A stretch of DNA of 64,000 nucleotides, taken from an uncultured Lachnospiraceae bacterium. GTDB taxonomy: Bacteria; Bacillota; Clostridia; Lachnospirales; Lachnospiraceae. Shown here piece after piece: positions 1 through 64,000 of the stretch. The position numbers and the translations under genes are program-made. Each line of letters begins with the position of its first letter. Within the stretch, counting starts at the first letter, position 1. Location of the stretch: positions 78,508 to 142,507 of the forward strand of contig CATLHM010000008.1 in NCBI GenBank assembly GCA_949949005.1. The letters run 5' to 3'. Below the pieces are notes generated by a model that was not told the DNA's origin, did not search any database, and worked only from the letters and a program-made list of their open reading frames with translations.

Positions 1-277
1 AATTCCAGAACAACACAAAAAACTGGGGTGTCTCGAACAGCAGCTTTCCATACCCTGCAAAAGACGGGTAATCTGGCAATAGCTTCCAGCTTACAAATCC
101 GCCTCCGTCCGTGAATGCGGGACTGATGTATTTCCCCAGCTCCCAGGTATCCATGAGGGAGCCGGACAAAAGCAGCAGGATAGGTAAAATTACCAGCATG
201 GCAGGTAAAAGCAGTATCAGGGACAAAAGGGCCTTCTTTGCCCTGCTGCCAATCTTTTTCAATCTCTGCAAGTCCAT
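1..277 (-). CDS. Carbohydrate ABC transporter permease, second subunit (partial; 3' end outside window)
   Basis: Not in the ORF track because it runs off the left edge. The minus strand from the ATG at 277 reads MDLQRLKKIGSRAKKALLSL, followed by a hydrophobic segment (LLLPAMLVILPILLLLSG) and a short extracytoplasmic stretch. This is the usual N-terminus of a MalG-type sugar permease that pairs with the MalF-type permease just upstream. The start lies 3 bases after the upstream stop codon, so the two are surely co-translated; a GGAGG lies about a dozen bases before the ATG. About 92 codons are visible and the EAA loop is outside the window. Substrate unknown; the solute-binding protein is not in view. 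Confidence 0.75.
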   Translation of the reverse strand, partial: MDLQRLKKIGSRAKKALLSLILLLPAMLVILPILLLLSGSLMDTWELGKYISPAFTDGGGFVSWKLLPDYPSFAGYGKLLFETPQFFVLFWN

Positions 278-280
278 CCC

Positions 281-1156
281 TTACTCATCCTCCCAAAGTC
301 TTTGCAGGGCCAGAATCGCAACCATCAAAATTCCCCCCGTACACACTGCTGCCGCCGCCATCTTGTCAAGCTCCAGATTTACAAACCAGTTGTTGAATAG
401 ATGCTGCAAAAGATATATGCTCTGATCCGGATAGGCCCCGGCGGTCAGATAGGCCTCCCGGTAAATCTTAAAAGAATTTAAAAAGGATAAAATCACAATG
501 GTGTAAAGGCTTCCCTTAAGATTCGGCAGCATGATCCTCCAAAAGCGCTGCCAGCCCCCTGCCCCGTCCACCTTAGCAGCCTCCAGCATTTCCCCGGAAA
601 TACCTGCAAGCCCTGCCAGCCAGAGAATCACCGTATATCCCATATTTTTCCAAACATAGCTTCCCACCAGTACCCAAAAGGCTGCCGCCGTACCCAGATA
701 ATCTCTGCGCACCTCCCCCCAGAGCCCGGTCAAAAGGCCTATGCGGGTGAGAAAGAGATTGAAAAACCCCTGCTTATAAAATGTCAGCTTCCATACCATC
801 ACCACCGTAGCGGTGGGCATGGCAAGAGGGAAGAGATAGGCAGATTTGATCAGGCTCTTTTCCTTAAGGCAGTTTAGCGCAAGCGCTACGGCAAGTCCCA
901 GGGTTACCAGAATGGGGATGCACACCAGAGTAAACCTCACCGTGTTTTTCACCGCGAGTAAAAAAGCCTGATTCTGAAAAATGGCCTGATAATTTTTTCC
1001 TGCGCTAAACTCCCCTGTCACCGCCGTGGTGAAAGAACGCTTCACCACGTCCAGGAACGGGAGAAGGACGAAAATCATAATCCCCAAAAATCCCGGAAGC
1101 ACAAACAGATAAAAAAATCTTCTTTTCTTTTTTCCCATTTTCCCTCTTGCTGTCAT
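281..1156 (-). CDS. Carbohydrate ABC transporter permease, MalF type
   Basis: Inner-membrane subunit of a sugar importer. The protein has a basic N-terminus (MGKKKRRFFYLF), about six membrane segments and the family EAA loop (EAAKVDGAGGWQRFWRI) that docks on the ATPase. The ORF track starts at 1228, but that start and the next ATG have no Shine-Dalgarno. The ATG at 1156 is preceded by AAGGAG, giving 291 aa, normal for the family; an ATG at 1138 is also possible. It is followed within 3 bases by the partner permease. Two BlaI-like dyads lie just upstream (1254-1303), which suggests control by the repressor encoded at 3010-3369. Substrate cannot be told from the sequence. Confidence 0.85.
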   Translation of the reverse strand: MTARGKMGKKKRRFFYLFVLPGFLGIMIFVLLPFLDVVKRSFTTAVTGEFSAGKNYQAIFQNQAFLLAVKNTVRFTLVCIPILVTLGLAVALALNCLKEKSLIKSAYLFPLAMPTATVVMVWKLTFYKQGFFNLFLTRIGLLTGLWGEVRRDYLGTAAAFWVLVGSYVWKNMGYTVILWLAGLAGISGEMLEAAKVDGAGGWQRFWRIMLPNLKGSLYTIVILSFLNSFKIYREAYLTAGAYPDQSIYLLQHLFNNWFVNLELDKMAAAAVCTGGILMVAILALQRLWEDE

Positions 1157-1253
1157 TCCTTGCTGGCTCCTTTCCCTGTCGGTCAGACGTATGCGTTCCA
1201 TGGATACATCTGAGCCAGGCTCCGCCACGCCTCATAAATCAGTCCAGAAACGC

Positions 1254-1303
1254 AAATGACTATTATGATAGTCTATGTTATTAGACTATCATAATAGTCA
1301 TTT
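1254..1303. promoter_or_regulatory. Double dyad operator, BlaI type, before the ABC permease operon
   Basis: Two 16-bp dyads, GACTATTATGATAGTC (1258-1273) and GACTATCATAATAGTC (1284-1299), are each near-palindromic and are exact inverted copies of one another; the larger inverted repeat runs 22 bp per arm around a 6-base loop. The same pattern (GACTATCACAATAGTT) sits before the BlaI-like gene at 3462-3477. MecI/BlaI repressors bind such dyads as dimers. It lies 3' of the sensor gene and 5' of the permease gene, so it most probably controls the transporter. No textbook -35/-10 pair is obvious; the A/T-rich cores of the dyads may serve as the -10. Confidence 0.7.
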
Positions 1304-1360
1304 AGTGTCAAATACTTTTTGTAAAACCAGGCCCACCTATAATTCCCTTAGCAGGACGCC

Positions 1361-2980
1361 CTACCTCCATCTTCTCGTATAAGCCTCAGATTCCTCCTCC
1401 GAAAGGTGCCTCAGAGCGCTGATCTTTCCCTCCCCGTCATATTGGGTAACCACCCCTGTTTTTCCGTTCTTTTCGCTTGCCTCGCGCAAAAACAGCCTTC
1501 CGGAAAAGCCCTCTTCCTCCGGCACCGTACTGTCCGCAAAAAAGTAAATCGGCTCATCCTCATAATAAAGCTGATAGTCATCTTCCATAACCTGAACGCT
1601 AAGCCCAAACTGCCGGTATTCATCAATGACCGCTTCCATGCTTCTGTCCTCTCTTACCCCAGAGTCCACAGCCTCCGCTGCCCCGACAGTTTCCTCCACG
1701 GTATACGTCCTTTCCTCCACAGTCTCCGCTCCTTCCTCAACGCTCGCTACCCTTCCCTCTACAGCCTCCGCCGTACCCGGCTGCACGCCCTCTGCCCTGT
1801 CCTGTGTCTGTGTCACATCATAAGCATAGGAGCTTGTGTACCCAAAAATCAGCGGATTTTCATTTACTGCCATACCCTCAATTGCATCCGCCTCCATCGT
1901 CACGGTATATTCCCCTGTCTTAACCGCATCATAATACTCCGTCCGGCCTTTGCCGTCTGCGGCATAAGATACGTAATGGGAGCCGAAAACCGTAAGCGAA
2001 ACCAAAACCGCCAGCACAGCGCCCACAATCCCCTTTGTGGTCATCCCCTTAAATTTCATTACCGCCGTAATTCTTTCCGTCACCGCATTTTTTCCAAAGC
2101 CAAGCCCGGTCTGGAAACCTATGCTTTTCTGCTGAGCCATGGAAAGCAGGGCAAGGGCGTAATCCTTGCGGCTCTCCTGTCTCCTGCGCACCACGGTTTC
2201 ATCACACAAAAGCTCCATATCCCGGTTAAACAAAAGATACATCAGCCACACCAGCGGGTTAAACCAGTGAAGGCACAAAACGCCGTGGGCAACCACCTTT
2301 TTCAGATTATCGCGATGCCTGATATGTACCAGCTCATGCCGAAGCCAAAAAGTAATTTCTTTTTCCGTACTTCCATAAAGCCCCTTTGGAAAGACGATGG
2401 CCTGGCCAAACACACCGCAGGTCACCGGAGATGCCGTCCGGTCAGATACACGGAATTTCACCTTTTCCAGACGCTTTCGGTCTTTTTCCTCAAGCCCAAG
2501 AAGAAGGAGCTGTTTTTCTCTCTCCGGCATGGGAAGCCCTTCCCGGAAGAACTGGCTGTCCCGAAAATAAAAGTACAGAGAGCCGGCCGCCATAGCCAAT
2601 GCCACCAGGCCATAGATTCCCCACAAGAGATAGCTTTCCTTCACGGTGACCACTCTGGTGGATATCTCCACCACGTCCGCGCTCTCCAGGCTGGCTGTAC
2701 CTGCCCCCTGGGCCGTCATCCGCCCCAGAATTTCCGGAGCCATATCGCCCACTGTCAGGCTGACCGCCTCCATCCTGTCCGAATCCATGGTAATTGCCCC
2801 CAGATCCCCAAGCCCGGGAAAGGGCATCGGGACAGCAAACGGAAGCACCAGACGCAAAATTGCAATCTCCCACAGCAAAACCATAACCTTTTTGGGAACA
2901 CGATGGATGAACAGCGCCCGAAACGCCGTGATACCAATGATTAAAATCCCTGCCGTGATACTCATCTGCACCAGATTCAT
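1361..2980 (-). CDS. M56-family (BlaR1/MecR1-type) sensor metalloprotease
   Basis: Integral membrane zinc protease that, in the known BlaR1/MecR1 systems, is activated by an outside signal and leads to loss of the partner repressor. Visible are four or so membrane segments, the zinc motif HELVH in FWLRHELVHIRHRD and the downstream acidic ligand region LLCDETVVRR. After the last membrane segment (AVLAVLVSLTVFGSHYVSY) an extracellular tail of about 190 residues follows, rich in Glu/Val and ending in a small YYEDEP-type domain. It is not a penicillin-binding domain (no SxxK/KTG pattern seen), so the signal is unlikely to be a classical beta-lactam. The start at 2980 (AAGGTGG before ATG) was preferred over the track start; 539 aa. 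It follows the repressor gene after 29 bases. Confidence 0.85.
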   Translation of the reverse strand: MNLVQMSITAGILIIGITAFRALFIHRVPKKVMVLLWEIAILRLVLPFAVPMPFPGLGDLGAITMDSDRMEAVSLTVGDMAPEILGRMTAQGAGTASLESADVVEISTRVVTVKESYLLWGIYGLVALAMAAGSLYFYFRDSQFFREGLPMPEREKQLLLLGLEEKDRKRLEKVKFRVSDRTASPVTCGVFGQAIVFPKGLYGSTEKEITFWLRHELVHIRHRDNLKKVVAHGVLCLHWFNPLVWLMYLLFNRDMELLCDETVVRRRQESRKDYALALLSMAQQKSIGFQTGLGFGKNAVTERITAVMKFKGMTTKGIVGAVLAVLVSLTVFGSHYVSYAADGKGRTEYYDAVKTGEYTVTMEADAIEGMAVNENPLIFGYTSSYAYDVTQTQDRAEGVQPGTAEAVEGRVASVEEGAETVEERTYTVEETVGAAEAVDSGVREDRSMEAVIDEYRQFGLSVQVMEDDYQLYYEDEPIYFFADSTVPEEEGFSGRLFLREASEKNGKTGVVTQYDGEGKISALRHLSEEESEAYTRRWR

Positions 2981-3009
2981 TTTTCGTCCACCTTTCTGCC
3001 ACGTCAATT

Positions 3010-3369
3010 TTACTCTTCCAAATCGTCGATCATCCTTTTGAGCTGCCCCACTTCCTGTTTGGAGAGCTTTTTGCCATCCAGAAAGGCCGCAAAGAACTTA
3101 GCTTTAGAGCCGTCAAACATCCTGTCGATCAGCTCCTCCGTCTCATAGTCCTGCACCTCCTGCCGGGAGATCAGAGGGCAGCACATAAACCCAGGCTCCT
3201 GTCTTTTGATGGCGCCTTTGTCCACACATTTTTTGATCACCGTGTAGGTGGTGTTCCTGTTCCACCCGATCTCTTCTTTCAAAATCTTTACAATCTGCCC
3301 TGCGGGGAGCTCCCCTTCCCGCCACAGCACTTCCATAACCTTCCGTTCCGAATCAAATAATTTTATCAT
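3010..3369 (-). CDS. BlaI/MecI/CopY-family transcriptional repressor
   Basis: Winged-helix repressor of about 119 aa, the normal family length: MIKLFDSERKVMEVLW, then the recognition region GWNRNTTYTVIKKCVDKG, then a C-terminal dimerisation part. The ORF track start at 3459 lies inside the operator region; the ATG at 3369 has GAGGGGG about ten bases upstream and begins exactly where the family does. It is the first gene of a repressor-sensor operon with the M56 protease. Two dyads upstream (3462-3500) suggest autoregulation, and an identical dyad design before the ABC permease operon suggests that operon is a target. Confidence 0.88.
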   Translation of the reverse strand: MIKLFDSERKVMEVLWREGELPAGQIVKILKEEIGWNRNTTYTVIKKCVDKGAIKRQEPGFMCCPLISRQEVQDYETEELIDRMFDGSKAKFFAAFLDGKKLSKQEVGQLKRMIDDLEE

Positions 3370-3461
3370 TTTGGTTTGATTCCCCCTCTCCTGGCCGCTC
3401 CTTTTGCAAACAGGTTTATGCGCAGACGCCGTCCCGCTTTGCAGACGGATTTGCCGCAAAA

Positions 3462-3500
3462 GACTATCACAATAGTTGTCTAAATACTACCATGGCAGTC
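3462..3500. promoter_or_regulatory. BlaI-type operator pair before the repressor gene
   Basis: The first dyad is GACTATCACAATAGTT (3462-3477). A weaker second one reads GACTGCCATGGTAGTA on the minus strand (3485-3500), 23 bp centre to centre. Both fit GACTAT-N4-ATAGTC at most outer positions. Inferred autoregulatory site of the BlaI-like gene. Confidence 0.6.
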
Positions 3501-3607
3501 AATTTGTGTCAATAAAGAATAGAGAATAAGAAATCAGACTTTACAGCACAGTATCAAGCCCTGGGCTGTATAGTTACCAAACTTCAACATTTTTTTTGCA
3601 AAAACTG

Positions 3608-3636
3608 TTGACACGAGCCAAAAACAATGCTATAGT
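3608..3636 (+). promoter_or_regulatory. Promoter of tRNA-Leu
   Basis: A perfect -35 box TTGACA (3608-3613), 17-bp spacer and TATAGT -10 (3631-3636) with an extended TGC before it. It ends 11 bases before the tRNA. Confidence 0.9.
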
Positions 3637-3647
3637 ATCAATGGTTC

Positions 3648-3731
3648 GCAGGAATGGCGGAATTGGCAGACGCGCACGGTTCAGGTCCGTGTGGTAGCAA
3701 TACCATGAGAGTTCAAGTCTCTTTTCCTGCA
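3648..3731 (+). tRNA. tRNA-Leu, anticodon CAG
   Basis: The acceptor stem GCAGGAA pairs with TTCCTGC; the anticodon stem CACGG/CCGTG encloses TTCAGGT with CAG at 3682-3684; a long variable arm (GTGGTAGCAATACCAT) and the T-loop GTTCAAGTC follow, as in class II leucine tRNAs. It reads CUG. The 3' CCA is not encoded (ATAAAAG follows). It is a single-gene unit with its own promoter and terminator and shows no sign of an integrated element. Confidence 0.95.
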
Positions 3732-3734
3732 TAA

Positions 3735-3765
3735 AAGAAGCCTTGGAGATAAGGCTTCTTTTTTT
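3735..3765 (+). terminator. Rho-independent terminator of tRNA-Leu
   Basis: The stem AAGAAGCCTT / AAGGCTTCTT with a 6-base loop is followed by a T run. Confidence 0.9.
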
Positions 3766-3820
3766 ATGCACAGATCCGCATAAGGGAACCTGCTGCTGAC
3801 GCAGCATGCGCTCCGCGCGG

Positions 3821-3847
3821 CGAGTAGGGGGAAACCTTCCCTACTCG
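3821..3847 (-). terminator. Hairpin after the DUF2974 gene
   Basis: The inverted repeat CGAGTAGGG / CCCTACTCG lies 16 bases past the stop of the minus-strand DUF2974 gene. There is no U tract, so termination is only inferred. Confidence 0.4.
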
Positions 3848-3862
3848 ACTTGCTCAGGAGGC

Positions 3863-4963
3863 TTATCCCCTATTCCCTCCCTGCTTCATATTTTCCAGCA
3901 AAATCTCAAACAGCGAGCGCAGCATCCTCTGTATGGTTTTTCGGGTGGTATCATCCACCTCCCGTGCCGCCCTTAACACATGCTGCAGGCAGCGCTTCCA
4001 GTCCGCCCCGAACTCAAATACATTGGAGGCCTCCGAGGCGGAAACCACCTCATAGAGGGTGTCCACAAAGGCATGGATCTCCTCCTCGGGCAGGGATAAA
4101 ATCCACTCGTTCAAAGACGCATCCCGAAGGATCTTGGCTCCGGTCATATTTTTGGCCCGGACAAAGGAGCCATCCTCGATCTTCCAGGTATAGGTGTTGT
4201 GCTGGAGCATACCGATGGCCTTGCTTTCCACAATCTCATATTTGCTGTGGTCTTCCAGGATCATTCCCACCAGGGAAGAACGGGGAATAAATTTTGACAC
4301 CCGATCCTCAATCTCCCCGAAATGCCCCTGCTCGCGAATCTCCGGCCGAAAGCCCGGGCCGTCATTACTGAATACCTTAAGGATCCTTGCCCTTGTCCTC
4401 TCGCTGCAATTCATGGCCGCATAGACTGCCAGGTTGCCGCCCTTGGAATGCCCTCCCGCATAAAAATCTCCGGAAATATAAGAAGCCGCCCTTTCCATGT
4501 AGGCCACCGCCAACTGCTGGCTGCGCAGGGGTTTTGAAAAGGCCATGTTTAAATCCTCCTTCCAGCCCACAATTGTGGCATCCGTCCCCCTGAAAGCCAT
4601 ATAAACGCTCTTGTCTCCCAGAATATAGGTCATAGCAGAAAACTGCATCTCTTCGTCCTCATCAATGAGATTCACATAAAAATCCATTTTCAGGGAGCCA
4701 AAGCGCCGGGACAGTGCCGCCAGCTCAAACAATTCCTTATTGTTTTCCCGGTACCAGTAATCCTTCAGAATCCGGTCCCTGTCAGGATCCTCATAAATAC
4801 TTCGGATACTTACCGGCACGCTCCTACGCTGGAGATCCGGCACAAATCCCTCATAATGCAGATACACCAACTGGCACAGTACCAGATTATCCGCCTCGTT
4901 TAGCGGCTTTTCCAAAAAACTGTATTTTCCCCATTCCTTTAGATAATCTATAATATTTGCCAT
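3863..4963 (-). CDS. DUF2974 (Mbeg1-like) alpha/beta hydrolase
   Basis: Predicted cytoplasmic lipase-like serine hydrolase of 366 aa. The nucleophile elbow GHSKGG is near residue 170, preceded by the conserved YMAFRGTDATIVGWKEDL block and followed by SNDGPGF with the likely acid; this is the DUF2974 layout common in Firmicutes. The substrate is unknown for the family. The start has GGGAGG upstream. No membrane segment or signal peptide is seen. The DUF3810 gene ends 86 bases before its start on the same strand, so they may be co-transcribed. Confidence 0.85.
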   Translation of the reverse strand: MANIIDYLKEWGKYSFLEKPLNEADNLVLCQLVYLHYEGFVPDLQRRSVPVSIRSIYEDPDRDRILKDYWYRENNKELFELAALSRRFGSLKMDFYVNLIDEDEEMQFSAMTYILGDKSVYMAFRGTDATIVGWKEDLNMAFSKPLRSQQLAVAYMERAASYISGDFYAGGHSKGGNLAVYAAMNCSERTRARILKVFSNDGPGFRPEIREQGHFGEIEDRVSKFIPRSSLVGMILEDHSKYEIVESKAIGMLQHNTYTWKIEDGSFVRAKNMTGAKILRDASLNEWILSLPEEEIHAFVDTLYEVVSASEASNVFEFGADWKRCLQHVLRAAREVDDTTRKTIQRMLRSLFEILLENMKQGGNRG

Positions 4964-5048
4964 TAGCTTAATCCTCCCTTGGCCACGCTGTTCCTAATCC
5001 TGCCGCGCTGGTATGCGCCTGAAAATCCAATCTCTTTAAAAATTATTA

Positions 5049-6260
5049 TCAATACAGCACTCCGTCATAATATTGCAAAAGAAGCTTTACCACCCGGCTG
5101 TAGCTCACCGTTCCGTCCGCCACGCCGTTTAGGGTAAGGTTGGTGTCCAAAAAAGCATCCGCCGCCTTCTTTACCGTCTCCGTGCTGATCACCGCCTTGT
5201 CTTCCACCTGCTCCCAGGCTTCCTGGGTGAGGAATTGCTTGTCCTCCCACACCCGTGGGTCAATCTGGGGATGGGAAAGGTATTCTTCCTCGTCCCGTCC
5301 TATGGCCTTCCAGAAATCCCGGTCCAGATAACCGATCACGCTCAAATAAGCGCTGTACTGGAAAAGCTCCTCCGGGGCGTCCACGCAGGCCAGATAACCG
5401 ATGAAGTTGGCTTCATCCTCCAGAAGAAACCCCTTTAAGTGGGACAGCTCATGGCACATGGTTACCGGCATATTGGTGACATACATCTGCCTGTTATAAT
5501 TGGCTTCCATGGAAAAGGGGAAATAATAGCCCATAATATACTGCTGGCTGTAAAATCCGGAAACCGCAAGGCCTTTCGGCCTGGGGTAATAGCCGGAGAG
5601 CTCCTTATACTCCTCTCCCAGAAGGCTCATCTGTCCCCTGGCCATCTCCTTCATATCCCTGACCAGCCTTTCATCACAAAGGATATAGCCCTTCTCATCC
5701 CTCTCAAATAACGGAAAAAGAGCATTGGCCTTCTCCACCACATAATCCCGAAGGGTCCCAATCTCCTCTGCCCCATATTCCTTATCCAGGGCGCCTCCCA
5801 AACCATATCTCTCAGGAAAAGGGGAGACCTGATACAAAAGAAAACAGTTCAGCACCATAACCAGGGAAAAAATCCCGGTAACCCAATAGCAGAAGAAAGC
5901 ATATCCCCGGTACAGCCTTTCAAACCTTTCCCCCAAAAGAGGCAGCCCCAACGAATCAGGTTCTGACAAACGCCGCTCCAACAGGCAGCGTTTCCTGCCA
6001 TATATTTTAACCACTCGCAGGACGCCGTAAACAATCCCGCCTGCCACCAGCAAGATCACCAGCAAAACCGCAAGATACAGCATCCACTCCCCTACGGAAA
6101 AGGGAAAAATCCCGGTAACCCTTCCATAAGTCTCCACCCACAAAGGGAAGATATGCCTCACATAAAAATCACTGAACCCCTCCCACACCCTGCCGACGAT
6201 ATTCAGTATGGCCGCGGACAGCATCATTGCCCCTGGCGTCCAAATTTTCCATCTCTTCAA
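5049..6260 (-). CDS. DUF3810 membrane protein with zinc-protease motif
   Basis: 403 aa. The N-terminus has three or so membrane segments (GEWMLYLAVLLVILLVAGGI; FFCYWVTGIFSLVMVLNCFL) and then an extracytoplasmic domain carrying CHELSHLKGF, an HExxH zinc site, followed by LLEDEANFIGYLAC with the third-ligand glutamate. This matches the DUF3810 family. Substrate and role are unknown. AAAGGG precedes the ATG. The gene is divergent from the amino-acid symporter. Confidence is in the family, not the function. Confidence 0.82.
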   Translation of the reverse strand: MKRWKIWTPGAMMLSAAILNIVGRVWEGFSDFYVRHIFPLWVETYGRVTGIFPFSVGEWMLYLAVLLVILLVAGGIVYGVLRVVKIYGRKRCLLERRLSEPDSLGLPLLGERFERLYRGYAFFCYWVTGIFSLVMVLNCFLLYQVSPFPERYGLGGALDKEYGAEEIGTLRDYVVEKANALFPLFERDEKGYILCDERLVRDMKEMARGQMSLLGEEYKELSGYYPRPKGLAVSGFYSQQYIMGYYFPFSMEANYNRQMYVTNMPVTMCHELSHLKGFLLEDEANFIGYLACVDAPEELFQYSAYLSVIGYLDRDFWKAIGRDEEEYLSHPQIDPRVWEDKQFLTQEAWEQVEDKAVISTETVKKAADAFLDTNLTLNGVADGTVSYSRVVKLLLQYYDGVLY

Positions 6261-6372
6261 CCCTTTACCCCAAATCTTTCCCAGCTTCCTTCAAAAACAC
6301 TCATAACCTCTTCCCCACTCTACTATATTAATAGTAAATATCCTCTCTCTTTTAAGGACAGTCGGCAAGCCT

Positions 6373-7692
6373 ATGCAATCTGTTTTTCCCTACCTTCAAT
6401 CCATCAACCAGTTTTTGTGGAGCGGGCCCCTTTTATTCCTGCTGATGGGTACACACCTTTATTTTACCATGAAACTTCACTTTCCGCAGAAAAATATTTT
6501 AAAAGCCATCCGTCTTTCCGTAACCCCCTCGGGCAAAAAGGACGGCAGCAATCTCTCGGTCTTTGCCACTCTCTCCACCACCCTGGCTGCCACTTTGGGA
6601 ACCGGGAATATTATCGGGGTTTCCACAGCCGTGGCTCTTGGCGGCCCCGGGGCTATTTTCTGGTGCTGGGTCACCGGGATTCTGGGAATGGCCACTGCCT
6701 ACGCGGAGTGTTTTCTGAGCGTTCGCTTCCGCAGCCGCAATGAGGACGGCGTTTTTCAGGGAGGCCCCATGTATGTATGGCAAAACGGGCTGCATAAGCC
6801 TTCCGTGGGAAAATTTTACGGCCTCCTGACCCTGATCGCGGCCTTCGGCGTGGGCTGTACCACTCAGGCCAACTCTATCACCCAGACCACCTCCTTAAGC
6901 TTTGGCTTAAATCCCCAGATTGCAGGCTTCGCTGCCGCCATTCTAGCCGGTCTTGTGATTGTGGGCGGCATCCGTTCCATCGGCAACGTGTGTGTGAAGA
7001 TCGTGCCCTTTCTCGGTATCCTCTACACCGCAAGCTGTGTGCTGCTCCTTGTCATCAACCGGGAAGCCCTGGTGCCTGCCATCCAGCTGATTCTGACAAG
7101 CGCCCTCGCTCCCCGGGCAGCCCTCGGCGGTGCGGCCGGCTCCTCTCTGATGCTCACCGCCCGCTACGGTATTGCCCGGGGGCTCTTCACCAACGAGGCC
7201 GGAATCGGTACCGCTGCCATTGCTGCCGCCGCGTCGCAAACAGACAATCCCGCCCATCAGGCCTATGTCTCCATGACTGCCGTTTTCTGGGATACCGTGG
7301 TCATGTGCCTGCTCAGCGGCCTGGTGATCGTCAGCAACCTGCTTCTGCACCCGGAAAGCGCCCAGGGTGTCAACGAAGCGGGGCTCACCGAAGCAGCCTT
7401 CTCCTATCTGCCTCTTTTGGGAAATGTATTTTTATCCCTGTGCCTGGTGGCTTTTGCCATCACCACCCTCATCGGCTGGTCTTATCTCGGAGAGCAAGCC
7501 TACCGCTATCTGACAAGAAACAGAGGAATCTTTGCCTTCAAGGTGGCGTATATCGTGATGATCTATGTGGGCGCCGTCCTGCCCCTGAATCTGGTGTGGG
7601 AATGCACCGACCTGATCAATGCCCTGATGGTGGTTCCCAATGTGGCGGCCCTGTTTTTGCTGCAGAGATTTTTGAGATATGATTTGAAATAG
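6373..7692 (+). CDS. Alanine/glycine:cation symporter (AGCS family)
   Basis: Sodium-coupled amino-acid importer of 439 aa with about ten membrane segments. Family landmarks are the N-terminal INQFLWSGPLLFLLMGTHLY, the ATLGTGNIIGVSTAVALGGP loop and NEAGIGTAAIAAAASQTDNP. The last two are core transport signatures of AGCS proteins such as AlsT and DagA. Alanine or glycine is the expected substrate, but glutamine-transporting members exist. An AAGGA lies rather far (about 14 bases) from the ATG, so translation may be modest. It appears monocistronic. Confidence 0.9.
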   Translation: MQSVFPYLQSINQFLWSGPLLFLLMGTHLYFTMKLHFPQKNILKAIRLSVTPSGKKDGSNLSVFATLSTTLAATLGTGNIIGVSTAVALGGPGAIFWCWVTGILGMATAYAECFLSVRFRSRNEDGVFQGGPMYVWQNGLHKPSVGKFYGLLTLIAAFGVGCTTQANSITQTTSLSFGLNPQIAGFAAAILAGLVIVGGIRSIGNVCVKIVPFLGILYTASCVLLLVINREALVPAIQLILTSALAPRAALGGAAGSSLMLTARYGIARGLFTNEAGIGTAAIAAAASQTDNPAHQAYVSMTAVFWDTVVMCLLSGLVIVSNLLLHPESAQGVNEAGLTEAAFSYLPLLGNVFLSLCLVAFAITTLIGWSYLGEQAYRYLTRNRGIFAFKVAYIVMIYVGAVLPLNLVWECTDLINALMVVPNVAALFLLQRFLRYDLK

Positions 7693-8095
7693 AAAGACTG
7701 GCTCCTTGCAGCCGAGTACAAGGCACCGTGAATAATAAATGCGCCCAGACATTTTCTTGCCTGATTATTAAAATTCAGTTTATGGTTGCATCCAAAAACA
7801 GAATATGCTAAAATAGGATCAGTGAAAACAAATCAAGGATTTCTGTGAAATGCCGCAAGGAATATTCTATCTCCGGATGGCGGATTCCTTACGGCTCGGG
7901 TACACATCAGTGTGCTTCATTCTATCTTCACGGACGAATATGCCGTGTCAGCCAGGCTCTGTCCTGCTTCCCGGGACAGCCTGCCAAATGCAGAGCAATC
8001 TCTGCGGAAACTCCTTGCTTACAACCAAATAACCGCAGGGAGGAATGGAGCACGGGAATTTCCTCTCTGTCACACCATGAAAAGGAGAGGAACAT
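7693..8095 (+). other. Intergenic region before the Rpn gene; holds one promoter
   Basis: About 400 bases with no convincing gene; short ORFs in the track lack ribosome sites. The only clear signal is the promoter at 7786-7814, leaving an untranslated leader of roughly 270 bases before the TTG start at 8096. I see no known riboswitch in that leader. Confidence 0.5.
7786..7814 (+). promoter_or_regulatory. Promoter upstream of the Rpn gene
   Basis: TTGCAT, 17-bp spacer, TAAAAT with extended TGC. The spacer ends in AGAATATGC, identical to the spacer of the NUDIX promoter at 9939-9967, and GGTTGC precedes both. Confidence 0.65.
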
Positions 8096-9211
8096 TTGCA
8101 AAAAAAGACGATTACAGACAAAACAGGCCACACCCAAAAAGGGCAGCCGCAAACAAACACTCACAATGGGAATTCGATACTTCCTCCGGACTACCAGCTA
8201 AATTTAAGCGACTTTGCACTATTTCTGTCAGTCATGAAAGTCAAAGAAGCATACCAGAATGTTCTCAGCATCATCCTGGATGAACCGAATCTGACACTCA
8301 AAGAGGTCAAGGTCGAACAGGTGGTTTTAAACAAATCGGGCAAACGTGCCATACGCCTGGATGCATGGGCACAGGATACCAAAAACCGCCAATTTGACAT
8401 GGAGATGCAAAACGATGCAGGCGCAGACAATCTCCGCCGGCGTTCCAGGTTTTACCAGAGCCTGATCGATGCTCCGATTTTGAAATCAGGAAAGAAAACC
8501 CGTTACAGGCATCTGCCCTCAACGGTTATTATCTTTATCACCCAGGAAGACCTTTTTGGAAAAGATCTGGCAATGTATACCTTCCGCGAATGGTGTCAGG
8601 AAGTGCCAAAGCTGCCCTTGAATGATGGCACCTGCAAAATTTTTCTGAATATGACCAGCAAACGGGGGCGGGCAGAACTGGTCAGCCTGCTGCAATATAT
8701 GAAAAATTCCAACCTGAACAATGCGGAAATCTCCGTGAAAGACCAAAGAATTCTGGATTTGGACAAAGTTGTAAGAGAAGTTAAGGAATCGGAAGAATGG
8801 GAGGACGTGAAAATGAATATTCTTGAAATCGGCCTGGAGCGCGGGAAAGAATTGGGACTGGAACTGGGCATATCGCAAGGCCTCTCGCAGGGATTAGAAC
8901 AAGGAATCCTACAGGGGATAGAACAGGGGATTTCACAAGGATTAGAGCAGGGCTTGGAACAGGGATTAGAACAGGGACGCGTACAGGGCCTGGAACAGGG
9001 ATTAGAGCAGGGACGCGTACAGGGCCTGGAACAGGGATTAGAGCAGGGACGCGTACAAGGTCTGGAACAGGGACGGCTCAAAACTCTGGTTCAAAATGTA
9101 GAGTCTGCCATGAAAAACTTTAATGTGACCCTGCCCCAGGCCTGCGCCGGACTCGAGATCTCCGTAGCAGAATACAAAAAGGCCAAAGAGCTGATTTCTT
9201 CGTGGGAATAA
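8096..9211 (+). CDS. Rpn-family recombination-promoting nuclease / putative transposase (PD-(D/E)XK)
   Basis: 371 aa from a TTG start with AAGGAGAGG five bases upstream. The middle carries the family's nuclease core: KRAIRLDAWAQDTKNRQFDMEMQN (the D and ExQ-like residues of the PD-(D/E)XK fold), then RSRFYQSLIDAP and ITQEDLFGK. The C-terminal third is a low-complexity run of QGLEQG/QGRVQG units from about residue 255 to 325, usual in kind for this family but long here and encoded by near-identical 36-bp DNA repeats. Rpn proteins in E. coli are DNA endonucleases that promote RecA-independent recombination; role here inferred. A second, broken Rpn gene is at 39873-40723. Confidence 0.85.
   Translation: MQKKTITDKTGHTQKGQPQTNTHNGNSILPPDYQLNLSDFALFLSVMKVKEAYQNVLSIILDEPNLTLKEVKVEQVVLNKSGKRAIRLDAWAQDTKNRQFDMEMQNDAGADNLRRRSRFYQSLIDAPILKSGKKTRYRHLPSTVIIFITQEDLFGKDLAMYTFREWCQEVPKLPLNDGTCKIFLNMTSKRGRAELVSLLQYMKNSNLNNAEISVKDQRILDLDKVVREVKESEEWEDVKMNILEIGLERGKELGLELGISQGLSQGLEQGILQGIEQGISQGLEQGLEQGLEQGRVQGLEQGLEQGRVQGLEQGLEQGRVQGLEQGRLKTLVQNVESAMKNFNVTLPQACAGLEISVAEYKKAKELISSWE
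8975..9070 (+). repeat. 36-bp in-frame tandem repeat in the Rpn gene
   Basis: The unit starting GGACGCGTACAGGGCCTGG begins at 8975, 9011 and 9047: two full copies and most of a third, differing at one or two bases. Looser 12- and 18-bp QG repeats extend left to about 8860. 36 bp keeps the reading frame, so copy-number change would only alter tail length. Confidence 0.9.
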
Positions 9212-9217
9212 AAGCCC

Positions 9218-9835
9218 TTATCTGACAAAGTTCGTTCTCTGGAAAGGCTCTTTCTCAGGCAGCCCAAACTTCTCTTTTCCAAGGGCAATACTCTTCATGA
9301 GGAAGGACATATTCACCGCAAGAGTACGCATGATCTGCAGCCCTTCCGCATCCTGCACAGCTTCCCCCGGCGCCGCCCCGTGGATACTGTTCCAGTACTG
9401 GCTGGAAGCCACCGGCATTCCGGCAATGGTAAAGAACTTGTTCAATTCATCAAAGGTCGCAGACAATCCCCCTCTGCGGGCTACCACAACACTTGCCCCC
9501 ACCTTCATTGTCTTGTCAAAAGATGTACTGTAAAACAGCCGTGTCAGAAACGCCACCAGCGTCGCATTGGCCGACGCATAGTAGACGGGGCTTCCAACCA
9601 CCAATCCATCACAGGCTTCAAATTTGGGCGCCACTTCATTTACCAGATCATCAAAAACACATTTTCCTTTCTGCTTACAGCTAAGACAGGCAATACATCC
9701 TCTGATGTCCTTATTTCCAAGATGAATCGTCTCTGTCTCTATCCCCTCCCGCACAAAGATTTTTTCCATCTCCCCAAGGGCAATCGACGTATTTCCGTTT
9801 CTGCGCGGGCTTCCGTTTAACATTAAAACCTTCAA
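9218..9835 (-). CDS. Flavodoxin-like NAD(P)H-dependent FMN reductase family protein
   Basis: 205 aa with a TTG start eight or so bases after AGGAGG. The N-terminal flavin-binding loop is LNGSPRRNGNTS, followed by GCIACLSCKQKGKCVFDD, a cysteine cluster typical of the iron-sulfur flavoprotein/FMN-reductase group, then VVGSPVYYASANATL. It probably transfers electrons from NAD(P)H or ferredoxin to quinones or other small molecules; real substrate unknown. A minus-strand -10 TATAAT (9881-9886) with extended ATGC lies upstream. Divergent from the NUDIX gene. Confidence 0.85.
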   Translation of the reverse strand: MKVLMLNGSPRRNGNTSIALGEMEKIFVREGIETETIHLGNKDIRGCIACLSCKQKGKCVFDDLVNEVAPKFEACDGLVVGSPVYYASANATLVAFLTRLFYSTSFDKTMKVGASVVVARRGGLSATFDELNKFFTIAGMPVASSQYWNSIHGAAPGEAVQDAEGLQIMRTLAVNMSFLMKSIALGKEKFGLPEKEPFQRTNFVR

Positions 9836-9938
9836 TTTTCTCTCCTCCTGTTTTTTGTTTTCTCTATCTGCCTCTTTTCCATTATAGCATGCTTTCAGGC
9901 TTATGAGAACAATCCGAAAAGGAAGATATGTTTTACGG

Positions 9939-9967
9939 TTGCGTCCTCAAAAAGAATATGCTATACT
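9939..9967 (+). promoter_or_regulatory. Promoter of the NUDIX gene
   Basis: TTGCGT, 17-bp spacer ending AGAATATGC, TATACT. It lies inside the upstream part of the 9928 ORF and so argues against that ORF's early start codons. Confidence 0.65.
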
Positions 9968-10080
9968 TTGTCGGCAAACCTGCCGGACTCATACCAGTTT
10001 CTCAGGTCAATCCGAAAATCGCAGGAAAAGATCGAACGCTCATGGGAAAAGAAAGCGAATCAAAAGAAGAGGAAAAGACA

Positions 10081-10575
10081 ATGGACGGGAAATTACGGAA
10101 TATGACTTCCATTTATCTTTCAAATGGAAACCAAATGCTTCTGCTCTTCCGCCAGGGCGGACGGGTTGTGAATAACCTGTGGACCGGCTCAGCAGGAGGA
10201 CACTTTGAAGAGTTTGAGCTTAATGACGCAAAAGCCTGCGTGTTGCGGGAATTAAAAGAGGAACTGGGCATAAACGAAACTGCCCTTGAAAATCTGGCTC
10301 TGCGCTATATCACACTGCGCAGAACCAGAGGAGAAATCCGGCAGAACTACTACTTCTTTGCCAAGCTGGCAAAAGATGCCGACAAACCGATTACCTCCAG
10401 GGAAGGAATCTGCAAATGGTTTGAATATTCTGAGCTACCTGCATTGGAGATGCCCTATACTGCCAAATTTGTCATAGCACACTATCTGGAAACCGGGCAG
10501 AGGACAGATGCTCTCTATGTTGGCGTTGCAGACGGAGGGACAGTTATCTTTACTGAGCTTCCCGAATTTGAATGA
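10081..10575 (+). CDS. NUDIX hydrolase
   Basis: Hydrolase of nucleoside-diphosphate-linked compounds, 164 aa from the ATG at 10081 (MDGKLRN), preceded by AGAGGAAAAG. The track start at 9928 overlaps the promoter; an ATG at 10039 is possible but lacks a good ribosome site. The Nudix box is clear: GGHFEEFELNDAKACVLREL then KEELGI, with the REL-EE-G core. Substrate cannot be told; the small size and WTGSAGGH resemble 8-oxo-dGTPase-like members. Convergent with the P-loop gene that ends at 10626. Confidence 0.88.
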   Translation: MDGKLRNMTSIYLSNGNQMLLLFRQGGRVVNNLWTGSAGGHFEEFELNDAKACVLRELKEELGINETALENLALRYITLRRTRGEIRQNYYFFAKLAKDADKPITSREGICKWFEYSELPALEMPYTAKFVIAHYLETGQRTDALYVGVADGGTVIFTELPEFE

Positions 10576-10625
10576 TTTCCTGTCAGGCTGCCATTCCCAC
10601 ACCATGCTCTCCTACCGGCTGTCCG

Positions 10626-11429
10626 TTATCTGATATGCAGACAACAATCCGGCACTGTGTCCGCATCAAAGCCCTTTGCTTCCAAAACCAGGCCATCCTT
10701 CCTGATAATCTCTCGCAGGATCCTAAGCTCCAGTCTCCGTCTTCTCTCAAAGTGTGCTATCACATCTTCCATATCCTGATAGCCGTGGGCTTTTCCATAG
10801 GGAGACTCCTTCAGGAAATTCAGCATCAGGGGAAACCACATTTCATTTCCGTTTTCATCGCTGCGCTCCCTCTTAATATGAAGCAGATTTTCGCGAATCC
10901 TATGGGAATCCAGATAGATCAGCTTAAAGCCCTTCTCCCTCAAAATCCCGTATGCTTCCTCGTAAAAGGCAAGGATGTCATCCTCCCCCATCTCATAAAA
11001 CAGCATCATACTCTCGATGGAATTCTGGAAAAAGGAACACTCAAAAAGATTTCCCCGCCCGCAGAGGCCCCGGTACCTTCTCATAATGATCTCCTGAAAG
11101 GTCTTAAAATCTACTCTTCCATTATAAATCTCATGCTGCTCCATATCCTGATAAAAAGCCCTATCCTCCGCCAGAATCCGGGTATAAGCCACAATATACC
11201 GCCCGTCCTCCACCTGCGTCTTTTCCCGGATTTCCTCCTGGATTGTGGGGTATTTGCGCAGCATCTCCTCCCAGTCTTCCCCGGTCAGATAGCTGCACCA
11301 GGCAAGCTCTACAGGGGATAAATCCCCCTCCCTGTAAACCCGGTATTCCGGCCATGTACGGGCCAGCCGGTTCAGCAGCGTGCTTTTCCCATAGCCGGGC
11401 AGGCCCTCAATAAAAATATTACTGCTCAT
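10626..11429 (-). CDS. P-loop NTPase, nucleotide-kinase-like, unknown substrate
   Basis: 267 aa from the ATG at 11429 (AAGGAGG just before). A Walker A loop stands at the very N-terminus: IFIEGLPGYGKSTLLNRLA. The rest is rich in charged helices (QEIIMRRYRGLCGRG; LIYLDSHRIRENLL), a layout like thymidylate-kinase-type or small-molecule kinases. No catalytic fingerprint beyond the P loop is recognisable, so I give no substrate. A 49-bp tandem repeat fills the space between it and the GH88 gene upstream on the same strand. Confidence 0.6.
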   Translation of the reverse strand: MSSNIFIEGLPGYGKSTLLNRLARTWPEYRVYREGDLSPVELAWCSYLTGEDWEEMLRKYPTIQEEIREKTQVEDGRYIVAYTRILAEDRAFYQDMEQHEIYNGRVDFKTFQEIIMRRYRGLCGRGNLFECSFFQNSIESMMLFYEMGEDDILAFYEEAYGILREKGFKLIYLDSHRIRENLLHIKRERSDENGNEMWFPLMLNFLKESPYGKAHGYQDMEDVIAHFERRRRLELRILREIIRKDGLVLEAKGFDADTVPDCCLHIR

Positions 11430-11432
11430 AAT

Positions 11433-11540
11433 CCTCCTTACCAGCGGTGAAGTGATAAGGAATCCTCCCACTTCGTGGGCCCCTCCTTACCAGCGGTGAA
11501 GTGATAAGGAATCCTCCCACTTCGTGGGCCCCTCCTTACC
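11433..11540 (-). repeat. 49-bp tandem repeat (2.2 copies) carrying a Shine-Dalgarno and a hairpin
   Basis: The units start at 11433, 11482 and 11531 (last one partial) and are identical where complete. Each holds CCCACTTCGTGGG, a 5-bp hairpin, and on the minus strand AAGGAGG. The copy next to the P-loop gene provides its real ribosome site; the others are duplicates with no ATG. Confidence 0.9.
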
Positions 11541-11544
11541 ACAA

Positions 11545-12696
11545 TCAATACCAATAAGGCTCCCAGTCTTTCATTAGCCGGGTCAGCGCTTCCATATAGA
11601 AGTAGTCTCCCCAGGCCACGCACTCGTCTACACCGTTATCCTTGCAGGTGTTATAGGGAGAGCCCTTTGCATAGGTTCCATGTAAAAGAAGGCCGTTGGA
11701 AACCGCAGGGTCTGTCACCGCGCATTCCCTGATCAGCGCTTCCGTCAGTTCCTCTGCCTTTTGGGTGTAATACTGCGCTTTTTCCTCGGGCAGATATTTG
11801 CTCATCTCCAGCATGCCGCAGACCGCAATGGCCGCCGCGGAAGAATCCCTGGGCTCGTCGCTTCCGTCAGTAAAATCAAAATCCCAATAGGGAATCTTGT
11901 TTTCCGGCAGATGCTCCAGGAAATAATCGGTAAGCCTGCAAAAAATATCCACATATTCCTCATCCCGCAGGAATTTGTATGCCAGCGCGGAGCCGTAAAC
12001 GCCCCAGGCCTGGCCTCTTGCCCAGGCGGAGCCGTCCCGGTACCCCTGATGGGTCACGCCGCGAAGGGGCTCTCCTGTGTTTTTGTCAAAGAAATAGGTG
12101 TGATAGGTAGAATTGTCCTCCCTGATAATGCATTTCATGGCCGTCTTGATATGAGCCTGGGCCTTCTCGGCATACTTGGGATCTCCCGTCACCTCGCCTG
12201 CCCAGAAAAGCAGGGGCATATTCAGCAGGCAGTCGATGATCAGACGGTAATTGTCCTCCGCTCCCAACTCTCCCCAGGCCTGTACAAACTGTCCCTTTTC
12301 CTGGAATCTGCCAAGCAGGTTATCCGCCGCCATCAAAGCCGCCTCCTTGCCGGTTTCGTTTCCGGTGAGCTTATAGGCCGCCACGCAGGAAGGGCTGAAG
12401 AGGAATCCCATGTCATGATGATCCACCACGATTCTGTCCTTAATTCTGCGCTTAAAGTTCTCAACCTCTGTCTCCGCCGTCTTTTTCAGCTTTTCATTTC
12501 CGGTTTTCTCATAGGCAAGCCAAACCTCTCCTGTCCAGAAGCCTTCGGTCCAGTCCGTCATTTTCACTGGCTGATAAAAATTATTGACACTGGCTGAACC
12601 GGGAAACATCTCCGTAAATTCATCCGTCGCCTTCAGAATCAGCTCCGCCGCCGTGTCGTATGCTTTCTCAAAACATTCTCTTTGTCTGTTATCCAT
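11545..12696 (-). CDS. Glycoside hydrolase family 88 (unsaturated glucuronyl hydrolase)
   Basis: Removes the unsaturated uronic acid left by polysaccharide lyases, using a hydration mechanism. 383 aa, family length, predicted cytoplasmic (no signal peptide). DHHDMGFLFSPS carries one of the conserved aspartates; YRDGSAWARGQAWGVYG is the GH88 signature, including the second aspartate region. Start chosen at 12696 (MDNRQRE) with GAGGAA eight bases upstream rather than the track's 12726. Likely substrates are disaccharides from chondroitin, hyaluronan or similar glycans; no lyase or transporter for these is in the window. Confidence 0.88.
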   Translation of the reverse strand: MDNRQRECFEKAYDTAAELILKATDEFTEMFPGSASVNNFYQPVKMTDWTEGFWTGEVWLAYEKTGNEKLKKTAETEVENFKRRIKDRIVVDHHDMGFLFSPSCVAAYKLTGNETGKEAALMAADNLLGRFQEKGQFVQAWGELGAEDNYRLIIDCLLNMPLLFWAGEVTGDPKYAEKAQAHIKTAMKCIIREDNSTYHTYFFDKNTGEPLRGVTHQGYRDGSAWARGQAWGVYGSALAYKFLRDEEYVDIFCRLTDYFLEHLPENKIPYWDFDFTDGSDEPRDSSAAAIAVCGMLEMSKYLPEEKAQYYTQKAEELTEALIRECAVTDPAVSNGLLLHGTYAKGSPYNTCKDNGVDECVAWGDYFYMEALTRLMKDWEPYWY

Positions 12697-12856
12697 GGTC
12701 TTTCTTCCTCGCTCCTTTTCATTCATTGATAAGTTAAATCTATTTTAACAAATCAAACCTGGAAAGTATATCTGCAAAAGGGCGTTTTCATATACAAAAA
12801 GTAAACAATATGATAGAATGGTGGCATTATACGATTCACAATAGGAGTTTTTGAAA

Positions 12857-14200
12857 ATGAAAAAGAATTATCTGAAATATATCCTGCCTTCCATGCTTTC
12901 CTTTTTGCTCACAGGAATTTATTCCATTGTGGACGGGATTTTTGTGGGACGGGCCATGGGGGATCCGGGGCTTGCCGCCATCAACATTGCATGGCCTCTG
13001 GTTGCCCTGATCATCTCCCTGGGAACCGGTATCGGTATGGGGGCGGCTGTGATTGTGTCCTTAAGCAGAGGGGCCGGAAATGAAAAAAAGGCCCTGCTGG
13101 CAGAGGGGAACGCTTTCTTTCTGCTTCTTGTCAGCTCCCTTTTATTGGTTCTGCTTCTGGCTCTGGCCGGGCGCCCCCTGCTTATGCTGCTGGGGGCAGA
13201 GGGAGAGCTTCTTACTCTGGCGGAAATCTACCTGAAATTTATCCTGCTGGGCGGCATCATCCAGGTCTTTGCCACCGGCATGGTGCCCCTTATGCGCAAT
13301 CACGGCGCTTCCTTTTATTCCATGTGTGCCATGGGGCTGGGCTGTATTTTTAATATCATACTGGATTATTACTTTGTGATCATCCTCCGGCTGGGTATGA
13401 TGGGGGCGGCTCTGGCCACTGCCCTGGGGCAGATCATGACGCTGGTTTTTTGTGTTGCTTTTTATATAAGGAAGAAAAACCGCATCCCCCTCTCCGCCAT
13501 GAGGCCGGACAAAACGCTCATCCTTTCCATCCTGCGGGTAGCGGCCTCCCCCTTTGGCCTCACCTATCTGCCCTCGGTCACCATTATTTTCATGAATCTG
13601 CAGGCTCTTGCCTGGGGCGGGGAGGAAGCCGTCAGCGCCTATGCGGTGCTGGCCTACATTATCTCTTTTATGGAGCTTCTGGTTCAGGGCATCGGGGACG
13701 GAAGCCAGCCCCTGCTCTCCTTAAGCGAGGGAAAAAACGATACCAAAGCCCTGAAAACCTATTCCCGCTGGACCTTTTCCCTGGGCATCGGTTTCGGCAT
13801 TCTGGGCGCAGTCCTTTTCTTTCTGGCCCGGAACCTGCTGCCCGCCTTTTATGGCACCTCCCCAGAGGCAGCGGCCTATATTGTTTACGCCGCCCCTGCT
13901 TTCGCCCTGGTAATGGCGCTTTATGGCCTCACAAAGCCTGCGGTTTCCTATCTGTACGCCACCCACCGGGTAGGAAAATCCAGCATCCTTGTCTATGGGG
14001 AAATCCTTCTGACCTTGCTTTTTATTTACCTGCTGCCCGCCTTTCTTGGCCTGGACGGGGTCTGGTATACCATTCCGGCCGTGCAGGTGGTGCTGGCCGG
14101 GCTGTGCATCCTCTTCCTGTCAAAGACACATGCCCGCCGGGCACAAAACAACGGATGTCAGTCGGAGCCTGACATGCGTATGTTTCCAAAAAAGAGATAA
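12857..14200 (+). CDS. MATE-family multidrug/toxin efflux protein
   Basis: Twelve-helix cation-coupled exporter, 447 aa. N-terminal YLKYILPSMLSFLLTGIYSI and IVDGIFVGRAMGDPGLAAIN are standard MATE features. The track starts at a TTG (12851), but TAGGAG is better spaced to the ATG at 12857. The last 20 codons (from about 14147) coincide with a copy of an intergenic repeat, so the C-terminus QNNGCQSEPDMRMFPKKR is probably not ancestral. Substrate unknown. Divergent from GH88. Confidence 0.88.
   Translation: MKKNYLKYILPSMLSFLLTGIYSIVDGIFVGRAMGDPGLAAINIAWPLVALIISLGTGIGMGAAVIVSLSRGAGNEKKALLAEGNAFFLLLVSSLLLVLLLALAGRPLLMLLGAEGELLTLAEIYLKFILLGGIIQVFATGMVPLMRNHGASFYSMCAMGLGCIFNIILDYYFVIILRLGMMGAALATALGQIMTLVFCVAFYIRKKNRIPLSAMRPDKTLILSILRVAASPFGLTYLPSVTIIFMNLQALAWGGEEAVSAYAVLAYIISFMELLVQGIGDGSQPLLSLSEGKNDTKALKTYSRWTFSLGIGFGILGAVLFFLARNLLPAFYGTSPEAAAYIVYAAPAFALVMALYGLTKPAVSYLYATHRVGKSSILVYGEILLTLLFIYLLPAFLGLDGVWYTIPAVQVVLAGLCILFLSKTHARRAQNNGCQSEPDMRMFPKKR
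14147..14191 (+). repeat. Dispersed repeat (AACAACGGATGTC family) inside the MATE 3' end
   Basis: Contains AAAACAACGGATGTCAG, then an inverted CTGACATGCG and TATGTTTCC. The same frame, AACAACGGATGTC...GAC...TATGTTTC, occurs in the tandem array at 57054-57170. It carries a small GTCAG/CTGAC hairpin. Confidence 0.55.
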
Positions 14201-14229
14201 GGATGCCGGGCAGGGCCTGACATCCTTAT
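14197..14229. terminator. Convergent hairpin between MATE and GH13 genes
   Basis: ATAAGGATG pairs with CATCCTTAT around GCCGGGCAGGGCCTGA. No long U tract; probable bidirectional terminator, overlapping the MATE stop codon. Confidence 0.5.
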
Positions 14230-14252
14230 AGCTGCAAAAATGAGTCCGTTTT

Positions 14253-16091
14253 TTACTTTCTCACACACCACCGATACTGGTACGCCCCCAGATGCACCTG
14301 TTGTAGATCCACGGGCTCGCCCGTAAAGATATCCTCATACTCCCCGAAAAGGGTGGGCAGACAGCTCCTCTGCTCCCACTCGGAGAAATTGGCCAGGCAC
14401 ACAAGCTCCTGGTCTCCCAGGGTGCGGCGGATAGCAAATACCGGCATGCATCCCGTATCCCAGGTGGTCACATAGGCCTTGCTGCCAAAGCAGGGATTTT
14501 CCCTGCGCAGCTTCTCCAATCTCTTAAGGCCTTCCCAGACTCCGTACTGTACCGTTCCCTCCTCGGTTCTCCTCTCTGCGTTTTTCCAGTTAAAGACGCT
14601 TCTGTGAAGGTAACGGCTGTCCGCTGCAAGATCCGGATTTTCTTTGTAGCTGTAATCGTTCACCTGCCCGATCTCGTCTCCGGAGGAAAGCATCAAAAAG
14701 CCCTCCAGGCTCATACAGGCAGCGTGCATCAGAAGAACCCTCTGGATCCCCATGGCTACCTGGGCCCTGTCGCCCTCAAAGCCGCCTTTTTCCACCCCGC
14801 AGAGGCTGGCGGTAGTGCCGCAGCTTCTGGCATCCTTCGATACCGGGTCGTAATTATAAAGCTCTCCCCTTGCAAAGCTCCCCGGGTATACCCCTTCAAA
14901 GAAATGATACAGATATTCCTTGTGGGAAAGCGGATCGATCATCAGCGCTCTCTCATAGTCCTCATCCAGCCCCCAGCCAATATCGTCATGGCAGCGCAGG
15001 TAATTGACAAAATAACAGTTTTCCGGCAGGGAGTGAATCTCATCCATCAGATGCTTAAGCAGCCGTGTGTCCCTTGTGGCAAGAGCTCCCCAGAGATTTA
15101 CCATAGTGGAAGCGCCGTAGAGCATGTGGCATTCCGGCTTCTCGGGAGTGCCGAAGTAAGGCGGCAGCTCTCTGGGAGCCATAACCACCTCTCCCTTCAG
15201 AATCACTGCCGGGCACACCACCTCCAGGATCATACGCACCATACGCACAATGGTATGGACCTGGGGCAGGTTGCGGCAGGTGGTTCCCAGCTCTTTCCAA
15301 ATGTAGGGCACCGCGTCGATGCGCAGCACCTCCACGCCCAGGTTTGCCAGAAACAGCATATTGGCCGCCATCTCATTAAAGACCACCGGATTTCTGTAGT
15401 TCAAATCCCACTGATAGGGGTAAAAGGTGCTCAGCACATGCTTTTTCATTTCCTCGCACCAGATAAAATTGCCGGGCGCCGTGGCCGGAAATACCTGGGG
15501 CATGGTCTTCTCAAATTCCGCCGGAATATCGTAGGTATCATAGCACTGATACCGGTCTATGTACTCCTGCTCCCCGGCCTTGGCCCGCATGGCCCACTCG
15601 TGGGTGTCCGCCGTATGGTTCATGACCATGTCCAGGCACAGGCTGATGCCTCTTTCCCTGAGAGCCTTGGTGAGGGCCTGCAAATCCCGGTTTGTCCCTA
15701 TCTGGGGATCCACCATGCGGAAATCCTCCACCGCGTAACCGCCGTCATTGAAGGGATGGGGCATCTTTAAGAGAGGCATCAGATGCAGATAAGTGATTCC
15801 CTGCTCCGAAAGATAGTCCAGATGGGAGATCAGCCCCTTAAGCCCGCCCGCGAAGAGTCTGGTATACATGGTCATGCCCAGCATGTGGCTGCCCTTAAAC
15901 CAGTCAGGATCCGCCTCCCGTTTGTCGTCCAGGGCTTTCAGTTCCTTGGAACGCTTTTCATAAAAATTCTTCATGGATGAGAGAAGCTCCTCATAGCTTT
16001 TCTCGTCATGGTACAACTCCATATATTTCTCTTTTAATTCCTGCTCATGGCCGGAAAGCCGCTGAGCAAATTTGCCTGTCTGCGCTGCCAT
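14253..16091 (-). CDS. GH13 amylosucrase-like sucrose-active enzyme
   Basis: 612 aa, close to amylosucrase length. A helical N-terminal region is followed by the (beta/alpha)8 barrel. Visible catalytic blocks: LCLDMVMNHTA, GVEVLRIDAVPYIWK with the nucleophile Asp, VILKGEVVM with the acid/base Glu, and YLRCHDDIGWG with the transition-state Asp. FPATAPGNFIW and STFYPYQWDLNYRNP are strongly amylosucrase-like. Predicted intracellular. It follows the GH36 gene on the same strand after about 40 bases, so the pair probably handles raffinose-type sugars: galactose is cut off, then sucrose is split or turned into glucan. Hydrolysis versus polymer synthesis cannot be told from sequence. Confidence 0.85.
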   Translation of the reverse strand: MAAQTGKFAQRLSGHEQELKEKYMELYHDEKSYEELLSSMKNFYEKRSKELKALDDKREADPDWFKGSHMLGMTMYTRLFAGGLKGLISHLDYLSEQGITYLHLMPLLKMPHPFNDGGYAVEDFRMVDPQIGTNRDLQALTKALRERGISLCLDMVMNHTADTHEWAMRAKAGEQEYIDRYQCYDTYDIPAEFEKTMPQVFPATAPGNFIWCEEMKKHVLSTFYPYQWDLNYRNPVVFNEMAANMLFLANLGVEVLRIDAVPYIWKELGTTCRNLPQVHTIVRMVRMILEVVCPAVILKGEVVMAPRELPPYFGTPEKPECHMLYGASTMVNLWGALATRDTRLLKHLMDEIHSLPENCYFVNYLRCHDDIGWGLDEDYERALMIDPLSHKEYLYHFFEGVYPGSFARGELYNYDPVSKDARSCGTTASLCGVEKGGFEGDRAQVAMGIQRVLLMHAACMSLEGFLMLSSGDEIGQVNDYSYKENPDLAADSRYLHRSVFNWKNAERRTEEGTVQYGVWEGLKRLEKLRRENPCFGSKAYVTTWDTGCMPVFAIRRTLGDQELVCLANFSEWEQRSCLPTLFGEYEDIFTGEPVDLQQVHLGAYQYRWCVRK

Positions 16092-16130
16092 TTTTTCCTC
16101 CTGTTTTCGTTTATTTTCGGCTATTACTTT

Positions 16131-18320
16131 TCAGATTGCTTCCCACTCGATCAAAACGCTCTCATACTCGCCCGGTATCTCGCTTAAGGTAAGGCCGCCG
16201 TTCATCCATGTCCTGCCGCTGTGGACATGGCCGTTATACAGGCAGCGGTAATTTTTATCCGGATCAAGTCCCTTCACCTTGGTGTGTACGGGAAGGGGAT
16301 TTCCCTCCGCCGAGGTCATAACCAGGGTCTGCAAAGCGTGGTCTTTCTCCTCGTCCACAAACTGCCATGCGAAGAAGCGTTCCCTTGGCGTGGTCAGCCG
16401 GTAGTAGGTTCCCTCATGGGTAAGGGAATAGTATTTGTGAAACTCTGCGATCTGCTCTTTTACCAGCTCCTTCTCTTCCTCTGTCATCTTATTTAAATCC
16501 AGCTCATAGCCAAAGCTGCCGGAGAGTGCCACGTGGCCCCTTGTCCGGAAAGGCGTTATCCTGCCGGTCTGGTGGTTGGGCACTGCGGACACATGGGCCC
16601 CCATGCTGCTCACCGGATAGAAGAAGGAGGTTCCGTACTGAATGCTCAGACGGTTCACCGCATCCGTGTTGTCGCTGCACCAGATCTGAGGGGAATAATA
16701 CAGCATGGCCGCATCAAACCGCCCGCCGCCTCCGCTGCAGCCCTCGATCAGAAGATCCGGGAATCTTTCCAGAAGCTTTTCCAGAAGCTCGTACACTCCC
16801 AGGATAAAGCGGTGATATACCTCCCCGTTTCTGCTTCCTGTGTACACATGGCTGTAAATATCGCAAAGGCTCCTGTTCACATCCCACTTTACATAGTCTA
16901 TGGGGGCATGTTCCAAAATATCCGTAATATTTTTCAGCAGATATTCCCGCACGTCCTCCCGGGCCATATCCAGTACAAGCTGGTTTCTCCCCCGGTTAGG
17001 CTGCCTGCCCGGTATCGCCATGGCCCAATCCGGATGGGCCCGGTAAAGGTCGCTGTCCTCGGAGACCATCTCCGGCTCAAACCACAGGCCGAACTTCATG
17101 CCCAGGCGGTGAATCTCTTCCCCCAGCTCCTTAAGGCTTCCTCCCAGCTTTTTCTCATTGACAAACCAGTCCCCAAGGCCGCTGTTGTCATCGTCTCGCT
17201 TGCCGAACCACCCGTCGTCCAGCACCAGCATTTCGATTCCCAGCTCCGCCGCCTGCCTGGCAAGGGCATTGAGTTTTTGCTGGTTGAAGTCAAAATAAGT
17301 GGCTTCCCAGTTGTTAATCAGCACCGGACGTTTCGCAAACTGATATTTTCCCCGGCACATATGCTCCCTTAATATTTTGTGATACTGATGGGAGAGCTTG
17401 GAAAAGCCTGCGTCAGAATAGCTCAAAATCACCTGGGGCGCTTCAAAGGTCTCTCCCTTTTTCAGGCAGAAAGAAAAATGCTCCGGCGAAATTCCCATCA
17501 GGGCTCTCGTCTGGCCCCTCTGGTCTGTCTGGGCGCAGGCGGTAAAATTGCTGCTGTAGACCAGGCACATCCCGTAGCAGTCCCCAAAATCCTCTGTAGT
17601 CTGGGGCTCGCACAAAATCACGGAAGGGTTATACTGATGGCTGGAGGTTCCCCGCCTGGATCCGATCTCCAGCTTCATACGGCGCACTCTGGTTCGCTCT
17701 AACTCCCGCTCCATGGCATGTCTGCCCGCAAAGGCGATCATATCGTATTCTCCGAACTGAAAATCCAGGCAGCAGGACAGGCATTTTTCCAGCCGGATCT
17801 CATCCTCTCCCTGATTTTCCACCACAAGGGCCCTGGTAATCACATTTTCCTTTTCAAACACTCCGTAAAACAGGCGCACCGCTATCCGGGAGGCCTTCTC
17901 CCGCATGGTGATCACCAGAGTTTCCCCTTTTTCCTGCTCCGTATCATAAAGGGCTGGCATCCCCTTAACCCTATAAGAGCCGGGAAGAATCTCGTAGCTC
18001 TCAAACCGAAAATCCGCCGCCATACTTCCGTCCCCATGCACCAGCGCGATACAGCTCTCCCGATAATCCCCCACTCCGTCCGAGGGCAGCTCCTGGGGCA
18101 GGCAGTCCAGGGAATATTTCCGATCTCCCCCCGCCTCCGGCGGATTGCCCGAAAATCCCACGTCCGCTTGGAAAATTAGATCCTCCAAATTTTCTCCGTC
18201 AATTTTCTTTCCATAATATGTGTGAAGCAGCACGCTATGCTCATCCGCAACCATTTGATAGGTGCTGTCCTTGGTGTGCAGATGAAACAGCCGTCCCTTC
18301 ATTCCAACTTCAATTGCCAT
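16131..18320 (-). CDS. GH36 alpha-galactosidase
   Basis: 729 aa, the usual size of GH36 enzymes, no signal peptide. The nucleophile motif YVKWDVNRS lies in the centre and the acid/base motif CSDNTDAVNR follows, with EGCSGGGGRFD between them; VLDDGWFGKRDDD is another family block. It cleaves alpha-1,6-galactose from melibiose, raffinose and stachyose. AAGGAG precedes the ATG. First gene of a probable two-gene unit with the amylosucrase-like enzyme. No sugar regulator is adjacent. Confidence 0.92.
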   Translation of the reverse strand: MAIEVGMKGRLFHLHTKDSTYQMVADEHSVLLHTYYGKKIDGENLEDLIFQADVGFSGNPPEAGGDRKYSLDCLPQELPSDGVGDYRESCIALVHGDGSMAADFRFESYEILPGSYRVKGMPALYDTEQEKGETLVITMREKASRIAVRLFYGVFEKENVITRALVVENQGEDEIRLEKCLSCCLDFQFGEYDMIAFAGRHAMERELERTRVRRMKLEIGSRRGTSSHQYNPSVILCEPQTTEDFGDCYGMCLVYSSNFTACAQTDQRGQTRALMGISPEHFSFCLKKGETFEAPQVILSYSDAGFSKLSHQYHKILREHMCRGKYQFAKRPVLINNWEATYFDFNQQKLNALARQAAELGIEMLVLDDGWFGKRDDDNSGLGDWFVNEKKLGGSLKELGEEIHRLGMKFGLWFEPEMVSEDSDLYRAHPDWAMAIPGRQPNRGRNQLVLDMAREDVREYLLKNITDILEHAPIDYVKWDVNRSLCDIYSHVYTGSRNGEVYHRFILGVYELLEKLLERFPDLLIEGCSGGGGRFDAAMLYYSPQIWCSDNTDAVNRLSIQYGTSFFYPVSSMGAHVSAVPNHQTGRITPFRTRGHVALSGSFGYELDLNKMTEEEKELVKEQIAEFHKYYSLTHEGTYYRLTTPRERFFAWQFVDEEKDHALQTLVMTSAEGNPLPVHTKVKGLDPDKNYRCLYNGHVHSGRTWMNGGLTLSEIPGEYESVLIEWEAI

Positions 18321-18522
18321 GTACTGTTTTCTCCTTCATTCTCTTTATGATGTTTTGTGAAAAAGCCCTGCAAATTCTTCCTTAATTATACCTTATCCGA
18401 CCTTTAATTTCTATATTTTATCTGACGCTTTATTGGGATTAGTTTGCATCAAAATGCCATGCTTTCTTTTGGTCTGACTGCCGTGAAGAGAATAAAACTG
18501 AACAAACCCTACAAAATATCCC

Positions 18523-18551
18523 GTGACTTTATTGGCAGCCTGTGATAGAAT
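18523..18551 (+). promoter_or_regulatory. Probable promoter of the second MATE gene
   Basis: GTGACT, 17 bp, TAGAAT with an extended TGA. The string TGATAGAATG also occurs before the MATE gene at 12857. Confidence 0.45.
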
Positions 18552-18599
18552 GATAGCGTTTCGCGGTGAATACCAAAGAATACCCAGGGGAGAACTGTT

Positions 18600-19961
18600 A
18601 TGATAAGAAAATGGAAAAACGATGAATTTTTTTCTCAGATTTTTAAGCTTCTGCTGCCTATTGTGCTGCAGAACCTGCTCAGCGCGGCGGTGAGCTCCGC
18701 GGATGTGGTCATGCTCAATTATGTAGGCCAGTCCTCCATCTCCGCCGTTTCCCTGGCCTCCCAGTACGCCAGCGTCCTGTTTATGGTCTACTATGGCCTG
18801 GGTACAGGGGCTACTATCCTTTGCGCACAATACTTCGGCAAGAAGGATATGCGGGCCATTGAGATCGTGGAGGGAATCGCCCTGCGCTTTTCCATGCTGA
18901 TCTCTGTGGCTTTTGCGGCTTTCGCCCTCCTTGCCCCGGAGCTGATGATGAAGCTTTTCACCAACGATCCCGAGCTGGTCACCATCGGCAGCTCTTACCT
19001 GCGCCTTGTGAGCGTCAGCTATCTGTGCTGGGGCATCACCGAGGTTTATCTTGCCGTGCTGCGCAGCGTGGGAAGAGTGGTGATCAGCACGGCGTTAAAC
19101 ACCCTGGCCTTTACCCTGAATATCCTTCTGAATGCGGTATTCATTTTCGGCCTTTTCGGCGCACCCAAAATGGGGGCTCCGGGCGTGGCGCTTGCCACCT
19201 CCATCTCCCGGGTAATCGAGCTGGCCTGCTGCTTTGCGGTATCTGCCCTCAGTAAGGATGTGAAGCTTCGGCTGTCCATGCTTTTTTACAGAAATAAAGT
19301 CCTCTTTACGGATTTCCTCAAGCTCTCCCTCCCGGCTCTCGGCAACGACGTAGCCTGGGGCGTGGCCTTTTCCATGTACTCCGTGATCATCGGCCATCTG
19401 GGCTCCGACGCCGTGGCCGCCAATTCCTTTGTGGTGGTAGCCCGCAACTTCGGCACCGTCTTAGCCTTCGGCCTTGCCAGCGCAGGCGGGATTCTGCTTG
19501 GAAATATCATGGGGGAGAACAGGCTGGAGGACGCAAGAAAAGGGGCCAGAAAACTCCTTCGGCTCACCGTGGTCAGCGGCGCCATCGGAGGGCTGATCAT
19601 CCTGGCCGCAACTCCCCTTATCCTGAAATACGCGGCTCTCACCGAGACTGCCATGCACTATCTGAAATATATGCTTCTGATCAACACCTATTATGTCATG
19701 GGCGCTGCGGTCAACACCACCCTCATCGCCGGTGTGTTCCGGGCGGGAGGGGATACCCGCTTCGGCTTTATCTGCGACGTCATCGACATGTGGGTCTACG
19801 CCGTGCCATTAGGCTTTTTGACCGCTTTCGTGCTGCGGCTTCCCGTCATGTGGGTGTATTTCCTTCTGTGTACCGACGAGTTTGTGAAATGGCCCTGGGT
19901 CATCGGCCGATACCGGAGCGGAAAGTGGTTACATAATATTACCAGGGATAACATTGAATAA
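18600..19961 (+). CDS. MATE-family efflux protein
   Basis: 453 aa, twelve predicted helices. LLPIVLQNLLSAAVSSADVV and the repeated-half pattern (LSLPALGNDVAWGVAF) are MATE hallmarks. GGGGAG lies before the ATG. It is divergent from the GH36 gene and faces BirA across a terminator. Different subgroup from the MATE at 12857 by sequence; substrate unknown. Confidence 0.88.
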   Translation: MIRKWKNDEFFSQIFKLLLPIVLQNLLSAAVSSADVVMLNYVGQSSISAVSLASQYASVLFMVYYGLGTGATILCAQYFGKKDMRAIEIVEGIALRFSMLISVAFAAFALLAPELMMKLFTNDPELVTIGSSYLRLVSVSYLCWGITEVYLAVLRSVGRVVISTALNTLAFTLNILLNAVFIFGLFGAPKMGAPGVALATSISRVIELACCFAVSALSKDVKLRLSMLFYRNKVLFTDFLKLSLPALGNDVAWGVAFSMYSVIIGHLGSDAVAANSFVVVARNFGTVLAFGLASAGGILLGNIMGENRLEDARKGARKLLRLTVVSGAIGGLIILAATPLILKYAALTETAMHYLKYMLLINTYYVMGAAVNTTLIAGVFRAGGDTRFGFICDVIDMWVYAVPLGFLTAFVLRLPVMWVYFLLCTDEFVKWPWVIGRYRSGKWLHNITRDNIE

Positions 19962-19986
19962 AAACGAGCGCCCGCCGGGTGCGCTG

Positions 19987-20024
19987 AAAAGAAGGATGTC
20001 TGCAGGCTGCAGCATCCTTTTCTT
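19987..20024. terminator. Bidirectional terminator between MATE and birA
   Basis: AAAAGAAGGATG pairs with CATCCTTTTCTT around a 14-base loop that itself has CTGCAG. The A-rich/T-rich flanks suit both directions. Confidence 0.8.
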
Positions 20025-20046
20025 ACGTAATTTCTATTCTGTAGTT

Positions 20047-21078
20047 TTACTCCGGCCTGATGCTGATCTCCCCGCTGGAAAGATACTCCACGGTGCCGTC
20101 GTCATACTGTACCTTCAAATGGCAGTCGTCGTCAATCCCCAACACAAGGGCGTACTCCCGCTCCGGCCCCGGCTCCTTACTCCGGCTTTGGGAGTCCGTT
20201 TGGTCTTGCCTGCCGCCAGGAATCAGGATGCGGACGCGCTTTCCGATCACAAAGCAGCGCCTGCGGTATTCCTCCAGATAATCGCGGGAGGGAAAGGTTC
20301 TGTAATATTCCATGAAATTTTTGAGAAATTCCGCCGCTAAACGGTTGCGCATATTTTCTTTTGGCGCAGGGCTGGCAAAAACCGCTCCCGCCACGTCCTT
20401 TACTTCCTCCGGGAATCCTCCCTCGGGCTCATAGACATTGATTCCGATTCCCACTACCACATATTCCAGCCTTCCTTCCTCCAAAGAGGAGGAACCTTCC
20501 GTCAAAATGCCCGAAATCTTTTTGCCCCGCATCCGGACGTCGTTCACCCATTTGATCTCCGACTCCTCCCCCGATACCGCCTCCACGGCCCTGGCCGCAG
20601 CCGCGGCAGTCAGGGTGGTCAGCATGGCCGCCTCCTGGGGCGCCGCGTCCGGGTGAAGGAGAAGGCTCATATAAATCCCCGTCCCCTCCGGGGAGTAAAA
20701 GCTGCGGCCCCTGCGCCCTCTTCCGGCGCTCTGTTCCTCCGCAAGCAGCACCATATCCCGTCTCTCGCCGTCGGCGGCATATTGTTTGAGTACATTGTTG
20801 GTGGAGTCCACCTGCTTTTCCACCTGGATATGCAGGGAGATCCCGTACTTTGTAAGCTCCTGTCCGATAAAAGCCGCCGAGAGCACGTCAGGCGCTTTTC
20901 GCAGCACATAGCCTCTGTTATTCACTGCCTCTATGGCATACCCTTCCTTTTGGAGCGTCTTTACCGCCTTCCACACCCCTGCCCGGGACACGGAAAGCAT
21001 TCCCGCAATTTCCTCCCCGGAAAAGAATTCTTCCCGGTGGTTTTCCAGTAATAACAATACCTGTTCTTTGATGGTCAT
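20047..21078 (-). CDS. birA: Bifunctional biotin-protein ligase / biotin repressor BirA
   Basis: Attaches biotin to carboxylases via biotinyl-AMP; the group II enzymes also repress biotin genes. 343 aa from the ATG at 21078. The N-terminal winged helix is EEIAGMLSVSRAGVWKAVKT; the ligase core has EQSAGRGRRGRSFYSP (the biotinyl-AMP loop GRGRRGR) and KWVNDVRMRGKKISGIL. The C-terminal SH3-like domain is present but holds an insert rich in Gln/Ser/Pro. Track start moved by 20 codons because the upstream stretch lacks a ribosome site and the family begins at MTIKEQV. Confidence 0.92.
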   Translation of the reverse strand: MTIKEQVLLLLENHREEFFSGEEIAGMLSVSRAGVWKAVKTLQKEGYAIEAVNNRGYVLRKAPDVLSAAFIGQELTKYGISLHIQVEKQVDSTNNVLKQYAADGERRDMVLLAEEQSAGRGRRGRSFYSPEGTGIYMSLLLHPDAAPQEAAMLTTLTAAAAARAVEAVSGEESEIKWVNDVRMRGKKISGILTEGSSSLEEGRLEYVVVGIGINVYEPEGGFPEEVKDVAGAVFASPAPKENMRNRLAAEFLKNFMEYYRTFPSRDYLEEYRRRCFVIGKRVRILIPGGRQDQTDSQSRSKEPGPEREYALVLGIDDDCHLKVQYDDGTVEYLSSGEISIRPE

Positions 21079-21138
21079 ACTCTTTCTTTCCTGTAAGCTG
21101 AAAAGAAATGCCTCCCTGTCACAGAAGCATTTCCCCAA

Positions 21139-21582
21139 TTACAAAAGCTTTTCCTCAATAATCCTCGAGGCCTCCGCTACCAGCCTGCTGCAAGGCCTGG
21201 AAGCATAGTACTCCTTGGTTCTCGCAGAGGGCTTGGCGCTCTCCTCTCTTCCTTCAATTCCAAGCAGCTCCCGGCAGATAATGGAATTGTTTTTCTCCTT
21301 AAACTGATCCGCCATCTCTCTCACAAGAAGATAAATTCTCTCCTTGCCTTCCTCATTTTCAGGATCCGTATTTCCTTCCTTTAAGCCCGCCAAAAGCGCC
21401 ATGGCGGACACCACGCCGCATATTTCCCGCATCCTGCCTACGCCGCCGCCCATAGGGCTTGCCAGCTTCAGAGCAGTCTGCCTGTCCATACCAAACAAAT
21501 CCGCATAAGTGGCAAACACCGACTGGGCGCAGGTATAGCCTGACTCAAAGGTGGCAACGGCCTGTTCTACCCGGCTCTCCAT
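21139..21582 (-). CDS. C_GCAxxG_C_C family redox-type protein
   Basis: 147 aa small protein. The cysteines in GYTCAQSVF, GGGVGRMREICGVVSA and the later IICRELLG and RPCSRLV match the C_GCAxxG_C_C family, thought to bind metal or take part in redox work; function unproven. Its ATG overlaps the stop of the SEC-C gene (TGATG), so the two are translationally coupled. Confidence 0.8.
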   Translation of the reverse strand: MESRVEQAVATFESGYTCAQSVFATYADLFGMDRQTALKLASPMGGGVGRMREICGVVSAMALLAGLKEGNTDPENEEGKERIYLLVREMADQFKEKNNSIICRELLGIEGREESAKPSARTKEYYASRPCSRLVAEASRIIEEKLL

Positions 21583-22088
21583 CAGCCCTTCTTTCCACAG
21601 CACTTTTTGTATTTCTTACCGCTTCCGCAGGGACAGGGATCGTTGGGATATACCTTGTCCGGTTTCACGATGGTGGTGGAGGATTTCTGCTCCCTGTAGA
21701 GCGCCTTGCGCTTGTCCTCGTCAAATATAGGCTCCCACTCTGGCAGCTCATAAAGCCAGTCCGCCCCGGCCGCCACCATATTTTTGTACAGAAGCTCCTT
21801 TTCAAAGGCAAGACTTACCTGGGTCTCCTCCTCCATCTCCTCAATGGGGTTGGCTTCCTTTAAGCTGTCATTGATGCCGTCCAGAAAGCCTGTCATGGTC
21901 ATAATATCCACACCGTATTTTTCTGCCAGCTCTCTGACCGTACCCTTCACCTCTTCATCCGGATTCGTCAAAAGCTGTGCGTAAATTTCTTTTTCCTTTT
22001 GGAAATAATCGTCCCAGAGCCTTTGCAGATCTCCTTTATTGGCTGTCTGTGAATAGGCCGTTTCACGCCATTTTTTTAGCAGTTCCAT
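21582..22088 (-). CDS. SEC-C domain protein (zinc-binding tail like SecA)
   Basis: 168 aa. Most of the protein is helical with no family I recognise. The last 25 residues are the SEC-C zinc motif [17 protein letters not shown], as found at the end of SecA, where it binds zinc and SecB or ribosomes. GGGAGG precedes the ATG. First of a two-gene unit with the C_GCAxxG_C_C protein; promoter at 22214-22242. Confidence 0.85.
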
Positions 22089-22213
22089 TTGTCTTTCCTC
22101 CCTGTCGTTCCAGATATTGTATCACAGCCTCTCTCCCGCTCCGCTCTCCGGCATTCATTTTCAGGTATCCGATACCCGGTATTTTCGGGGAGGCGGCTGT
22201 AAACCCTGTCCTC

Positions 22214-22242
22214 AGTATACCTTATATTGAAAAAAAAGTAAA
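22214..22242 (-). promoter_or_regulatory. Promoter of the SEC-C operon
   Basis: On the minus strand TTTACT, 17-bp spacer, TATACT. About 125 bases before the SEC-C ATG. Confidence 0.55.
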
Positions 22243-22379
22243 ATTTTTTTATCCGGAATGTATAACAGAAATTTGACGGGTAATAATACTAATAGTCAAT
22301 GGAACCCCCTCCTTTGATCAGGCGGTTCCCGGCAGGGAACCGCTGGTACCTATGATAAAAGAAATACTTATCCTCCCCT

Positions 22380-22423
22380 AAAAAAGCCCTCAGAACTGGC
22401 AAAGCGCGGTTTTGGGGGTTTTT
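22380..22423 (-). terminator. Terminator-like hairpin
   Basis: On the minus strand CCCCCAAAACCGCG folds back on CAGTTCTGAGGG, followed by CTTTTTT. Imperfect stem. A related hairpin made of AGCCCC and AAAACCG stands at 33531-33574. Confidence 0.5.
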
Positions 22424-22490
22424 GCTGTGTTTACAGGATTTAAAACGGGATTTTTTTGTGCCAGGTGTTGATTTCATTAATATTTCTACA

Positions 22491-22529
22491 AAAAAACACA
22501 CCTAAAAACTGTATTTAAGTGTGTTTTTT
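22491..22529. terminator. Terminator of the PIN operon
   Basis: AAAAAACACAC pairs exactly with GTGTGTTTTTT; U tract in both directions. It lies just past the stop of the 61-codon gene. Confidence 0.85.
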
Positions 22530-22536
22530 AATCCTC

Positions 22537-22722
22537 TTATACTTTCATGAGCTTCCGTTTTTTCATGATCTCCAGAAGGTCTGCAGCCCCGGCTCTCGTG
22601 TCTGCCACAATCTCAGCCGGTGTCATATGCTCGTACCTTGCCGCATTATATGCGCGTATCTTCCTTATATCCTCCAGGTCAAAGCGTTCACTGATCTCCG
22701 GTTCCTTTATCATCACTGTCAT
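22537..22722 (-). CDS. Small partner of PIN protein, possible antitoxin
   Basis: 61 aa, charged and helical, ending DLLEIMKKRKLMKV; no known fold recognised. It starts inside the 3' end of the PIN gene (overlap 35 bases) with GAGGACGAGG before the ATG. That tight coupling and size suggest the antitoxin or at least the accessory of the PIN protein, but the order (toxin first) is the reverse of the common VapBC order. Function is inferred from context only. Confidence 0.5.
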   Translation of the reverse strand: MTVMIKEPEISERFDLEDIRKIRAYNAARYEHMTPAEIVADTRAGAADLLEIMKKRKLMKV

Positions 22723-23203
22723 AGTCCTCGTCCTCCTCTCCCAATAACGCAGATGGCGGGTATATCATCAAGTCCTTATATCCCTCATATGTGGTGATGG
22801 CCTTTATCCCACGGATAGTCTTTACATTCACGATATGCTTAAAATTCCATGAGATAATGAAATCGCATCCTGCAAGGATTGCCGCCGCTATATGGCGGCA
22901 GTCATCATAGCTTTTCCTCTTTAAAAATCCAAAGTCGATGAATTTCTCAGCCAACTCCACCGTTCCTTCGTCTGTCTCAATTATATTATACTCTATCCGG
23001 TCTAAATAATCCAACAGAGTTTTCCGTTTCTCCCCGCTGCATTTGTTGATCTCATAGACCACAACATCAGAAATGTATATCTCATACAGGTCTTTTTTTA
23101 AAAGCTCCCATACCTCCTGCGTCTCCTTCATCTGCTCCGGCGCATCCTTCTGGTCAAGGTAGCTGATCACGGATGTATCCAGATATATTTTTATCTTATT
23201 CAT
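22688..23203 (-). CDS. PIN-domain protein, likely type II toxin (RNase)
   Basis: 171 aa. PIN features: N-terminal KIYLDTSVISYLDQ with the first acidic residue, ISDVVVYEIN, then DDCRHIAAAILAGCDFIISWNF carrying the later acidic residues and the typical DxxHxA..CDxxxSWN pattern. PIN toxins of TA modules are Mg-dependent RNases. An acidic tail (EEDEDYDSDDKGTGD) follows. AAAGGAGG precedes the ATG. It is transcribed with the overlapping small gene. Confidence 0.78.
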   Translation of the reverse strand: MNKIKIYLDTSVISYLDQKDAPEQMKETQEVWELLKKDLYEIYISDVVVYEINKCSGEKRKTLLDYLDRIEYNIIETDEGTVELAEKFIDFGFLKRKSYDDCRHIAAAILAGCDFIISWNFKHIVNVKTIRGIKAITTYEGYKDLMIYPPSALLGEEDEDYDSDDKGTGDQ

Positions 23204-23566
23204 AAGGATTTCCTCCTTTCCCCTTTCGTATACCCTGTTATAAGCATAGCATATTTTCTCTCATATTTCTATAGCAAAATATCGGTTTATCGTTTCATCT
23301 TTATTATGCTTTCCAGCCGGTTTTTTTCACTTTTTCCGCATCTGCTTCCGTTCTGAATCTATCTCATAAAAAGCAGTCTGCATAGGTGGATACGTCAATG
23401 CTGTTATATCCCGAAATGAATTGATGCGTCTTGCTCTGTGCTATGCCTCAGTCCATTTTGAGTTTATCCCGGAAGTCGAAAAACAGGAAACCCGGCTTCT
23501 TTTTCATGTACGGCAAAAAGAAAGCCCTTCCCCCATAAAGAGAGAAAGGCATTACGGGGATCGGGT

Positions 23567-23913
23567 TTACCGCTCCCCTTTCCCCTCCTCCTCTTTTTTC
23601 CGTTTCACTGCCAGTGCGCCTGCTACGCCCGCAGCTATAATGATAACGATAATAGCTATGGCAGGCAGCAATGTGCCGGAGCCTTTCCTTTCCCCGGCAG
23701 TTTCCGGCCCCGGCGGTTCATATCCACGTTGATGGTGTTTCCTTCCTGCGCCTTTTCTTCCTCGGCACGTATTACGTCCCAGCCGATCTGCCGGCCCTGC
23801 CATTTCTGTGTATATAAAATAATAACGGGTAAAAAGGGCGTACCTATGCTGCTTACTAACAGATTGTACGCTTTACCCATCTTTTTGCAACCCCTTTTTC
23901 GTAATTTTTTCAT
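23567..23913 (-). pseudogene. Remnant of a membrane-anchored surface protein
   Basis: Two frames join into one broken protein. The upstream frame (23656-23913) carries IGWDVIRAEEEKAQEGNTI and VDMN, which looks like the repeat domain of large Clostridia surface proteins. The downstream frame (23567-23803) carries PPGPETAGERKGSGTLLP then a membrane helix (AIAIIVIIIAAGVAGALAV) and KRKKEEE, a C-terminal anchor. The break falls right after VDMN near 23720 and looks like an internal deletion. A terminator-like hairpin follows near 23520. The rest of 23204-24084 has nothing else I can support. Confidence 0.5.
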
Positions 23914-24039
23914 ACTGCGGATCCGCTGTGCATCCGTAGTTATGCCCTATTTTACGTCATTTCTTCCGTCAAGTCCACTCTCCAAGCGGATAGTCTGGGG
24001 TATTTTTTCGTTTTTTTACATTGTGCCTCATACAAAAGA

Positions 24040-24065
24040 AGGAGCGTGATAAAAGCCACGCTCCT
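24040..24065 (-). terminator. Terminator of the broken 63-codon gene
   Basis: AGGAGCGTG / CACGCTCCT with a short loop; on the minus strand TCTTTTG follows. Confidence 0.7.
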
Positions 24066-24084
24066 CTAAAAAAAATAATTCATT

Positions 24085-24275
24085 CTACTCTTCGATCTTG
24101 TCCAGCTCTGCAAGATTAACGCCTGCCGTTGATAAAATAACTTTTAATTCGATATACCGCTTATACATTAATTCGTATGTTTCATGATCCTTATTTTTTT
24201 CGCTGACATCATCCAGTCTTGCAATCTTGAAAAATCAACTACAGAATCTCTTATAATATCTGACATACCTGGCAT
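24085..24275 (-). pseudogene. Small gene of unknown function with a single-base frameshift
   Basis: A strong ribosome site (TAGGAGGTGATTTTC) precedes the ATG at 24275. The frame MPGMSDIIRDSVVDFS then breaks; with one extra T in the TTTTT run it continues as FKIARLDDVSEKNKDHETYE and on to LAELDKIEE at 24085, a coherent 63-aa acidic helical protein. As read, translation stops after 35 codons. Either a real mutation or a sequence error. I do not recognise the family. It follows another gene's remnant by 12 bases, as in an operon. Confidence 0.55.
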
Positions 24276-24287
24276 GAAAATCACCTC

Positions 24288-24455
24288 CTATGATTCAATA
24301 TTCTTCGGTGAATAATGCCTGTTGTGCGTCTTCGCAAGGTTCATTTGCAGTACCCCCTCATCGTTCGTCGCCTCTGATACCGCTTTCAAAGATTCCCTGA
24401 TAACATCCACTTTTTCCCCTACGCCCAGCATTGCAATTTCTGTCAAGAGGCCCCT
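24288..24455 (-). pseudogene. C-terminal remnant of an unknown protein
   Basis: An open frame without a proper start reads LTEIAMLGVGEKVDVIRESL and ends HYSPKNIES 12 bases before the next gene's ATG. It is fused behind the GNAT remnant in another frame. Reads like real protein (helical, balanced composition) but I do not recognise it. Confidence 0.35.
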
Positions 24456-24683
24456 TTTCTTTCACTATCCGCTCAAGTTTGCACAAAAAGGCTTCCGTTG
24501 CAAATCCAAGCGTGGAGTCGTTTTTTCCAAAATAAGCGAAAATGAATCTTCCATGTTTAATACCTGATGTATCTTTGCAGCCAGTTCTTCCGTCCAGCAA
24601 CCGTTTTCCTGTCCGTTATAATAGGAAACGTATAAGGGTAAAACAGTTTTGATATCCGAAGCTGTCATTTCTCGATTTTTCAT
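24456..24683 (-). pseudogene. GNAT acetyltransferase remnant
   Basis: MKNREMTASDIKTVLPLYVS and YYNGQENGCWTEELAAKIHQ are the usual N-terminus of a GNAT enzyme. The frame breaks in an A run at SLILEK; adding one A restores KNDSTLGFATEAF. Then most of the acetyl-CoA-binding core is missing and only KLERIVKEKG remains before an unrelated frame. So it has both a frameshift and an internal deletion. Confidence 0.6.
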
Positions 24684-24687
24684 TTCT

Positions 24688-24835
24688 TCACTTAAAAATG
24701 TGAAAACAAATACGGCAAATCATCCAATCTGTTTGAGCCCCTGTCACCGCTTTCACCATCTGCCATGCAATGCTCTCATCCCGAAGCAGACGGGAGCATC
24801 CTCAAGTTTCACCCACCGGACAGCGTAAAATTCAT
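24688..24835 (-). pseudogene. NUDIX-like C-terminal remnant
   Basis: In two frames the minus strand reads EYEFYAVRWVKLEDAP and then LLRDESIAWQMVKAVTGA, which resembles the end of a NUDIX-type protein. It stops 5 bases before the GNAT remnant's ATG. No N-terminus or Nudix box is left. Confidence 0.35.
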
Positions 24836-24856
24836 ACTCCTTAAACAATACTCACA

Positions 24857-25618
24857 TCATCCTACAACATACCTCGCCAGCTCTAACGCAATGTCAAAAT
24901 GGCCCGCATCGTGCTGGGTGCCTTTGGTCTGCCCTTCTTTCCGCCTTGCATCCCACCTGGGGGCATCAAGCAGATCGCCGCTTGTAAAAAACGCGTACAG
25001 GTTCAGTCCTCTGAAATCACACATTGCCTGCAAAGCGGCGCATTCCATTTCTACTGAAATGCAGCCGTCCGCTTTATGCTTCTCAAAGTTATTGACGGTT
25101 TCCCTATAGAAAGAATCGGTGGTCCATGTTTTTCCTTTCACGTAAGGAATCCCGTTTTCCTCCATAAAAGCGGCGACAATGTCCGCATTCCTGACAGTAA
25201 CATAGTCCGATGCGGGCGCATAATGATAGGAAGTGCCCTCATCCCGGTAAGCTTCTGTCGGCACCATAACTTTCCCGCGTGCAATTTCCTTATTCAGACA
25301 GCCTGCAGCGCCAAATACGACATATTTGCCCGTCTCTATTTCTGCCAGCGTGTCCTCCACCGTACCCACACAGGCAGGCGCCCCTACATAAGTTTTGTAA
25401 AACGCAAATTTCTTTCCCTTATATTCAATACAATATACCGGCGTATTGCCCGTTGCAAACCAGAAAGATGCAATCTGCTTGCAGTCGTAATTTTCCAGGA
25501 CAAACTTTTCAATCACATGGGAAAAGGTCAGAATACACGCATCCACCTGGGGCGCATCCTCCTTGATCTGTGGATTGATGATTGCCGGGGACTGATTGTC
25601 AAAAGCTTCTGTGATCAT
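24857..25618 (-). CDS. Nucleoside phosphorylase (uridine phosphorylase-like), copy 1
   Basis: 253 aa of the PNP/UDP phosphorylase family: phosphorolysis of nucleosides to base and ribose-1-phosphate. Visible blocks: GTVEDTLAEIETGKYVVFGAAG (phosphate-binding region), ASFWFATGNTP, and the sugar-binding CISVEMECAALQA. The family differs from classical Udp by its longer N-terminus, so the true base is uncertain. Start at 25618 (AGAGGAG before ATG), matching copy 2 at 34959-35726, which is about 90% identical over about 250 residues by eye. It sits just left of the Wadjet block. Confidence 0.82.
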   Translation of the reverse strand: MITEAFDNQSPAIINPQIKEDAPQVDACILTFSHVIEKFVLENYDCKQIASFWFATGNTPVYCIEYKGKKFAFYKTYVGAPACVGTVEDTLAEIETGKYVVFGAAGCLNKEIARGKVMVPTEAYRDEGTSYHYAPASDYVTVRNADIVAAFMEENGIPYVKGKTWTTDSFYRETVNNFEKHKADGCISVEMECAALQAMCDFRGLNLYAFFTSGDLLDAPRWDARRKEGQTKGTQHDAGHFDIALELARYVVG

Positions 25619-25632
25619 ACTTCTTTCTCCTC

Positions 25633-25919
25633 TCATTCCAGTTGTAATGCCTTTTCAATTATGGTCTTATTTTCCGGATGTGGTCTATCCATATCCGATA
25701 AAATACTGAGTATCATTTCTAACTGTGGAATGACAGCTAAATATTGTCCTCCGAAACCACTTGCAAAAAATACGGGATTTCTAAATCTTTTCCAATCCAC
25801 CAGCCTAAGCCATACGGAGTACACTCCGGAAAACCACCGCAAGAATACTCGCAAATACTTTGCTCATAATATTCCTCAGAGAACAGACGCTTTCCGTTAA
25901 TCACTCCCTTATTTAACAA
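25633..25919 (-). pseudogene. Serine hydrolase (beta-lactamase-like) C-terminal remnant
   Basis: Frame one reads NGKRLFSEEYYEQS and YGLGWWIGKDLEIPYFLQ; frame two continues ASGFGGQYLAVIPQLEMILS and SDMDRPHPENK. Together this is the end of a beta-lactamase-family serine hydrolase (GFGGQYLxV-P is the usual HTG-like region with H replaced). One extra T in the TTTTTT run would join the frames as IPYFFASGFGGQ. The catalytic SxxK part is absent, so it is dead in any case. Confidence 0.6.
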
Positions 25920-26012
25920 TAGCTGTCCTTATCCTGACGCACGGTACGCTGAGCAATGATTTCAGCAGCAGTATCCTTGTTTCAATATAACATAACCGAA
26001 TAATAAAGTCTA

Positions 26013-27263
26013 TCAATTTTCTGACACTTCATGAAGTTCTGCGGGCTTAATCTCGCCATTTAACCTGATACACTCCTGCTCCAGCTTCACATCATGTTCC
26101 AGCATATAACCGATCAGTTCCTTAAACTCCTCTCTCTCCCGCATGCCCTGCAGCCGTTTCCGGTCATTTTCCGTCAGCCGCCTGCCATAGCTCTCATAGG
26201 TTTTCAGCGTTTCCAAATCCATCTGATAGGGCTGAAATGGAATTCCCGTCTTTTCCCGCAAATCACGGTAAATTTCAAAACCGCCCGCGTCAATGTCGCC
26301 GAAATGATAGTAATCGGCGTCCGGGCATCTCAAATAGATTTCCTTAAGCAGGGCGCGGCGGATCCCATTGTGGTAACCGCCCAGATAAAGCAGCAGGGCG
26401 TTTTCCTCCTGCCAGCGAAAATAAGTGGTAAGATTCTCCACGGTAATCACCTTTTTCACCCCTGCCACGCTGTAAAACCCTATCCCGGCAATGTCCTCCC
26501 CGGAAAGTCCCATTCCTTGCTTTAATACTGACAAGTCTATCTTTTCTTCTCCCAGAAAAAGCGTTATGTTTCCCTTTAAATAGACATAATTGGGCGTATG
26601 ATAAATCCCGTATTCTGCCAGAATTTCGTCCCACTCCGTTCCCTCACAGTTTTCCTTAAACTGTCTGAATACGTGCGCAACCCTGCCTGAAATCTTTTCA
26701 AATGCCTTGGAGTCCTGGAAACAGCGAATGGAAAACTCCCTGAGATACAACTGTTCTTGATTCTCCTCAACTGCCTGTATGGCAGAGAGCAATTGTTTTG
26801 TGGAGGCTATATCATTCAAATCCACAAATTCCTTCACGGATTTATGTTCCCCCAGCCGCCCCAGCAGATACATGGCAAAGGCCCGGCAGACAGGAGCCTG
26901 ATTTTGCCTGATATATTCTTCCAAAAGCTGTCTGTGTCCGGCAGCCATATCATTTTGGGGTGTGCGGCTTACATAAGCATATGCCTCCTTTAGCCTGTCC
27001 ATATTCAGCCGTACCTTCGTGATGATATGCCCTTTGCGCTGGTCCTTCCAGCAGATCCGGAGCAATTGCTTCTCTTCGAGATCTTCCATGAGTAAGTGAA
27101 TCTTTTCATACTCCCCGGAGCTCTCGTCAAAGTACGCCGGTACCCCTTTCTTCGTAAACCGGAATTCTATGTGAATATTTCTTCTGTTTTCTCCCGTGGA
27201 AAGCAGGCTGGACTCATAGGTGTCCAAAAGCTTTCCGATCACATACCTGTCATACTGCGCCAT
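26013..27263 (-). CDS. jetD: Wadjet protein JetD (DUF3322/DUF2220, toprim nuclease)
   Basis: DNA-cleaving subunit of the Wadjet anti-plasmid system; it cuts closed circular DNA reeled in by the JetABC motor. 416 aa. The N-terminal half is helical; the C-terminal half is a Topo VI-like toprim domain with VITVENLTTYFRW (Glu) and YYHFGDIDAGGFEIYRDL (DxD), both metal-binding. The start at 27263 has GGAGAG eight bases upstream; it overlaps jetC by 14 bases. Length and motifs look intact. Confidence 0.9.
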   Translation of the reverse strand: MAQYDRYVIGKLLDTYESSLLSTGENRRNIHIEFRFTKKGVPAYFDESSGEYEKIHLLMEDLEEKQLLRICWKDQRKGHIITKVRLNMDRLKEAYAYVSRTPQNDMAAGHRQLLEEYIRQNQAPVCRAFAMYLLGRLGEHKSVKEFVDLNDIASTKQLLSAIQAVEENQEQLYLREFSIRCFQDSKAFEKISGRVAHVFRQFKENCEGTEWDEILAEYGIYHTPNYVYLKGNITLFLGEEKIDLSVLKQGMGLSGEDIAGIGFYSVAGVKKVITVENLTTYFRWQEENALLLYLGGYHNGIRRALLKEIYLRCPDADYYHFGDIDAGGFEIYRDLREKTGIPFQPYQMDLETLKTYESYGRRLTENDRKRLQGMREREEFKELIGYMLEHDVKLEQECIRLNGEIKPAELHEVSEN

Positions 27264-30200
27264 TGTAATATCTCTCCGCAAAGCTCACTTTTTCATCCGT
27301 CATAATCAAAAGCGTTTCTTCCACAAAAGGGCTGATGTACTGGATCTTATCCGGCGGCGCGGCGATCAGTATCTGAAGGGGAAGCCTTCGCAAAAATTCC
27401 AGTACTCCGCCGATTCTCTCATCATCCATGTTGTTAAAAGCCTCGTCAAACATGACCAGGCCTACGGCTTCGCCGCCGATGCCGTTTCGGTACAGTTGGA
27501 CAAAAGAAGCGGCAACCGTCACATAGAAAGGCGTCTGAGTCTCCCCGCCGCTCTTTTCCTCGCACACCTTGGAATACAGGGAATAGCTGTCGTCGCTGTG
27601 AAGGATGCGGATGTCATAGTCCATATAGGTTCTGTAATCCGTAAATTCATCCAGGGCTCTGGCGCTGTTTTCATTGTCCAGTGCCAGACGTTCAAAGAGC
27701 TCGTCGATCACTTCCCTGTGGCTTTCATGGAACAAGCCACTGAAAATAGACTCTCCCTGTATGGCGTTAAAATCATCCATAATCATCTCATAATAGTGGC
27801 GGTATCTTTTGCTGGGCATAAAAAGAAATTCATATTTTTCATTGCTGAAATGAATGTCTTTAAGGGCCCTGTTCAGCTCCTTAAATTCGGTCTGGGCGTT
27901 TTTCATATTCTCCTGGAGCTTGGCAAGGAACTGCTCCCTGAACTCTTCCTCAGCGGAGAGCCTCGCGTTTTCTACCTTTTCCTCATAGCTGAGCAGCTCC
28001 GAGTTTTTCAGCTTGCTGTATTCCGCCTCGAAATCCCCATAGCCCTCCAGCGTAGCCGCCCCACCGAAATCATGGGCTGTTTTGTATTCCACCATGCTAT
28101 TTGTCATGGACTCCGTACACTTGGCGATGGTGGTCTGATTCGCTTTTCTTCTGCGCACAAAGTTATCCTTAAACTGTTCGCAGCTCTTATCCTTTAACTG
28201 CTTCTCATAATCATGATTCCAGAGGACAATATCGTTTTCATATCTGACGCTGTCCTCTGTGCATAAAGCCTGCTGCTCCACCAGGGCGGCCTGTTTCTGT
28301 GCAAGGATTCCTTTCGTATTCTCTATCTTCTGCTGTGTCTGCCCCACCCTGCGGTTACAACCGGAAATCTGTCCCTCTATTTCCTTTATAATCTTTTCCA
28401 GCTCCGAGAGCTGAATCTTTTTGAGAATCATTCCGGAATTCTTTTCCAGGGTTGCGATATTGTCCCTGCAGTTCTTGATCTCCTGCAATACATTCTTCCA
28501 TTCCGTCAGCACATCCACACGATATTTGATGTCTGTATCCGTTTCCGTTGAAAGAGGGCCCAGCAGTTCTTCCAGATTCTCCAAAATCCTCTTTTTTTCC
28601 TTTAACTGGTCTTCAATTTCCCTGCTCTTAATTTTCGCCTGCTCGAGCTGTACCCGGACGGCGTTCTTTCCTATATAAGGGATCTCGAAAACAGAGGGCC
28701 TGATGGCGCTTGCCACATGATTCTGATAGCGCATACATTCTTTGGTGATTGCGGTCTTATACTTCTTTAAATGGCTGTAATGGTCGCACATCATGACCTT
28801 TCCCAGAACCATATTGATATAACGTTTTGCGTATTTGTTTCCGGAAGTGACCACCTGTGCCAGAGACCCTTCGGGCGGCGTGTCATATTTTTCCAGATTC
28901 TGCGTATTGATCAGCCCCACGCCGTAGGTCCTTTTTTCCTTCCGCAATCTGTCATAGGTTCCCAGCGCAATATCGAAATTGTCCGGCTCCACCAGAATAT
29001 AAAATCTCTGTGTATTTAAATAGCCCTCCACCGCATTCCGCCATGTCTCGTCCGTAATTTCCAGCGTCTCGCAAAGAATCCTGGGCTCCGGCGTCCGGCC
29101 AATCCGGACAAATTCTTCCCGTATGGCCTGGGCCGTGCGTGTAACCTCCTCCGGGTAAGAGAGCTTCTTTTTCATCAGATTCTCTATCTTTAAATCCCAT
29201 TCCTTCTTTTGGCCGGATAAATCTCTGATCATCACGTCCAGTTCTGCGCATCTTTTATAAACCCTGTCGCTCATTTGATTTTTGTAGGCAATGACCTTCT
29301 GCAGGGTATCTTTAAATCCGCCCAAATCCGCTGCCTTTTTTAATTCCTCCAACTGCCCGCAGTAGGCTTTGATACACGGATCCGCATCCGGCACCTTCAA
29401 AAGCCGGTTGACCTGAACCTTCGCCTGATCAACGCTCTCCATCAGCCGCAGCTGTTCCTGCCGCAGGCCTTCCTGTTTGTCCTCCAGCATCCGTAATCTT
29501 TTTTCCTGCTCGTCCCTTGCAATAAAATCCTTATCGCTGGCAAGCTCCGCAAAGAGGTTGTCCCTGATGGCCTGACGCTGTTCTTTCTCCTTTGCGGCAG
29601 CCCCGATTTCCTTGTTCCAGTTTTCCAGCCTGTGGCGGTCATGGACAATCTCATCCTCCAGCTGCCTGATTTCCTCTGTCAGAATATCCGCCTCGATCCG
29701 GTCAAGGAAATACTCATACATCCTGTCCTTGTGGATACCGTCCTCCACCTGCCTGTGGAATCCTTCGATCTTTTCCAGCCTGCCCATCCGCAGCTTAATC
29801 TTATCCAGGGTGTGCTGCAGCTCCTGGTAGGTTCTTACGTTTTCCCGCAAAATATCCACATTGACTTCCTTTTCGTCCAGCACATAAGAATACACAAAAT
29901 CCTTGATGTCGTCGATTGGGCGGAATGCCATAGCCTTGGGAATCAGCTTAAAAAATTTATCCTCCAGCCTTCCGAAACGGTTCTTGATCATTTGCCTGGC
30001 GTCTTTCTCCGTGGTACACCAGGTCTTGATTTTCTTTCCATTGCCTGTCCGAAATTGGGAAATGGATTTCGGGATCTTTCCCTGAAAAAACATCTCCTCC
30101 TGAAGTCGCTCTCCATCCATCAGATACCGGACTGTCTTCTCCTGCCCCTCCGAGGCGGAATCGACTACCGCCCCCACAATAAAATATTTCTGCCGTTTCT

Positions 30201-30492
30201 CCTCGTAAAACTCCAGGGCCACATGGGCGCTGATCTCCCCGGTCCTCTCATAGGGCCTGTTTTCCCGCCCGGTCTTACAGCGAATATATCCCGTCAGCTT
30301 CCGCTTACCGTTCTCATGGGCCGCTTTATTGAAATAGTTGGTGGAGCAGGTTACCACGAACTGTATCGCATCCAGCAGCGTAGATTTACCCGCACCGTTT
30401 TCCCCCGAAATCAGAACGGAATTTTCAAGGTCTATCATCGCATTGGTAAACCTGTGCCAGTTAATCAGCTTCACTCTCGTCAATTTCTTCAT
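27250..30492 (-). CDS. jetC: Wadjet protein JetC (MukB/SMC-like ATPase)
   Basis: 1080-aa SMC-type motor that extrudes DNA loops with JetA and JetB. Walker A GENGAGKSTLLDAIQF lies at residues 31-46, coiled coils flank a central hinge, and the C-terminal head carries the signature KSGGETQTPFYVTVAASF and Walker B LVMFDEAFNNMDDER. The start overlaps jetB by 32 bases; GGGCGG lies ahead of the ATG. Large and free of frameshifts, so the motor looks functional. Confidence 0.92.
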   Translation of the reverse strand: MKKLTRVKLINWHRFTNAMIDLENSVLISGENGAGKSTLLDAIQFVVTCSTNYFNKAAHENGKRKLTGYIRCKTGRENRPYERTGEISAHVALEFYEEKRQKYFIVGAVVDSASEGQEKTVRYLMDGERLQEEMFFQGKIPKSISQFRTGNGKKIKTWCTTEKDARQMIKNRFGRLEDKFFKLIPKAMAFRPIDDIKDFVYSYVLDEKEVNVDILRENVRTYQELQHTLDKIKLRMGRLEKIEGFHRQVEDGIHKDRMYEYFLDRIEADILTEEIRQLEDEIVHDRHRLENWNKEIGAAAKEKEQRQAIRDNLFAELASDKDFIARDEQEKRLRMLEDKQEGLRQEQLRLMESVDQAKVQVNRLLKVPDADPCIKAYCGQLEELKKAADLGGFKDTLQKVIAYKNQMSDRVYKRCAELDVMIRDLSGQKKEWDLKIENLMKKKLSYPEEVTRTAQAIREEFVRIGRTPEPRILCETLEITDETWRNAVEGYLNTQRFYILVEPDNFDIALGTYDRLRKEKRTYGVGLINTQNLEKYDTPPEGSLAQVVTSGNKYAKRYINMVLGKVMMCDHYSHLKKYKTAITKECMRYQNHVASAIRPSVFEIPYIGKNAVRVQLEQAKIKSREIEDQLKEKKRILENLEELLGPLSTETDTDIKYRVDVLTEWKNVLQEIKNCRDNIATLEKNSGMILKKIQLSELEKIIKEIEGQISGCNRRVGQTQQKIENTKGILAQKQAALVEQQALCTEDSVRYENDIVLWNHDYEKQLKDKSCEQFKDNFVRRRKANQTTIAKCTESMTNSMVEYKTAHDFGGAATLEGYGDFEAEYSKLKNSELLSYEEKVENARLSAEEEFREQFLAKLQENMKNAQTEFKELNRALKDIHFSNEKYEFLFMPSKRYRHYYEMIMDDFNAIQGESIFSGLFHESHREVIDELFERLALDNENSARALDEFTDYRTYMDYDIRILHSDDSYSLYSKVCEEKSGGETQTPFYVTVAASFVQLYRNGIGGEAVGLVMFDEAFNNMDDERIGGVLEFLRRLPLQILIAAPPDKIQYISPFVEETLLIMTDEKVSFAERYYNGAV

Positions 30493-31075
30493 TTATTTTT
30501 CCGCCCTTTTTGTAATTTTCCAGCTTTTCATATACCTGCCTGATGTCCTCCACCCGCACTGCCATCAGTATGGAGTCGTAGATAATCAGCCGGGAATCCT
30601 GGTTTGACAGCTCTTTGTCCAAAACCTCCACCAGTTGGAACCTGCGCATGGTGCTGATGGCATTCCTTAAAGTCGTCTTATCCATCATTTTATCCCGTAT
30701 TTTCAGGCTTAAAAATTTTTCATGAATGTCACCCATATTGATGATGACTTCATCGCTGACTGACAGTTCCCGCTTTTTCTCATCATACAAAATCCGCAGA
30801 ATCAACAGAATGATGGATTCAAAAAGCTTCATATTGTAGCGGTTATAATTCTGGGGATTGGTAAGCTGCACCACGCCATACTCTTCATTGATTTCCAGCC
30901 GGTAGCCGAGCACTGACAGGTACTGTGAAAACTTTTCCCTGTGCTGGGTAATGAAATAATAATCCCGTCTGGACGTCTCATTGCGTTTACATACGAAACA
31001 GCTTCCAAGGAGCCTGTTGCAGATCCGCACAAACTCGTCCTTATCCTTTTGCAGCATTCCCTCTAAAAAATCCAT
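30461..31075 (-). CDS. jetB: Wadjet protein JetB (DUF4194, MukE-like)
   Basis: 204-aa winged-helix (KITE-like) subunit linking JetA to the JetC head. Family pattern: early RICNRLLGSCFVC, central YGVVQLTNPQNYNRY, then LFESIILLILRILY and DEVIINMGDIHEKF. Track start moved to 31075 (MDFLEGM), which has GGAGG five bases upstream; that ribosome site is supplied by the repeat element at 31076-31246. Confidence 0.85.
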   Translation of the reverse strand: MDFLEGMLQKDKDEFVRICNRLLGSCFVCKRNETSRRDYYFITQHREKFSQYLSVLGYRLEINEEYGVVQLTNPQNYNRYNMKLFESIILLILRILYDEKKRELSVSDEVIINMGDIHEKFLSLKIRDKMMDKTTLRNAISTMRRFQLVEVLDKELSNQDSRLIIYDSILMAVRVEDIRQVYEKLENYKKGGKINEEIDESEAD

Positions 31076-31246
31076 TTTAACCTCCATGCTGCCGTCAGGC
31101 AGCTCTTAAATCAGGTGGGAACTTTGTGCGGCAGCACAAATTCCCGGTTGAAAAAAGGCCGCAGGCCTTTTTTCAACCTAACCTCCATGTCGTGTTTTTG
31201 CGGCAATGTAATGCGAACTTTGCCGTCAGGCGGTTTTCAAATCAGC
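31076..31246 (-). repeat. Modular palindromic repeat carrying the jetB ribosome site
   Basis: Read on the minus strand from the jetA stop: a CGCCTGACGGCA block, TTGCCGCAAAAACACGA, CATGGAGGTTA, a perfect 15-bp hairpin GGTTGAAAAAAGGCC / GGCCTTTTTTCAACC, an imperfect hairpin around GTGCTGCCGCAC, GCTGCCTGACGGCAGC and a second CATGGAGGTTA, which is jetB's Shine-Dalgarno. The same parts in the same order stand before the methyltransferase at 43318-43452. Confidence 0.8.
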
Positions 31247-32629
31247 CTAATGTCCATTCTTACAGATCGCATAATCCCGGAACCGGTATCCGTTTACCAC
31301 AACATCCTTACCTGCCTCTACCACATACTTCATGTTTTTTCGCTGACCATACAGCCGGATGTAAATCAGATAAACAAAGTCCTCCGTGGTCGCAAGCGGT
31401 AATTCCGACGCCATCATCCGTCCTCTGCCCTGCAGGCAGTCCAGCACATAGAGATTTATCTTTTCCGGATTCAGCACCCGCTCCATCTTTTCCATCATCT
31501 TCTTTAATTTTTTCTGCCGCAATTTTGCATCCGGCAGCTCATTTTGAAGTTCCACAGGCTTAAATTCTTTTTTCCCTTCGATAGGCACAAACAGGGATTT
31601 TTCGTCCAATACGCCCGAACTGTATATTCGGATCATTTCATCCAGAAAGGAAATGCGGTAAATGCCGCCTAACTCCATGCCCTCCGCATTGATCTTTTCG
31701 TTTACCTCCGACAGGATCTCTTTCAGTTGTCCTCTCACATCCTCGCCGCCAATCAGATAAAACTTCGCCCGGTTGATTGCCGCTTTCTGATACTGTGTAT
31801 TTTTCCGGTTGATTTCCGCCAGAATATCGTCCATGTTTTGGAAAGCATTGATAATATCATGAATGTACTGATACACCAGCTCCTGCGCCTGCTCCTTCGA
31901 AACCTCGCGGATTGCGGCAAGCTCCGCACTGGCCTTCTCAATATAGGCTTTGTTGCGGCTCTTGCTCTCCAGACGTTCCACAATCTCCGGCCGGAATTTG
32001 GACACGTTATCGGAGGTCAGAAGACGATGATAGGCTTTGTCCACGATATTCTCGATATAATCATTAAACAGCACATCCATGATTTCTGCCGGCGTCCTGT
32101 ACTTCGTGAGCTCATCTATGTAATGCTTGATACCGGAATTTAAGTTTTTCAGTCCTGTAATCAGCATATCCGTATTTTCAAGAATGGATAACAGCACAAT
32201 TCCCGGATTATCCGTATTGCTGCGCACCAGGCTGTAGATGGTGTAAATGTACCCCTGATATTCGATCTGTTTCCCCTCCTCAATTTCCAGAAGGGTCTTG
32301 ATCATTTTTACGGCGTATTCCTGAAAGCCCGCCCGCTGTACATAGCTTTTATCCGTTTCAATCTCGATCCACCCGTAATATTCCAGCCTTCGCAGCATCC
32401 AGTTAGCCTTGTCACGGCTGTTCTTACCGTCAAATTCCTCTTCTTCTATGGCAAGCGCCTGTTCCTGGTCAAAGTAATACTGCAATTCCTGCACCAGAAT
32501 ATCTCTTTCCACACCAAAAGAAAGCTGATGGTTCATAACCGAAAACAGCTTGATCAGGCACTCCCAATAGATCGCTTTATTGGGAGAAGCCAGCGGTACA
32601 AAAAAATTTTCCGGGATAACCTGAAACAT
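31247..32629 (-). CDS. jetA: Wadjet protein JetA (MukF-like kleisin, DUF5716)
   Basis: 460-aa kleisin of the type I Wadjet complex, bridging JetC heads. It begins MFQVIPENFFVPLASPNKAI, a typical JetA N-terminus, then AIYWECLIKLF and a winged-helix part with DKANWMLRRLEYYGWIEIE; the middle is helical and the C-terminus small (TTEDFVYLIYIRLYGQRKNM). The start at 32629 has GGAGG five bases upstream; the track's earlier start lacks support. First Wadjet gene, 86 bases after the antitoxin gene on the same strand with no terminator between. Confidence 0.88.
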   Translation of the reverse strand: MFQVIPENFFVPLASPNKAIYWECLIKLFSVMNHQLSFGVERDILVQELQYYFDQEQALAIEEEEFDGKNSRDKANWMLRRLEYYGWIEIETDKSYVQRAGFQEYAVKMIKTLLEIEEGKQIEYQGYIYTIYSLVRSNTDNPGIVLLSILENTDMLITGLKNLNSGIKHYIDELTKYRTPAEIMDVLFNDYIENIVDKAYHRLLTSDNVSKFRPEIVERLESKSRNKAYIEKASAELAAIREVSKEQAQELVYQYIHDIINAFQNMDDILAEINRKNTQYQKAAINRAKFYLIGGEDVRGQLKEILSEVNEKINAEGMELGGIYRISFLDEMIRIYSSGVLDEKSLFVPIEGKKEFKPVELQNELPDAKLRQKKLKKMMEKMERVLNPEKINLYVLDCLQGRGRMMASELPLATTEDFVYLIYIRLYGQRKNMKYVVEAGKDVVVNGYRFRDYAICKNGH

Positions 32630-32715
32630 GTGTGCCTCCATAGCATGGAACTGCCCTTTTCCGGCAGCCCTCAAATATATTGTGAACGATGGATTATTTT
32701 ATTTCCAGATCTTTG

Positions 32716-33078
32716 TTATCTGTTTCCCATTTCCAGCGGAACAACTGCCAATGTCTTTCCTAATGGCACTAATACCTTTAAGATCGTGTCTAACTGTGGG
32801 CTGGTGCTGCCTTTTTCCATTCTTGCAATAACGGGCTGTTTTACGCCGCTTAATTCTTCCAGCTTTTTTTGGCTGATTCCTTTTTCCTGTCTTGCTTTTA
32901 TAAGTTCCCCAATAATAGACACTCGCAGCTCACTCTCCGCTATTTCATCCGGCGTAAGAACGCTTTCCATAAATTCCAGAACATTCCCACCTACAGCGTC
33001 TGTCCCCCGCTCGTTCAAATCGTCCAGATTATCTTTCGCCTGTGTTATGGCTTGTGAATATTCTTTATTTGTCCTCAT
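32716..33078 (-). CDS. HTH (Xre/HigA-like) antitoxin
   Basis: 120 aa. A helical N-terminus precedes a Cro/C1-type helix-turn-helix (ISQKKLEELSGVKQPVIARM) and an LVPLGKTLAVVPL tail, the usual build of antitoxins paired with RelE/HigB toxins. The ATG overlaps the toxin stop (TAATG). Expected to neutralise the toxin and repress the promoter at 33455-33499. It lies directly upstream of jetA. Confidence 0.85.
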   Translation of the reverse strand: MRTNKEYSQAITQAKDNLDDLNERGTDAVGGNVLEFMESVLTPDEIAESELRVSIIGELIKARQEKGISQKKLEELSGVKQPVIARMEKGSTSPQLDTILKVLVPLGKTLAVVPLEMGNR

Positions 33079-33434
33079 TATGTTTCCTCCTCTGATAATC
33101 GTTTAAATTCCATTTTGCTCTCTATTTCCCTCTGTGGCGTTTTTTGTGTCCGTTTCATGAATACGTGTAACAGAACGAAACCTCTGCCGTTCCATGCGGC
33201 AAAAAAGATTCTGTCCCTCAATGGCCGCAGTTCCCCTATATCTCCATCGATATGTTTTATATACGGCTCTCCTGCCCGCGTTCCATATTCACTGAGGATT
33301 TTTACATAATCCATTATTTTATTCAACTTGACCCGGCTATCCTTATTTTTCTTCGCTGACAGCCCTGCAATATACTCTTTTACCGGCTCTTTGCCATTCT
33401 TATCTCTATAAAAACAAATCTCGTACAAACTCAT
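33078..33434 (-). CDS. RelE/HigB-family toxin
   Basis: 118 aa. The family pattern is complete: [60 protein letters not shown], and [11 protein letters not shown] near the end. Such toxins are ribosome-dependent mRNA endonucleases. Toxin-first order and one-base overlap with the antitoxin fit the HigBA type. GCAGGAGG precedes the ATG. Confidence 0.87.
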
Positions 33435-33454
33435 TATCCTCCTGCTATAGTTTG

Positions 33455-33499
33455 ATTATACTTTAAAGTTATTGAAAAGGCAATAATTTTAAAGTTATT
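33455..33499 (-). promoter_or_regulatory. Promoter and operator of the toxin-antitoxin (and perhaps Wadjet) unit
   Basis: On the minus strand TTGCCT (33478-33483), 17-bp spacer, TATAAT (33455-33460). AATAACTTTAAA occurs twice, 26 bp apart (33462-33473 and 33488-33499), once in the spacer and once upstream, as expected for a binding site of the HTH antitoxin. Confidence 0.75.
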
Positions 33500-33530
33500 A
33501 CCAGGAAGATTTCTTTTCCGCCTCCCCAAA

Positions 33531-33574
33531 AGCCCCCAAAACCGCGGCCAGCACGGTTTCAGGGGCTGATTTTT
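33531..33574. terminator. Hairpin upstream of the TA promoter
   Basis: AGCCCC...AAAACCG pairs with CGGTTT...GGGGCT, then a short T run on the plus strand. It may end transcription of the minus-strand ATPase remnant. Region 33435-33675 otherwise only holds the TA promoter. Confidence 0.5.
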
Positions 33575-33675
33575 CATTATTTGTAATTATAATCAATCTA
33601 ACCACCACTCTACCGCCCGCAGACGGCTTTCAGATCAAAGGAAGTCTATTGCTTTCCTTCCTGTAAAGCAATGTC

Positions 33676-33948
33676 TTACACCTCGAGTTGTATATTATAA
33701 AAACAGAACCATATATGCAATTGCAGAAAAAGATAATTAATGTCTGAAATATTGTCAAACAGGTTCCGTGTTTCTTTGGATGCCTGGGAAAAATCAATCA
33801 AGATGTAACTTTCATATTCCTTTCGTGCGAACTCTTCTGCTACGGTTGATTTCCCGACACGGCGTGCCCCTTCTATCAAAAGAGCGGTTTTCCCATTCGT
33901 ATCTCTTTTCCATTCAAGCATCTTATCGTATATTTTTCGTTTAAACAT
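33676..33948 (-). pseudogene. AAA ATPase (DUF4143 type), truncated
   Basis: MFKRKIYDKMLEWKRDTNGK and ALLIEGARRVGKSTVAEEF give the N-terminus and Walker A of a common AAA protein of about 400 aa. The match ends near NYLFLQLH and 90 codons in it stops; everything with Walker B and the DUF4143 part is missing. GGAGG precedes the ATG at 33948, so the stub could still be translated. Confidence 0.65.
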
Positions 33949-34032
33949 GCCGCCTCCGATCAAGTCGCATTTTTTATTAGGGTGTTTTTCCACAGAATCG
34001 CACTTTTTATAATACCTTTTTGAGACTATCTC

Positions 34033-34962
34033 TCATGGTATGAGAACCGGCAGCTCAAAATCCAGTCTGCCAAATTTCCTCAATATGTCCAGATCCCGTA
34101 TGATAAAACTGCTGCCCCAATAATAATTTCCAATGGTCTGTTCGGCCACGCACCAGCGCTTCCCCTCCGGGTGGGGATTGCTCTGTTCAAATGCGTCAAG
34201 CTCCCCGGCAGAAGAAAGCCGAATCTCCTTTGTGCCAAGCAGCGAGTCAACGATTGTGTCCAGATTCCTGTCCACAGTGCGTCTGCACTCAGGATAAAAG
34301 CTGCTTTGGGGCGAACCCACAAAATACACCGGAAGAGGCAGCCAGGACGGATATGTGGCAGGGTCAAATTCCTGAATATTCAGCGCAGTCGGATCGTAAT
34401 CAGGATAGCCATGGAGAAGAACCTGCCCGCATTGTCTGTACCGTTCTTTCAGCCCTTTGGCCCTGCGGCAGAGATTACTGCCTCTGTCTGCATATTTGAG
34501 GATGAAATCCGCAAGGCGCTTCGTCACTCCAATATCGGCTTTGGCGGCCTTTTCGGAATCGAAATGGAACCATGGCATATGGGCATAGTCATTATTGCCG
34601 GGGATTCCCTGCATCCCCACCCACCCCTCATCCAGCAGATAGGCTCCGGAGTCCAGGTACTGGAGGATACCTGCAATAATTTTGCTTTTTAGACCGCTTT
34701 TATGCTCACCTGCCGTATCCAGATAGTCCAGCGCAATACATACGGTATAAGGGGAAGAGCCCGGATTCCAGTTGTTGCACTCCAGGTTGTACCCAAAGCC
34801 TCCGTCCTCATTCTGGTAGCCGGACAGAACCGACAGGAAGTCTTCACAGCTTCCCTTTTCAAAAAGGAATTTCCATTTCGTATAATCCAAGGGTCTTGCA
34901 CATCGGTACACCAGCTTCCTCAATCTCAAAAATTCATCAAGGGATATTTTTTTCAATGTCAT
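34033..34962 (-). CDS. Alpha/alpha-toroid (prenyltransferase/squalene-oxidase-repeat-like) protein, second paralogue
   Basis: 309 aa. YQNEDGGFGYNLECNNWNPG is the QxxDGGFG-type repeat of terpene cyclases and prenyltransferase beta subunits. Only one clear repeat, no DxDD or zinc set, so catalytic activity is doubtful. It shares RPLDYTKWKFLFE, the QNEDGGFG block and WNPxS with the paralogue at 36950-37867. The ATG overlaps the stop of nucleoside phosphorylase copy 2 (ATGA), so they are translated together. Last gene of the ArsR/AraC-led cluster. Function unknown. Confidence 0.65.
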   Translation of the reverse strand: MTLKKISLDEFLRLRKLVYRCARPLDYTKWKFLFEKGSCEDFLSVLSGYQNEDGGFGYNLECNNWNPGSSPYTVCIALDYLDTAGEHKSGLKSKIIAGILQYLDSGAYLLDEGWVGMQGIPGNNDYAHMPWFHFDSEKAAKADIGVTKRLADFILKYADRGSNLCRRAKGLKERYRQCGQVLLHGYPDYDPTALNIQEFDPATYPSWLPLPVYFVGSPQSSFYPECRRTVDRNLDTIVDSLLGTKEIRLSSAGELDAFEQSNPHPEGKRWCVAEQTIGNYYWGSSFIIRDLDILRKFGRLDFELPVLIP

Positions 34963-35726
34963 TTCCCCTCCGCCACATACCGTGCCAATTCCAGTGCAAT
35001 GTCAAAATGTCCCGCATCGTGTTGGGTGCCTTTCGTCTGACCTTCCTTTTGCCTCGTATCCCATTTGGGAGCATCAAGCAAATCGCCGCTTGTAAAAAAT
35101 GTATACAAATTCAGTCCTCTGAAATCACACATTGCCTGCAAAGCGGCACATTCCATTTCTACGGAAATGCAACCGTCCGCTTTACGCTTTTCAAAGTTAT
35201 GAACGGTTTCCCTGTAAAAAGAATCAGTGGTCCACGTTTTTCCTTTCACATAGGGAATCCCGTTTTCCTCCATAAAAGCGGCAACAATATCCGCGTTTCT
35301 CACCTCTATATAATCCGACGCAGGCGCATAATGATAGGAAGTGCCTTCATCCCGCCAGGCTTGCGTGGGTATCATGACTTTTCCGTGTGCAATTTCCTTA
35401 TTCAGACAACCCGCACCGCCAAATACGATATATTTATCCGTCTTTATTTCCGCAAGCGTATCCTCCACCGTACCGACACACGCAGGAGCTCCTACATAAG
35501 TTTTGTAAAATGCGAATTTCTTTCCTTTATAATCCATACCATAAATCGGCGTATTGCCCGTTGCAAACCAAAATGACGCAATCTGTCTGCAATCGTAATT
35601 TTCCAGAACAAATTTTTCAATCACATGGGAAAAAGTCAGTATACACCCATCGAACTGTGGTACATTTTCCTTAATTTGCGGATTGATGATTGCCGGGGAC
35701 TGATTGTCAAAAGCCTCTGTTATCAT
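34959..35726 (-). CDS. Nucleoside phosphorylase (uridine phosphorylase-like), copy 2
   Basis: 255 aa, same family and same blocks as copy 1 (VEMECAALQAMCDF; GTVEDTLAEI). About 26 residue differences from copy 1, many conservative. The start at 35726 has GGAGAG upstream. Embedded between the unknown 370-aa gene and the second toroid gene, with which it overlaps. Both copies keep all family motifs, so neither looks like a decaying duplicate. Confidence 0.82.
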   Translation of the reverse strand: MITEAFDNQSPAIINPQIKENVPQFDGCILTFSHVIEKFVLENYDCRQIASFWFATGNTPIYGMDYKGKKFAFYKTYVGAPACVGTVEDTLAEIKTDKYIVFGGAGCLNKEIAHGKVMIPTQAWRDEGTSYHYAPASDYIEVRNADIVAAFMEENGIPYVKGKTWTTDSFYRETVHNFEKRKADGCISVEMECAALQAMCDFRGLNLYTFFTSGDLLDAPKWDTRQKEGQTKGTQHDAGHFDIALELARYVAEGK

Positions 35727-35805
35727 GTCTTTACTCTCCTTTCTTTTTGCTATCTTTTCAAAATATCCATATCTATTTTCTCCAAAGGATAAAGGCCCCT
35801 GTAAA

Positions 35806-36918
35806 TTACAGGTCAATATTCCGGAATTTTCTTAAGATATATAATGCCCTGTCCAGATCCTGATCGCCAGGGCTGACGATCTCCGCCCGGTTTGAAAGCC
35901 CACAGATACGCCTTGGCTCGCTGCCAAAATAAACCCTCCGGTTATTCGGGCATTTGCATAATCTCTCGGGAAACTGTTTTTCAAACCAATGAAATAAATC
36001 CTGATCTTCCTCGTACAAAGTCTTTGCAAACTCATTAATATTCTGAAAATGGTTGAAATAAATACACAGCATGAAGTACTCCCGATCCGCATAAAAGCCG
36101 CATATGTTTTTCCCCTTGTATGCATACTCAACCTTCCATTTAAAGTCTGAAACAATTCCCCTCAGCGGCTTTATCCTGACCCTGACCTTCATCCCCGACA
36201 GATGATCTTCTAACTTCTTCACCATTTCAGCACTCTCGGCGGACAGCGTTTTGCATATATCGCTTACTGCCACAACCGGCGAACAGGCATTTTTGAAATC
36301 AAGGCGGAGAAAATTCATCCATTTGTATTTGCTCTCAGGAGCTTTGCATAAATAGACTATCCCTCTCATCATTTGAGGATACTGCCCGTGAGCAATAAAA
36401 ACAATGTCTTTCTCTTCATAGACCCGGATACCAAGTTTTAATAATTTTTCGTACCGCATGGTATTATATTCCGATTCATGGATACGGTTCATTTGCTCCC
36501 TGACATCAGCATAGTCTTCTTTTTGTATCACTAATGCGCCTGTCCCTGCGTCAATACCACTGCTCTTAACGCCTGCGCGGTAAAGGTACAGGGCGTAAAA
36601 CTGTATCGCCTGCTGAAAGGTGTTTCTCAGGGTGCTTTCCCGGGAATTTGCCGTGTGCTCCTTCTCTTTTTTCTCCTGTGCCTTCTGTCCTTTCAATTTT
36701 GCCATGTACTCTTCATAAGGCTTCGGAAACACCAAATATTCTTCCGGCCTTTCATACATTCCACGATAAAGTGAAACCATAAATTGATAAAATTGTAATA
36801 ACCCGCCTTCTTCCTGCTCACCCGGCATCTCAAAGGGGGCAATCATATCTATGCAATGTCTGACTGAACGCTGCGCATATGTTTCCATTCTTCTGTTCCA
36901 CCTGCCCTGTTTCGCCAT
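35806..36918 (-). CDS. Protein of unknown function (370 aa)
   Basis: I do not recognise this family. The N-terminal 110 residues are helical and charged (EYMAKLKGQKAQEKKEKEHT). The middle is mixed alpha/beta. The C-terminal part YAYKGKNICGFYADREYFML and ICGLSNRAEIVSPGDQDLDR resembles small stand-alone Clostridia proteins (xxICGxxxRxEIxxPxxxDL), which suggests a fused second domain. Cysteines in RLCKCPNN might bind metal. The ribosome site (AGCGGA) is weak. It lies between a toroid gene and the nucleoside phosphorylase on the same strand. Confidence 0.6.
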   Translation of the reverse strand: MAKQGRWNRRMETYAQRSVRHCIDMIAPFEMPGEQEEGGLLQFYQFMVSLYRGMYERPEEYLVFPKPYEEYMAKLKGQKAQEKKEKEHTANSRESTLRNTFQQAIQFYALYLYRAGVKSSGIDAGTGALVIQKEDYADVREQMNRIHESEYNTMRYEKLLKLGIRVYEEKDIVFIAHGQYPQMMRGIVYLCKAPESKYKWMNFLRLDFKNACSPVVAVSDICKTLSAESAEMVKKLEDHLSGMKVRVRIKPLRGIVSDFKWKVEYAYKGKNICGFYADREYFMLCIYFNHFQNINEFAKTLYEEDQDLFHWFEKQFPERLCKCPNNRRVYFGSEPRRICGLSNRAEIVSPGDQDLDRALYILRKFRNIDL

Positions 36919-36949
36919 AATTCCGCTGCAATTTTTCTACGGCTTTGTT

Positions 36950-37867
36950 TTATAGGTTGCCGAAACCTTTCAAATACAGTAGATTTTCAATAATTCCCTG
37001 GCCCTTCCACCAGTTTTTACTGACTGCCCAGGCATCCGGGAAAGCCTCCCATCCCCAGGAGATCTCCCAGGAGCCGTCCGCAAGCTGTGTATCCACTATA
37101 TGTCCGCACTCATATTCGGCAATCTCCTTATTTGCAGGATAAAACTCACTGTCCCTGGAATTCATAAACCGGGAAGGCTTGCAGACATATCCTCCCCATT
37201 TTGACGTGTCTTTGGTAATCATGCCATTAACCGATGTATGCAGCCGCTCCTTTAACGTTTTGCAGGAAATCTCCTGCTGCGCTCCCGCCTTTATAATATC
37301 TTCCAGCATGTGTACATAACAGGCGCACGTATGCATATCCGTACTCTCCGATGAGACCAAAGCCTCCGCCGCCTCATTGGCAATACGCACGCCAAGCCGA
37401 TACGGCTCGCTTCCCGCCTCCCCATAGCGGATCAAAAAGCCCGCGATCTGTGCCGTGCCATTATAATCCGTATGGCAGGAGCTTTTGCTTTCCGTATGCC
37501 ACCAGGGCGCATGAGGATAGTCGTTATTGCTTTTCACCACAATATCCCAGGACTTCCCGTTGAAGCAGGCCCCGCTCATATACCACTTAAGCAGCCCCTG
37601 AATCACAGGGTGCCCGGCATTTTCATAATTAATTTCACTGATAATGCTTCCCGCCGCGTTGCTGTGCAGCGGTATGGAATTCGGATTCCAGCAGTCCGCT
37701 TCCACGGCATGTCCGAAACCTCCGTCCTCATTCTGATAACAGGACAAGACCTGCATTACCGCTTCCTTACTTCCCTCTTCAAAATGATACTGAAACCGCG
37801 CCATATCAAGCGGTCTTGCATTGCGGTACATAAATGTCCTTGCCCGCTCAAATATCTGATTGCTCAT
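36950..37867 (-). CDS. Alpha/alpha-toroid (squalene-cyclase-like fold) protein, first paralogue
   Basis: 305 aa. ARPLDMARFQYHFEEGSKEA and CYQNEDGGFGHAVEADCWNP match the start of the paralogue at 34033-34962; a second repeat-like piece VDTQLADGSWEISWGWEAF (QxxDGSW) is near the C-terminus, so the toroid fold is likely. No signal peptide. AAAGGAG precedes the ATG. A CCCCCGACAGGGGG hairpin lies in the leader. Substrate and reaction unknown. Confidence 0.65.
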   Translation of the reverse strand: MSNQIFERARTFMYRNARPLDMARFQYHFEEGSKEAVMQVLSCYQNEDGGFGHAVEADCWNPNSIPLHSNAAGSIISEINYENAGHPVIQGLLKWYMSGACFNGKSWDIVVKSNNDYPHAPWWHTESKSSCHTDYNGTAQIAGFLIRYGEAGSEPYRLGVRIANEAAEALVSSESTDMHTCACYVHMLEDIIKAGAQQEISCKTLKERLHTSVNGMITKDTSKWGGYVCKPSRFMNSRDSEFYPANKEIAEYECGHIVDTQLADGSWEISWGWEAFPDAWAVSKNWWKGQGIIENLLYLKGFGNL

Positions 37868-37971
37868 ACTCTCTCCTTTCTCCGTTTCCCCCCTGTCGGG
37901 GGCAATCTCAAGGAAATTTTACAAAATCTGTCACCGGATGTATTGTATATTTTCGACACAAATAGATTCTC

Positions 37972-38868
37972 TCAGACTTTCCACTCCAACGCCTGCTTTG
38001 CCCTGACCATGGCATGTCTACGATTATCCTGTATTTCTGATCGCAAAGCCATCTCCCTTGCCGCACGGATCCCCATGGAATGATAACGCTTAAACTCCCG
38101 CATCAAATGTGATGCATCTGTATATCCGTATTTATAAACGGCGTCCGTAATGTTAAAATTGCCCTGGCCTATAATATCTCTCCATAAACATTGGTAGCGC
38201 ACCAGATTACTCAATTTCTTGGGTGTAATTCCGACGTATTCATAAAAAAGCCGCTCCATCTGCCTGCTGCTTACAAAATTTTCTTTCGACAACTGACCAA
38301 CCGTAAACGCCCCCTGATGCCGGAGAATATCGCTCACGACACTGTCTAAGACCATATTCTTCCTTGCAGTTTCAAATTTTTTCAAAAGCAGCATTTCCGC
38401 CATCCCTGTCCACTCTGTCAAGCTGCCAGGCTCTGGTAACCGTCTGCGCAGTTCCCGATCAAGCCAGCCAAATCTTTCCCTGACATCATACCGTCCATTT
38501 ACCGTTCCGGTCAATGAATCCTCGGAAAAAAGGTAAGCGCTCCATGCATAAAAACGAATGGCAAATACAGATAGCTTATGTAAGGATTTTTTATCGCTGC
38601 AAGTGAAAAAACTCCTGTCATTTATTCCAATGAAATCAGAAGTAATGATATAACCCTCATCATCTATACGATAAATAATATCTACACAAGTGTCAGGAAT
38701 CACTATTTCCGAAGATTCTTCCGTTTCCGTGTCAGGACAGCAAGACTCTCCACCCCAAAAGCATCTCACATAAGGCCGCAAGACCGGGCACGGGCTTATT
38801 TCCTGATAGACAGAACTGCATTTGAAAGGAGTCGCCGTCAATGGCAGGTATCGTATTTTAGTCTTCAT
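37972..38868 (-). CDS. AraC-family transcriptional regulator
   Basis: 298 aa. The N-terminal sensing part (CPVLRPYVRCFWG; VIPDTCVDIIY) belongs to the DUF6597-type. The C-terminal double helix-turn-helix is clear: FTVGQLSKENFVSSRQMERL with GITPKKLSNLVRYQ, then ITDAVYKYGYTDASHLMREF. It follows the ArsR gene after 13 bases and precedes the toroid gene, so it probably activates this cluster in response to a small molecule. Confidence 0.85.
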   Translation of the reverse strand: MKTKIRYLPLTATPFKCSSVYQEISPCPVLRPYVRCFWGGESCCPDTETEESSEIVIPDTCVDIIYRIDDEGYIITSDFIGINDRSFFTCSDKKSLHKLSVFAIRFYAWSAYLFSEDSLTGTVNGRYDVRERFGWLDRELRRRLPEPGSLTEWTGMAEMLLLKKFETARKNMVLDSVVSDILRHQGAFTVGQLSKENFVSSRQMERLFYEYVGITPKKLSNLVRYQCLWRDIIGQGNFNITDAVYKYGYTDASHLMREFKRYHSMGIRAAREMALRSEIQDNRRHAMVRAKQALEWKV

Positions 38869-38881
38869 TTATTTTCGGCCT

Positions 38882-39553
38882 CTAATTCTCTCCGCCGGCC
38901 TCCCATGTTCCCTTTCCCTGTGTGAAGGTTTCGTCCACCATATCGCTGATCCCCGCCAACAGCATAATTACACCTTGCACTTTGTGGGGTTGGATCGCAT
39001 AAACCCCTTTCCGTTGTTCGTCTTCCACAATTATATCGGCGGCCAGCAACGGTTTCATGTGATGATAAACCTGTCCTGTAGATCCGAAACCACATTTCTC
39101 TACCAGTTCCGCCACGGTCTTAGGTTCCCGAAGTATCTCCAATAACATCATAAGGCGGTTTGAATTCCCGATACAGGCTAACACCTTACTTGCGACACCA
39201 CTCTCGATGAGAGAGAGCAGTTCATCGGTGGGGATGCCATTTCGTATCCAGTTAGATTGCCGTCCACCGGAATTGTATACCCCGAGGTAGGTCACAAGTC
39301 CGCTCACCCCTTTTTCCTCCGTTTTGTAGCACAGTTCCTCCATTTGTTCACTGAGGCGGCTATCCGGATGCATTCCATGCATAACATGAACCCTTTTTAA
39401 CAGCTCCGCTGATGGCTTCTTTGTCGGCTGCTTATCAGAAAGCAATTCCATCACCATAGCCCGCATCTCATCAAGTTGAGGAAATATCATATTTTGAAGG
39501 TTTCCTATCTGCTCTCTGAGAGCGTCAATCTCTTTATCATAATCTCGATCCAT
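38882..39553 (-). CDS. ArsR-like winged-helix regulator
   Basis: 223 aa from the ATG at 39553. A coiled N-terminus (DYDKEIDALREQIGNLQN) precedes a winged helix: LACIGNSNRLMMLLEILREP, KTVAELVEKCGFGSTGQVYH HMKPLLAADI. No metal-binding ELCVCDL motif, so it is not a classical arsenic sensor. GGAG lies about 12 bases upstream, so the exact start is somewhat uncertain. First gene of the cluster, with a strong promoter and palindrome just upstream. Confidence 0.75.
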   Translation of the reverse strand: MDRDYDKEIDALREQIGNLQNMIFPQLDEMRAMVMELLSDKQPTKKPSAELLKRVHVMHGMHPDSRLSEQMEELCYKTEEKGVSGLVTYLGVYNSGGRQSNWIRNGIPTDELLSLIESGVASKVLACIGNSNRLMMLLEILREPKTVAELVEKCGFGSTGQVYHHMKPLLAADIIVEDEQRKGVYAIQPHKVQGVIMLLAGISDMVDETFTQGKGTWEAGGEN

Positions 39554-39591
39554 AGCCCTATTACTGCTCCTTTCAAAAAGTGTTGAATTCC

Positions 39592-39636
39592 GCAATTACG
39601 TATTTGCATAATACTATGGGATAACACTAATGTCAA
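39592..39636 (-). promoter_or_regulatory. Promoter and palindromic operator of the ArsR-led cluster
   Basis: TTGACA (39631-39636), 17-bp spacer, TATTAT (39608-39613) on the minus strand. Directly after the -10 lies GCAATTACGTATTTGC (39592-39607), palindromic at 14 of 16 positions, a good site for repression by the ArsR protein. Confidence 0.8.
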
Positions 39637-39654
39637 TAAGTTTGAGAAAATATT

Positions 39655-39779
39655 TTTTGTATCTCCGGTGGTACTGGCAGCAGAGAAATGTACCTCGACT
39701 AAGTAGGTCGTTTTATCGATCTTCTTTTGCAAACGGGCGTTAATCTCCCTGTGATGTTGGTCCGAAAGTTGTCACCCAT
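39655..39779 (-). pseudogene. TnpW-like transposon protein remnant
   Basis: A strong ribosome site (AAGGAGGGACA) stands before the ATG at 39779 giving MGDNFRTNITG; in another frame the strand continues EINARLQKKIDKTTYLVEVHF and SAAST, which is the conserved body of the small TnpW proteins carried by Clostridia transposons. The end is replaced by the promoter of the ArsR cluster. Family call from memory of the motif. Confidence 0.5.
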
Positions 39780-39801
39780 TGTCCCTCCTTAATGGCAAAA
39801 T

Positions 39802-39833
39802 AGAGCATATAGAATTCAGTTACTATATGCTCT
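39802..39833 (-). terminator. Hairpin terminator after the Rpn pseudogene
   Basis: AGAGCATATAG / CTATATGCTCT, perfect 11-bp stem with a 10-base loop; on the minus strand ATTTTG follows. Confidence 0.6.
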
Positions 39834-39872
39834 AACGTTGTTACTATATTTGATTCTGATTGATACGATTGA

Positions 39873-40723
39873 TTACGCTAACTGTATAACCTCAGCTTCA
39901 ATTTCTTTTAATTCATCAAGTGACAATAAAGGAACGCAATCCGCAATTTCATCAAGTGTCATTTTACCTTTTTTAATCATTTTTTTTGCTGTTTCCCGTG
40001 CGATTTCCTGTGCCGCTTCATATCTCTCACTTCTTATAAACGACTTCATAATCTCTTCCTCATCAAATAAACTCATCATAATAGTCACAACCTCCTTTTC
40101 TCTCTGCGCCAAATATTCCTTTAAGACATTCCTGTCCTTGCATATGCGGATCGTTTCCGTAACTGCCTTCCTCGTCATTCCATGCTGCCCGGTCTGCTCG
40201 TTAAAAACTTTGCAGAAAATGATGTACTGGTTGATAATGTCATCTGTATCGCTTTCATAGATAACCTTTGCTTTTACCTCAATATCTGTATCTGCGCCCT
40301 CGAAAAATTCTTTAGACAGAGATATTTTGTCGGGTTTCCGTCCTTTGTTTCCCGTAAAAACCACATAAAGTTCAGGCTTTGGCATTTTCACCTTCTTGCT
40401 TTTGTGATAGTCTTGGCAGGTACGCTGAAAATATTCGTGATAGCTTTGTGCCAGATACAGCAAAACTCTTACTAAAATATTCACTGACCATGTAGACTGT
40501 GCTTCCACAAGTATCATCAGCTTATTATTAGCAATAAAACCCAAATCATTATACAGATTATCCGTCAATACATTTGTAATTGTCACATCTGTAAGGGAAT
40601 CCTCTGTCGCTGTGGTGTCCTCTGGGTGGAACGTTTTATATAGTTCTAGCAGATACCTCTTGTTTTGAAAAGATCAAGGAATACGCTGTTTTTTGCGGTA
40701 CGCTTTGCCATGTGACGTGTCAC
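39873..40723 (-). pseudogene. Rpn-family nuclease, frameshifted near the N-terminus
   Basis: The track shows only the part from 40586 down. Upstream, GTG at 40723 with GAGGAG begins VTRHMAKRTAKNSVFLDLF, then a stop; one extra A in the AAAA run restores NKRYLLELYKTFHPEDTTAT and joins TITNVLTDNLYNDLGF. The rest is a typical Rpn protein: LMILVEAQSTWSVNILVRVL (nuclease core), a YVVFTGNKGRKP segment and a C-terminal helical tail ending EIEAEVIQLA, without QG repeats. Single-base defect, so recent mutation or sequence error. Confidence 0.7.
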
Positions 40724-40750
40724 ATTTATCTCCTCTATCTGTTTTGTATC

Positions 40751-40768
40751 AGAGAACTTTAGTTCTCT
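40751..40768. promoter_or_regulatory. Perfect palindrome before the Rpn pseudogene
   Basis: AGAGAACTTTAGTTCTCT, an 18-bp inverted repeat (8-bp arms around TT) 28 bases before the GTG. Possible operator or small hairpin; no function shown. Confidence 0.4.
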
Positions 40769-40929
40769 TTGCACATTTAACACCTCGATTTCTAAAAATC
40801 TGTGACATAAAATACGATATATCCTGTTCCTTCCACACTTTAATTATACAAAAAAGTGCCTGTCTTTACAATAAAATTCACATTAATTTTCAAGCCGTTT
40901 ATCCAAACCATAAAGGATAGCATACATGC

Positions 40930-41352
40930 TCAAACCCGCTTTACTAAATGAATCTCATCATCCCTGCAATAGCCCAAATTTTTGTATACGGCCTGGGCAA
41001 CGGTATTTTCTGATCCGGTAAGCAACCCAAATTCATGCAGTGGATAATGCTTTTTGCAGTATTCCTCTGCATAGGAAATCATAGCCCGCGCAACCCCGCA
41101 CCGCCTGTATTGCGTTTTCACATATACCTCGGTGATCTCCGGCATATAGTCCTCATAGCAAAAGGATCTTTTCAACTGAACGCACACAAAGCCAGCCAGT
41201 TCTCCATTTGCTTCATCCACAACAACAATCTCCTGCCTGTTGTCAGCAAGGGATGATCTTATATGATCAAGTGTTGTCTCGCCCTCTCCATTAAACTCGT
41301 TGTTCAGAGCCTCTAATTGCTCGGCATCCTTTTCTGTGGCAATGCGTACCAT
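40930..41352 (-). CDS. GNAT N-acetyltransferase
   Basis: 140 aa. The acetyl-CoA site is in VYVKTQYRRCGVARAMISYA (QxRRxGVA) with a preceding beta strand ITEVYV; ENTVAQAVYKNLGY is the usual C-terminal motif. Substrate unknown. Its GGAGGTGGG ribosome site lies inside the end of the upstream GNAT gene, so the two are coupled. Confidence 0.85.
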   Translation of the reverse strand: MVRIATEKDAEQLEALNNEFNGEGETTLDHIRSSLADNRQEIVVVDEANGELAGFVCVQLKRSFCYEDYMPEITEVYVKTQYRRCGVARAMISYAEEYCKKHYPLHEFGLLTGSENTVAQAVYKNLGYCRDDEIHLVKRV

Positions 41353-41844
41353 TCATCCCACCTCCAATTCGTATAATGCCATAGACCGGCCGTTAGGATA
41401 ATCAATAATATCCACAATTCTATAACCCGCGTTCAGATAAATCTTTCTGACTGCCTTTTCATCCAGTCCGGTATCCAGCCGAATATACCGAATGCCGCGC
41501 CCACGGCACTCTGACCGGATTGCTTCTGTGACAAGTCCTGTCATACCCATTCCGGCGAACTTACGGCGCACACAGAATTTATGCAGATAGGCGGCTTCGT
41601 ACTCAGGGGCATCAGGCCAATAGCTCGCATCTGTCCATTGCAGAATAAAAGCACAGGCAATTTCACCGTCAATCAACCCAACGCAGAAATTCTCCGGCCC
41701 GGCATCGGGTGTAATCAATGCCTCCTCCGTCAGCCATTCATCAGGCCAGACGCGGTATCCCTGCTCCCGCCCCCATGAAGCAACCTCCCTCAGCACAGCA
41801 ATTGCTGCATCCATTCTGTTAAACTGAATCTCTATATTTTTCAT
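41353..41844 (-). CDS. GNAT N-acetyltransferase
   Basis: 163 aa. KFCVRRKFAGMGMTGLVTEA holds the acetyl-CoA loop (RRKFAGMGM) and RLDTGLDEKAVRKIYLNAGY the family C-terminal motif; LIDGEIACAFIL is the central strand. Its ATG overlaps the stop of the nucleotidyltransferase gene (ATGA). Middle gene of a three-gene unit. Substrate unknown; the pairing with a nucleotidyltransferase is reminiscent of antibiotic-modifying cassettes but no specific resistance motif is visible. Confidence 0.82.
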   Translation of the reverse strand: MKNIEIQFNRMDAAIAVLREVASWGREQGYRVWPDEWLTEEALITPDAGPENFCVGLIDGEIACAFILQWTDASYWPDAPEYEAAYLHKFCVRRKFAGMGMTGLVTEAIRSECRGRGIRYIRLDTGLDEKAVRKIYLNAGYRIVDIIDYPNGRSMALYELEVG

Positions 41845-42599
41845 TGGTTCATATAGCCTCCTTTAGCCGGTAGAACCCTCTCATTAATAACCCGATACAA
41901 TTCGTCATGCCATTTCGTATATTCCCGGCAAATATCATCATTCCATTCACAGCTTTCCCCGTGTAAGGTTTTTGTGATAAAATCAAAAACTTCCCTATCG
42001 ACCACAGGCGGTTCATGTTTCAAATATAAATCGATAACCTTGAATTTGTTAAATTCTACAATATCATATTTCAGCAGCAGATAACGTTTCAACGCAATCA
42101 AAGTGGAATTGACAAAACTCGCCCTGCTGTGTTGAAACGGCGGCTGAGAATCCATCCATTCCTGAAAAGCGAGAATATCATTTTTAATGGATTGCTTATC
42201 CGGCATGGGAATGTCTTCCGTATCAAAATTTCCATACACGAGTCTGCTCTGACTCTTCAGACGGAGGATTTCCTGTACCAGCTCCTCCTCTTTCATATAG
42301 GGAGGGTATAGCTGTTCCTTTGCAAATACAACAGCCCCAAATCCTTTCGGCACGTTATATCTTTTATGATAATTCTCCGCAATTTTTTCTATTTTTTCAG
42401 TGACATCAACTATTTCATGACGGGAAAAGGACGTAATTACCGCAGTATCTATATCGCTCTGCCCCGGTCTGTAATAATCGCTTCCTAAAGAGCCGATCAC
42501 AAAAACAGCCTCAATTTTCCCCGGGAAACTACCGGAGATTTCTTTTGCAAATTCTGTTGCCGTTGCAATGGCCGCCTCATAAGAAATATAGTCCCGCAT
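41841..42599 (-). CDS. Nucleotidyltransferase-domain protein (aminoglycoside adenylyltransferase-like fold)
   Basis: 252 aa from the ATG at 42599 (AAGGAGG upstream). The catalytic motif is VIGSLGSDYYRPGQSDIDTA (GS...SDID), giving two metal-binding aspartates of the DNA polymerase beta-like fold; a helical C-terminal domain follows (FVNSTLIALKRYLLLKYDIV). Members add AMP to drugs or proteins; the substrate here is unknown. First gene before two GNATs. Confidence 0.78.
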   Translation of the reverse strand: MRDYISYEAAIATATEFAKEISGSFPGKIEAVFVIGSLGSDYYRPGQSDIDTAVITSFSRHEIVDVTEKIEKIAENYHKRYNVPKGFGAVVFAKEQLYPPYMKEEELVQEILRLKSQSRLVYGNFDTEDIPMPDKQSIKNDILAFQEWMDSQPPFQHSRASFVNSTLIALKRYLLLKYDIVEFNKFKVIDLYLKHEPPVVDREVFDFITKTLHGESCEWNDDICREYTKWHDELYRVINERVLPAKGGYMNQ

Positions 42600-42720
42600 C
42601 CCGCATCCCCTCCTTTTCTGCTTCCCCGCCGCACCTCCGTCCAGGGCAGCCTCCCGCCCCGGATGTTTCGTAGCCGCAAATATCATTTAACTTGTATGAT
42701 AACACAAAGTGACGTATAAT

Positions 42721-42757
42721 TATAGTAAACGCCAAAATAATTTGTCGTTCACTACAC
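42721..42757. repeat. Dispersed palindrome (TAGTAAACG family), copy 1
   Basis: TATAGTAAACG, then CAAAATAATTTG, then CGTTCACTA: an imperfect palindrome almost identical to 57211-57247 and related to 60833-60864. It lies between two divergent genes. Confidence 0.75.
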
Positions 42758-42891
42758 ATCAGCAAAGCAGAAATTCAGAAAGGGGATTTGTATATGAAAC
42801 GATATGTTATGTCTGCATAGCACTGGCTATTGCAAAAAACAGTTGTTATAGCCAATGCTATTCCTGAAAACGAAAATTTAGGGAGGCAGAC

Positions 42892-43164
42892 ATGGGCTAT
42901 ATGAAAGCAGAAGAAATTCTGCCCATTGAGATAATAGAATTGATACAACAGTATGTGGACGGAGAAAGCATTTATATTCCCCGCAAACTATCACATAGAA
43001 AGGCATGGGGAACAGGCACACAAATTAAACAGGAGCTTTCAAGGCGTGACCAACAGATTTATGAGGATTATCTTGCGGGAAGCAGGACAGAGGAATTGGC
43101 GTGTAAATACTGTCTGTCAGGCAAAAGCATACAGCGTATCCTGAGAAAACAAAAAGATTCCTGA
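42892..43164 (+). CDS. CD3324-type (Mor-like) helix-turn-helix protein
   Basis: 90 aa. MKAEEILPIEIIELIQQYVD, GESIYIPRK, then SRRDQQIYEDYLAGSRTEEL and the recognition helix LSGKSIQRILRKQK. The same pattern defines the small CD3324 family of C. difficile and relatives. DNA binding is likely, target unknown. GGGAGG precedes the ATG. Confidence 0.78.
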   Translation: MGYMKAEEILPIEIIELIQQYVDGESIYIPRKLSHRKAWGTGTQIKQELSRRDQQIYEDYLAGSRTEELACKYCLSGKSIQRILRKQKDS

Positions 43165-43182
43165 AGATGAAAGGATAAAACT

Positions 43183-43217
43183 ATGAGCTGATACTTTGTA
43201 TTGGCTCATGTTTTATT
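43183..43217 (+). terminator. Terminator after the CD3324-type gene
   Basis: ATGAGCTGATAC pairs with GTATTGGCTCAT around TTT, with GTTTTATTT after it. Confidence 0.75.
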
Positions 43218-43239
43218 TCAAAAATATGTGAGGTGGAAG

Positions 43240-43305
43240 ATGGCATTAGAATATGTTACGCTACACCACAAAGAGAGCAGCCGTATGATTACGGCTAAGT
43301 TTTAA
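43240..43305 (+). CDS. Possible 21-codon peptide or gene remnant
   Basis: ATG with GAGGTGGAAG ahead encodes MALEYVTLHHKESSRMITAK and stops. No similarity recognised. May be a leftover of a longer gene; region 43165-43452 otherwise holds a terminator and the repeat at 43318-43452. Confidence 0.25.
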   Translation: MALEYVTLHHKESSRMITAKF

Positions 43306-43317
43306 GGAGAATCATAG

Positions 43318-43452
43318 GTTGAAAATAAGCCTGATGGCTTATTTTCAACCAGCAATGTGTGCCGCAAGCGGCCCGCATTGAATCGCAGATGCGAAACCGC
43401 CTACGCGGCTTTCGCATCGCGTTGCCGCAAAAAACGCGTCATGGAGGTTAAT
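43318..43452 (+). repeat. Modular palindromic repeat carrying the methyltransferase ribosome site
   Basis: Starts with the perfect hairpin GGTTGAAAATAAGCC / GGCTTATTTTCAACC, then CAATGTGTGCCGC / GCGGCCCGCATTG, then GATGCGAAACCGCC / GCGGCTTTCGCATC, then CGCGTTGCCGCAAAAAACGCG, and ends CATGGAGGTTA directly before the ATG. Same part order as 31076-31246. Confidence 0.8.
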
Positions 43453-44151
43453 ATGCAATCGTCTGAAGAATACATGCAGAATTTACGACAATGGCTTCAG
43501 GATACAGCAGATTCCCCGCTGGAGGAAATGTCTGACTTTTTTACCAAGCGGCTGTACGGTTATGAAGAACATATGTCAATCTGGGAGGAATCTTATCGGA
43601 TATTTGCCGAAATCTTACCTTTGGATTGTCAAAAAATTTTAGACTTAGGTTGCGGAACCGGGTTAGAATTAGACAGGATATGGCAGAAAAATCCAGGCCT
43701 TCAGGTAACCGGCGTAGACTTATGCGAACCTATGCTGGACAAACTGCTTGAAAAACATCACGATAAGCCCCTTACCACAGTAGTCCAGGATTATTTCCAA
43801 TACGATTTGGGATGTTGCAAATGGGATGCCGTTATTTCCTTCGAAAGCCTGCATCACTTCCTGCCCCGGCGCAAAAAGGAATTGTACCGGAAAATCTACT
43901 GCAGCCTGAAGGGAAAGGGCGTTTTTATATTGGGAGACTATATTGCCTGCTGTGACGAAGAAGAGCAGCTTCTGCGTAATATATACCTGCAAAAAAGAAA
44001 GCAGTCAGCAATACCGGATCCTTGTTATGTACATTTTGATATTCCCCTGACTCTGGATCATGAAATAGAATTATTGCGAAACGCAGGATTCATAATAGAA
44101 AAAATATTGAATGGCAGCGCCACAATTATTTTAGCCAGAAAAGGAGCCTGA
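43453..44151 (+). CDS. Class I SAM-dependent methyltransferase
   Basis: 232 aa. Motif I is ILDLGCGTGLELDRIW, the acidic end of strand 2 is VTGVDLCEPM, and motif IV-like FESLHHFLP follows, with YRKIYCSLKGKGVFILGDYI as post-motif. Substrate unknown. The track start (43357) is inside the repeat; ATG 43453 lies five bases after GGAGG of the repeat element. Confidence 0.85.
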   Translation: MQSSEEYMQNLRQWLQDTADSPLEEMSDFFTKRLYGYEEHMSIWEESYRIFAEILPLDCQKILDLGCGTGLELDRIWQKNPGLQVTGVDLCEPMLDKLLEKHHDKPLTTVVQDYFQYDLGCCKWDAVISFESLHHFLPRRKKELYRKIYCSLKGKGVFILGDYIACCDEEEQLLRNIYLQKRKQSAIPDPCYVHFDIPLTLDHEIELLRNAGFIIEKILNGSATIILARKGA

Positions 44152-44195
44152 GCCAATTCCTACCAATTCTATATAGATCAGCCATAATTTCCGTA

Positions 44196-44224
44196 ATGAC
44201 AACCGTTGGAATATCTGCTATAAT
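44196..44224 (+). promoter_or_regulatory. Promoter of mscL
   Basis: ATGACA, 17-bp spacer, TATAAT with extended TGC; 44 bases before the mscL ATG. Confidence 0.7.
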
Positions 44225-44267
44225 CTTTGCGCAGCCCAAAAATAAGGATACGAAAGAGAGGTTTGAA

Positions 44268-44720
44268 ATGAAGAAATTTTTGGAAGAATTTAAGACATTT
44301 GCGTTGAAAGGAAATATGATCGATCTGGCCGTAGGTATGATAATAGGAAGCGCCTTTACCGGCATCGTAGGTTCCCTTGTAAACGACATTTTTATGCCGC
44401 TGCTGAGCATATTTACCGGTAAAATTAATTTTGACGATCTGATGATCGTACTTGGAAGCGGCGATAATGCCGCCACCATCAATTATGGTACGTTTTTGAC
44501 CCAGCTTGTCAACTTTCTTGTAGTCAGCTTTGTAATTTTCCTTCTGGTTCGTCAGCTCAATAAGCTCCAGCGTTCCCACGCAAAGGAAGAAATAAAGGAA
44601 GAAACGGAAAAAGAGTGCCCTTTCTGCAAAACCAAAATATCCATTCACGCCCTCCGGTGCCCCCATTGCACATCTGTTCTGGAGGAAGACGAAATCGCTT
44701 TGCCACATACAAAGAAATAA
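44268..44720 (+). CDS. mscL: Large-conductance mechanosensitive channel with C-terminal zinc ribbon
   Basis: 150 aa. MscL protects against hypo-osmotic shock as a homopentameric pore. N-terminal amphipathic helix MKKFLEEFKTFALKGNMIDL, pore helix AVGMIIGSAFTGIVGSLVND, second helix LVNFLVVSFVIFLLVRQLNK. After the usual charged C-terminal helix comes CPFCKTKISIHALRCPHC, a CxxC-CxxC zinc ribbon that E. coli MscL lacks. Start set to ATG 44268 (GAGAGG) because the track start falls in the promoter. Confidence 0.92.
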   Translation: MKKFLEEFKTFALKGNMIDLAVGMIIGSAFTGIVGSLVNDIFMPLLSIFTGKINFDDLMIVLGSGDNAATINYGTFLTQLVNFLVVSFVIFLLVRQLNKLQRSHAKEEIKEETEKECPFCKTKISIHALRCPHCTSVLEEDEIALPHTKK

Positions 44721-44743
44721 CCGAATGGTCCTGCACAAAAGAA

Positions 44744-44768
44744 CAGGGGCTGTTTCTGACAGCCCCTG
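44744..44768. terminator. Terminator between mscL and the FliD-like gene
   Basis: CAGGGGCTG / CAGCCCCTG; short T runs on either side, convergent genes. Confidence 0.75.
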
Positions 44769-44799
44769 AAAACTTTTATGTCTGGTTTCCTAAATACAA

Positions 44800-46005
44800 T
44801 TACATGAAATCTGCGTAACGGGAACTTCCCTGCACATTGTATGTTCCGTCCGCCGTATAGCCCTTGGCCGCATCCGCCTGAGTCGTCATATAAAAGTCTA
44901 CAAGAGATGCATTGGTGGCAATGGAAGAACCGTAATCCCTGAAGAAGTCTTGCACCTTGGACATATCTGATTTCTTGAATGTATCCTCGTCAATCTTCAT
45001 CCTGCCCTTATTGTCCACACTGATTCCAAACTGCTTCAGAGCACTCTCATTGCGCGCCGTCTTTTCCCTGATGTAGGACAAATTCGAAAGTACGCCGGAA
45101 TTCGTACTGGATTCGGCAGTATCGAACATTTTGTTGTAATTGCTGACAAAGCTCTTTGCCTTGGCAAAAATCTTGTCAACATCATACTTCTCGTTGCCGT
45201 CCTTATCCTTCACCATCTCATACAAGGCATCAGATGCCAGCGCTTTGCTGTCTGCCTTGAGAGAAGCCGCCGCTGAACCTGCCGTGTTACTCGTGTCTGT
45301 ACTATCTGTGGCAGTGTTGCTGGACGATACCCCCGCAAACTGAACACGGGATGCAATCATAGAACCATAGCTCATGATATCTTCCGTGGAAAACAAATCC
45401 TTTACCTTGGAGATGCCTGCTTCCTTCAGCTTAGCCTCATCGAGCTGAAGGGTTCCGTTTCCGTTGATGGTGACGCCGATTTCCGCAAGCTTATCCGCAT
45501 TCTTCGCCGTGCTGTTCATCATATTCGCTACATATGCGGTCTTGTTGGCAAGAGTAGAGTTCTTGGCCGCGCTCACCACATTATTATAATCCGACACATA
45601 AGCCTTCACTGCTGAAACTACCTTGTCGGCCGCACTCTTCCCGTTTGCAGTGTCTGTATAAGTACCGTCTTTCTGTAATGCTGCAACAGAAGACTTCAGG
45701 CTCGAAAGCCCCGTCGTCAGATTGGCGTTTGCCTCCTGGGCCTCTTTGGAGACCTTCGGATTCTTCTTCTCCTCCAGAATTCTCTCAAGAACATTTCCTG
45801 AGCTGCTTCTCTTGCTGGACGCTGAGGCAGACGAATTTTGCGCTGCGCCGTAATACGTCTTCAGAAGCTTGCCATAGCTGCCATTCTTAATACTGGCATA
45901 ATCTGAGAGGAAATTCAAATTCCCCATCCCCCCGCTGCCGGATGAAAGACTCTGGAACAGATATGAATAATCCTGATTCTTACCTACATTAATATTGATA
46001 CCCAT
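44800..46005 (-). CDS. FliD-like (flagellar cap-related) protein with internal duplication
   Basis: 401 aa, rich in Ser/Ala/Asn/Lys, no signal peptide. Two copies of one module: VSDYNNVVSAAKNST...IGVTINGNGTLQLDEAKLKE and VSNYNKMFDTAESST...FGISVDNKGRMKIDEDTFKK, each followed by a KVKDLFS/KVQDFFR stretch. This is the pattern of the C-terminal domain of FliD caps (F.xxYN...GI..d..G.l.lD...l), but the FliD N-terminal coiled part is lacking. Start at 46005 (AGGAG upstream). No other flagellar gene is in the window. It may be a secreted or motility-linked protein. Confidence 0.55.
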   Translation of the reverse strand: MGININVGKNQDYSYLFQSLSSGSGGMGNLNFLSDYASIKNGSYGKLLKTYYGAAQNSSASASSKRSSSGNVLERILEEKKNPKVSKEAQEANANLTTGLSSLKSSVAALQKDGTYTDTANGKSAADKVVSAVKAYVSDYNNVVSAAKNSTLANKTAYVANMMNSTAKNADKLAEIGVTINGNGTLQLDEAKLKEAGISKVKDLFSTEDIMSYGSMIASRVQFAGVSSSNTATDSTDTSNTAGSAAASLKADSKALASDALYEMVKDKDGNEKYDVDKIFAKAKSFVSNYNKMFDTAESSTNSGVLSNLSYIREKTARNESALKQFGISVDNKGRMKIDEDTFKKSDMSKVQDFFRDYGSSIATNASLVDFYMTTQADAAKGYTADGTYNVQGSSRYADFM

Positions 46006-46023
46006 TCTCATCACTCCTAACAA

Positions 46024-46319
46024 TAAACATTAATCATCTACTATAACTATTTTATACTTATATCTTCCAAAAGGCAACCCTTTTTCCTTACTTATTTCGG
46101 CTATTATATTACATTTCATTATACTTATTTTTCATTATATATAATAATTATTGCGGTAGACAAAATCGAAATTATCTTTTATAATCATATCCATAAACTA
46201 ATATACCAAACCGCAAGGTGATAATTTTTACTGCCGGGACGGGCGTGTATGCTTCTTTGGATTGCGCTTAGAAACGGGCCAGTGATTATTATTGCCTATG
46301 GGGATTCAGGAGGACTCAA
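46024..46319. other. Divergent control region of FliD-like and chemotaxis genes
   Basis: About 300 A/T-rich bases. Plus strand: promoter at 46157-46185 and a leader of about 130 bases with GC-rich segments. Minus strand: GCCGAAAT (46094-46101) with TAAT 16 bases upstream, loosely like a SigD/sigma-28 motility promoter. I could not match the leader to a known riboswitch. Confidence 0.4.
46157..46185 (+). promoter_or_regulatory. Promoter of the chemotaxis receptor gene
   Basis: TAGACA, 17-bp spacer, TATAAT. The start of transcription would be near 46192, about 128 bases before the ATG. Confidence 0.7.
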
Positions 46320-48062
46320 ATGAAAAACTTAAAAATTGGATTGAAGCTGCTAATCACCTTTATGCTCATTATCCTTCTCTTCTGTGCAACCGTATTCACG
46401 GCAATCACAGGCCTTACGCAAAATGCGGCAAAGTATTCGGAATTCTACAATGTGGAATACCAGATTACAAATAAGATTATGAGCATGCGCCGGGGTCTTC
46501 AAATTATTGTGAAAGACCTGTGCTACATAACCATTGAGGATGAAAAAGAAAAAAGCGACTCTTACTTAAGCGACCTGCAAAAAGAGTTAAATCTGCTGGA
46601 AGAAAACGCACGTTGGCTGTTCGAAAACTTTACGGACGATCCTGAGCTTTTGAACTCCTTTTCCACGTACATTACCGAAGCCGTGGAATTGCAGGAGGAG
46701 GTTATCACCCTGGCCCAGACAGATAAGGTCAGTGCCCAGAATAAGCTGCTTAACGAATATCAGCCCCTGGTGGAAGAAGCGGTAAACAACCTGATCCAAA
46801 TCAGCACGATCGCCGAAACAAACGCGGAGACGAACTATCAGACTACCACCAGTATGCAGTCCAAACTGGTCTATCTCCAATTTGGCATGGCGGGAATCGC
46901 TCTTGTTATTACCCTGCTGCTCTCCACCTATCTGACCAACGCCATCACCAGGCCTTTAAAAGAACTGGAAACCGCTGCCGGCAAAATTGTAAAAGGAGAG
47001 CTGGATATTGCCATTACTTACCAATCTAAGGATGAGTTGGGACGTCTTGCCAATGCATTCCGTGACATGACAGTGATGCTGAATTCCGTGATCTCCGATG
47101 CTTCCCGGCTCCTGAGAGAAATGGCCGACGGCAACTTTGACGTGCGGACCAAAGCGGAAGAGCACTATGTAGGCAGCTTCCATGGCCTTTTGCTTTCTAT
47201 CCGCAAGCTCAACCGTGACTTAAGCGCCACATTAGGTCAGATCAACTTAAGCGCTGACCAGGTGTCATCCGGCGCAGGCCAGGTATCCGGCGGTGCCCAG
47301 GCTCTTTCCCAGGGCGCTACGCAACAGGCGGCGGCGGTAGAACAGCTTGCAGCCACCATTGCCAACATTTCCAACCAGGTCAGCGAAACCGCCGCAAACG
47401 CTTTAGAGGCCAGAACCCAATCCAATACTGCTGGCGATGAGATGGAGCTGTGCAACAAGCAGATGCAGGATATGATGTCGGCTATGGAAGAGATTTCCCG
47501 TACTTCCAGTGAAATCAGCAAAATTATCAAGACCATTGAAGATATCGCTTTCCAGACCAATATTCTGGCGCTCAACGCTTCCGTTGAGGCGGCAAGGGCA
47601 GGCGAGGCAGGCAAAGGCTTTGCCGTAGTGGCGAATGAAGTCCGCTCCCTGGCCGGTAAGAGCTCCGTAGCTTCCAAAGATACCGCAAGCCTGATTGAAC
47701 GCTCCATCGAAGCAGTAGAACGCGGCACCCAGCTTGCAAGCTCAACGGCAGAAGCCTTAGGGCTTGTGGTCAAAGATGTCCGGGCCACTTCCGAGAAGGT
47801 AGATAATATAGCCAACGCTTCCAAGGAACAGGCCAGCGCTGTCGAGCAGGTAACCCTTGGTGTAGACCAGATTTCCACCGTGGTCCAGAGCAACTCCGGC
47901 ACTGCCGTAGAGAGTGCATCTGCCAGCCAGGAGCTCTCGAGCCAGGCAGATACTTTGAAGGAGCTTGTGGCTAAGTTCACTCTGAGGGAAGAATATATTC
48001 CCAAAGAAAGCAACACTGTTAAAAACAGCGAGTGGAATGACAGTAAGCAAATCAAACTGTAA
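46320..48062 (+). CDS. Methyl-accepting chemotaxis protein
   Basis: 580 aa. TM1 ([19 protein letters not shown]), an extracellular four-helix-bundle sensor of about 160 residues, TM2 ([18 protein letters not shown]), HAMP ([18 protein letters not shown] and a second [16 protein letters not shown] piece), then the signalling domain with the near-invariant hairpin tip [20 protein letters not shown] and [19 protein letters not shown]. It senses a small ligand and controls CheA. No che genes are nearby, so it depends on a distant array. CAGGAGG precedes the ATG. Confidence 0.93.
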
Positions 48063-48092
48063 ATATCAACTAAATCTTAATTACTTTAATTT

Positions 48093-48130
48093 AAGAAAGG
48101 ATAGTGCGCATCCCGCACTATCCTTTCTTT
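48093..48130. terminator. Bidirectional terminator between MCP and GH2
   Basis: AAGAAAGGATAGTGCG pairs with CGCACTATCCTTTCTT, a 16-bp stem. Confidence 0.9.
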
Positions 48131-48149
48131 ACATGAGTAAAAGCTTTGA

Positions 48150-50873
48150 CTATTGCTTTGTCCGATTTACCAGATTTTGCAATACCTCCCACTCGATTTC
48201 CTGCCGGGGCACAAATTCCGCCGATATAAGATACCGATAGATGGAGGAAAGTAATGCCCTTGCCTCCGGATACTTCTGCAGTTTTTGCAGCCCCATACTG
48301 GAAAAAAGAAGCCTCCCGCCTTTGCAGCGGCATTCAAGCAATTGTGTCATAGGCCGCAGATAGGCATAACTGTCCATTTCCGTAATAATTGACTCATAGT
48401 TCTTTGGCAAAACAATAGCCCGCTGGCGGGCCATGGGCCACCACTGCCAGTTGGTATGAGATTCCGTGGGAAAATCCCGGAAAAGAGGGTGCGCATTGTC
48501 AATCAACTGCCCCATGGCCCCCTCCTGCTGGGAAAAGGTTCCCACAGACCAGAAATCCGTGGTGAACTGCGCCTGTATGGAACTTGGCAATGCCTCGCTG
48601 GTGGAGGGCGGCGTCAGATAAACCGTTCCTCCCCCTTCTAAAACCTCCTTTGCCCTTCCGTCCAGCCAGGCGGTTTCATATACTCCCTCTGGGCATACCG
48701 GTTTTACAGGCGGATAAACCCAAACCGGATAGCTGGCAAAGCCCTGATCCTCATTCGTAACAAAAACCTTCAACTCTAATTTTATCGGAGCCCTGACTTC
48801 TGCCAGTGAAAACTCCAGCATCCCCACATCCGTCAGCCCGCCCATCTGGCAGCATACCCACCCGGCTCTCTTTTCCGCACAAAAATTCTTGCCTTCCAGC
48901 CGATAGCAAAGCTCTCCCTCCACCGTCTTTTTCCCATAATTTGCAATTTTAACTTCCGCTTTCAGGCTTTCTGTACTTTCATAAGTATATTTAGGCAAAA
49001 GTACCAATGGACGCCAGGCGGCAAAAAAGGCCCGAAAGGCTTCCGGTTCGGCAAAATTAAAGGGCTTGGGCTTTAAGTGGGAGTTCAGCATTCCTACAAG
49101 AGCAGTTCCCTGTCCCGGAAAATCCTGAAGCCCTAAAAGGGAAATACCGGACATCTGCCGGGTGCGCATGGCAGCCTCAATCTCCTCCCGATACCCGATC
49201 TTTGAAAGCTCTCCGGTAGCCTCCACATATTTTTTCCAGACAGGAAGAAGGCCCTTCTCCTCCACCCGCTTTTTGATCCATCTGAGGTTTGCCGGATCCG
49301 ATATTCCCTGGAAATCCCTGAGCTCATCAAAGTCCGGTAAGACCTCAAACTGCCCCACCTCAAAGCTAAATACCGGCTTGGAAAAGCTCTTCCTGAGAGA
49401 AGTCATAGACTCATCAAAATTTGTCATGGCATTTGGGTAGCTATGATTAATATACCCCTTCGTCCCGGCAAAGGTTCCCCGCAGCTCTTTCTCAAAATAA
49501 TTGGAAGAAGTGTAAAAGTCGCTTTCCTCATCACAGCCTATGTTTCCATAATGGACATTGGAGCCGTTGGCATAGAGCCGTGTATTATCCCATTTGCGCG
49601 CCTTTTTTAGCAGCTCATTCATCCTCTCATGTCCTTTTTTAAGGGCATGGAGCTCATTCCCAAAGGTCAGCATCACAAAGGAAGGGTGATTTGCCAGCAT
49701 TCCCAGGATTTCCTTCAATTCCCTTTCATAATAGGCAAAGCTCTCATCAGACTCAAAAGCGTCCGTTGGATTCCAGTGTGACAACTCCGGCTGCATCAGC
49801 ATTCCTAGCCGGTCTGCCGCTGTAAAAGCGGCCTCCGGCGGGCAATGGGAATGGAAACGTACACAGTTGATCCCGTAGGATTTATAGGTCTCCAGGATAC
49901 CCGTCCATTCTTCCACACCCATGGGCGAATATCCCTTTTCCGGGAATTCTCCGCAGTTGGCCTCGCACCTCAAGAACACAGTACGTCTGTTTAAGGCCAG
50001 TCTCCCTCTGCCGTCATCCCCAAAATCCCGGATCCCAAAGGTAATGGTTTTCTCTGCCACAAAACTGCCCTCACCCTCCTTTTCCTCTGTGAGGTTAGCT
50101 GTCATTTCATACAGATTACCCTCATACTCATCCCACCGTGCCACGTCCCCGGCCATTGCCAGTTCTTTTAGCCAAACCGCTGTCCGCCCCTTCTTTACAG
50201 TAACCAAGGACTGAGCCGGCTCCTTCAGGGCCTGGGAACAGATGCAAATCCTGCCTTTCCACAGACTCTCTGCACACAAAACCACACATACATCTATCAC
50301 ATCCCCCCGAGGATAAGCGCTCACCGACTCCAAAAATACCGGTTCCTCCACCCTTAGCCCCAGATATCCCAATACTCCGTTCCAATTGGTCTGGGTCTCA
50401 TCTGTGGCGGCAGAGGAATAGACGATATTGTCATGGGGAAGCCCCGGATAACTGTTATCCGACAGGAGTGTAATCTCGTGGTCTCCCTTCCAGTACTGTG
50501 TCAGCTCAAATACATGGGGCGTGCTGATGGATGGTTCCCTGAAATCCGGTATTTCCCTGCCGTCCAGAAGAAGCCTTAAGCACCTTGCCCGCTCCGCTTC
50601 CAAAAAAAGCCTTTTCCCCTGCGGCACATCAAAAGTCACCCGGCGTCTCAGCCTGGCTTCCCCCTCAAAAGTATATTTTCTGGTAAGCCGGGTGAGAATC
50701 ACCCCGCCACCTTTCAGATCTTCATTAAAAAGCGCGCTGTCCGGATGCCACTGATTACTTCCCACATCCTTTTTTCCTATCCGATTTTCATCCAATGTTC
50801 CTGGCAAATTCATCGTGTACGTCTCTCCGTCTCCAATATCTGCCTGCCATTCCCCTTCCAGTGAATAAAACAT
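48150..50873 (-). CDS. Glycoside hydrolase family 2 protein (beta-glycosidase)
   Basis: 907 aa, no signal peptide. A jelly-roll N-terminal domain (SLEGEWQADIGDG, LPGTLDENRIG), an Ig-like domain, then the TIM barrel with NCVRFHSHCPPEAAF, the acid/base motif VMLTFGNELH (NE) and the likely nucleophile in KPVFSFEVGQFEVLPD (E). Large C-terminal domains of unknown type follow. The substrate could be beta-galactoside, glucuronide, mannoside or a plant glycan; not decidable by eye. The gene stands alone, with a hairpin upstream (50897-50930). Confidence 0.85.
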   Translation of the reverse strand: MFYSLEGEWQADIGDGETYTMNLPGTLDENRIGKKDVGSNQWHPDSALFNEDLKGGGVILTRLTRKYTFEGEARLRRRVTFDVPQGKRLFLEAERARCLRLLLDGREIPDFREPSISTPHVFELTQYWKGDHEITLLSDNSYPGLPHDNIVYSSAATDETQTNWNGVLGYLGLRVEEPVFLESVSAYPRGDVIDVCVVLCAESLWKGRICICSQALKEPAQSLVTVKKGRTAVWLKELAMAGDVARWDEYEGNLYEMTANLTEEKEGEGSFVAEKTITFGIRDFGDDGRGRLALNRRTVFLRCEANCGEFPEKGYSPMGVEEWTGILETYKSYGINCVRFHSHCPPEAAFTAADRLGMLMQPELSHWNPTDAFESDESFAYYERELKEILGMLANHPSFVMLTFGNELHALKKGHERMNELLKKARKWDNTRLYANGSNVHYGNIGCDEESDFYTSSNYFEKELRGTFAGTKGYINHSYPNAMTNFDESMTSLRKSFSKPVFSFEVGQFEVLPDFDELRDFQGISDPANLRWIKKRVEEKGLLPVWKKYVEATGELSKIGYREEIEAAMRTRQMSGISLLGLQDFPGQGTALVGMLNSHLKPKPFNFAEPEAFRAFFAAWRPLVLLPKYTYESTESLKAEVKIANYGKKTVEGELCYRLEGKNFCAEKRAGWVCCQMGGLTDVGMLEFSLAEVRAPIKLELKVFVTNEDQGFASYPVWVYPPVKPVCPEGVYETAWLDGRAKEVLEGGGTVYLTPPSTSEALPSSIQAQFTTDFWSVGTFSQQEGAMGQLIDNAHPLFRDFPTESHTNWQWWPMARQRAIVLPKNYESIITEMDSYAYLRPMTQLLECRCKGGRLLFSSMGLQKLQKYPEARALLSSIYRYLISAEFVPRQEIEWEVLQNLVNRTKQ

Positions 50874-50896
50874 ACCTGCCCTCCTTTCTGTGTGGT

Positions 50897-50930
50897 AAAT
50901 AAGCCGGTACTCTCCCGTACCGGCTTATTT
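50897..50930. terminator. Hairpin between HAAS gene and GH2 gene
   Basis: AAATAAGCCGGTAC / GTACCGGCTTATTT, a 14-bp perfect stem, 24 bases before the GH2 ATG. It may end the PadR/HAAS transcript or shape the GH2 leader. Region 50931-51108 holds nothing else I can support. Confidence 0.55.
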
Positions 50931-51108
50931 CTATCTTCCTGATTCCTTAATCCTAAAGAGGCCACACGTCCTTTTGTCATAAATCCAGTATAAACCATCG
51001 AATCGTCAGATGCAACTGTCAAATAATCCTCATCCCCGGACTGTACCGGCCTTGTTGCTATTCACGGTGCCGTAAACTGTTACCCGGCCTTAAAGGGCGG
51101 TTCTGCCC

Positions 51109-52143
51109 CTAAGCCTTACCCGTCTTCTCCCCATATCTCAGGGTTTTATAAACCGCTACCCCCGTTTCCAGCAGGCAGCCCAGCAAAATAAAGAGAAATA
51201 GCAGATTGTTAAACCTTCCTGTATTCCAAAAAGACAAAATATCGCCCTCAGAAAATCTCTCTATGCCGGCCACCCTCTTGATCTGCTGCGCAAAATCGGG
51301 GTTCCACAGGGGGAGCCCATAAAACAAAAGGGCTGCTCCTGCCACCTGGATACAGTTGCAGAGAATCGTACTGTACATAACCGCCTTACAGTAGCATCCC
51401 GTCACCAGACGGATGATCTCTCCGATCAGTCCCGTTCCAAGGCAAAGCAAGAAAACCGGTAAAATCCTATCCCATTTTTCAATGTTGAAAACACAGGCAA
51501 TGCTCTCAAATCTGCCCTCCTCATAGCGGAAAGCTCCAAAAAGCTCCGGCCCAAACAAGAGTAGCGCCGCAAATATACTGACAAAGATGATGGAAACCAC
51601 ACTGTCCCCCCGATTGATCACGGCCCGCTTATCCGGAACTGAGGGAAGCAAAAAGGGCGTCCAGTCTTTTTCCGGTTTCACCTTTACCCTGACCTTCCTC
51701 CATTCCAGGAGGGCAAAAACAACCGTAACCACTCCCACTGCGCCAAGAGCGCCACTTATGGCACTTCCCAACAGCTCTTCAAAAAAATGGACAAACAGAT
51801 TAACCCATTGGGACACCTGAGGGCCCTCCATCCCCAAAATACCATTTACAAGAGCGGATACAACGGCAGAAATACCGATACCAATCAGCACGATTTTCAA
51901 AACCCAGACATAATCGTCGTAGTACTGCGGCCCGATCAAATAGTTGTTACGCTCCCCATAGCGCCCGGCAAAAACCGCCGGGTCGCCCAGCTTTTCCAGC
52001 ACCTCCGAAGCGGAAAGGCCCTCTCCGTTTCGCATATCCTCAATAAGCCCGCCTAGCTCCATCCGGATTTCCTCCCTCGCCTCCTGGGGTACTCTCCTGG
52101 TCACCTCATAAATATAACTTTCGATCATTTCCTGCTCACTCAT
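51109..52143 (-). CDS. HAAS-domain membrane protein
   Basis: 344 aa. The N-terminal HAAS signalling domain (IESYIYEVTRRVPQEAREEI, then LEKLGDPAVFAGRYGE) is followed by six or seven membrane helices. HAAS proteins are encoded next to PadR regulators and are thought to act with them in sensing envelope or transport state. Start at 52143 (GGGAGG upstream); it overlaps the padR end by 8 bases. Confidence 0.8.
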   Translation of the reverse strand: MSEQEMIESYIYEVTRRVPQEAREEIRMELGGLIEDMRNGEGLSASEVLEKLGDPAVFAGRYGERNNYLIGPQYYDDYVWVLKIVLIGIGISAVVSALVNGILGMEGPQVSQWVNLFVHFFEELLGSAISGALGAVGVVTVVFALLEWRKVRVKVKPEKDWTPFLLPSVPDKRAVINRGDSVVSIIFVSIFAALLLFGPELFGAFRYEEGRFESIACVFNIEKWDRILPVFLLCLGTGLIGEIIRLVTGCYCKAVMYSTILCNCIQVAGAALLFYGLPLWNPDFAQQIKRVAGIERFSEGDILSFWNTGRFNNLLFLFILLGCLLETGVAVYKTLRYGEKTGKA

Positions 52144-52477
52144 TTCCATTCCCTCCCAGTAATTCACTCATTCCCAAAGATAACGTGTTCCATTGCTTCA
52201 CAAGTTCTTCAAATATCCTGTCTCCATAAAGAGTCCTCTTATAGTATTTGCGGGGCTTCGCCTCCTGGGTATTCCACTCGCTGCATAAAAGTCCCTGTTT
52301 TTCAAGTCTGCGCAAAAGCGGGTACAGCGTATTGACATCAATGGGAACCCCCTTTTCCTCCAGAGTCTGAACCAGCGCATATCCATAGCGCGATTCGCCA
52401 AGCTGGCTTAGGACGCACAGGATCAAGGTTCCCCGCCGAAGCTCGGACAACAGGCTTTCCAATAAATCCTTTTCCAT
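52136..52477 (-). CDS. PadR-family transcriptional regulator
   Basis: 113 aa. Winged helix GTLILCVLSQLGESRYGYAL, then VPIDVNTLYPLLRRLEKQGL and the wing EAKPRKYYKRTLYGD, the standard PadR pattern. Start at 52477 (GGAGG six bases upstream); the longer track ORF begins in the promoter. Probably autoregulated with its HAAS partner. Confidence 0.9.
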   Translation of the reverse strand: MEKDLLESLLSELRRGTLILCVLSQLGESRYGYALVQTLEEKGVPIDVNTLYPLLRRLEKQGLLCSEWNTQEAKPRKYYKRTLYGDRIFEELVKQWNTLSLGMSELLGGNGNE

Positions 52478-52507
52478 CAGTTGCCTCCTTCTATTATTGT
52501 ATGATTT

Positions 52508-52537
52508 ATTATACTGTGTGATATACACTATTGTCAA
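52508..52537 (-). promoter_or_regulatory. Promoter and likely operator of the PadR/HAAS operon
   Basis: On the minus strand TTGACA (52532-52537), 18-bp spacer, TATAAT (52508-52513). The spacer holds GTGTATATCACAC, a GTGT/ACAC dyad suited to PadR. Confidence 0.75.
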
Positions 52538-52565
52538 GTATATATTATTTTTCTTTCTCTGTAGC

Positions 52566-52619
52566 TTGACATAAGTATGAAATCATACTATACTGCTTAT
52601 AGTACGATTTCATACTTAT
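52566..52619 (+). promoter_or_regulatory. Promoter and 22-bp inverted-repeat operator of the MarR/MATE operon
   Basis: TTGACA (52566-52571), 17-bp spacer, TATACT (52589-52594). Arms 52571-52592 and 52598-52619 are inverted repeats with one mismatch in 22 and a 5-base centre; one arm covers the spacer and -10, the other the start of transcription. Each arm contains AGTATGAAATC. Confidence 0.88.
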
Positions 52620-52634
52620 TGTGGAGGAAATATC

Positions 52635-53072
52635 ATGAATTCTTATTCATCCAAAGATCTCAGACGTTTTAATAACCTTATAACCGAAATTGACGGGGTC
52701 TACCATGAAATGGCCCTGAAGCTGGGGCTCTCCGACAGCGCAATGCAAATCCTCTATACGATTTGTAATTACGGAGATAACTGCCTGTTGCAGGAAATCT
52801 GCCGACAGTCCGGGTTAAGCAAACAGACCATCAATTCCGCTCTCCGCAAGCTGGAAGCAGAGGACATTGTTTATCTGGAAGCGGCCGGTTCCAGGAACAA
52901 AAAGGTCATTCTTACCGAAGCCGGAAAAACTCTGTCCCAAAGGACTGCCCTCAAAGTCATCAAGGCTGAAAATGAAATTTTTGCTTCCTGGTCCCGGGAG
53001 GATATGGATAAATATCTCGAACTGACAGAAGATTTTTTGATTGCGATGAGAGAAAAAGTTAAACAACTATAA
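52635..53072 (+). CDS. MarR-family regulator of the adjacent MATE pump
   Basis: 145 aa. Winged helix: QEICRQSGLSKQTINSALRK and the wing AAGSRNKKVILTEAGKTL. The gene begins 16 bases after a strong operator and is followed after 17 bases by a MATE gene, so it very likely represses both until an inducer (often a substrate of the pump) binds. GGAGG precedes the ATG. Confidence 0.9.
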   Translation: MNSYSSKDLRRFNNLITEIDGVYHEMALKLGLSDSAMQILYTICNYGDNCLLQEICRQSGLSKQTINSALRKLEAEDIVYLEAAGSRNKKVILTEAGKTLSQRTALKVIKAENEIFASWSREDMDKYLELTEDFLIAMREKVKQL

Positions 53073-53089
53073 ATACAAGGAGTTTCAAA

Positions 53090-54430
53090 ATGATACGTTT
53101 ATCCGATCACTTTACTTACGGCCGCCTTTTGCGGTATACCTTTCCATCTGTTATTATGCTTGTTTTTACATCCATCTATGGTGTGGTGGATGGATTTTTT
53201 GTCTCCAATTTTGTTGGCAAGACCCCTTTTGCCGCCGTCAATTTTATCATGCCCTTTTTGCTGATCCTGGGCTGTATCGGTTTTATGTTCGGTACCGGTG
53301 GCAGCGCTTTGATCTCACTGACGCTGGGACAGGGACAGGCTAAAAAGGCCAATGAAATTTTCTCGTTGATCATCTATACTTCCATACTTTTGGGAGTAAT
53401 TTTGGCTGCTCTTGGCTTTTTCCTGATCGGGCCTGTCGCCTCTCTTATGGGTGCAAAAGGGCAGCTTCTTACGGACAGCATCCTCTATGGAAGAATTATC
53501 CTGCTGGCCCTGCCTTTTTATGTACTGCAATATGAATTTCAGTGTCTGTTTGCCACTGCTGAAAAGCCAAAGCTGGGCCTGTTTGTTACCGTAGCAGCCG
53601 GTATTGCCAACATGGTATTGGACGCCCTGTTCGTAGCGGTATTTTCCTGGGGCTTGCCTGGCGCTGCGGCCGCTACGGCCCTGAGCCAGTTGACTGGCGG
53701 CATATTCCCCCTGGTCTACTTTGCCCGCCGAAACGACAGCCTCCTCAAGCTTGTAAAGTGCCGGCCCATAGACCGCCAATTTTATGGGAGTGCGCTTCTG
53801 AAGACCTGCAGCAACGGTTCTTCTGAGCTGATGAGCAATATTTCCATGTCTATCGTAAGTATGCTCTATAATGTCCAGCTCATGAAATACGCAGGTGAAA
53901 ACGGCATTGCCGCTTACGGTGTCCTGATGTATATCAGCATGATATTCCAGGCCATCTTTTTAGGCTATTGTGTGGGATGCGCACCTGTGGTTGGATATCA
54001 CCATGGCGCCCACAATCTCGACGAGTTAAAGGGCCTTCGGAAAAAAAGCCTTATCCTGATCGGAATCTTTTCCGTCCTGATGTTTGCCGCAGGCGAATTA
54101 TCCGGCAGGCCCTTATCCACTCTTTTTGTTGGATATGATGCTGAGCTGTTAGAGATCACAGCTCATGCTTTTGCTGTCTTTTCTTTTTCCTTTTTGTTTT
54201 CAGGATTTGCCATTTTCGGCTCTTCCTTTTTTACCGCATTAAGCGACGGCCTGACCTCTGCGCTGATCTCTTTTCTCAGAACCTTTGTTTTCCAGATCTC
54301 AGCCGTGCTGATCTTCCCTGTTTTCTGGGGGATCGACGGAATTTGGCTGTCGATTGTGTTGGCAGAGGTCATGGCTATGGCTATCACCGTTTTATTTCTT
54401 GCGGTAAAGCAGAAAAAATATCACTACTAA
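53090..54430 (+). CDS. MATE-family efflux protein (MarR-controlled)
   Basis: 446 aa with twelve predicted helices. YTFPSVIMLVFTSIYGVVDG and FFVSNFVGKTPFAAVNFIMP are typical; LGQGQAKKANEIFSL matches the helix 2-3 loop of MepA-like MATE pumps. The drug or metabolite is unknown. Convergent with GH3, 10 bases apart with no space for a separate terminator. Confidence 0.9.
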   Translation: MIRLSDHFTYGRLLRYTFPSVIMLVFTSIYGVVDGFFVSNFVGKTPFAAVNFIMPFLLILGCIGFMFGTGGSALISLTLGQGQAKKANEIFSLIIYTSILLGVILAALGFFLIGPVASLMGAKGQLLTDSILYGRIILLALPFYVLQYEFQCLFATAEKPKLGLFVTVAAGIANMVLDALFVAVFSWGLPGAAAATALSQLTGGIFPLVYFARRNDSLLKLVKCRPIDRQFYGSALLKTCSNGSSELMSNISMSIVSMLYNVQLMKYAGENGIAAYGVLMYISMIFQAIFLGYCVGCAPVVGYHHGAHNLDELKGLRKKSLILIGIFSVLMFAAGELSGRPLSTLFVGYDAELLEITAHAFAVFSFSFLFSGFAIFGSSFFTALSDGLTSALISFLRTFVFQISAVLIFPVFWGIDGIWLSIVLAEVMAMAITVLFLAVKQKKYHY

Positions 54431-54440
54431 AGAATGATAT

Positions 54441-56633
54441 CTATGACAGAATAGATGCCGTCCTTTCGTCCGCGATCACACCGTCAAAATTAAGCCCAAA
54501 CCCAAATCCGTAGGCATTTCCCTGACTGTCAACATAGGCCTCATAGTCAAAGGGCAGATCCTCGCAGTGAGTTTCGATGGTCTGCATATCCTTTGGCATG
54601 ATGGCCGGCAAAAGGCCGGTAGGCGCATAATTTCCTGTCAGGATATCAAACGGCGCCCTGGCGCTTACCCCAAAGTTGACCAGAATCGCGTCCGCAAAAG
54701 GCTCCATCTCGGAAAACACCACAGGATTTTTCACGGTCATACAGACAATCACCGGCTTTTCGCCCATCTTCTCTCTGGTTTCCATCACCATATCCAGATC
54801 CCCTTCATTGGCACAGCTCCCCGTCCTGCCCCGGTAGCTTTTTCCTCCGCTGATTGCTTCCTCCCTTGCGAAAACCGCCTGGTACGGGCGGTACTGTAAG
54901 CTGATGGGCTGATACCCGTTTTCATAGCCGATGCTGATGGGAGACGCCACAAAGCACAGGGCGGCATCCGCCTCCCCGGGCTCATCCACCACCTGGAAGT
55001 ATTCTGCCGCTGCCGCCTTGTTAGCAGGAGGCGCTATCGTTTCCTGTGTAAAATTGCCAAAGAATGTCCTGTAAGGCTTTACATGCCGATCCGGGATAAA
55101 AACCTTTATTTTCTTTGCCAATGGCAGCACATGGTCTTTATTTTTCAGCAATACCATGGACTTTAACTGGGAAAGATAGCCTTTTTCCACATAAGCATCC
55201 TTTCCCACCTCCGCCAAAGAGCGCTCCAGGTCAAGGTAGGGATTCTCAAACAGTCCCACCTGGAAAATATTGGTGAGAAGACGCACTGCGGAACGCTCAA
55301 ATCTTGCCCTTGCCTGTTCCTCTCCATACTTTTCAGAGAACATCTGGTATGCCGCAAGAACCGGCCCTGCCTCGTTGTTTCCGCCAAACTGGTCTACCCC
55401 TGCCTCCAATGCCTTGAAATGCCGCTCCGCCACGGAAAGCTTTTCCACTCCCCAGCACTTGCCGCCCAGGGCAGAATTCATATCCGGCCCTTCGTCTGCT
55501 GTGATCGCCCAGTCCGTACAGACCACGCCCTCATAGCCAAGCTGCTCCCGCAGGACATCGCCGATCAGGTAACGGCTGTAGGAATTACCCACATTCTCTT
55601 TGTTCTTTATATCCTGTCCATAGGAAATGGAATAATAAGGCATCACGGCGCTGGCCTTACCGGTAGGGCCCTCCAGCTTAAAGGCTGCCTCCGAAAATAC
55701 TTTCTTATGTTCCTCAAAATTCTCTCCGGGATATACGGAATACTTGCCATAGATATAGTGGGCATCCCTTCCGCACTCCGCAGGGCCTCCTCCGGGGAAG
55801 TGCTTGACCATGGCATTTACGCTTTCCTCCCCCCAGCCTTCTTCCCCTCCCTTGGTGGTCTGGAAGCCGTCGCAGTAAGCCTTTGCCATATCGCATGCCA
55901 GCCTAAGGCTGGGGCCGAAGGTGTCCGCCCACCGCATCCATCTGGGCTCTGTCCCCAGATCAATCTGGGGGGAAAGCGCCGTTGTGATGCCCAAAGCCCG
56001 GTATTCCTTAGAGGCAATCTCCCCGAATTCCCTTACCAGCTCCTTGTCAAAAGAAGCGGCAAGGCCCACGCCGTTGGCCCATTTACTGATCGGCTCCCCG
56101 GTCAGCGCCTTATATTCCGTATCCGCGTCCACACTGTGCCTGGGATCCGAGCTGTTGTTCACTGGAATTCCAAACCCTACGTTTTCCGCAAAGGCCTGCA
56201 GCCGATTGTTCCACCTGACCGCCACCTCCGTGCTGGCAAAGCCGGTCACCAGCACGTGACGCACCCCGTCCTTTTCCACGAACTGCTTTTGCTGGTCTGT
56301 CAGTTCCCAGGGCTTGGCGCCGCTTTCCTTCAGGGATTTTCCCTGGTAAGTCCCGGAGAAAGCCCCTTCCGCCGCCGGAACCATCTGATGGCTGCTATAG
56401 AGCATAAGCCCCGCAATCTCCTCTATTGACAGTCTGCCTGCCAGATCCCGGGCCCTCTCCTTTGGGCTGAGCCGCCAGTCCGCATAGGGCAGCAGCTCCC
56501 CGTCCCCCGTAAAATCTTTAAAGTAAAGCCCGTCCTTTTCCAGGATCTTTACCCGGGAATGCTCTGCAATCCCCAGAGTTTTGCCGTTCTTGTTTTCATA
56601 GAGCCTGTAGCCGTCCTTTAAAATACTTTCCAT
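54441..56633 (-). CDS. Glycoside hydrolase family 3 beta-glycosidase
   Basis: 730 aa, no signal peptide. ALSPQIDLGTEPRW, VKHFPGGGPAECGRDAHY (the KHFPG loop) and the nucleophile region GYEGVVCTDWAITADEG (TDW in place of SDW) are GH3 hallmarks; the C-terminal alpha/beta sandwich (GEKPVIVCMTVKNPVVFSEM) is present. No fibronectin-like third domain seen. Start moved to 56633 (GGAAGG upstream). Probably acts on beta-glucosides or xylosides inside the cell. Confidence 0.88.
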   Translation of the reverse strand: MESILKDGYRLYENKNGKTLGIAEHSRVKILEKDGLYFKDFTGDGELLPYADWRLSPKERARDLAGRLSIEEIAGLMLYSSHQMVPAAEGAFSGTYQGKSLKESGAKPWELTDQQKQFVEKDGVRHVLVTGFASTEVAVRWNNRLQAFAENVGFGIPVNNSSDPRHSVDADTEYKALTGEPISKWANGVGLAASFDKELVREFGEIASKEYRALGITTALSPQIDLGTEPRWMRWADTFGPSLRLACDMAKAYCDGFQTTKGGEEGWGEESVNAMVKHFPGGGPAECGRDAHYIYGKYSVYPGENFEEHKKVFSEAAFKLEGPTGKASAVMPYYSISYGQDIKNKENVGNSYSRYLIGDVLREQLGYEGVVCTDWAITADEGPDMNSALGGKCWGVEKLSVAERHFKALEAGVDQFGGNNEAGPVLAAYQMFSEKYGEEQARARFERSAVRLLTNIFQVGLFENPYLDLERSLAEVGKDAYVEKGYLSQLKSMVLLKNKDHVLPLAKKIKVFIPDRHVKPYRTFFGNFTQETIAPPANKAAAAEYFQVVDEPGEADAALCFVASPISIGYENGYQPISLQYRPYQAVFAREEAISGGKSYRGRTGSCANEGDLDMVMETREKMGEKPVIVCMTVKNPVVFSEMEPFADAILVNFGVSARAPFDILTGNYAPTGLLPAIMPKDMQTIETHCEDLPFDYEAYVDSQGNAYGFGFGLNFDGVIADERTASILS

Positions 56634-56706
56634 GAATACCTTCCTTTCTCTTATCGCCTTTTTTATCACTTTTCTTTTATCGCGCTTTCCTTTTGTCGCC
56701 TTCCTT

Positions 56707-56955
56707 TTATGCTCTTTCCTTTGTTCCTGTCATCAGCGTTTCCCTGAGCCTCCATGCCTTTTCCGGTTCTATGACATCCGGCGCTGCCTTCAGATAATCA
56801 CAGCTTTCCATCCGGTCACAGGAAGCGCAAACGCCATTACAGGCCATGCGCACCTTCCTGTAAGCCCCCTCCTGTACCTCTTCATACAAAACCGGCTGCA
56901 GGCTGGTGTAATGGGTCTTTTGACAAAATCCCTGTAGATACAGATATTTTTCCAT
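56707..56955 (-). CDS. Small cysteine-rich protein of unknown function
   Basis: 82 aa from ATG 56955 (AGGGGG upstream). CNGVCASCDRMESCDYL gives four closely spaced cysteines, a likely metal site. No family recognised. It precedes the GH3 gene on the same strand by about 70 bases. Confidence 0.6.
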   Translation of the reverse strand: MEKYLYLQGFCQKTHYTSLQPVLYEEVQEGAYRKVRMACNGVCASCDRMESCDYLKAAPDVIEPEKAWRLRETLMTGTKERA

Positions 56956-57053
56956 AGTTCCCCCTTTCAACCCGTTGTCAGATCTTCCCTTTTATTATAA
57001 ACGCCGCCCGGCCTCACTGTCAAAAAATATTCCTTTGCAATGCTGCAGCCCAA

Positions 57054-57170
57054 AACAACGGATGTCCAGCTTCGCCAGACTTCCTTATGTTTCAACAACG
57101 GATGTCCGGCTTTGCCAGACTTTCTTATGTTTCAACAACGGATGCCAGACTTCTCCAAACATCCTTAGAA
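57054..57170. repeat. 40-bp tandem array of the AACAACGGATGTC repeat
   Basis: Units start at 57054, 57094 and 57134 (third diverged). Each reads AACAACGGATGTCC, a GGCTTTGCC-like small hairpin, then AGACTTTCTTATGTTTC. A single copy of the same kind lies at 14147-14191. Within 56956-57260 nothing else is seen except the palindrome at 57211. Confidence 0.8.
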
Positions 57171-57210
57171 AAACAGGCAGCCCGCTTACGCGAACTGCCC
57201 GCTCTTATCA

Positions 57211-57247
57211 TATAGTAAACGACAAAATATTTTGCCGTTCACTATGC
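57211..57247. repeat. Dispersed palindrome (TAGTAAACG family), copy 2
   Basis: TATAGTAAACGACAAAATA followed by TTTTGCCGTTCACTA; arms pair as AACGACAAAAT / TTTTGCCGTT. 14 bases past the fucO stop; could double as a weak terminator. Confidence 0.75.
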
Positions 57248-57260
57248 AAACAACTTTATC

Positions 57261-58409
57261 TCAGATCAGCGACTCATAAAGCTTCGTGATGTCCTCCACG
57301 CTGGTTTCTTTCGGATTGCCCGGCCTGCAGACATCGTCATAGGCCGACTGGGCAAGGAAAGGAATATCCTCCCTCTTTACGATTTCCTTCAAATCTCCTG
57401 GAATCCCCACATCCTCTGAGAGCTTCTTAACCGCGTCCACCGCAGCCTTTCTGTATTCTTCTTGACTCATAGAGTCAACTCCCGCAACGCCCATAGCCCT
57501 TGCGATCTCGCGGTATTTTTCCCCGGTGGCCTCCGCATTATACTCCATCACCGTGGGAAGGATGATGGCATTGGCAATACCGTGAGGGGTATCGTAGAGT
57601 GCGCCCAGAGGATGGGCCATAGAGTGGACAATGCCAAGGCCTACGTTGGAAAAGCCCATTCCTGCCACATACTGTCCAAGGGCCATATCCTCTCTCCCCT
57701 CCGGAGTGTTATCCACTGCGCCCCGCAGAGAACGGGAAATAATCTCAATCGCTTTCAGATGGAACATATCGGACAGCTCCCAGGCTCCCGCCGTGATATA
57801 GCCCTCAATGGCATGGGTCAGGGCATCCATACCCGTTGCCGCCGTGAGCCCCTTGGGCATGGTAGACATCATCTCCGGATCCACAAAGGCCACTACCGGA
57901 ATATCCTTGGGGTCAACACAAACCATCTTCCGGTTCTTGGCCGCGTCCGTAATCACGTAATTGATGGTCACCTCCGCAGCGGTTCCCGCCGTGGTGGGCA
58001 CGGCAAAGATGGGCACCGACTTATTCTTTGTAGGCGCTACGCCCTCTAAGCTTACCACATCCTCAAAGTCCGGATTTTTGATGATAATGCCGATGGCCTT
58101 TGCGGTATCCATGGAGGAACCGCCGCCGATTGCCACCAGATAATCCGCCCCTGATTTCTTAAAGGCCTCCACTCCGGTCTGCACGTTCTCGATGGTGGGA
58201 TTGGGCTTGATGTTGGAATACACCTCATAGGCAAGCCCTGCCCCGTCCAACACATCCAACACCTTCTTCGTAACCCCGAATTTGATCAGGTCAGGGTCGG
58301 AGCACACAAAAGCCTTCTGAAAGCCTCTGCCCTTTGCCTCCCCGGCAATTTCCTGAACGGCTCCCGCACCGTGATAGGATGTCTCGTTTAACACAAATCT
58401 GTTTGCCAT
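57261..58409 (-). CDS. fucO: Lactaldehyde reductase (iron-containing alcohol dehydrogenase)
   Basis: 382 aa. Reduces L-lactaldehyde to 1,2-propanediol with NADH. NAD loop AIGGGSSMDTAKAIG; iron-binding region GMDALTHAIEGYI and GIVHSMAHPLGALYDTPHG (His residues). Length and motifs fit FucO; the position after rhaBAD supports the assignment. GGAGG precedes the ATG. Confidence 0.92.
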   Translation of the reverse strand: MANRFVLNETSYHGAGAVQEIAGEAKGRGFQKAFVCSDPDLIKFGVTKKVLDVLDGAGLAYEVYSNIKPNPTIENVQTGVEAFKKSGADYLVAIGGGSSMDTAKAIGIIIKNPDFEDVVSLEGVAPTKNKSVPIFAVPTTAGTAAEVTINYVITDAAKNRKMVCVDPKDIPVVAFVDPEMMSTMPKGLTAATGMDALTHAIEGYITAGAWELSDMFHLKAIEIISRSLRGAVDNTPEGREDMALGQYVAGMGFSNVGLGIVHSMAHPLGALYDTPHGIANAIILPTVMEYNAEATGEKYREIARAMGVAGVDSMSQEEYRKAAVDAVKKLSEDVGIPGDLKEIVKREDIPFLAQSAYDDVCRPGNPKETSVEDITKLYESLI

Positions 58410-58530
58410 AATAGAAATACCTCCATTTTCTTTTTTATTGCAGCAACCCGGCTCTCAGGCCGGATTGTTACTTTTTTATAAGTGGACACCGTTACCTTTT
58501 GGTAAGAGTACCCGGAATACGCGCTCTCTA

Positions 58531-59358
58531 TTATTTCTTTTCGTATAAAAATTTCTCAGGCAGCGTAACCTTGAAGTCCCTGGCCAGATTTCTGAAATCC
58601 TCCGGCTCTATGGTCTGCAGCTTATCGGGGCGCATGGACAACATCTTGACTAAAATTTCCGCCGCCTTCTCCACCGTGTGCATCAGCCCGAAGGTCAGGT
58701 CAAAATCCTCTCCCGCCGCAAACATCCCGTGATGAGCCCAGATTGCCACATCATAGGACTGCATCAGCTTGCTGGTCTCCACCGCAATCTCTCTTCCGCC
58801 GGGCACCATCCAGGGCACCACGCCGATTCCGTCTGGGAACACCACCGGGCACTCCGTGGCCATCTCCCACAGCTCTCTGGTAAAAACCTCATCCTTTAAG
58901 GGCAGCACAAAGGTCAGTGCAATCACATTGGCCGGATGGGCATGGTAGATCACACGGTACCTGCCCTGTGTCAGCTCCTTTTTCACCTCATGGTTCATCA
59001 GATGGGAGGGAAGCTCTGAGGTGGGCTTTCCTCCGTTTACTAGCCCCCAGACAATACGGTAGTTTTCCCCCTTCTCATCCAGCTCGATCATACAAAGAGA
59101 GTCCTCCGGTTTGAGGATCACATTGCGGAAATACTTGCCGCTTCCCGTTACCAAAAAATATTCTCCGGCCAGCTTCGGAACGCTGGTTCCAATCTCCCTC
59201 CACTCTCCGGCTTCAAAGTTCTCTTTTACGCTCTCTGCCTCCTCCGGTCTTACCCGGTAGGAAAGGTTTCCTCCGTTTCGCTCATGCCAGCCCTGCTCCC
59301 ATCCGTCGTTGGCCATCCGGATAAAGCCCTGTACAAATTCTGCGTCTAAAAACTGCAT
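58531..59358 (-). CDS. rhaD: Rhamnulose-1-phosphate aldolase
   Basis: 275 aa, class II aldolase splitting L-rhamnulose-1-phosphate into dihydroxyacetone phosphate and lactaldehyde. WHERNGGNLSYRV, YFLVTGSGKYFRNV, the zinc ligands YHAHPANVIA and the later WAHHGMFAAGEDF are visible, with the catalytic Glu in the loop after GLVNGGKPTSELPSH. Start taken at 59358 (MQFLDAEF), nine bases after AGGAGG; the track's start and MNEMQF have poor spacing. Confidence 0.92.
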   Translation of the reverse strand: MQFLDAEFVQGFIRMANDGWEQGWHERNGGNLSYRVRPEEAESVKENFEAGEWREIGTSVPKLAGEYFLVTGSGKYFRNVILKPEDSLCMIELDEKGENYRIVWGLVNGGKPTSELPSHLMNHEVKKELTQGRYRVIYHAHPANVIALTFVLPLKDEVFTRELWEMATECPVVFPDGIGVVPWMVPGGREIAVETSKLMQSYDVAIWAHHGMFAAGEDFDLTFGLMHTVEKAAEILVKMLSMRPDKLQTIEPEDFRNLARDFKVTLPEKFLYEKK

Positions 59359-59492
59359 TTCGTTCATCCTCCTTCTGTCATTTTCAAAGCTTTTGCCCGC
59401 GCATCTGCAAGAAAGGCCCAAAGCAGTCTGCCGTTTCCTGTAACGCCTTTCATTGGTATAACGCCTTTCTTTTTTTACACCGTCTGCAGCGC

Positions 59493-60749
59493 CTACCTCT
59501 TTAACAAAACCTCTTCCTCATACTTCTCAATGGTTTCAAACCACTGCCTTCCCTCTGCCGCCACGCCGCACTGCCTGCAATATTCCTCCCACACATCGCC
59601 GAAGGGGGCAAGCTTTACATCCTCCTGGAACATCATCAGCTCGGTCATGCGGTTTTCATCCTGAAGTTTTTTCAGCTCCTCATTGGGCGTACAGAGCGCA
59701 TTCAAAAGCGCTTTCTGCCAGCTCCGAAAGCCCACCGTCCAGGCCGCCACCCGGTTAATCCCGGCGTCAAAATAATCAAGGGCCATATAGACTCTTTCAA
59801 GGGCGTTGCAGCGGATGATCTCCTTTGCCATTTCCCTTGTCTCGTCATCAAACAGTACCACATGGTCGCTGTCCCAGCGCACAGGCCTTGTAATATGGAG
59901 CGCAATCTCCGGATAAAAACAGAGCAGCGCCGGAATCTTGTCGGAAACCATCTCCGTGGGATGATAATGTCCGTTGTCCATCAAAGGCAGACAGCCATGG
60001 GTGGCCGCAAAGCTCAAGGCAAACTCCGCCGACCCCGCCGTATAGGATTCCACGCCGATTCCAAACACCTTGGACTCCACACAGGGCTTTACCAGTGACT
60101 TGTCATAGGGCTCTGACAAAATCTGCTCAATCGAATCTTTATAGCGCATACGGGGCCCCATTCTGTCCGCCGGAATGTCCTTATACCCGTCCCCGATCCA
60201 GATATTCATCACGCAGGGCATCCCTGTCTCTCTGGCAAAATATTCGGAAATGCGGATGCAGGCCTTTCCATGGTCGATCCAGAACTTCCTTGTCTCCTCG
60301 TCAGGGCTTGTAAGGGTCAGCCCGTCCTTTACCCTGTCATGGGAAAAAAAGGTGGGGTTAAAGTCAATTCCCATATTCCTTTCTTTGGCAAAGGCCACCC
60401 ACTTTGCAAAATGCTCCGGCCCGATTTTATCTCTGTCCACAAACTTCCCTTCCTCAAAAACGGCGTAGCTGGCGTGGAGATTCAGCTTCTTTTTGCCAGG
60501 CATCAGCCGAAGCGCCTGATCCATGTCCTGCATCAGTTCTTCGGGGGTTCTTGCTTTCCCGGGATAATTGCCTGTGGTCTGGATGCCGCCGGTCAGGGGC
60601 CCGTCATGGTCAAAGCCAATCACATCATCCCCCTGCCAGCAGTGGAGAGAAACCGGGATCTCCTTTAACCTGGCAATGGCCTGATCCGTATCCACTCCTA
60701 TTTCTGCATACCTTTCCTTTGCGGATTCATATCTTTCTTTTTGATTCAT
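59493..60749 (-). CDS. rhaA: L-rhamnose isomerase
   Basis: 418 aa, converts L-rhamnose to L-rhamnulose. SLHCWQGDDVIGFDH near the N-terminus, NLHASYAVFE, GIDFNPTFFSHDRV and the metal site region LMDNGHYHPTEMVSDKI are diagnostic. AGAGGAAAAGG precedes the ATG. Separated from rhaB by about 115 bases that contain a dispersed palindrome. Confidence 0.95.
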   Translation of the reverse strand: MNQKERYESAKERYAEIGVDTDQAIARLKEIPVSLHCWQGDDVIGFDHDGPLTGGIQTTGNYPGKARTPEELMQDMDQALRLMPGKKKLNLHASYAVFEEGKFVDRDKIGPEHFAKWVAFAKERNMGIDFNPTFFSHDRVKDGLTLTSPDEETRKFWIDHGKACIRISEYFARETGMPCVMNIWIGDGYKDIPADRMGPRMRYKDSIEQILSEPYDKSLVKPCVESKVFGIGVESYTAGSAEFALSFAATHGCLPLMDNGHYHPTEMVSDKIPALLCFYPEIALHITRPVRWDSDHVVLFDDETREMAKEIIRCNALERVYMALDYFDAGINRVAAWTVGFRSWQKALLNALCTPNEELKKLQDENRMTELMMFQEDVKLAPFGDVWEEYCRQCGVAAEGRQWFETIEKYEEEVLLKR

Positions 60750-60832
60750 CCTTTTCCTCTGCTCCTTTCCGATTTTGGAAACCTTCTGTCATACGAAAAA
60801 TTTCTTTTTCTGAAAAATCCACCTTCTATACC

Positions 60833-60864
60833 TATAAACGACAAATCATTTTGTCGCTTCCTAT
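60833..60864. repeat. Dispersed palindrome (TAGTAAACG family), copy 3, diverged
   Basis: TATAAACGACAAATCATTTT then GTCGCTTCCTA; core pairing AACGACAAA / TTTTGTCG. It abuts the rhaB stop. Confidence 0.55.
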
Positions 60865-62279
60865 TACGGTTCGTCAACACATGACTCATATACCATGATC
60901 GGGAAAGACTGATAAATACAGCTTCTTGCCTCCTGTAAATCCTTAAGTTCCCCTTCCGCGATCATCTGGGCGGCAATATTACCGATGGCCGTGGCCTCCA
61001 CCGGCCCTGCCAGCACCTTCCGGCCTGTAGCTTTCGCCGTAAGCCGGTTTAAGTACTCCGCATTGGAGCCCCCGCCCATAATATGGATGCTCTCATAATG
61101 ACAGCCTGTCATAGCTTCGATTTCTGCCACGGTAGCGGCATAGCACTCTGCAAGACTGTTGTAAATCACTGCCGCCACCTCTCCGATTCCCTCCGGCACC
61201 TGCTGTCCCGATTCCTCACAGGCCCTGCGCACCTCCTCCGTCATGTTTTTCGGCGCAAGGAAACTGTCGTCGTTGCAGTCTACCAAAGAGCGGATCTCAC
61301 ACTTGGAAGCCCTATCGCAGATTTCCCCAAAGCTTAAGTCTGCGCCGATTTCTTTCTTTACCGACTGAATCATCCAGAGCCCCATAATGTTTTTCAGATA
61401 ACGGAAACGGCAGTCATAGCCTCCCTCGTTGGAAAGGTTTCGCTTTTTGCTCTCCGGGGAGCAATCGGCTTCCAAAAGCTCTGTTCCCATCAGCGACCAG
61501 GTGCCCGAGCTGATGTAAAGAGTATTCTCCTCATTGCCCGGAATGGCCATTACTGCCGATCCGGTATCATGGGCCGCAACCATCACCACCTTAGCGTCAA
61601 ACCCGATCTCTTCCCTGATTTCCTTTTTCAGGCTCCCTAATTGGCTGCCCGGCATACGGATTTCCTCAAAAATCTCCTCCGGATACCCCAGCCTTTTGAT
61701 CAGTTCCTTATCCCAGGTTTTCGTCACAGGACTTAAAAGCTGGGTGGTAGATGCAATTGTGTATTCCTCCGCCGCCTTTCCCGTCAGAAGATAATTGAAA
61801 TAGTCCGGCGTCAAAAGCAGCTTTCTGGCCGCCTTTAGCATCTGCGGCTTTTTCTGCTTAAGGGCCATAAGCTGGTAGATGGTGTTAAAGCTCTGCTTCT
61901 GGATTCCGGTCAGGGCATACAGCTCATCCTCATCCACAAGCTCATAAACCTTCTCATCCATTCCTTTCGTCCGGCTGTCGCGGTACGCAACCGCATTTCC
62001 AATCCGCTCCCCCTCTTCGTCCAAAAGAACAAAGTCAACTCCCCAGGTGTCGATTCCCAGGCTCACAGGAATCTTCCCAAGCTCCCTGCATTTCTTCATG
62101 CCGTTTTTGATCTCTTCAAACAGGCGCTCCGACTCCCAGACCAGTTCGCCGTCTTTTTCCACCATTCCGTTGGGAAACCGGTAGACCTCCTCCAGCACCA
62201 TTTTGCCGTCTTCCTTGTGGGCCAGTATATGCCGCCCGCTGGAAGCTCCTATGTCAATGGCAAGATAATACTTCTCCAT
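60864..62279 (-). CDS. rhaB: Rhamnulokinase
   Basis: 471 aa FGGY-family sugar kinase, phosphorylates L-rhamnulose at O1. N-terminal phosphate loop YYLAIDIGASSGRHI, LGIDTWGVDFVLLD with the catalytic Asp region, VMVAAHDTGSAVMAIP, and the ATP-site IHIMGGGSNAEYLNRLTAKA. AAGGAG precedes the ATG. First gene of the rhaB-rhaA-rhaD-fucO run; the regulator is not in the window. Confidence 0.94.
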   Translation of the reverse strand: MEKYYLAIDIGASSGRHILAHKEDGKMVLEEVYRFPNGMVEKDGELVWESERLFEEIKNGMKKCRELGKIPVSLGIDTWGVDFVLLDEEGERIGNAVAYRDSRTKGMDEKVYELVDEDELYALTGIQKQSFNTIYQLMALKQKKPQMLKAARKLLLTPDYFNYLLTGKAAEEYTIASTTQLLSPVTKTWDKELIKRLGYPEEIFEEIRMPGSQLGSLKKEIREEIGFDAKVVMVAAHDTGSAVMAIPGNEENTLYISSGTWSLMGTELLEADCSPESKKRNLSNEGGYDCRFRYLKNIMGLWMIQSVKKEIGADLSFGEICDRASKCEIRSLVDCNDDSFLAPKNMTEEVRRACEESGQQVPEGIGEVAAVIYNSLAECYAATVAEIEAMTGCHYESIHIMGGGSNAEYLNRLTAKATGRKVLAGPVEATAIGNIAAQMIAEGELKDLQEARSCIYQSFPIMVYESCVDEP

Positions 62280-62388
62280 ACCTTCTCCTTTCCGCTTCTT
62301 TTATCTGTGGCTGCCTGCCAACTGCGCAGACTCCTCCGACTTTCTTTTCATGGTTTCTATTTTATCGGAAAAACAGGGTAAAAAAAAG

Positions 62389-62413
62389 ACACCTTTTGTT
62401 TAGAAAAGTGTCC
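62389..62413 (-). terminator. Terminator of the integrase gene
   Basis: On the minus strand GGACACTTTT folds back on AAAAGGTGTC, then eight T. It separates int from rhaB and shields the rhamnose operon. Confidence 0.85.
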
Positions 62414-62595
62414 TTATTTGCAGTGGGTGTTTTTAGGGTCTGAAAGTGCTGATTTTATGCGTTTTTTGTGGAATGTGCAAAAATTCATTGTATATTTTTT
62501 GTGCATTATCACATGATAACTTGGTATAACTTTGCATAATTTGGAATAACTTTTCCTGCAATTGGTGTAAAATTGGTGTACGAATTTTATTCTTA
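62414..62595. other. A/T-rich zone past int; likely holds the element end
   Basis: Contains short direct repeats GGTATAACTT / GGAATAACTT and AATTGGTGTAAAATTGGTGTA. Such a zone between int and a core operon is where the attachment site should be, but the other end is outside the window, so no core sequence can be named. Confidence 0.35.
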
Positions 62596-63867
62596 TCACA
62601 TTAACATATATTCGTATTCCTGTGAATCCACTTTTTCAAATTCCTTCTTAATCCGGCTTAAATCCACGTGATTATATATGTTCATTGTAATGTCAGCCCG
62701 TTTGTGTCCCATGACTGTCTGCAACACTTTTATATCTACACCGGCCTCAGCCATCCTCGTACATGCCGTGTGTCTCAAAATATGTGGTGTGATCTTTGGC
62801 AATAGTTCCGGCTCCCGCTTCTCTTGCTCCGCAGATTTTTCCTCTTGCTTATTGTACTTCTCACTGGCAGCTATCATCGCATCACCAAATTGTCTTGGAA
62901 CGATCACATTATTTTTTCGGCTATTCAGGAATATAAATTTATTATATCCGTCAATCTCAATGCCCGAATTAATACTGGTAAAATAATCATTCCTTTTTAC
63001 ATTCTGCAAAATTGTAAGCACCTCTTTACTTAGCGGTATAACTCTGTTCGCAAAATCTGTTTTGAGGCTTCCGGCCTTAAAACAATACTTACCATTTACG
63101 CTGTAATAATGCAATTGATGGTCAATTCTTAAAACCCCGCTTTTAAAATCCACATTATCCCAGGTTAATCCTAATGCTTCCCCCCTTCTAAGTGCTGTTT
63201 CTAAAATCAAAGATACGATAGGAAGATATTTTACATACACTTTGTCTTTGCTCAGGAAATCAATAAATTTATTTTGTTCGTTTAAAGTCAACGCCTCTCT
63301 TTTATTTAAAGGATCATATGGATATTCTTTCAGGCAATCCTTTGCAGGATTTTTTCGCAGCCAATTATTATCAACTGCCAATTGCAAAACGGGAAACAGA
63401 ATATTATTGTGCATGATATGAATGCTGCCATTGGATAATCCTGATTCTGACATTGTATCATATACGTTTAGAATGTCCATTTTACGGATAGCTTTTATCT
63501 GCATATTTCCTACGTAATCAGCTCTGATATGTTTATTATACATAAGCAGATAATTCTCTTTTACATTCTGTTTTAACCGTTTCTTCGTCCTGATATATCT
63601 TTCAAACAACTCATTTAAAGTGATAGAACTGCCATTTGTGTCTATACGATCCAATAAATCCTTTTGAATTTGCGCTTCCTTTTCCCTCAAAGACAAATCT
63701 TTCTTTTTGCCTGCCGGGTATGCATCAGTTTCTACCAACCGCCAGCTATATATAGTCTGTCTTTCACCAGCAGCATCACAATACCGGTACATATATCTCC
63801 CGTCATCCCGTTGCATCTCACCGTCTTTTAAAATTCGTCCTTTATTATCTTTTCTCTTTTTAGACAT
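62596..63867 (-). CDS. int: Tyrosine integrase, Tn916 type
   Basis: 423 aa. Three domains: N-terminal arm-binding RDDGRYMYRYCDAAGERQTI and LSLREKEAQIQKDL as in Tn916 Int, a SAM-like core-binding domain (LNELFERYIRTKKRLKQNVK), and the catalytic domain with ETALRRGEALGL (Arg), HILRHTACTRMAEAG (HxxR), VMGHKRADITMNIYNHV (His and the nucleophile Tyr). All five catalytic residues are present, so it should be active. GGGAGGAG precedes the ATG. The element most likely extends to the right of the window. Confidence 0.92.
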   Translation of the reverse strand: MSKKRKDNKGRILKDGEMQRDDGRYMYRYCDAAGERQTIYSWRLVETDAYPAGKKKDLSLREKEAQIQKDLLDRIDTNGSSITLNELFERYIRTKKRLKQNVKENYLLMYNKHIRADYVGNMQIKAIRKMDILNVYDTMSESGLSNGSIHIMHNNILFPVLQLAVDNNWLRKNPAKDCLKEYPYDPLNKREALTLNEQNKFIDFLSKDKVYVKYLPIVSLILETALRRGEALGLTWDNVDFKSGVLRIDHQLHYYSVNGKYCFKAGSLKTDFANRVIPLSKEVLTILQNVKRNDYFTSINSGIEIDGYNKFIFLNSRKNNVIVPRQFGDAMIAASEKYNKQEEKSAEQEKREPELLPKITPHILRHTACTRMAEAGVDIKVLQTVMGHKRADITMNIYNHVDLSRIKKEFEKVDSQEYEYMLM

Positions 63868-64000
63868 AAACTCTCCTCCCTATTTAGTCAAGTCTTTTTT
63901 CCTTATTTTTCAAGGAATTATTAGTTACATATCTCAGATGAATGAGCCAAGATGATGGACATTTCTCTGTATCTGGTACGAAAATAGAGGTGTTTGGGTA
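63868..64000. other. Edge region upstream of int
   Basis: 133 bases with the int ribosome site. In Tn916-type elements xis lies here, but no xis start is visible before the window ends. Confidence 0.4.

Follow-up and report, generated by a model that had tools for sequence, protein, structure and literature searches.

A BlaI/M56 repressor–protease pair as the probable switch of an ABC transporter operon in a Lachnospiraceae genome

Gut Firmicutes have many pairs of a BlaI-type repressor and an M56 membrane protease, and these are as a rule annotated as penicillin resistance regulators. At one end of the stretch of DNA analysed here (64,000 nucleotides from an uncultured Lachnospiraceae bacterium; hereafter the window), such a pair is followed by the permease genes of an ABC transporter, which raises the question of what the pair controls. 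A preliminary description of this DNA had proposed that it controls the transporter rather than a beta-lactamase, and we examined this proposal by comparing operators, sensors and transporters across related genomes.

The locus and its doubled operators

Every gene at the locus lies on the minus strand, and its parts are given below in order of transcription (window positions).

3507-3512, minus strand: -35 element TTGACA of the blaI promoter (promoter alignment and scan)
3485-3500, minus strand: upstream dyad of the blaI operator, degenerate, GACTGCCATGGTAGTA (comparison with relatives)
3484-3489, minus strand: -10 element TAGTAT of the blaI promoter, with an extended TG and a 17-nt spacer (promoter scan)
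3462-3477, minus strand: downstream dyad of the blaI operator, AACTATTGTGATAGTC (motif match and promoter alignment)
3010-3369, minus strand: blaI, a BlaI-type repressor of 119 residues (PF03965, E 5e-25; 80-92% identity in 20 relatives)
1361-2980, minus strand: M56 membrane metalloprotease/sensor of 539 residues (PF05569, E 6e-41; alignment to S. aureus BlaR1 structures)
2324-2338, minus strand: HELVH zinc-binding motif, sensor residues 215-219
1364-1639, minus strand: small C-terminal outside domain of the sensor, residues 448-539 (predicted all-beta, pLDDT about 70-91)
1306-1311, minus strand: -35 element TTGACA of the transporter promoter (promoter alignment)
1284-1299, minus strand: upstream dyad of the transporter operator (exact match; putative -10 inside its right arm)
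1258-1273, minus strand: downstream dyad of the transporter operator (exact match)
281-1138, minus strand: ABC permease 1, UgpA/GlcT-like (PF00528, BPD_transp_1, E 1e-7; GlcT and UgpA NCBIfam scores below cut-off), whose start is, from homology, probably the ATG at 1138
2-277, minus strand: ABC permease 2, UgpE/MalG-like, truncated by the window edge (domain and family matches)
Outside the window, G000:C8:76588-77889: HlyD/RND-adaptor-like gene after permease 2

The blaI promoter is immediately preceded by a tRNA-Leu (CAG) gene (3648-3731), which is encoded on the other strand and has a strong promoter match of its own at 3608-3636. Also in the window are an Rpn-like PD-(D/E)XK transposase-family protein with a long GLEQG tandem repeat close to its C-terminus (8096-9211) and a GH88 unsaturated glucuronyl hydrolase (11545-12726), and just outside it an L-fucose isomerase gene adjoins an AraC-type regulator (G000:C8:73810-75636).

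The preliminary description had reported a GACTAT-N4-ATAGTC dyad at the repressor gene and, doubled and perfect, before the permease operon. Both were recovered, the former with one mismatch at 3462-3477 and the latter exactly, at 1258-1273 and 1284-1299, and in the window as a whole dyad matches with up to two mismatches numbered 7 against 1.3 expected, a count that none of 100 shuffles reached. The presence of dyads at both promoters thus stood, but the single site at blaI did not: that promoter is doubled too, and the doubling was missed at first reading because its second dyad (3485-3500) is degenerate and recognisable only beside the relatives' sequences. Palindromic operators at the repressor's own promoter, a trait of the BlaI/MecI family, are therefore present in doubled form at 3462-3500, and are kept in relatives.

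The blaI gene and the permease operon have a composite promoter-operator in common, in which TTGACA is followed after 6 nt by dyad 1 and then by dyad 2, the dyad having the form GACTAY-N4-RTAGTC and carrying an extended -10, and the second dyad lying 22-29 bp further on. In all 39 of 39 doubled promoters TTGACA stands exactly 6 nt ahead of dyad 1 and the N4 of dyad 1 ends in TG; as an extended -10 requires this TG, dyad 1 appears superimposed on the -10 element, and dyad 2 lies over the expected start site. The -10 of the transporter promoter (TAGTCT, 1283-1288) is weak, deduced from the alignment and unflagged by the promoter scan.

The segment 1254-1303 also forms a perfect inverted repeat, with arms of 22 nt and a loop of 6 nt, and could be read as an intrinsic terminator or RNA hairpin ending blaI-M56 rather than as an operator. 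The RNA of its minus strand has a strong predicted fold (z -6.1), and the palindrome carries a terminator-like match, with 4 such matches in the region against 3.0 expected. However, the same block stands ahead of blaI with the -35 at a fixed distance, the N4 centres of the long stem are mirror-complementary in just 8 of 39 promoters, a transcript from the predicted -10 would hold the second dyad only, and in relatives with insertions the block travels with the transporter, not behind the sensor gene. As the block moves with the transporter and its mirror symmetry is poorly kept, we ruled the hairpin out as a very improbable reading and took the block to be an operator.

The operators in relatives and across genomes

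We compared the window assembly, which is 59% complete, with 36 relatives of the same genus, and examined the loci around 20 orthologous sensors. In these relatives blaI and the M56 gene are commonly followed by the gene for the binding protein, a lipoprotein of some 800 residues, then by the genes for permeases 1 and 2 and the HlyD-like protein, and the doubled dyads of the transporter lie ahead of the lipoprotein gene. Among the relatives of the same genus, 20 that have an orthologous BlaI/M56 pair bear dyads ahead of blaI, and the 18 of these that also keep the transporter have dyads ahead of it too; before the transporter they are doubled in 20/20 dyad-clade relatives whose transporter promoter was examined. 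At four loci (L055, L061, L068 and L069) inserted genes part the sensor from the transporter and the dyads remain with the binding-protein gene, and in G036 (L120) the transporter and its dyads lie on another contig than the sensor. Since dyads accompany the transporter in relatives even at moved or split loci, a search for orthologous operons without dyads, as a possible refutation of the proposed control, found none among the 20 dyad-clade relatives and failed to refute it.

A repressor at least 80% identical and a dyad-bearing transporter are both present in 19 of the 37 same-genus genomes and both absent from 14, with one of the two found in the remaining 4 (Fisher p 4e-6, uncorrected for relatedness). 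G016 and G031 have the BlaI/M56 pair and no orthologous transporter; G026 and G032 have a dyad-bearing transporter, the closest BlaI being merely 58-59% identical. The latter two genomes make cross-control by paralogs possible, and the dyads might be read mainly by a different, paralogous BlaI, leaving the linked M56 sensor without control of the transporter, a reading also favoured by BlaI proteins that share 46-65% identity with the window repressor and have this doubled dyad in the promoters of their own genes. Yet the other BlaI genes of the window genome have no dyad of this type (up to one mismatch) nearby, and the shared presence and absence of repressor and transporter speaks for the linked pair. 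We consider reading by a paralog improbable, while allowing that something other than the linked sensor may control the transporter.

The proposed control of the transporter also fits the distribution of the operator. The doubled dyad pattern is found in 24 of the 37 same-genus genomes, nearly always once per genome, and in none of 24 genomes from other families of the order, with no match in the reversed control. The composite TTGACA-N6-dyad element has two copies in the 3.0-Mb window assembly, both at this locus, and likewise two in most of the relatives that possess both genes; the reversed control found 1 match among 61 genomes. Other one-mismatch dyads in the window genome are single, without a paired arrangement. 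All composite matches that we inspected precede a blaI-type gene or this transporter, and in G024:C3 and three other-family genomes the element precedes other BlaI genes.

Among the matches listed by a broad genome scan, within Lachnospiraceae and outside it, most doubled dyads lie immediately ahead of a blaI gene, which shows, at the level of sequence, that doubled GACTAY-N4-RTAGTC dyads are a general BlaI operator among those matches. They also occur in Xanthomonadales (L132, L146, L153, L175 and other Dyella, Rhodanobacter and Pseudoxanthomonas loci), frequently close to an M56-like gene, which makes this a very widespread form of operator. A second type of target is the gene for a 181-residue secreted protein, which lies behind doubled dyads near paralogous BlaI/M56 genes at L079:1606-2151 (G030:C106) and L119:12682-13227 (G022:C106); the protein has no Pfam match, and genes similar to it were seen in several Lachnospiraceae matches of the broad scan.

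Most relatives have a second, paralogous transporter, whose binding protein is about 40-50% identical and which adjoins a response regulator and a histidine kinase and lacks doubled dyads. At L103-L113, where these paralogous operons comprise binding protein, permease and HlyD-like genes, the genes next to them encode a histidine kinase and a response regulator of the OmpR type, and the operons usually have one more small lipoprotein gene at their front. On a quick tree of the permeases and the HlyD-like protein, with one long outgroup branch, the dyad-bearing transporters form one clade (SH-aLRT 97), and the dyad state requires 1 change against 9.9 in shuffles; G015, the sister of this clade, is still beside a two-component system and without dyads. 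We infer that dyad control had a single origin, the simplest history, judging from these sequences, being that BlaI/M56 control took the place of two-component control once.

Sensor, transporter and the proposed switch

The repressor matches the Penicillinase_R winged-helix family (PF03965) with 88 bits against a cut-off of 22.6 and can be aligned with MecI (1sd6). Its invariant Phe96 lines up with the Phe of the LNF motif in the cleavage region of MecI; MecI and BlaI are cut before that C-terminal Phe. A CopY-type C-terminal CxC is absent, the window repressor having no Cys past residue 64 and ending in KRMIDDLEE, and with 63 bits the repressor stays under the 122-bit cut-off of the NCBIfam CopY model. 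BlaR1 cleaves BlaI directly (PMC9834060).

In the sensor, the gluzincin residues H215, E216, H219, E256 and D260 (HEXXH...E) are invariant in 21 orthologs and align with BlaR1, so that, by alignment, it retains all of the zinc-protease residues of BlaR1. No Pfam match to a transpeptidase or class D-like penicillin-binding domain was found in the sensor or in any of the 21 orthologs scanned, and the generic BlaR1 model of NCBIfam covers residues 7-331 alone (77 bits, cut-off 400). The part outside the membrane consists of a poorly conserved linker and a conserved domain of about 95 residues (448-539, predicted beta) without a Pfam family or PDB fold match; the sole match in a fold search of the sensor was the BlaR1 protease part. 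Among 159 M56-like ORFs in the examined loci, some of them duplicate or truncated copies, a profile of this domain matched orthologs of this sensor alone. The earlier view of an M56 sensor that has the protease and a different outside domain was thus upheld.

The permeases have matches, all short of the curated NCBIfam cut-offs, to UgpA/UgpE, GlcT and MalF/MalG, and with the binding protein of the relatives (PF01547/PF13416) they make up the two BPD_transp_1 permeases and sugar-type binding protein characteristic of CUT1 importers. The relatives' lipoprotein is predicted to consist of an N-terminal beta-propeller and, after it, a sugar-type binding protein, whose Foldseek top match is CbpC of C. 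thermocellum; the predicted fold points to an oligosaccharide, a lead rather than an assignment given an overall pLDDT of 62 and a poorly modelled binding-protein half. Of the label 'sugar' transporter given previously, the likeness to sugar-type ABC systems held, on the basis of fold and weak family matches, and does not extend to the substrate itself.

The window assembly lacks the gene for this binding protein at the locus and in the rest of the genome, and the operator consequently abuts the permease gene (1138-1257). A candidate remnant in the intergenic segment 1151-1256 was rejected, as it had no blastn match to any compared locus and its translation was unlike the LAIYMSE C-terminus of the orthologs. 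The gene may truly have been deleted, or its absence may be due to the assembly or the strain, and without it the transporter may not function in the window genome. No ATPase gene lies in the operon and the window's incomplete assembly gave no OB_MalK match; nearly all same-genus relatives searched encode 1-3 copies of an OB_MalK (MalK-like) ATPase elsewhere.

Taken together, we consider it highly probable that the locus is a derepression switch of the BlaI/BlaR1 type with an ABC transporter as its output; we infer binding, cleavage and the direction of control from sequence. What the sequence displays directly is a composite promoter-operator confined to two promoters of the window genome and inherited together with BlaI, and a sensor that has its protease residues intact and no penicillin domain. 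At each of the promoters of blaI-M56 and of the transporter operon, two BlaI-type dimers would occupy the doubled dyads, dyad 1 overlapping the -35/-10 spacer and the extended -10 and dyad 2 the start site, and by covering the -10 region and start site would shut out RNA polymerase. A signal meeting the small outside domain of the sensor would activate its cytoplasm-facing zinc protease, which would cut the repressor, most likely before Phe96, and the transporter and the switch itself would then be expressed together. Dyads in relatives, the specificity of the composite element and a sensor without the penicillin domain all support the original proposal of a repressor/protease pair controlling a transporter rather than a beta-lactamase.

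The same mechanism could serve a different signal and purpose, with the sensor detecting beta-lactams or cell-wall damage and the transporter acting in envelope defence or wall recycling rather than nutrient import. Beta-lactam sensing has precedent in the family, the operon includes an HlyD-like adaptor, the paralogous operon lies beside a two-component system, and the authors who described the C. thermocellum BlaI regulons read them as beta-lactam responses (PMC8457756). But the penicillin-binding domain is missing in all orthologs scanned, the permeases and binding protein most resemble sugar-type ABC importers, and no beta-lactamase or wall enzyme is linked, and we find this purpose possible but rather unlikely. 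As a tentative idea about the transporter switch, one we would not bet on, the outside domain might be a new ligand-sensing module that reads the transporter's substrate or the loaded state of the propeller-fused binding protein, making the locus a proteolytic, beta-lactam-independent nutrient switch that replaced an ancestral two-component system at the duplication of the transporter.

These findings pin the predicted target of an M56/BlaI pair to one transporter operon, with the dyad-less paralog as a natural control, and caution against naming such genes resistance determinants. What non-penicillin M56 sensors detect becomes directly testable, the outside domain here belonging to no known family.

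Comparison with known systems

The locus shares with BlaI-BlaR1 and MecI-MecR1 of Staphylococcus and Bacillus a winged-helix repressor and M56 protease, autoregulation, paired operators and the catalytic positions. Unlike them it has no penicillin-binding sensor domain, its predicted output is an ABC transporter instead of beta-lactamase or PBP2a, and its dyad core is GACTAY-N4-RTAGTC instead of TACA-NN-TGTA. The copper-exporter repressors CopY and TcrY belong to the same DNA-binding family and also control a transporter via paired operators, but CopY senses copper directly through a C-terminal CxC, whereas the repressor here is paired with a protease and is without such a motif. Two permeases, a sugar-fold binding protein and no local ATPase are likewise found in CUT1 importers with a shared MsmX/MalK-like ATPase; in contrast to these, the binding protein of the relatives is predicted to carry a fused beta-propeller at its N-terminal end, and an HlyD/RND-adaptor-like gene closes the operon.

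A further comparison is with BlaI_1845 and BlaI_0696 of Clostridium thermocellum, characterised by DAP-seq and EMSA, which have GACTAT or GTCTAT half-sites, two inverted-repeat pairs and very small regulons (PMC8457756). BlaI_1845 binds GACTAT, with two inverted-repeat pairs per promoter, and the BlaI regulons of that species comprise one or three operons (PMC8457756), so that the operator type and the small regulon were already known; their operons encode BlaR1 and hypothetical or wall-related proteins, whereas the operon here encodes an ABC transporter. In the open-access literature, a scope that leaves out most subscription journals, we found no report of an M56/BlaI pair controlling an ABC or sugar transporter. 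It is thus well supported that this locus is a variant of a known switch, new in its ABC-transporter output.
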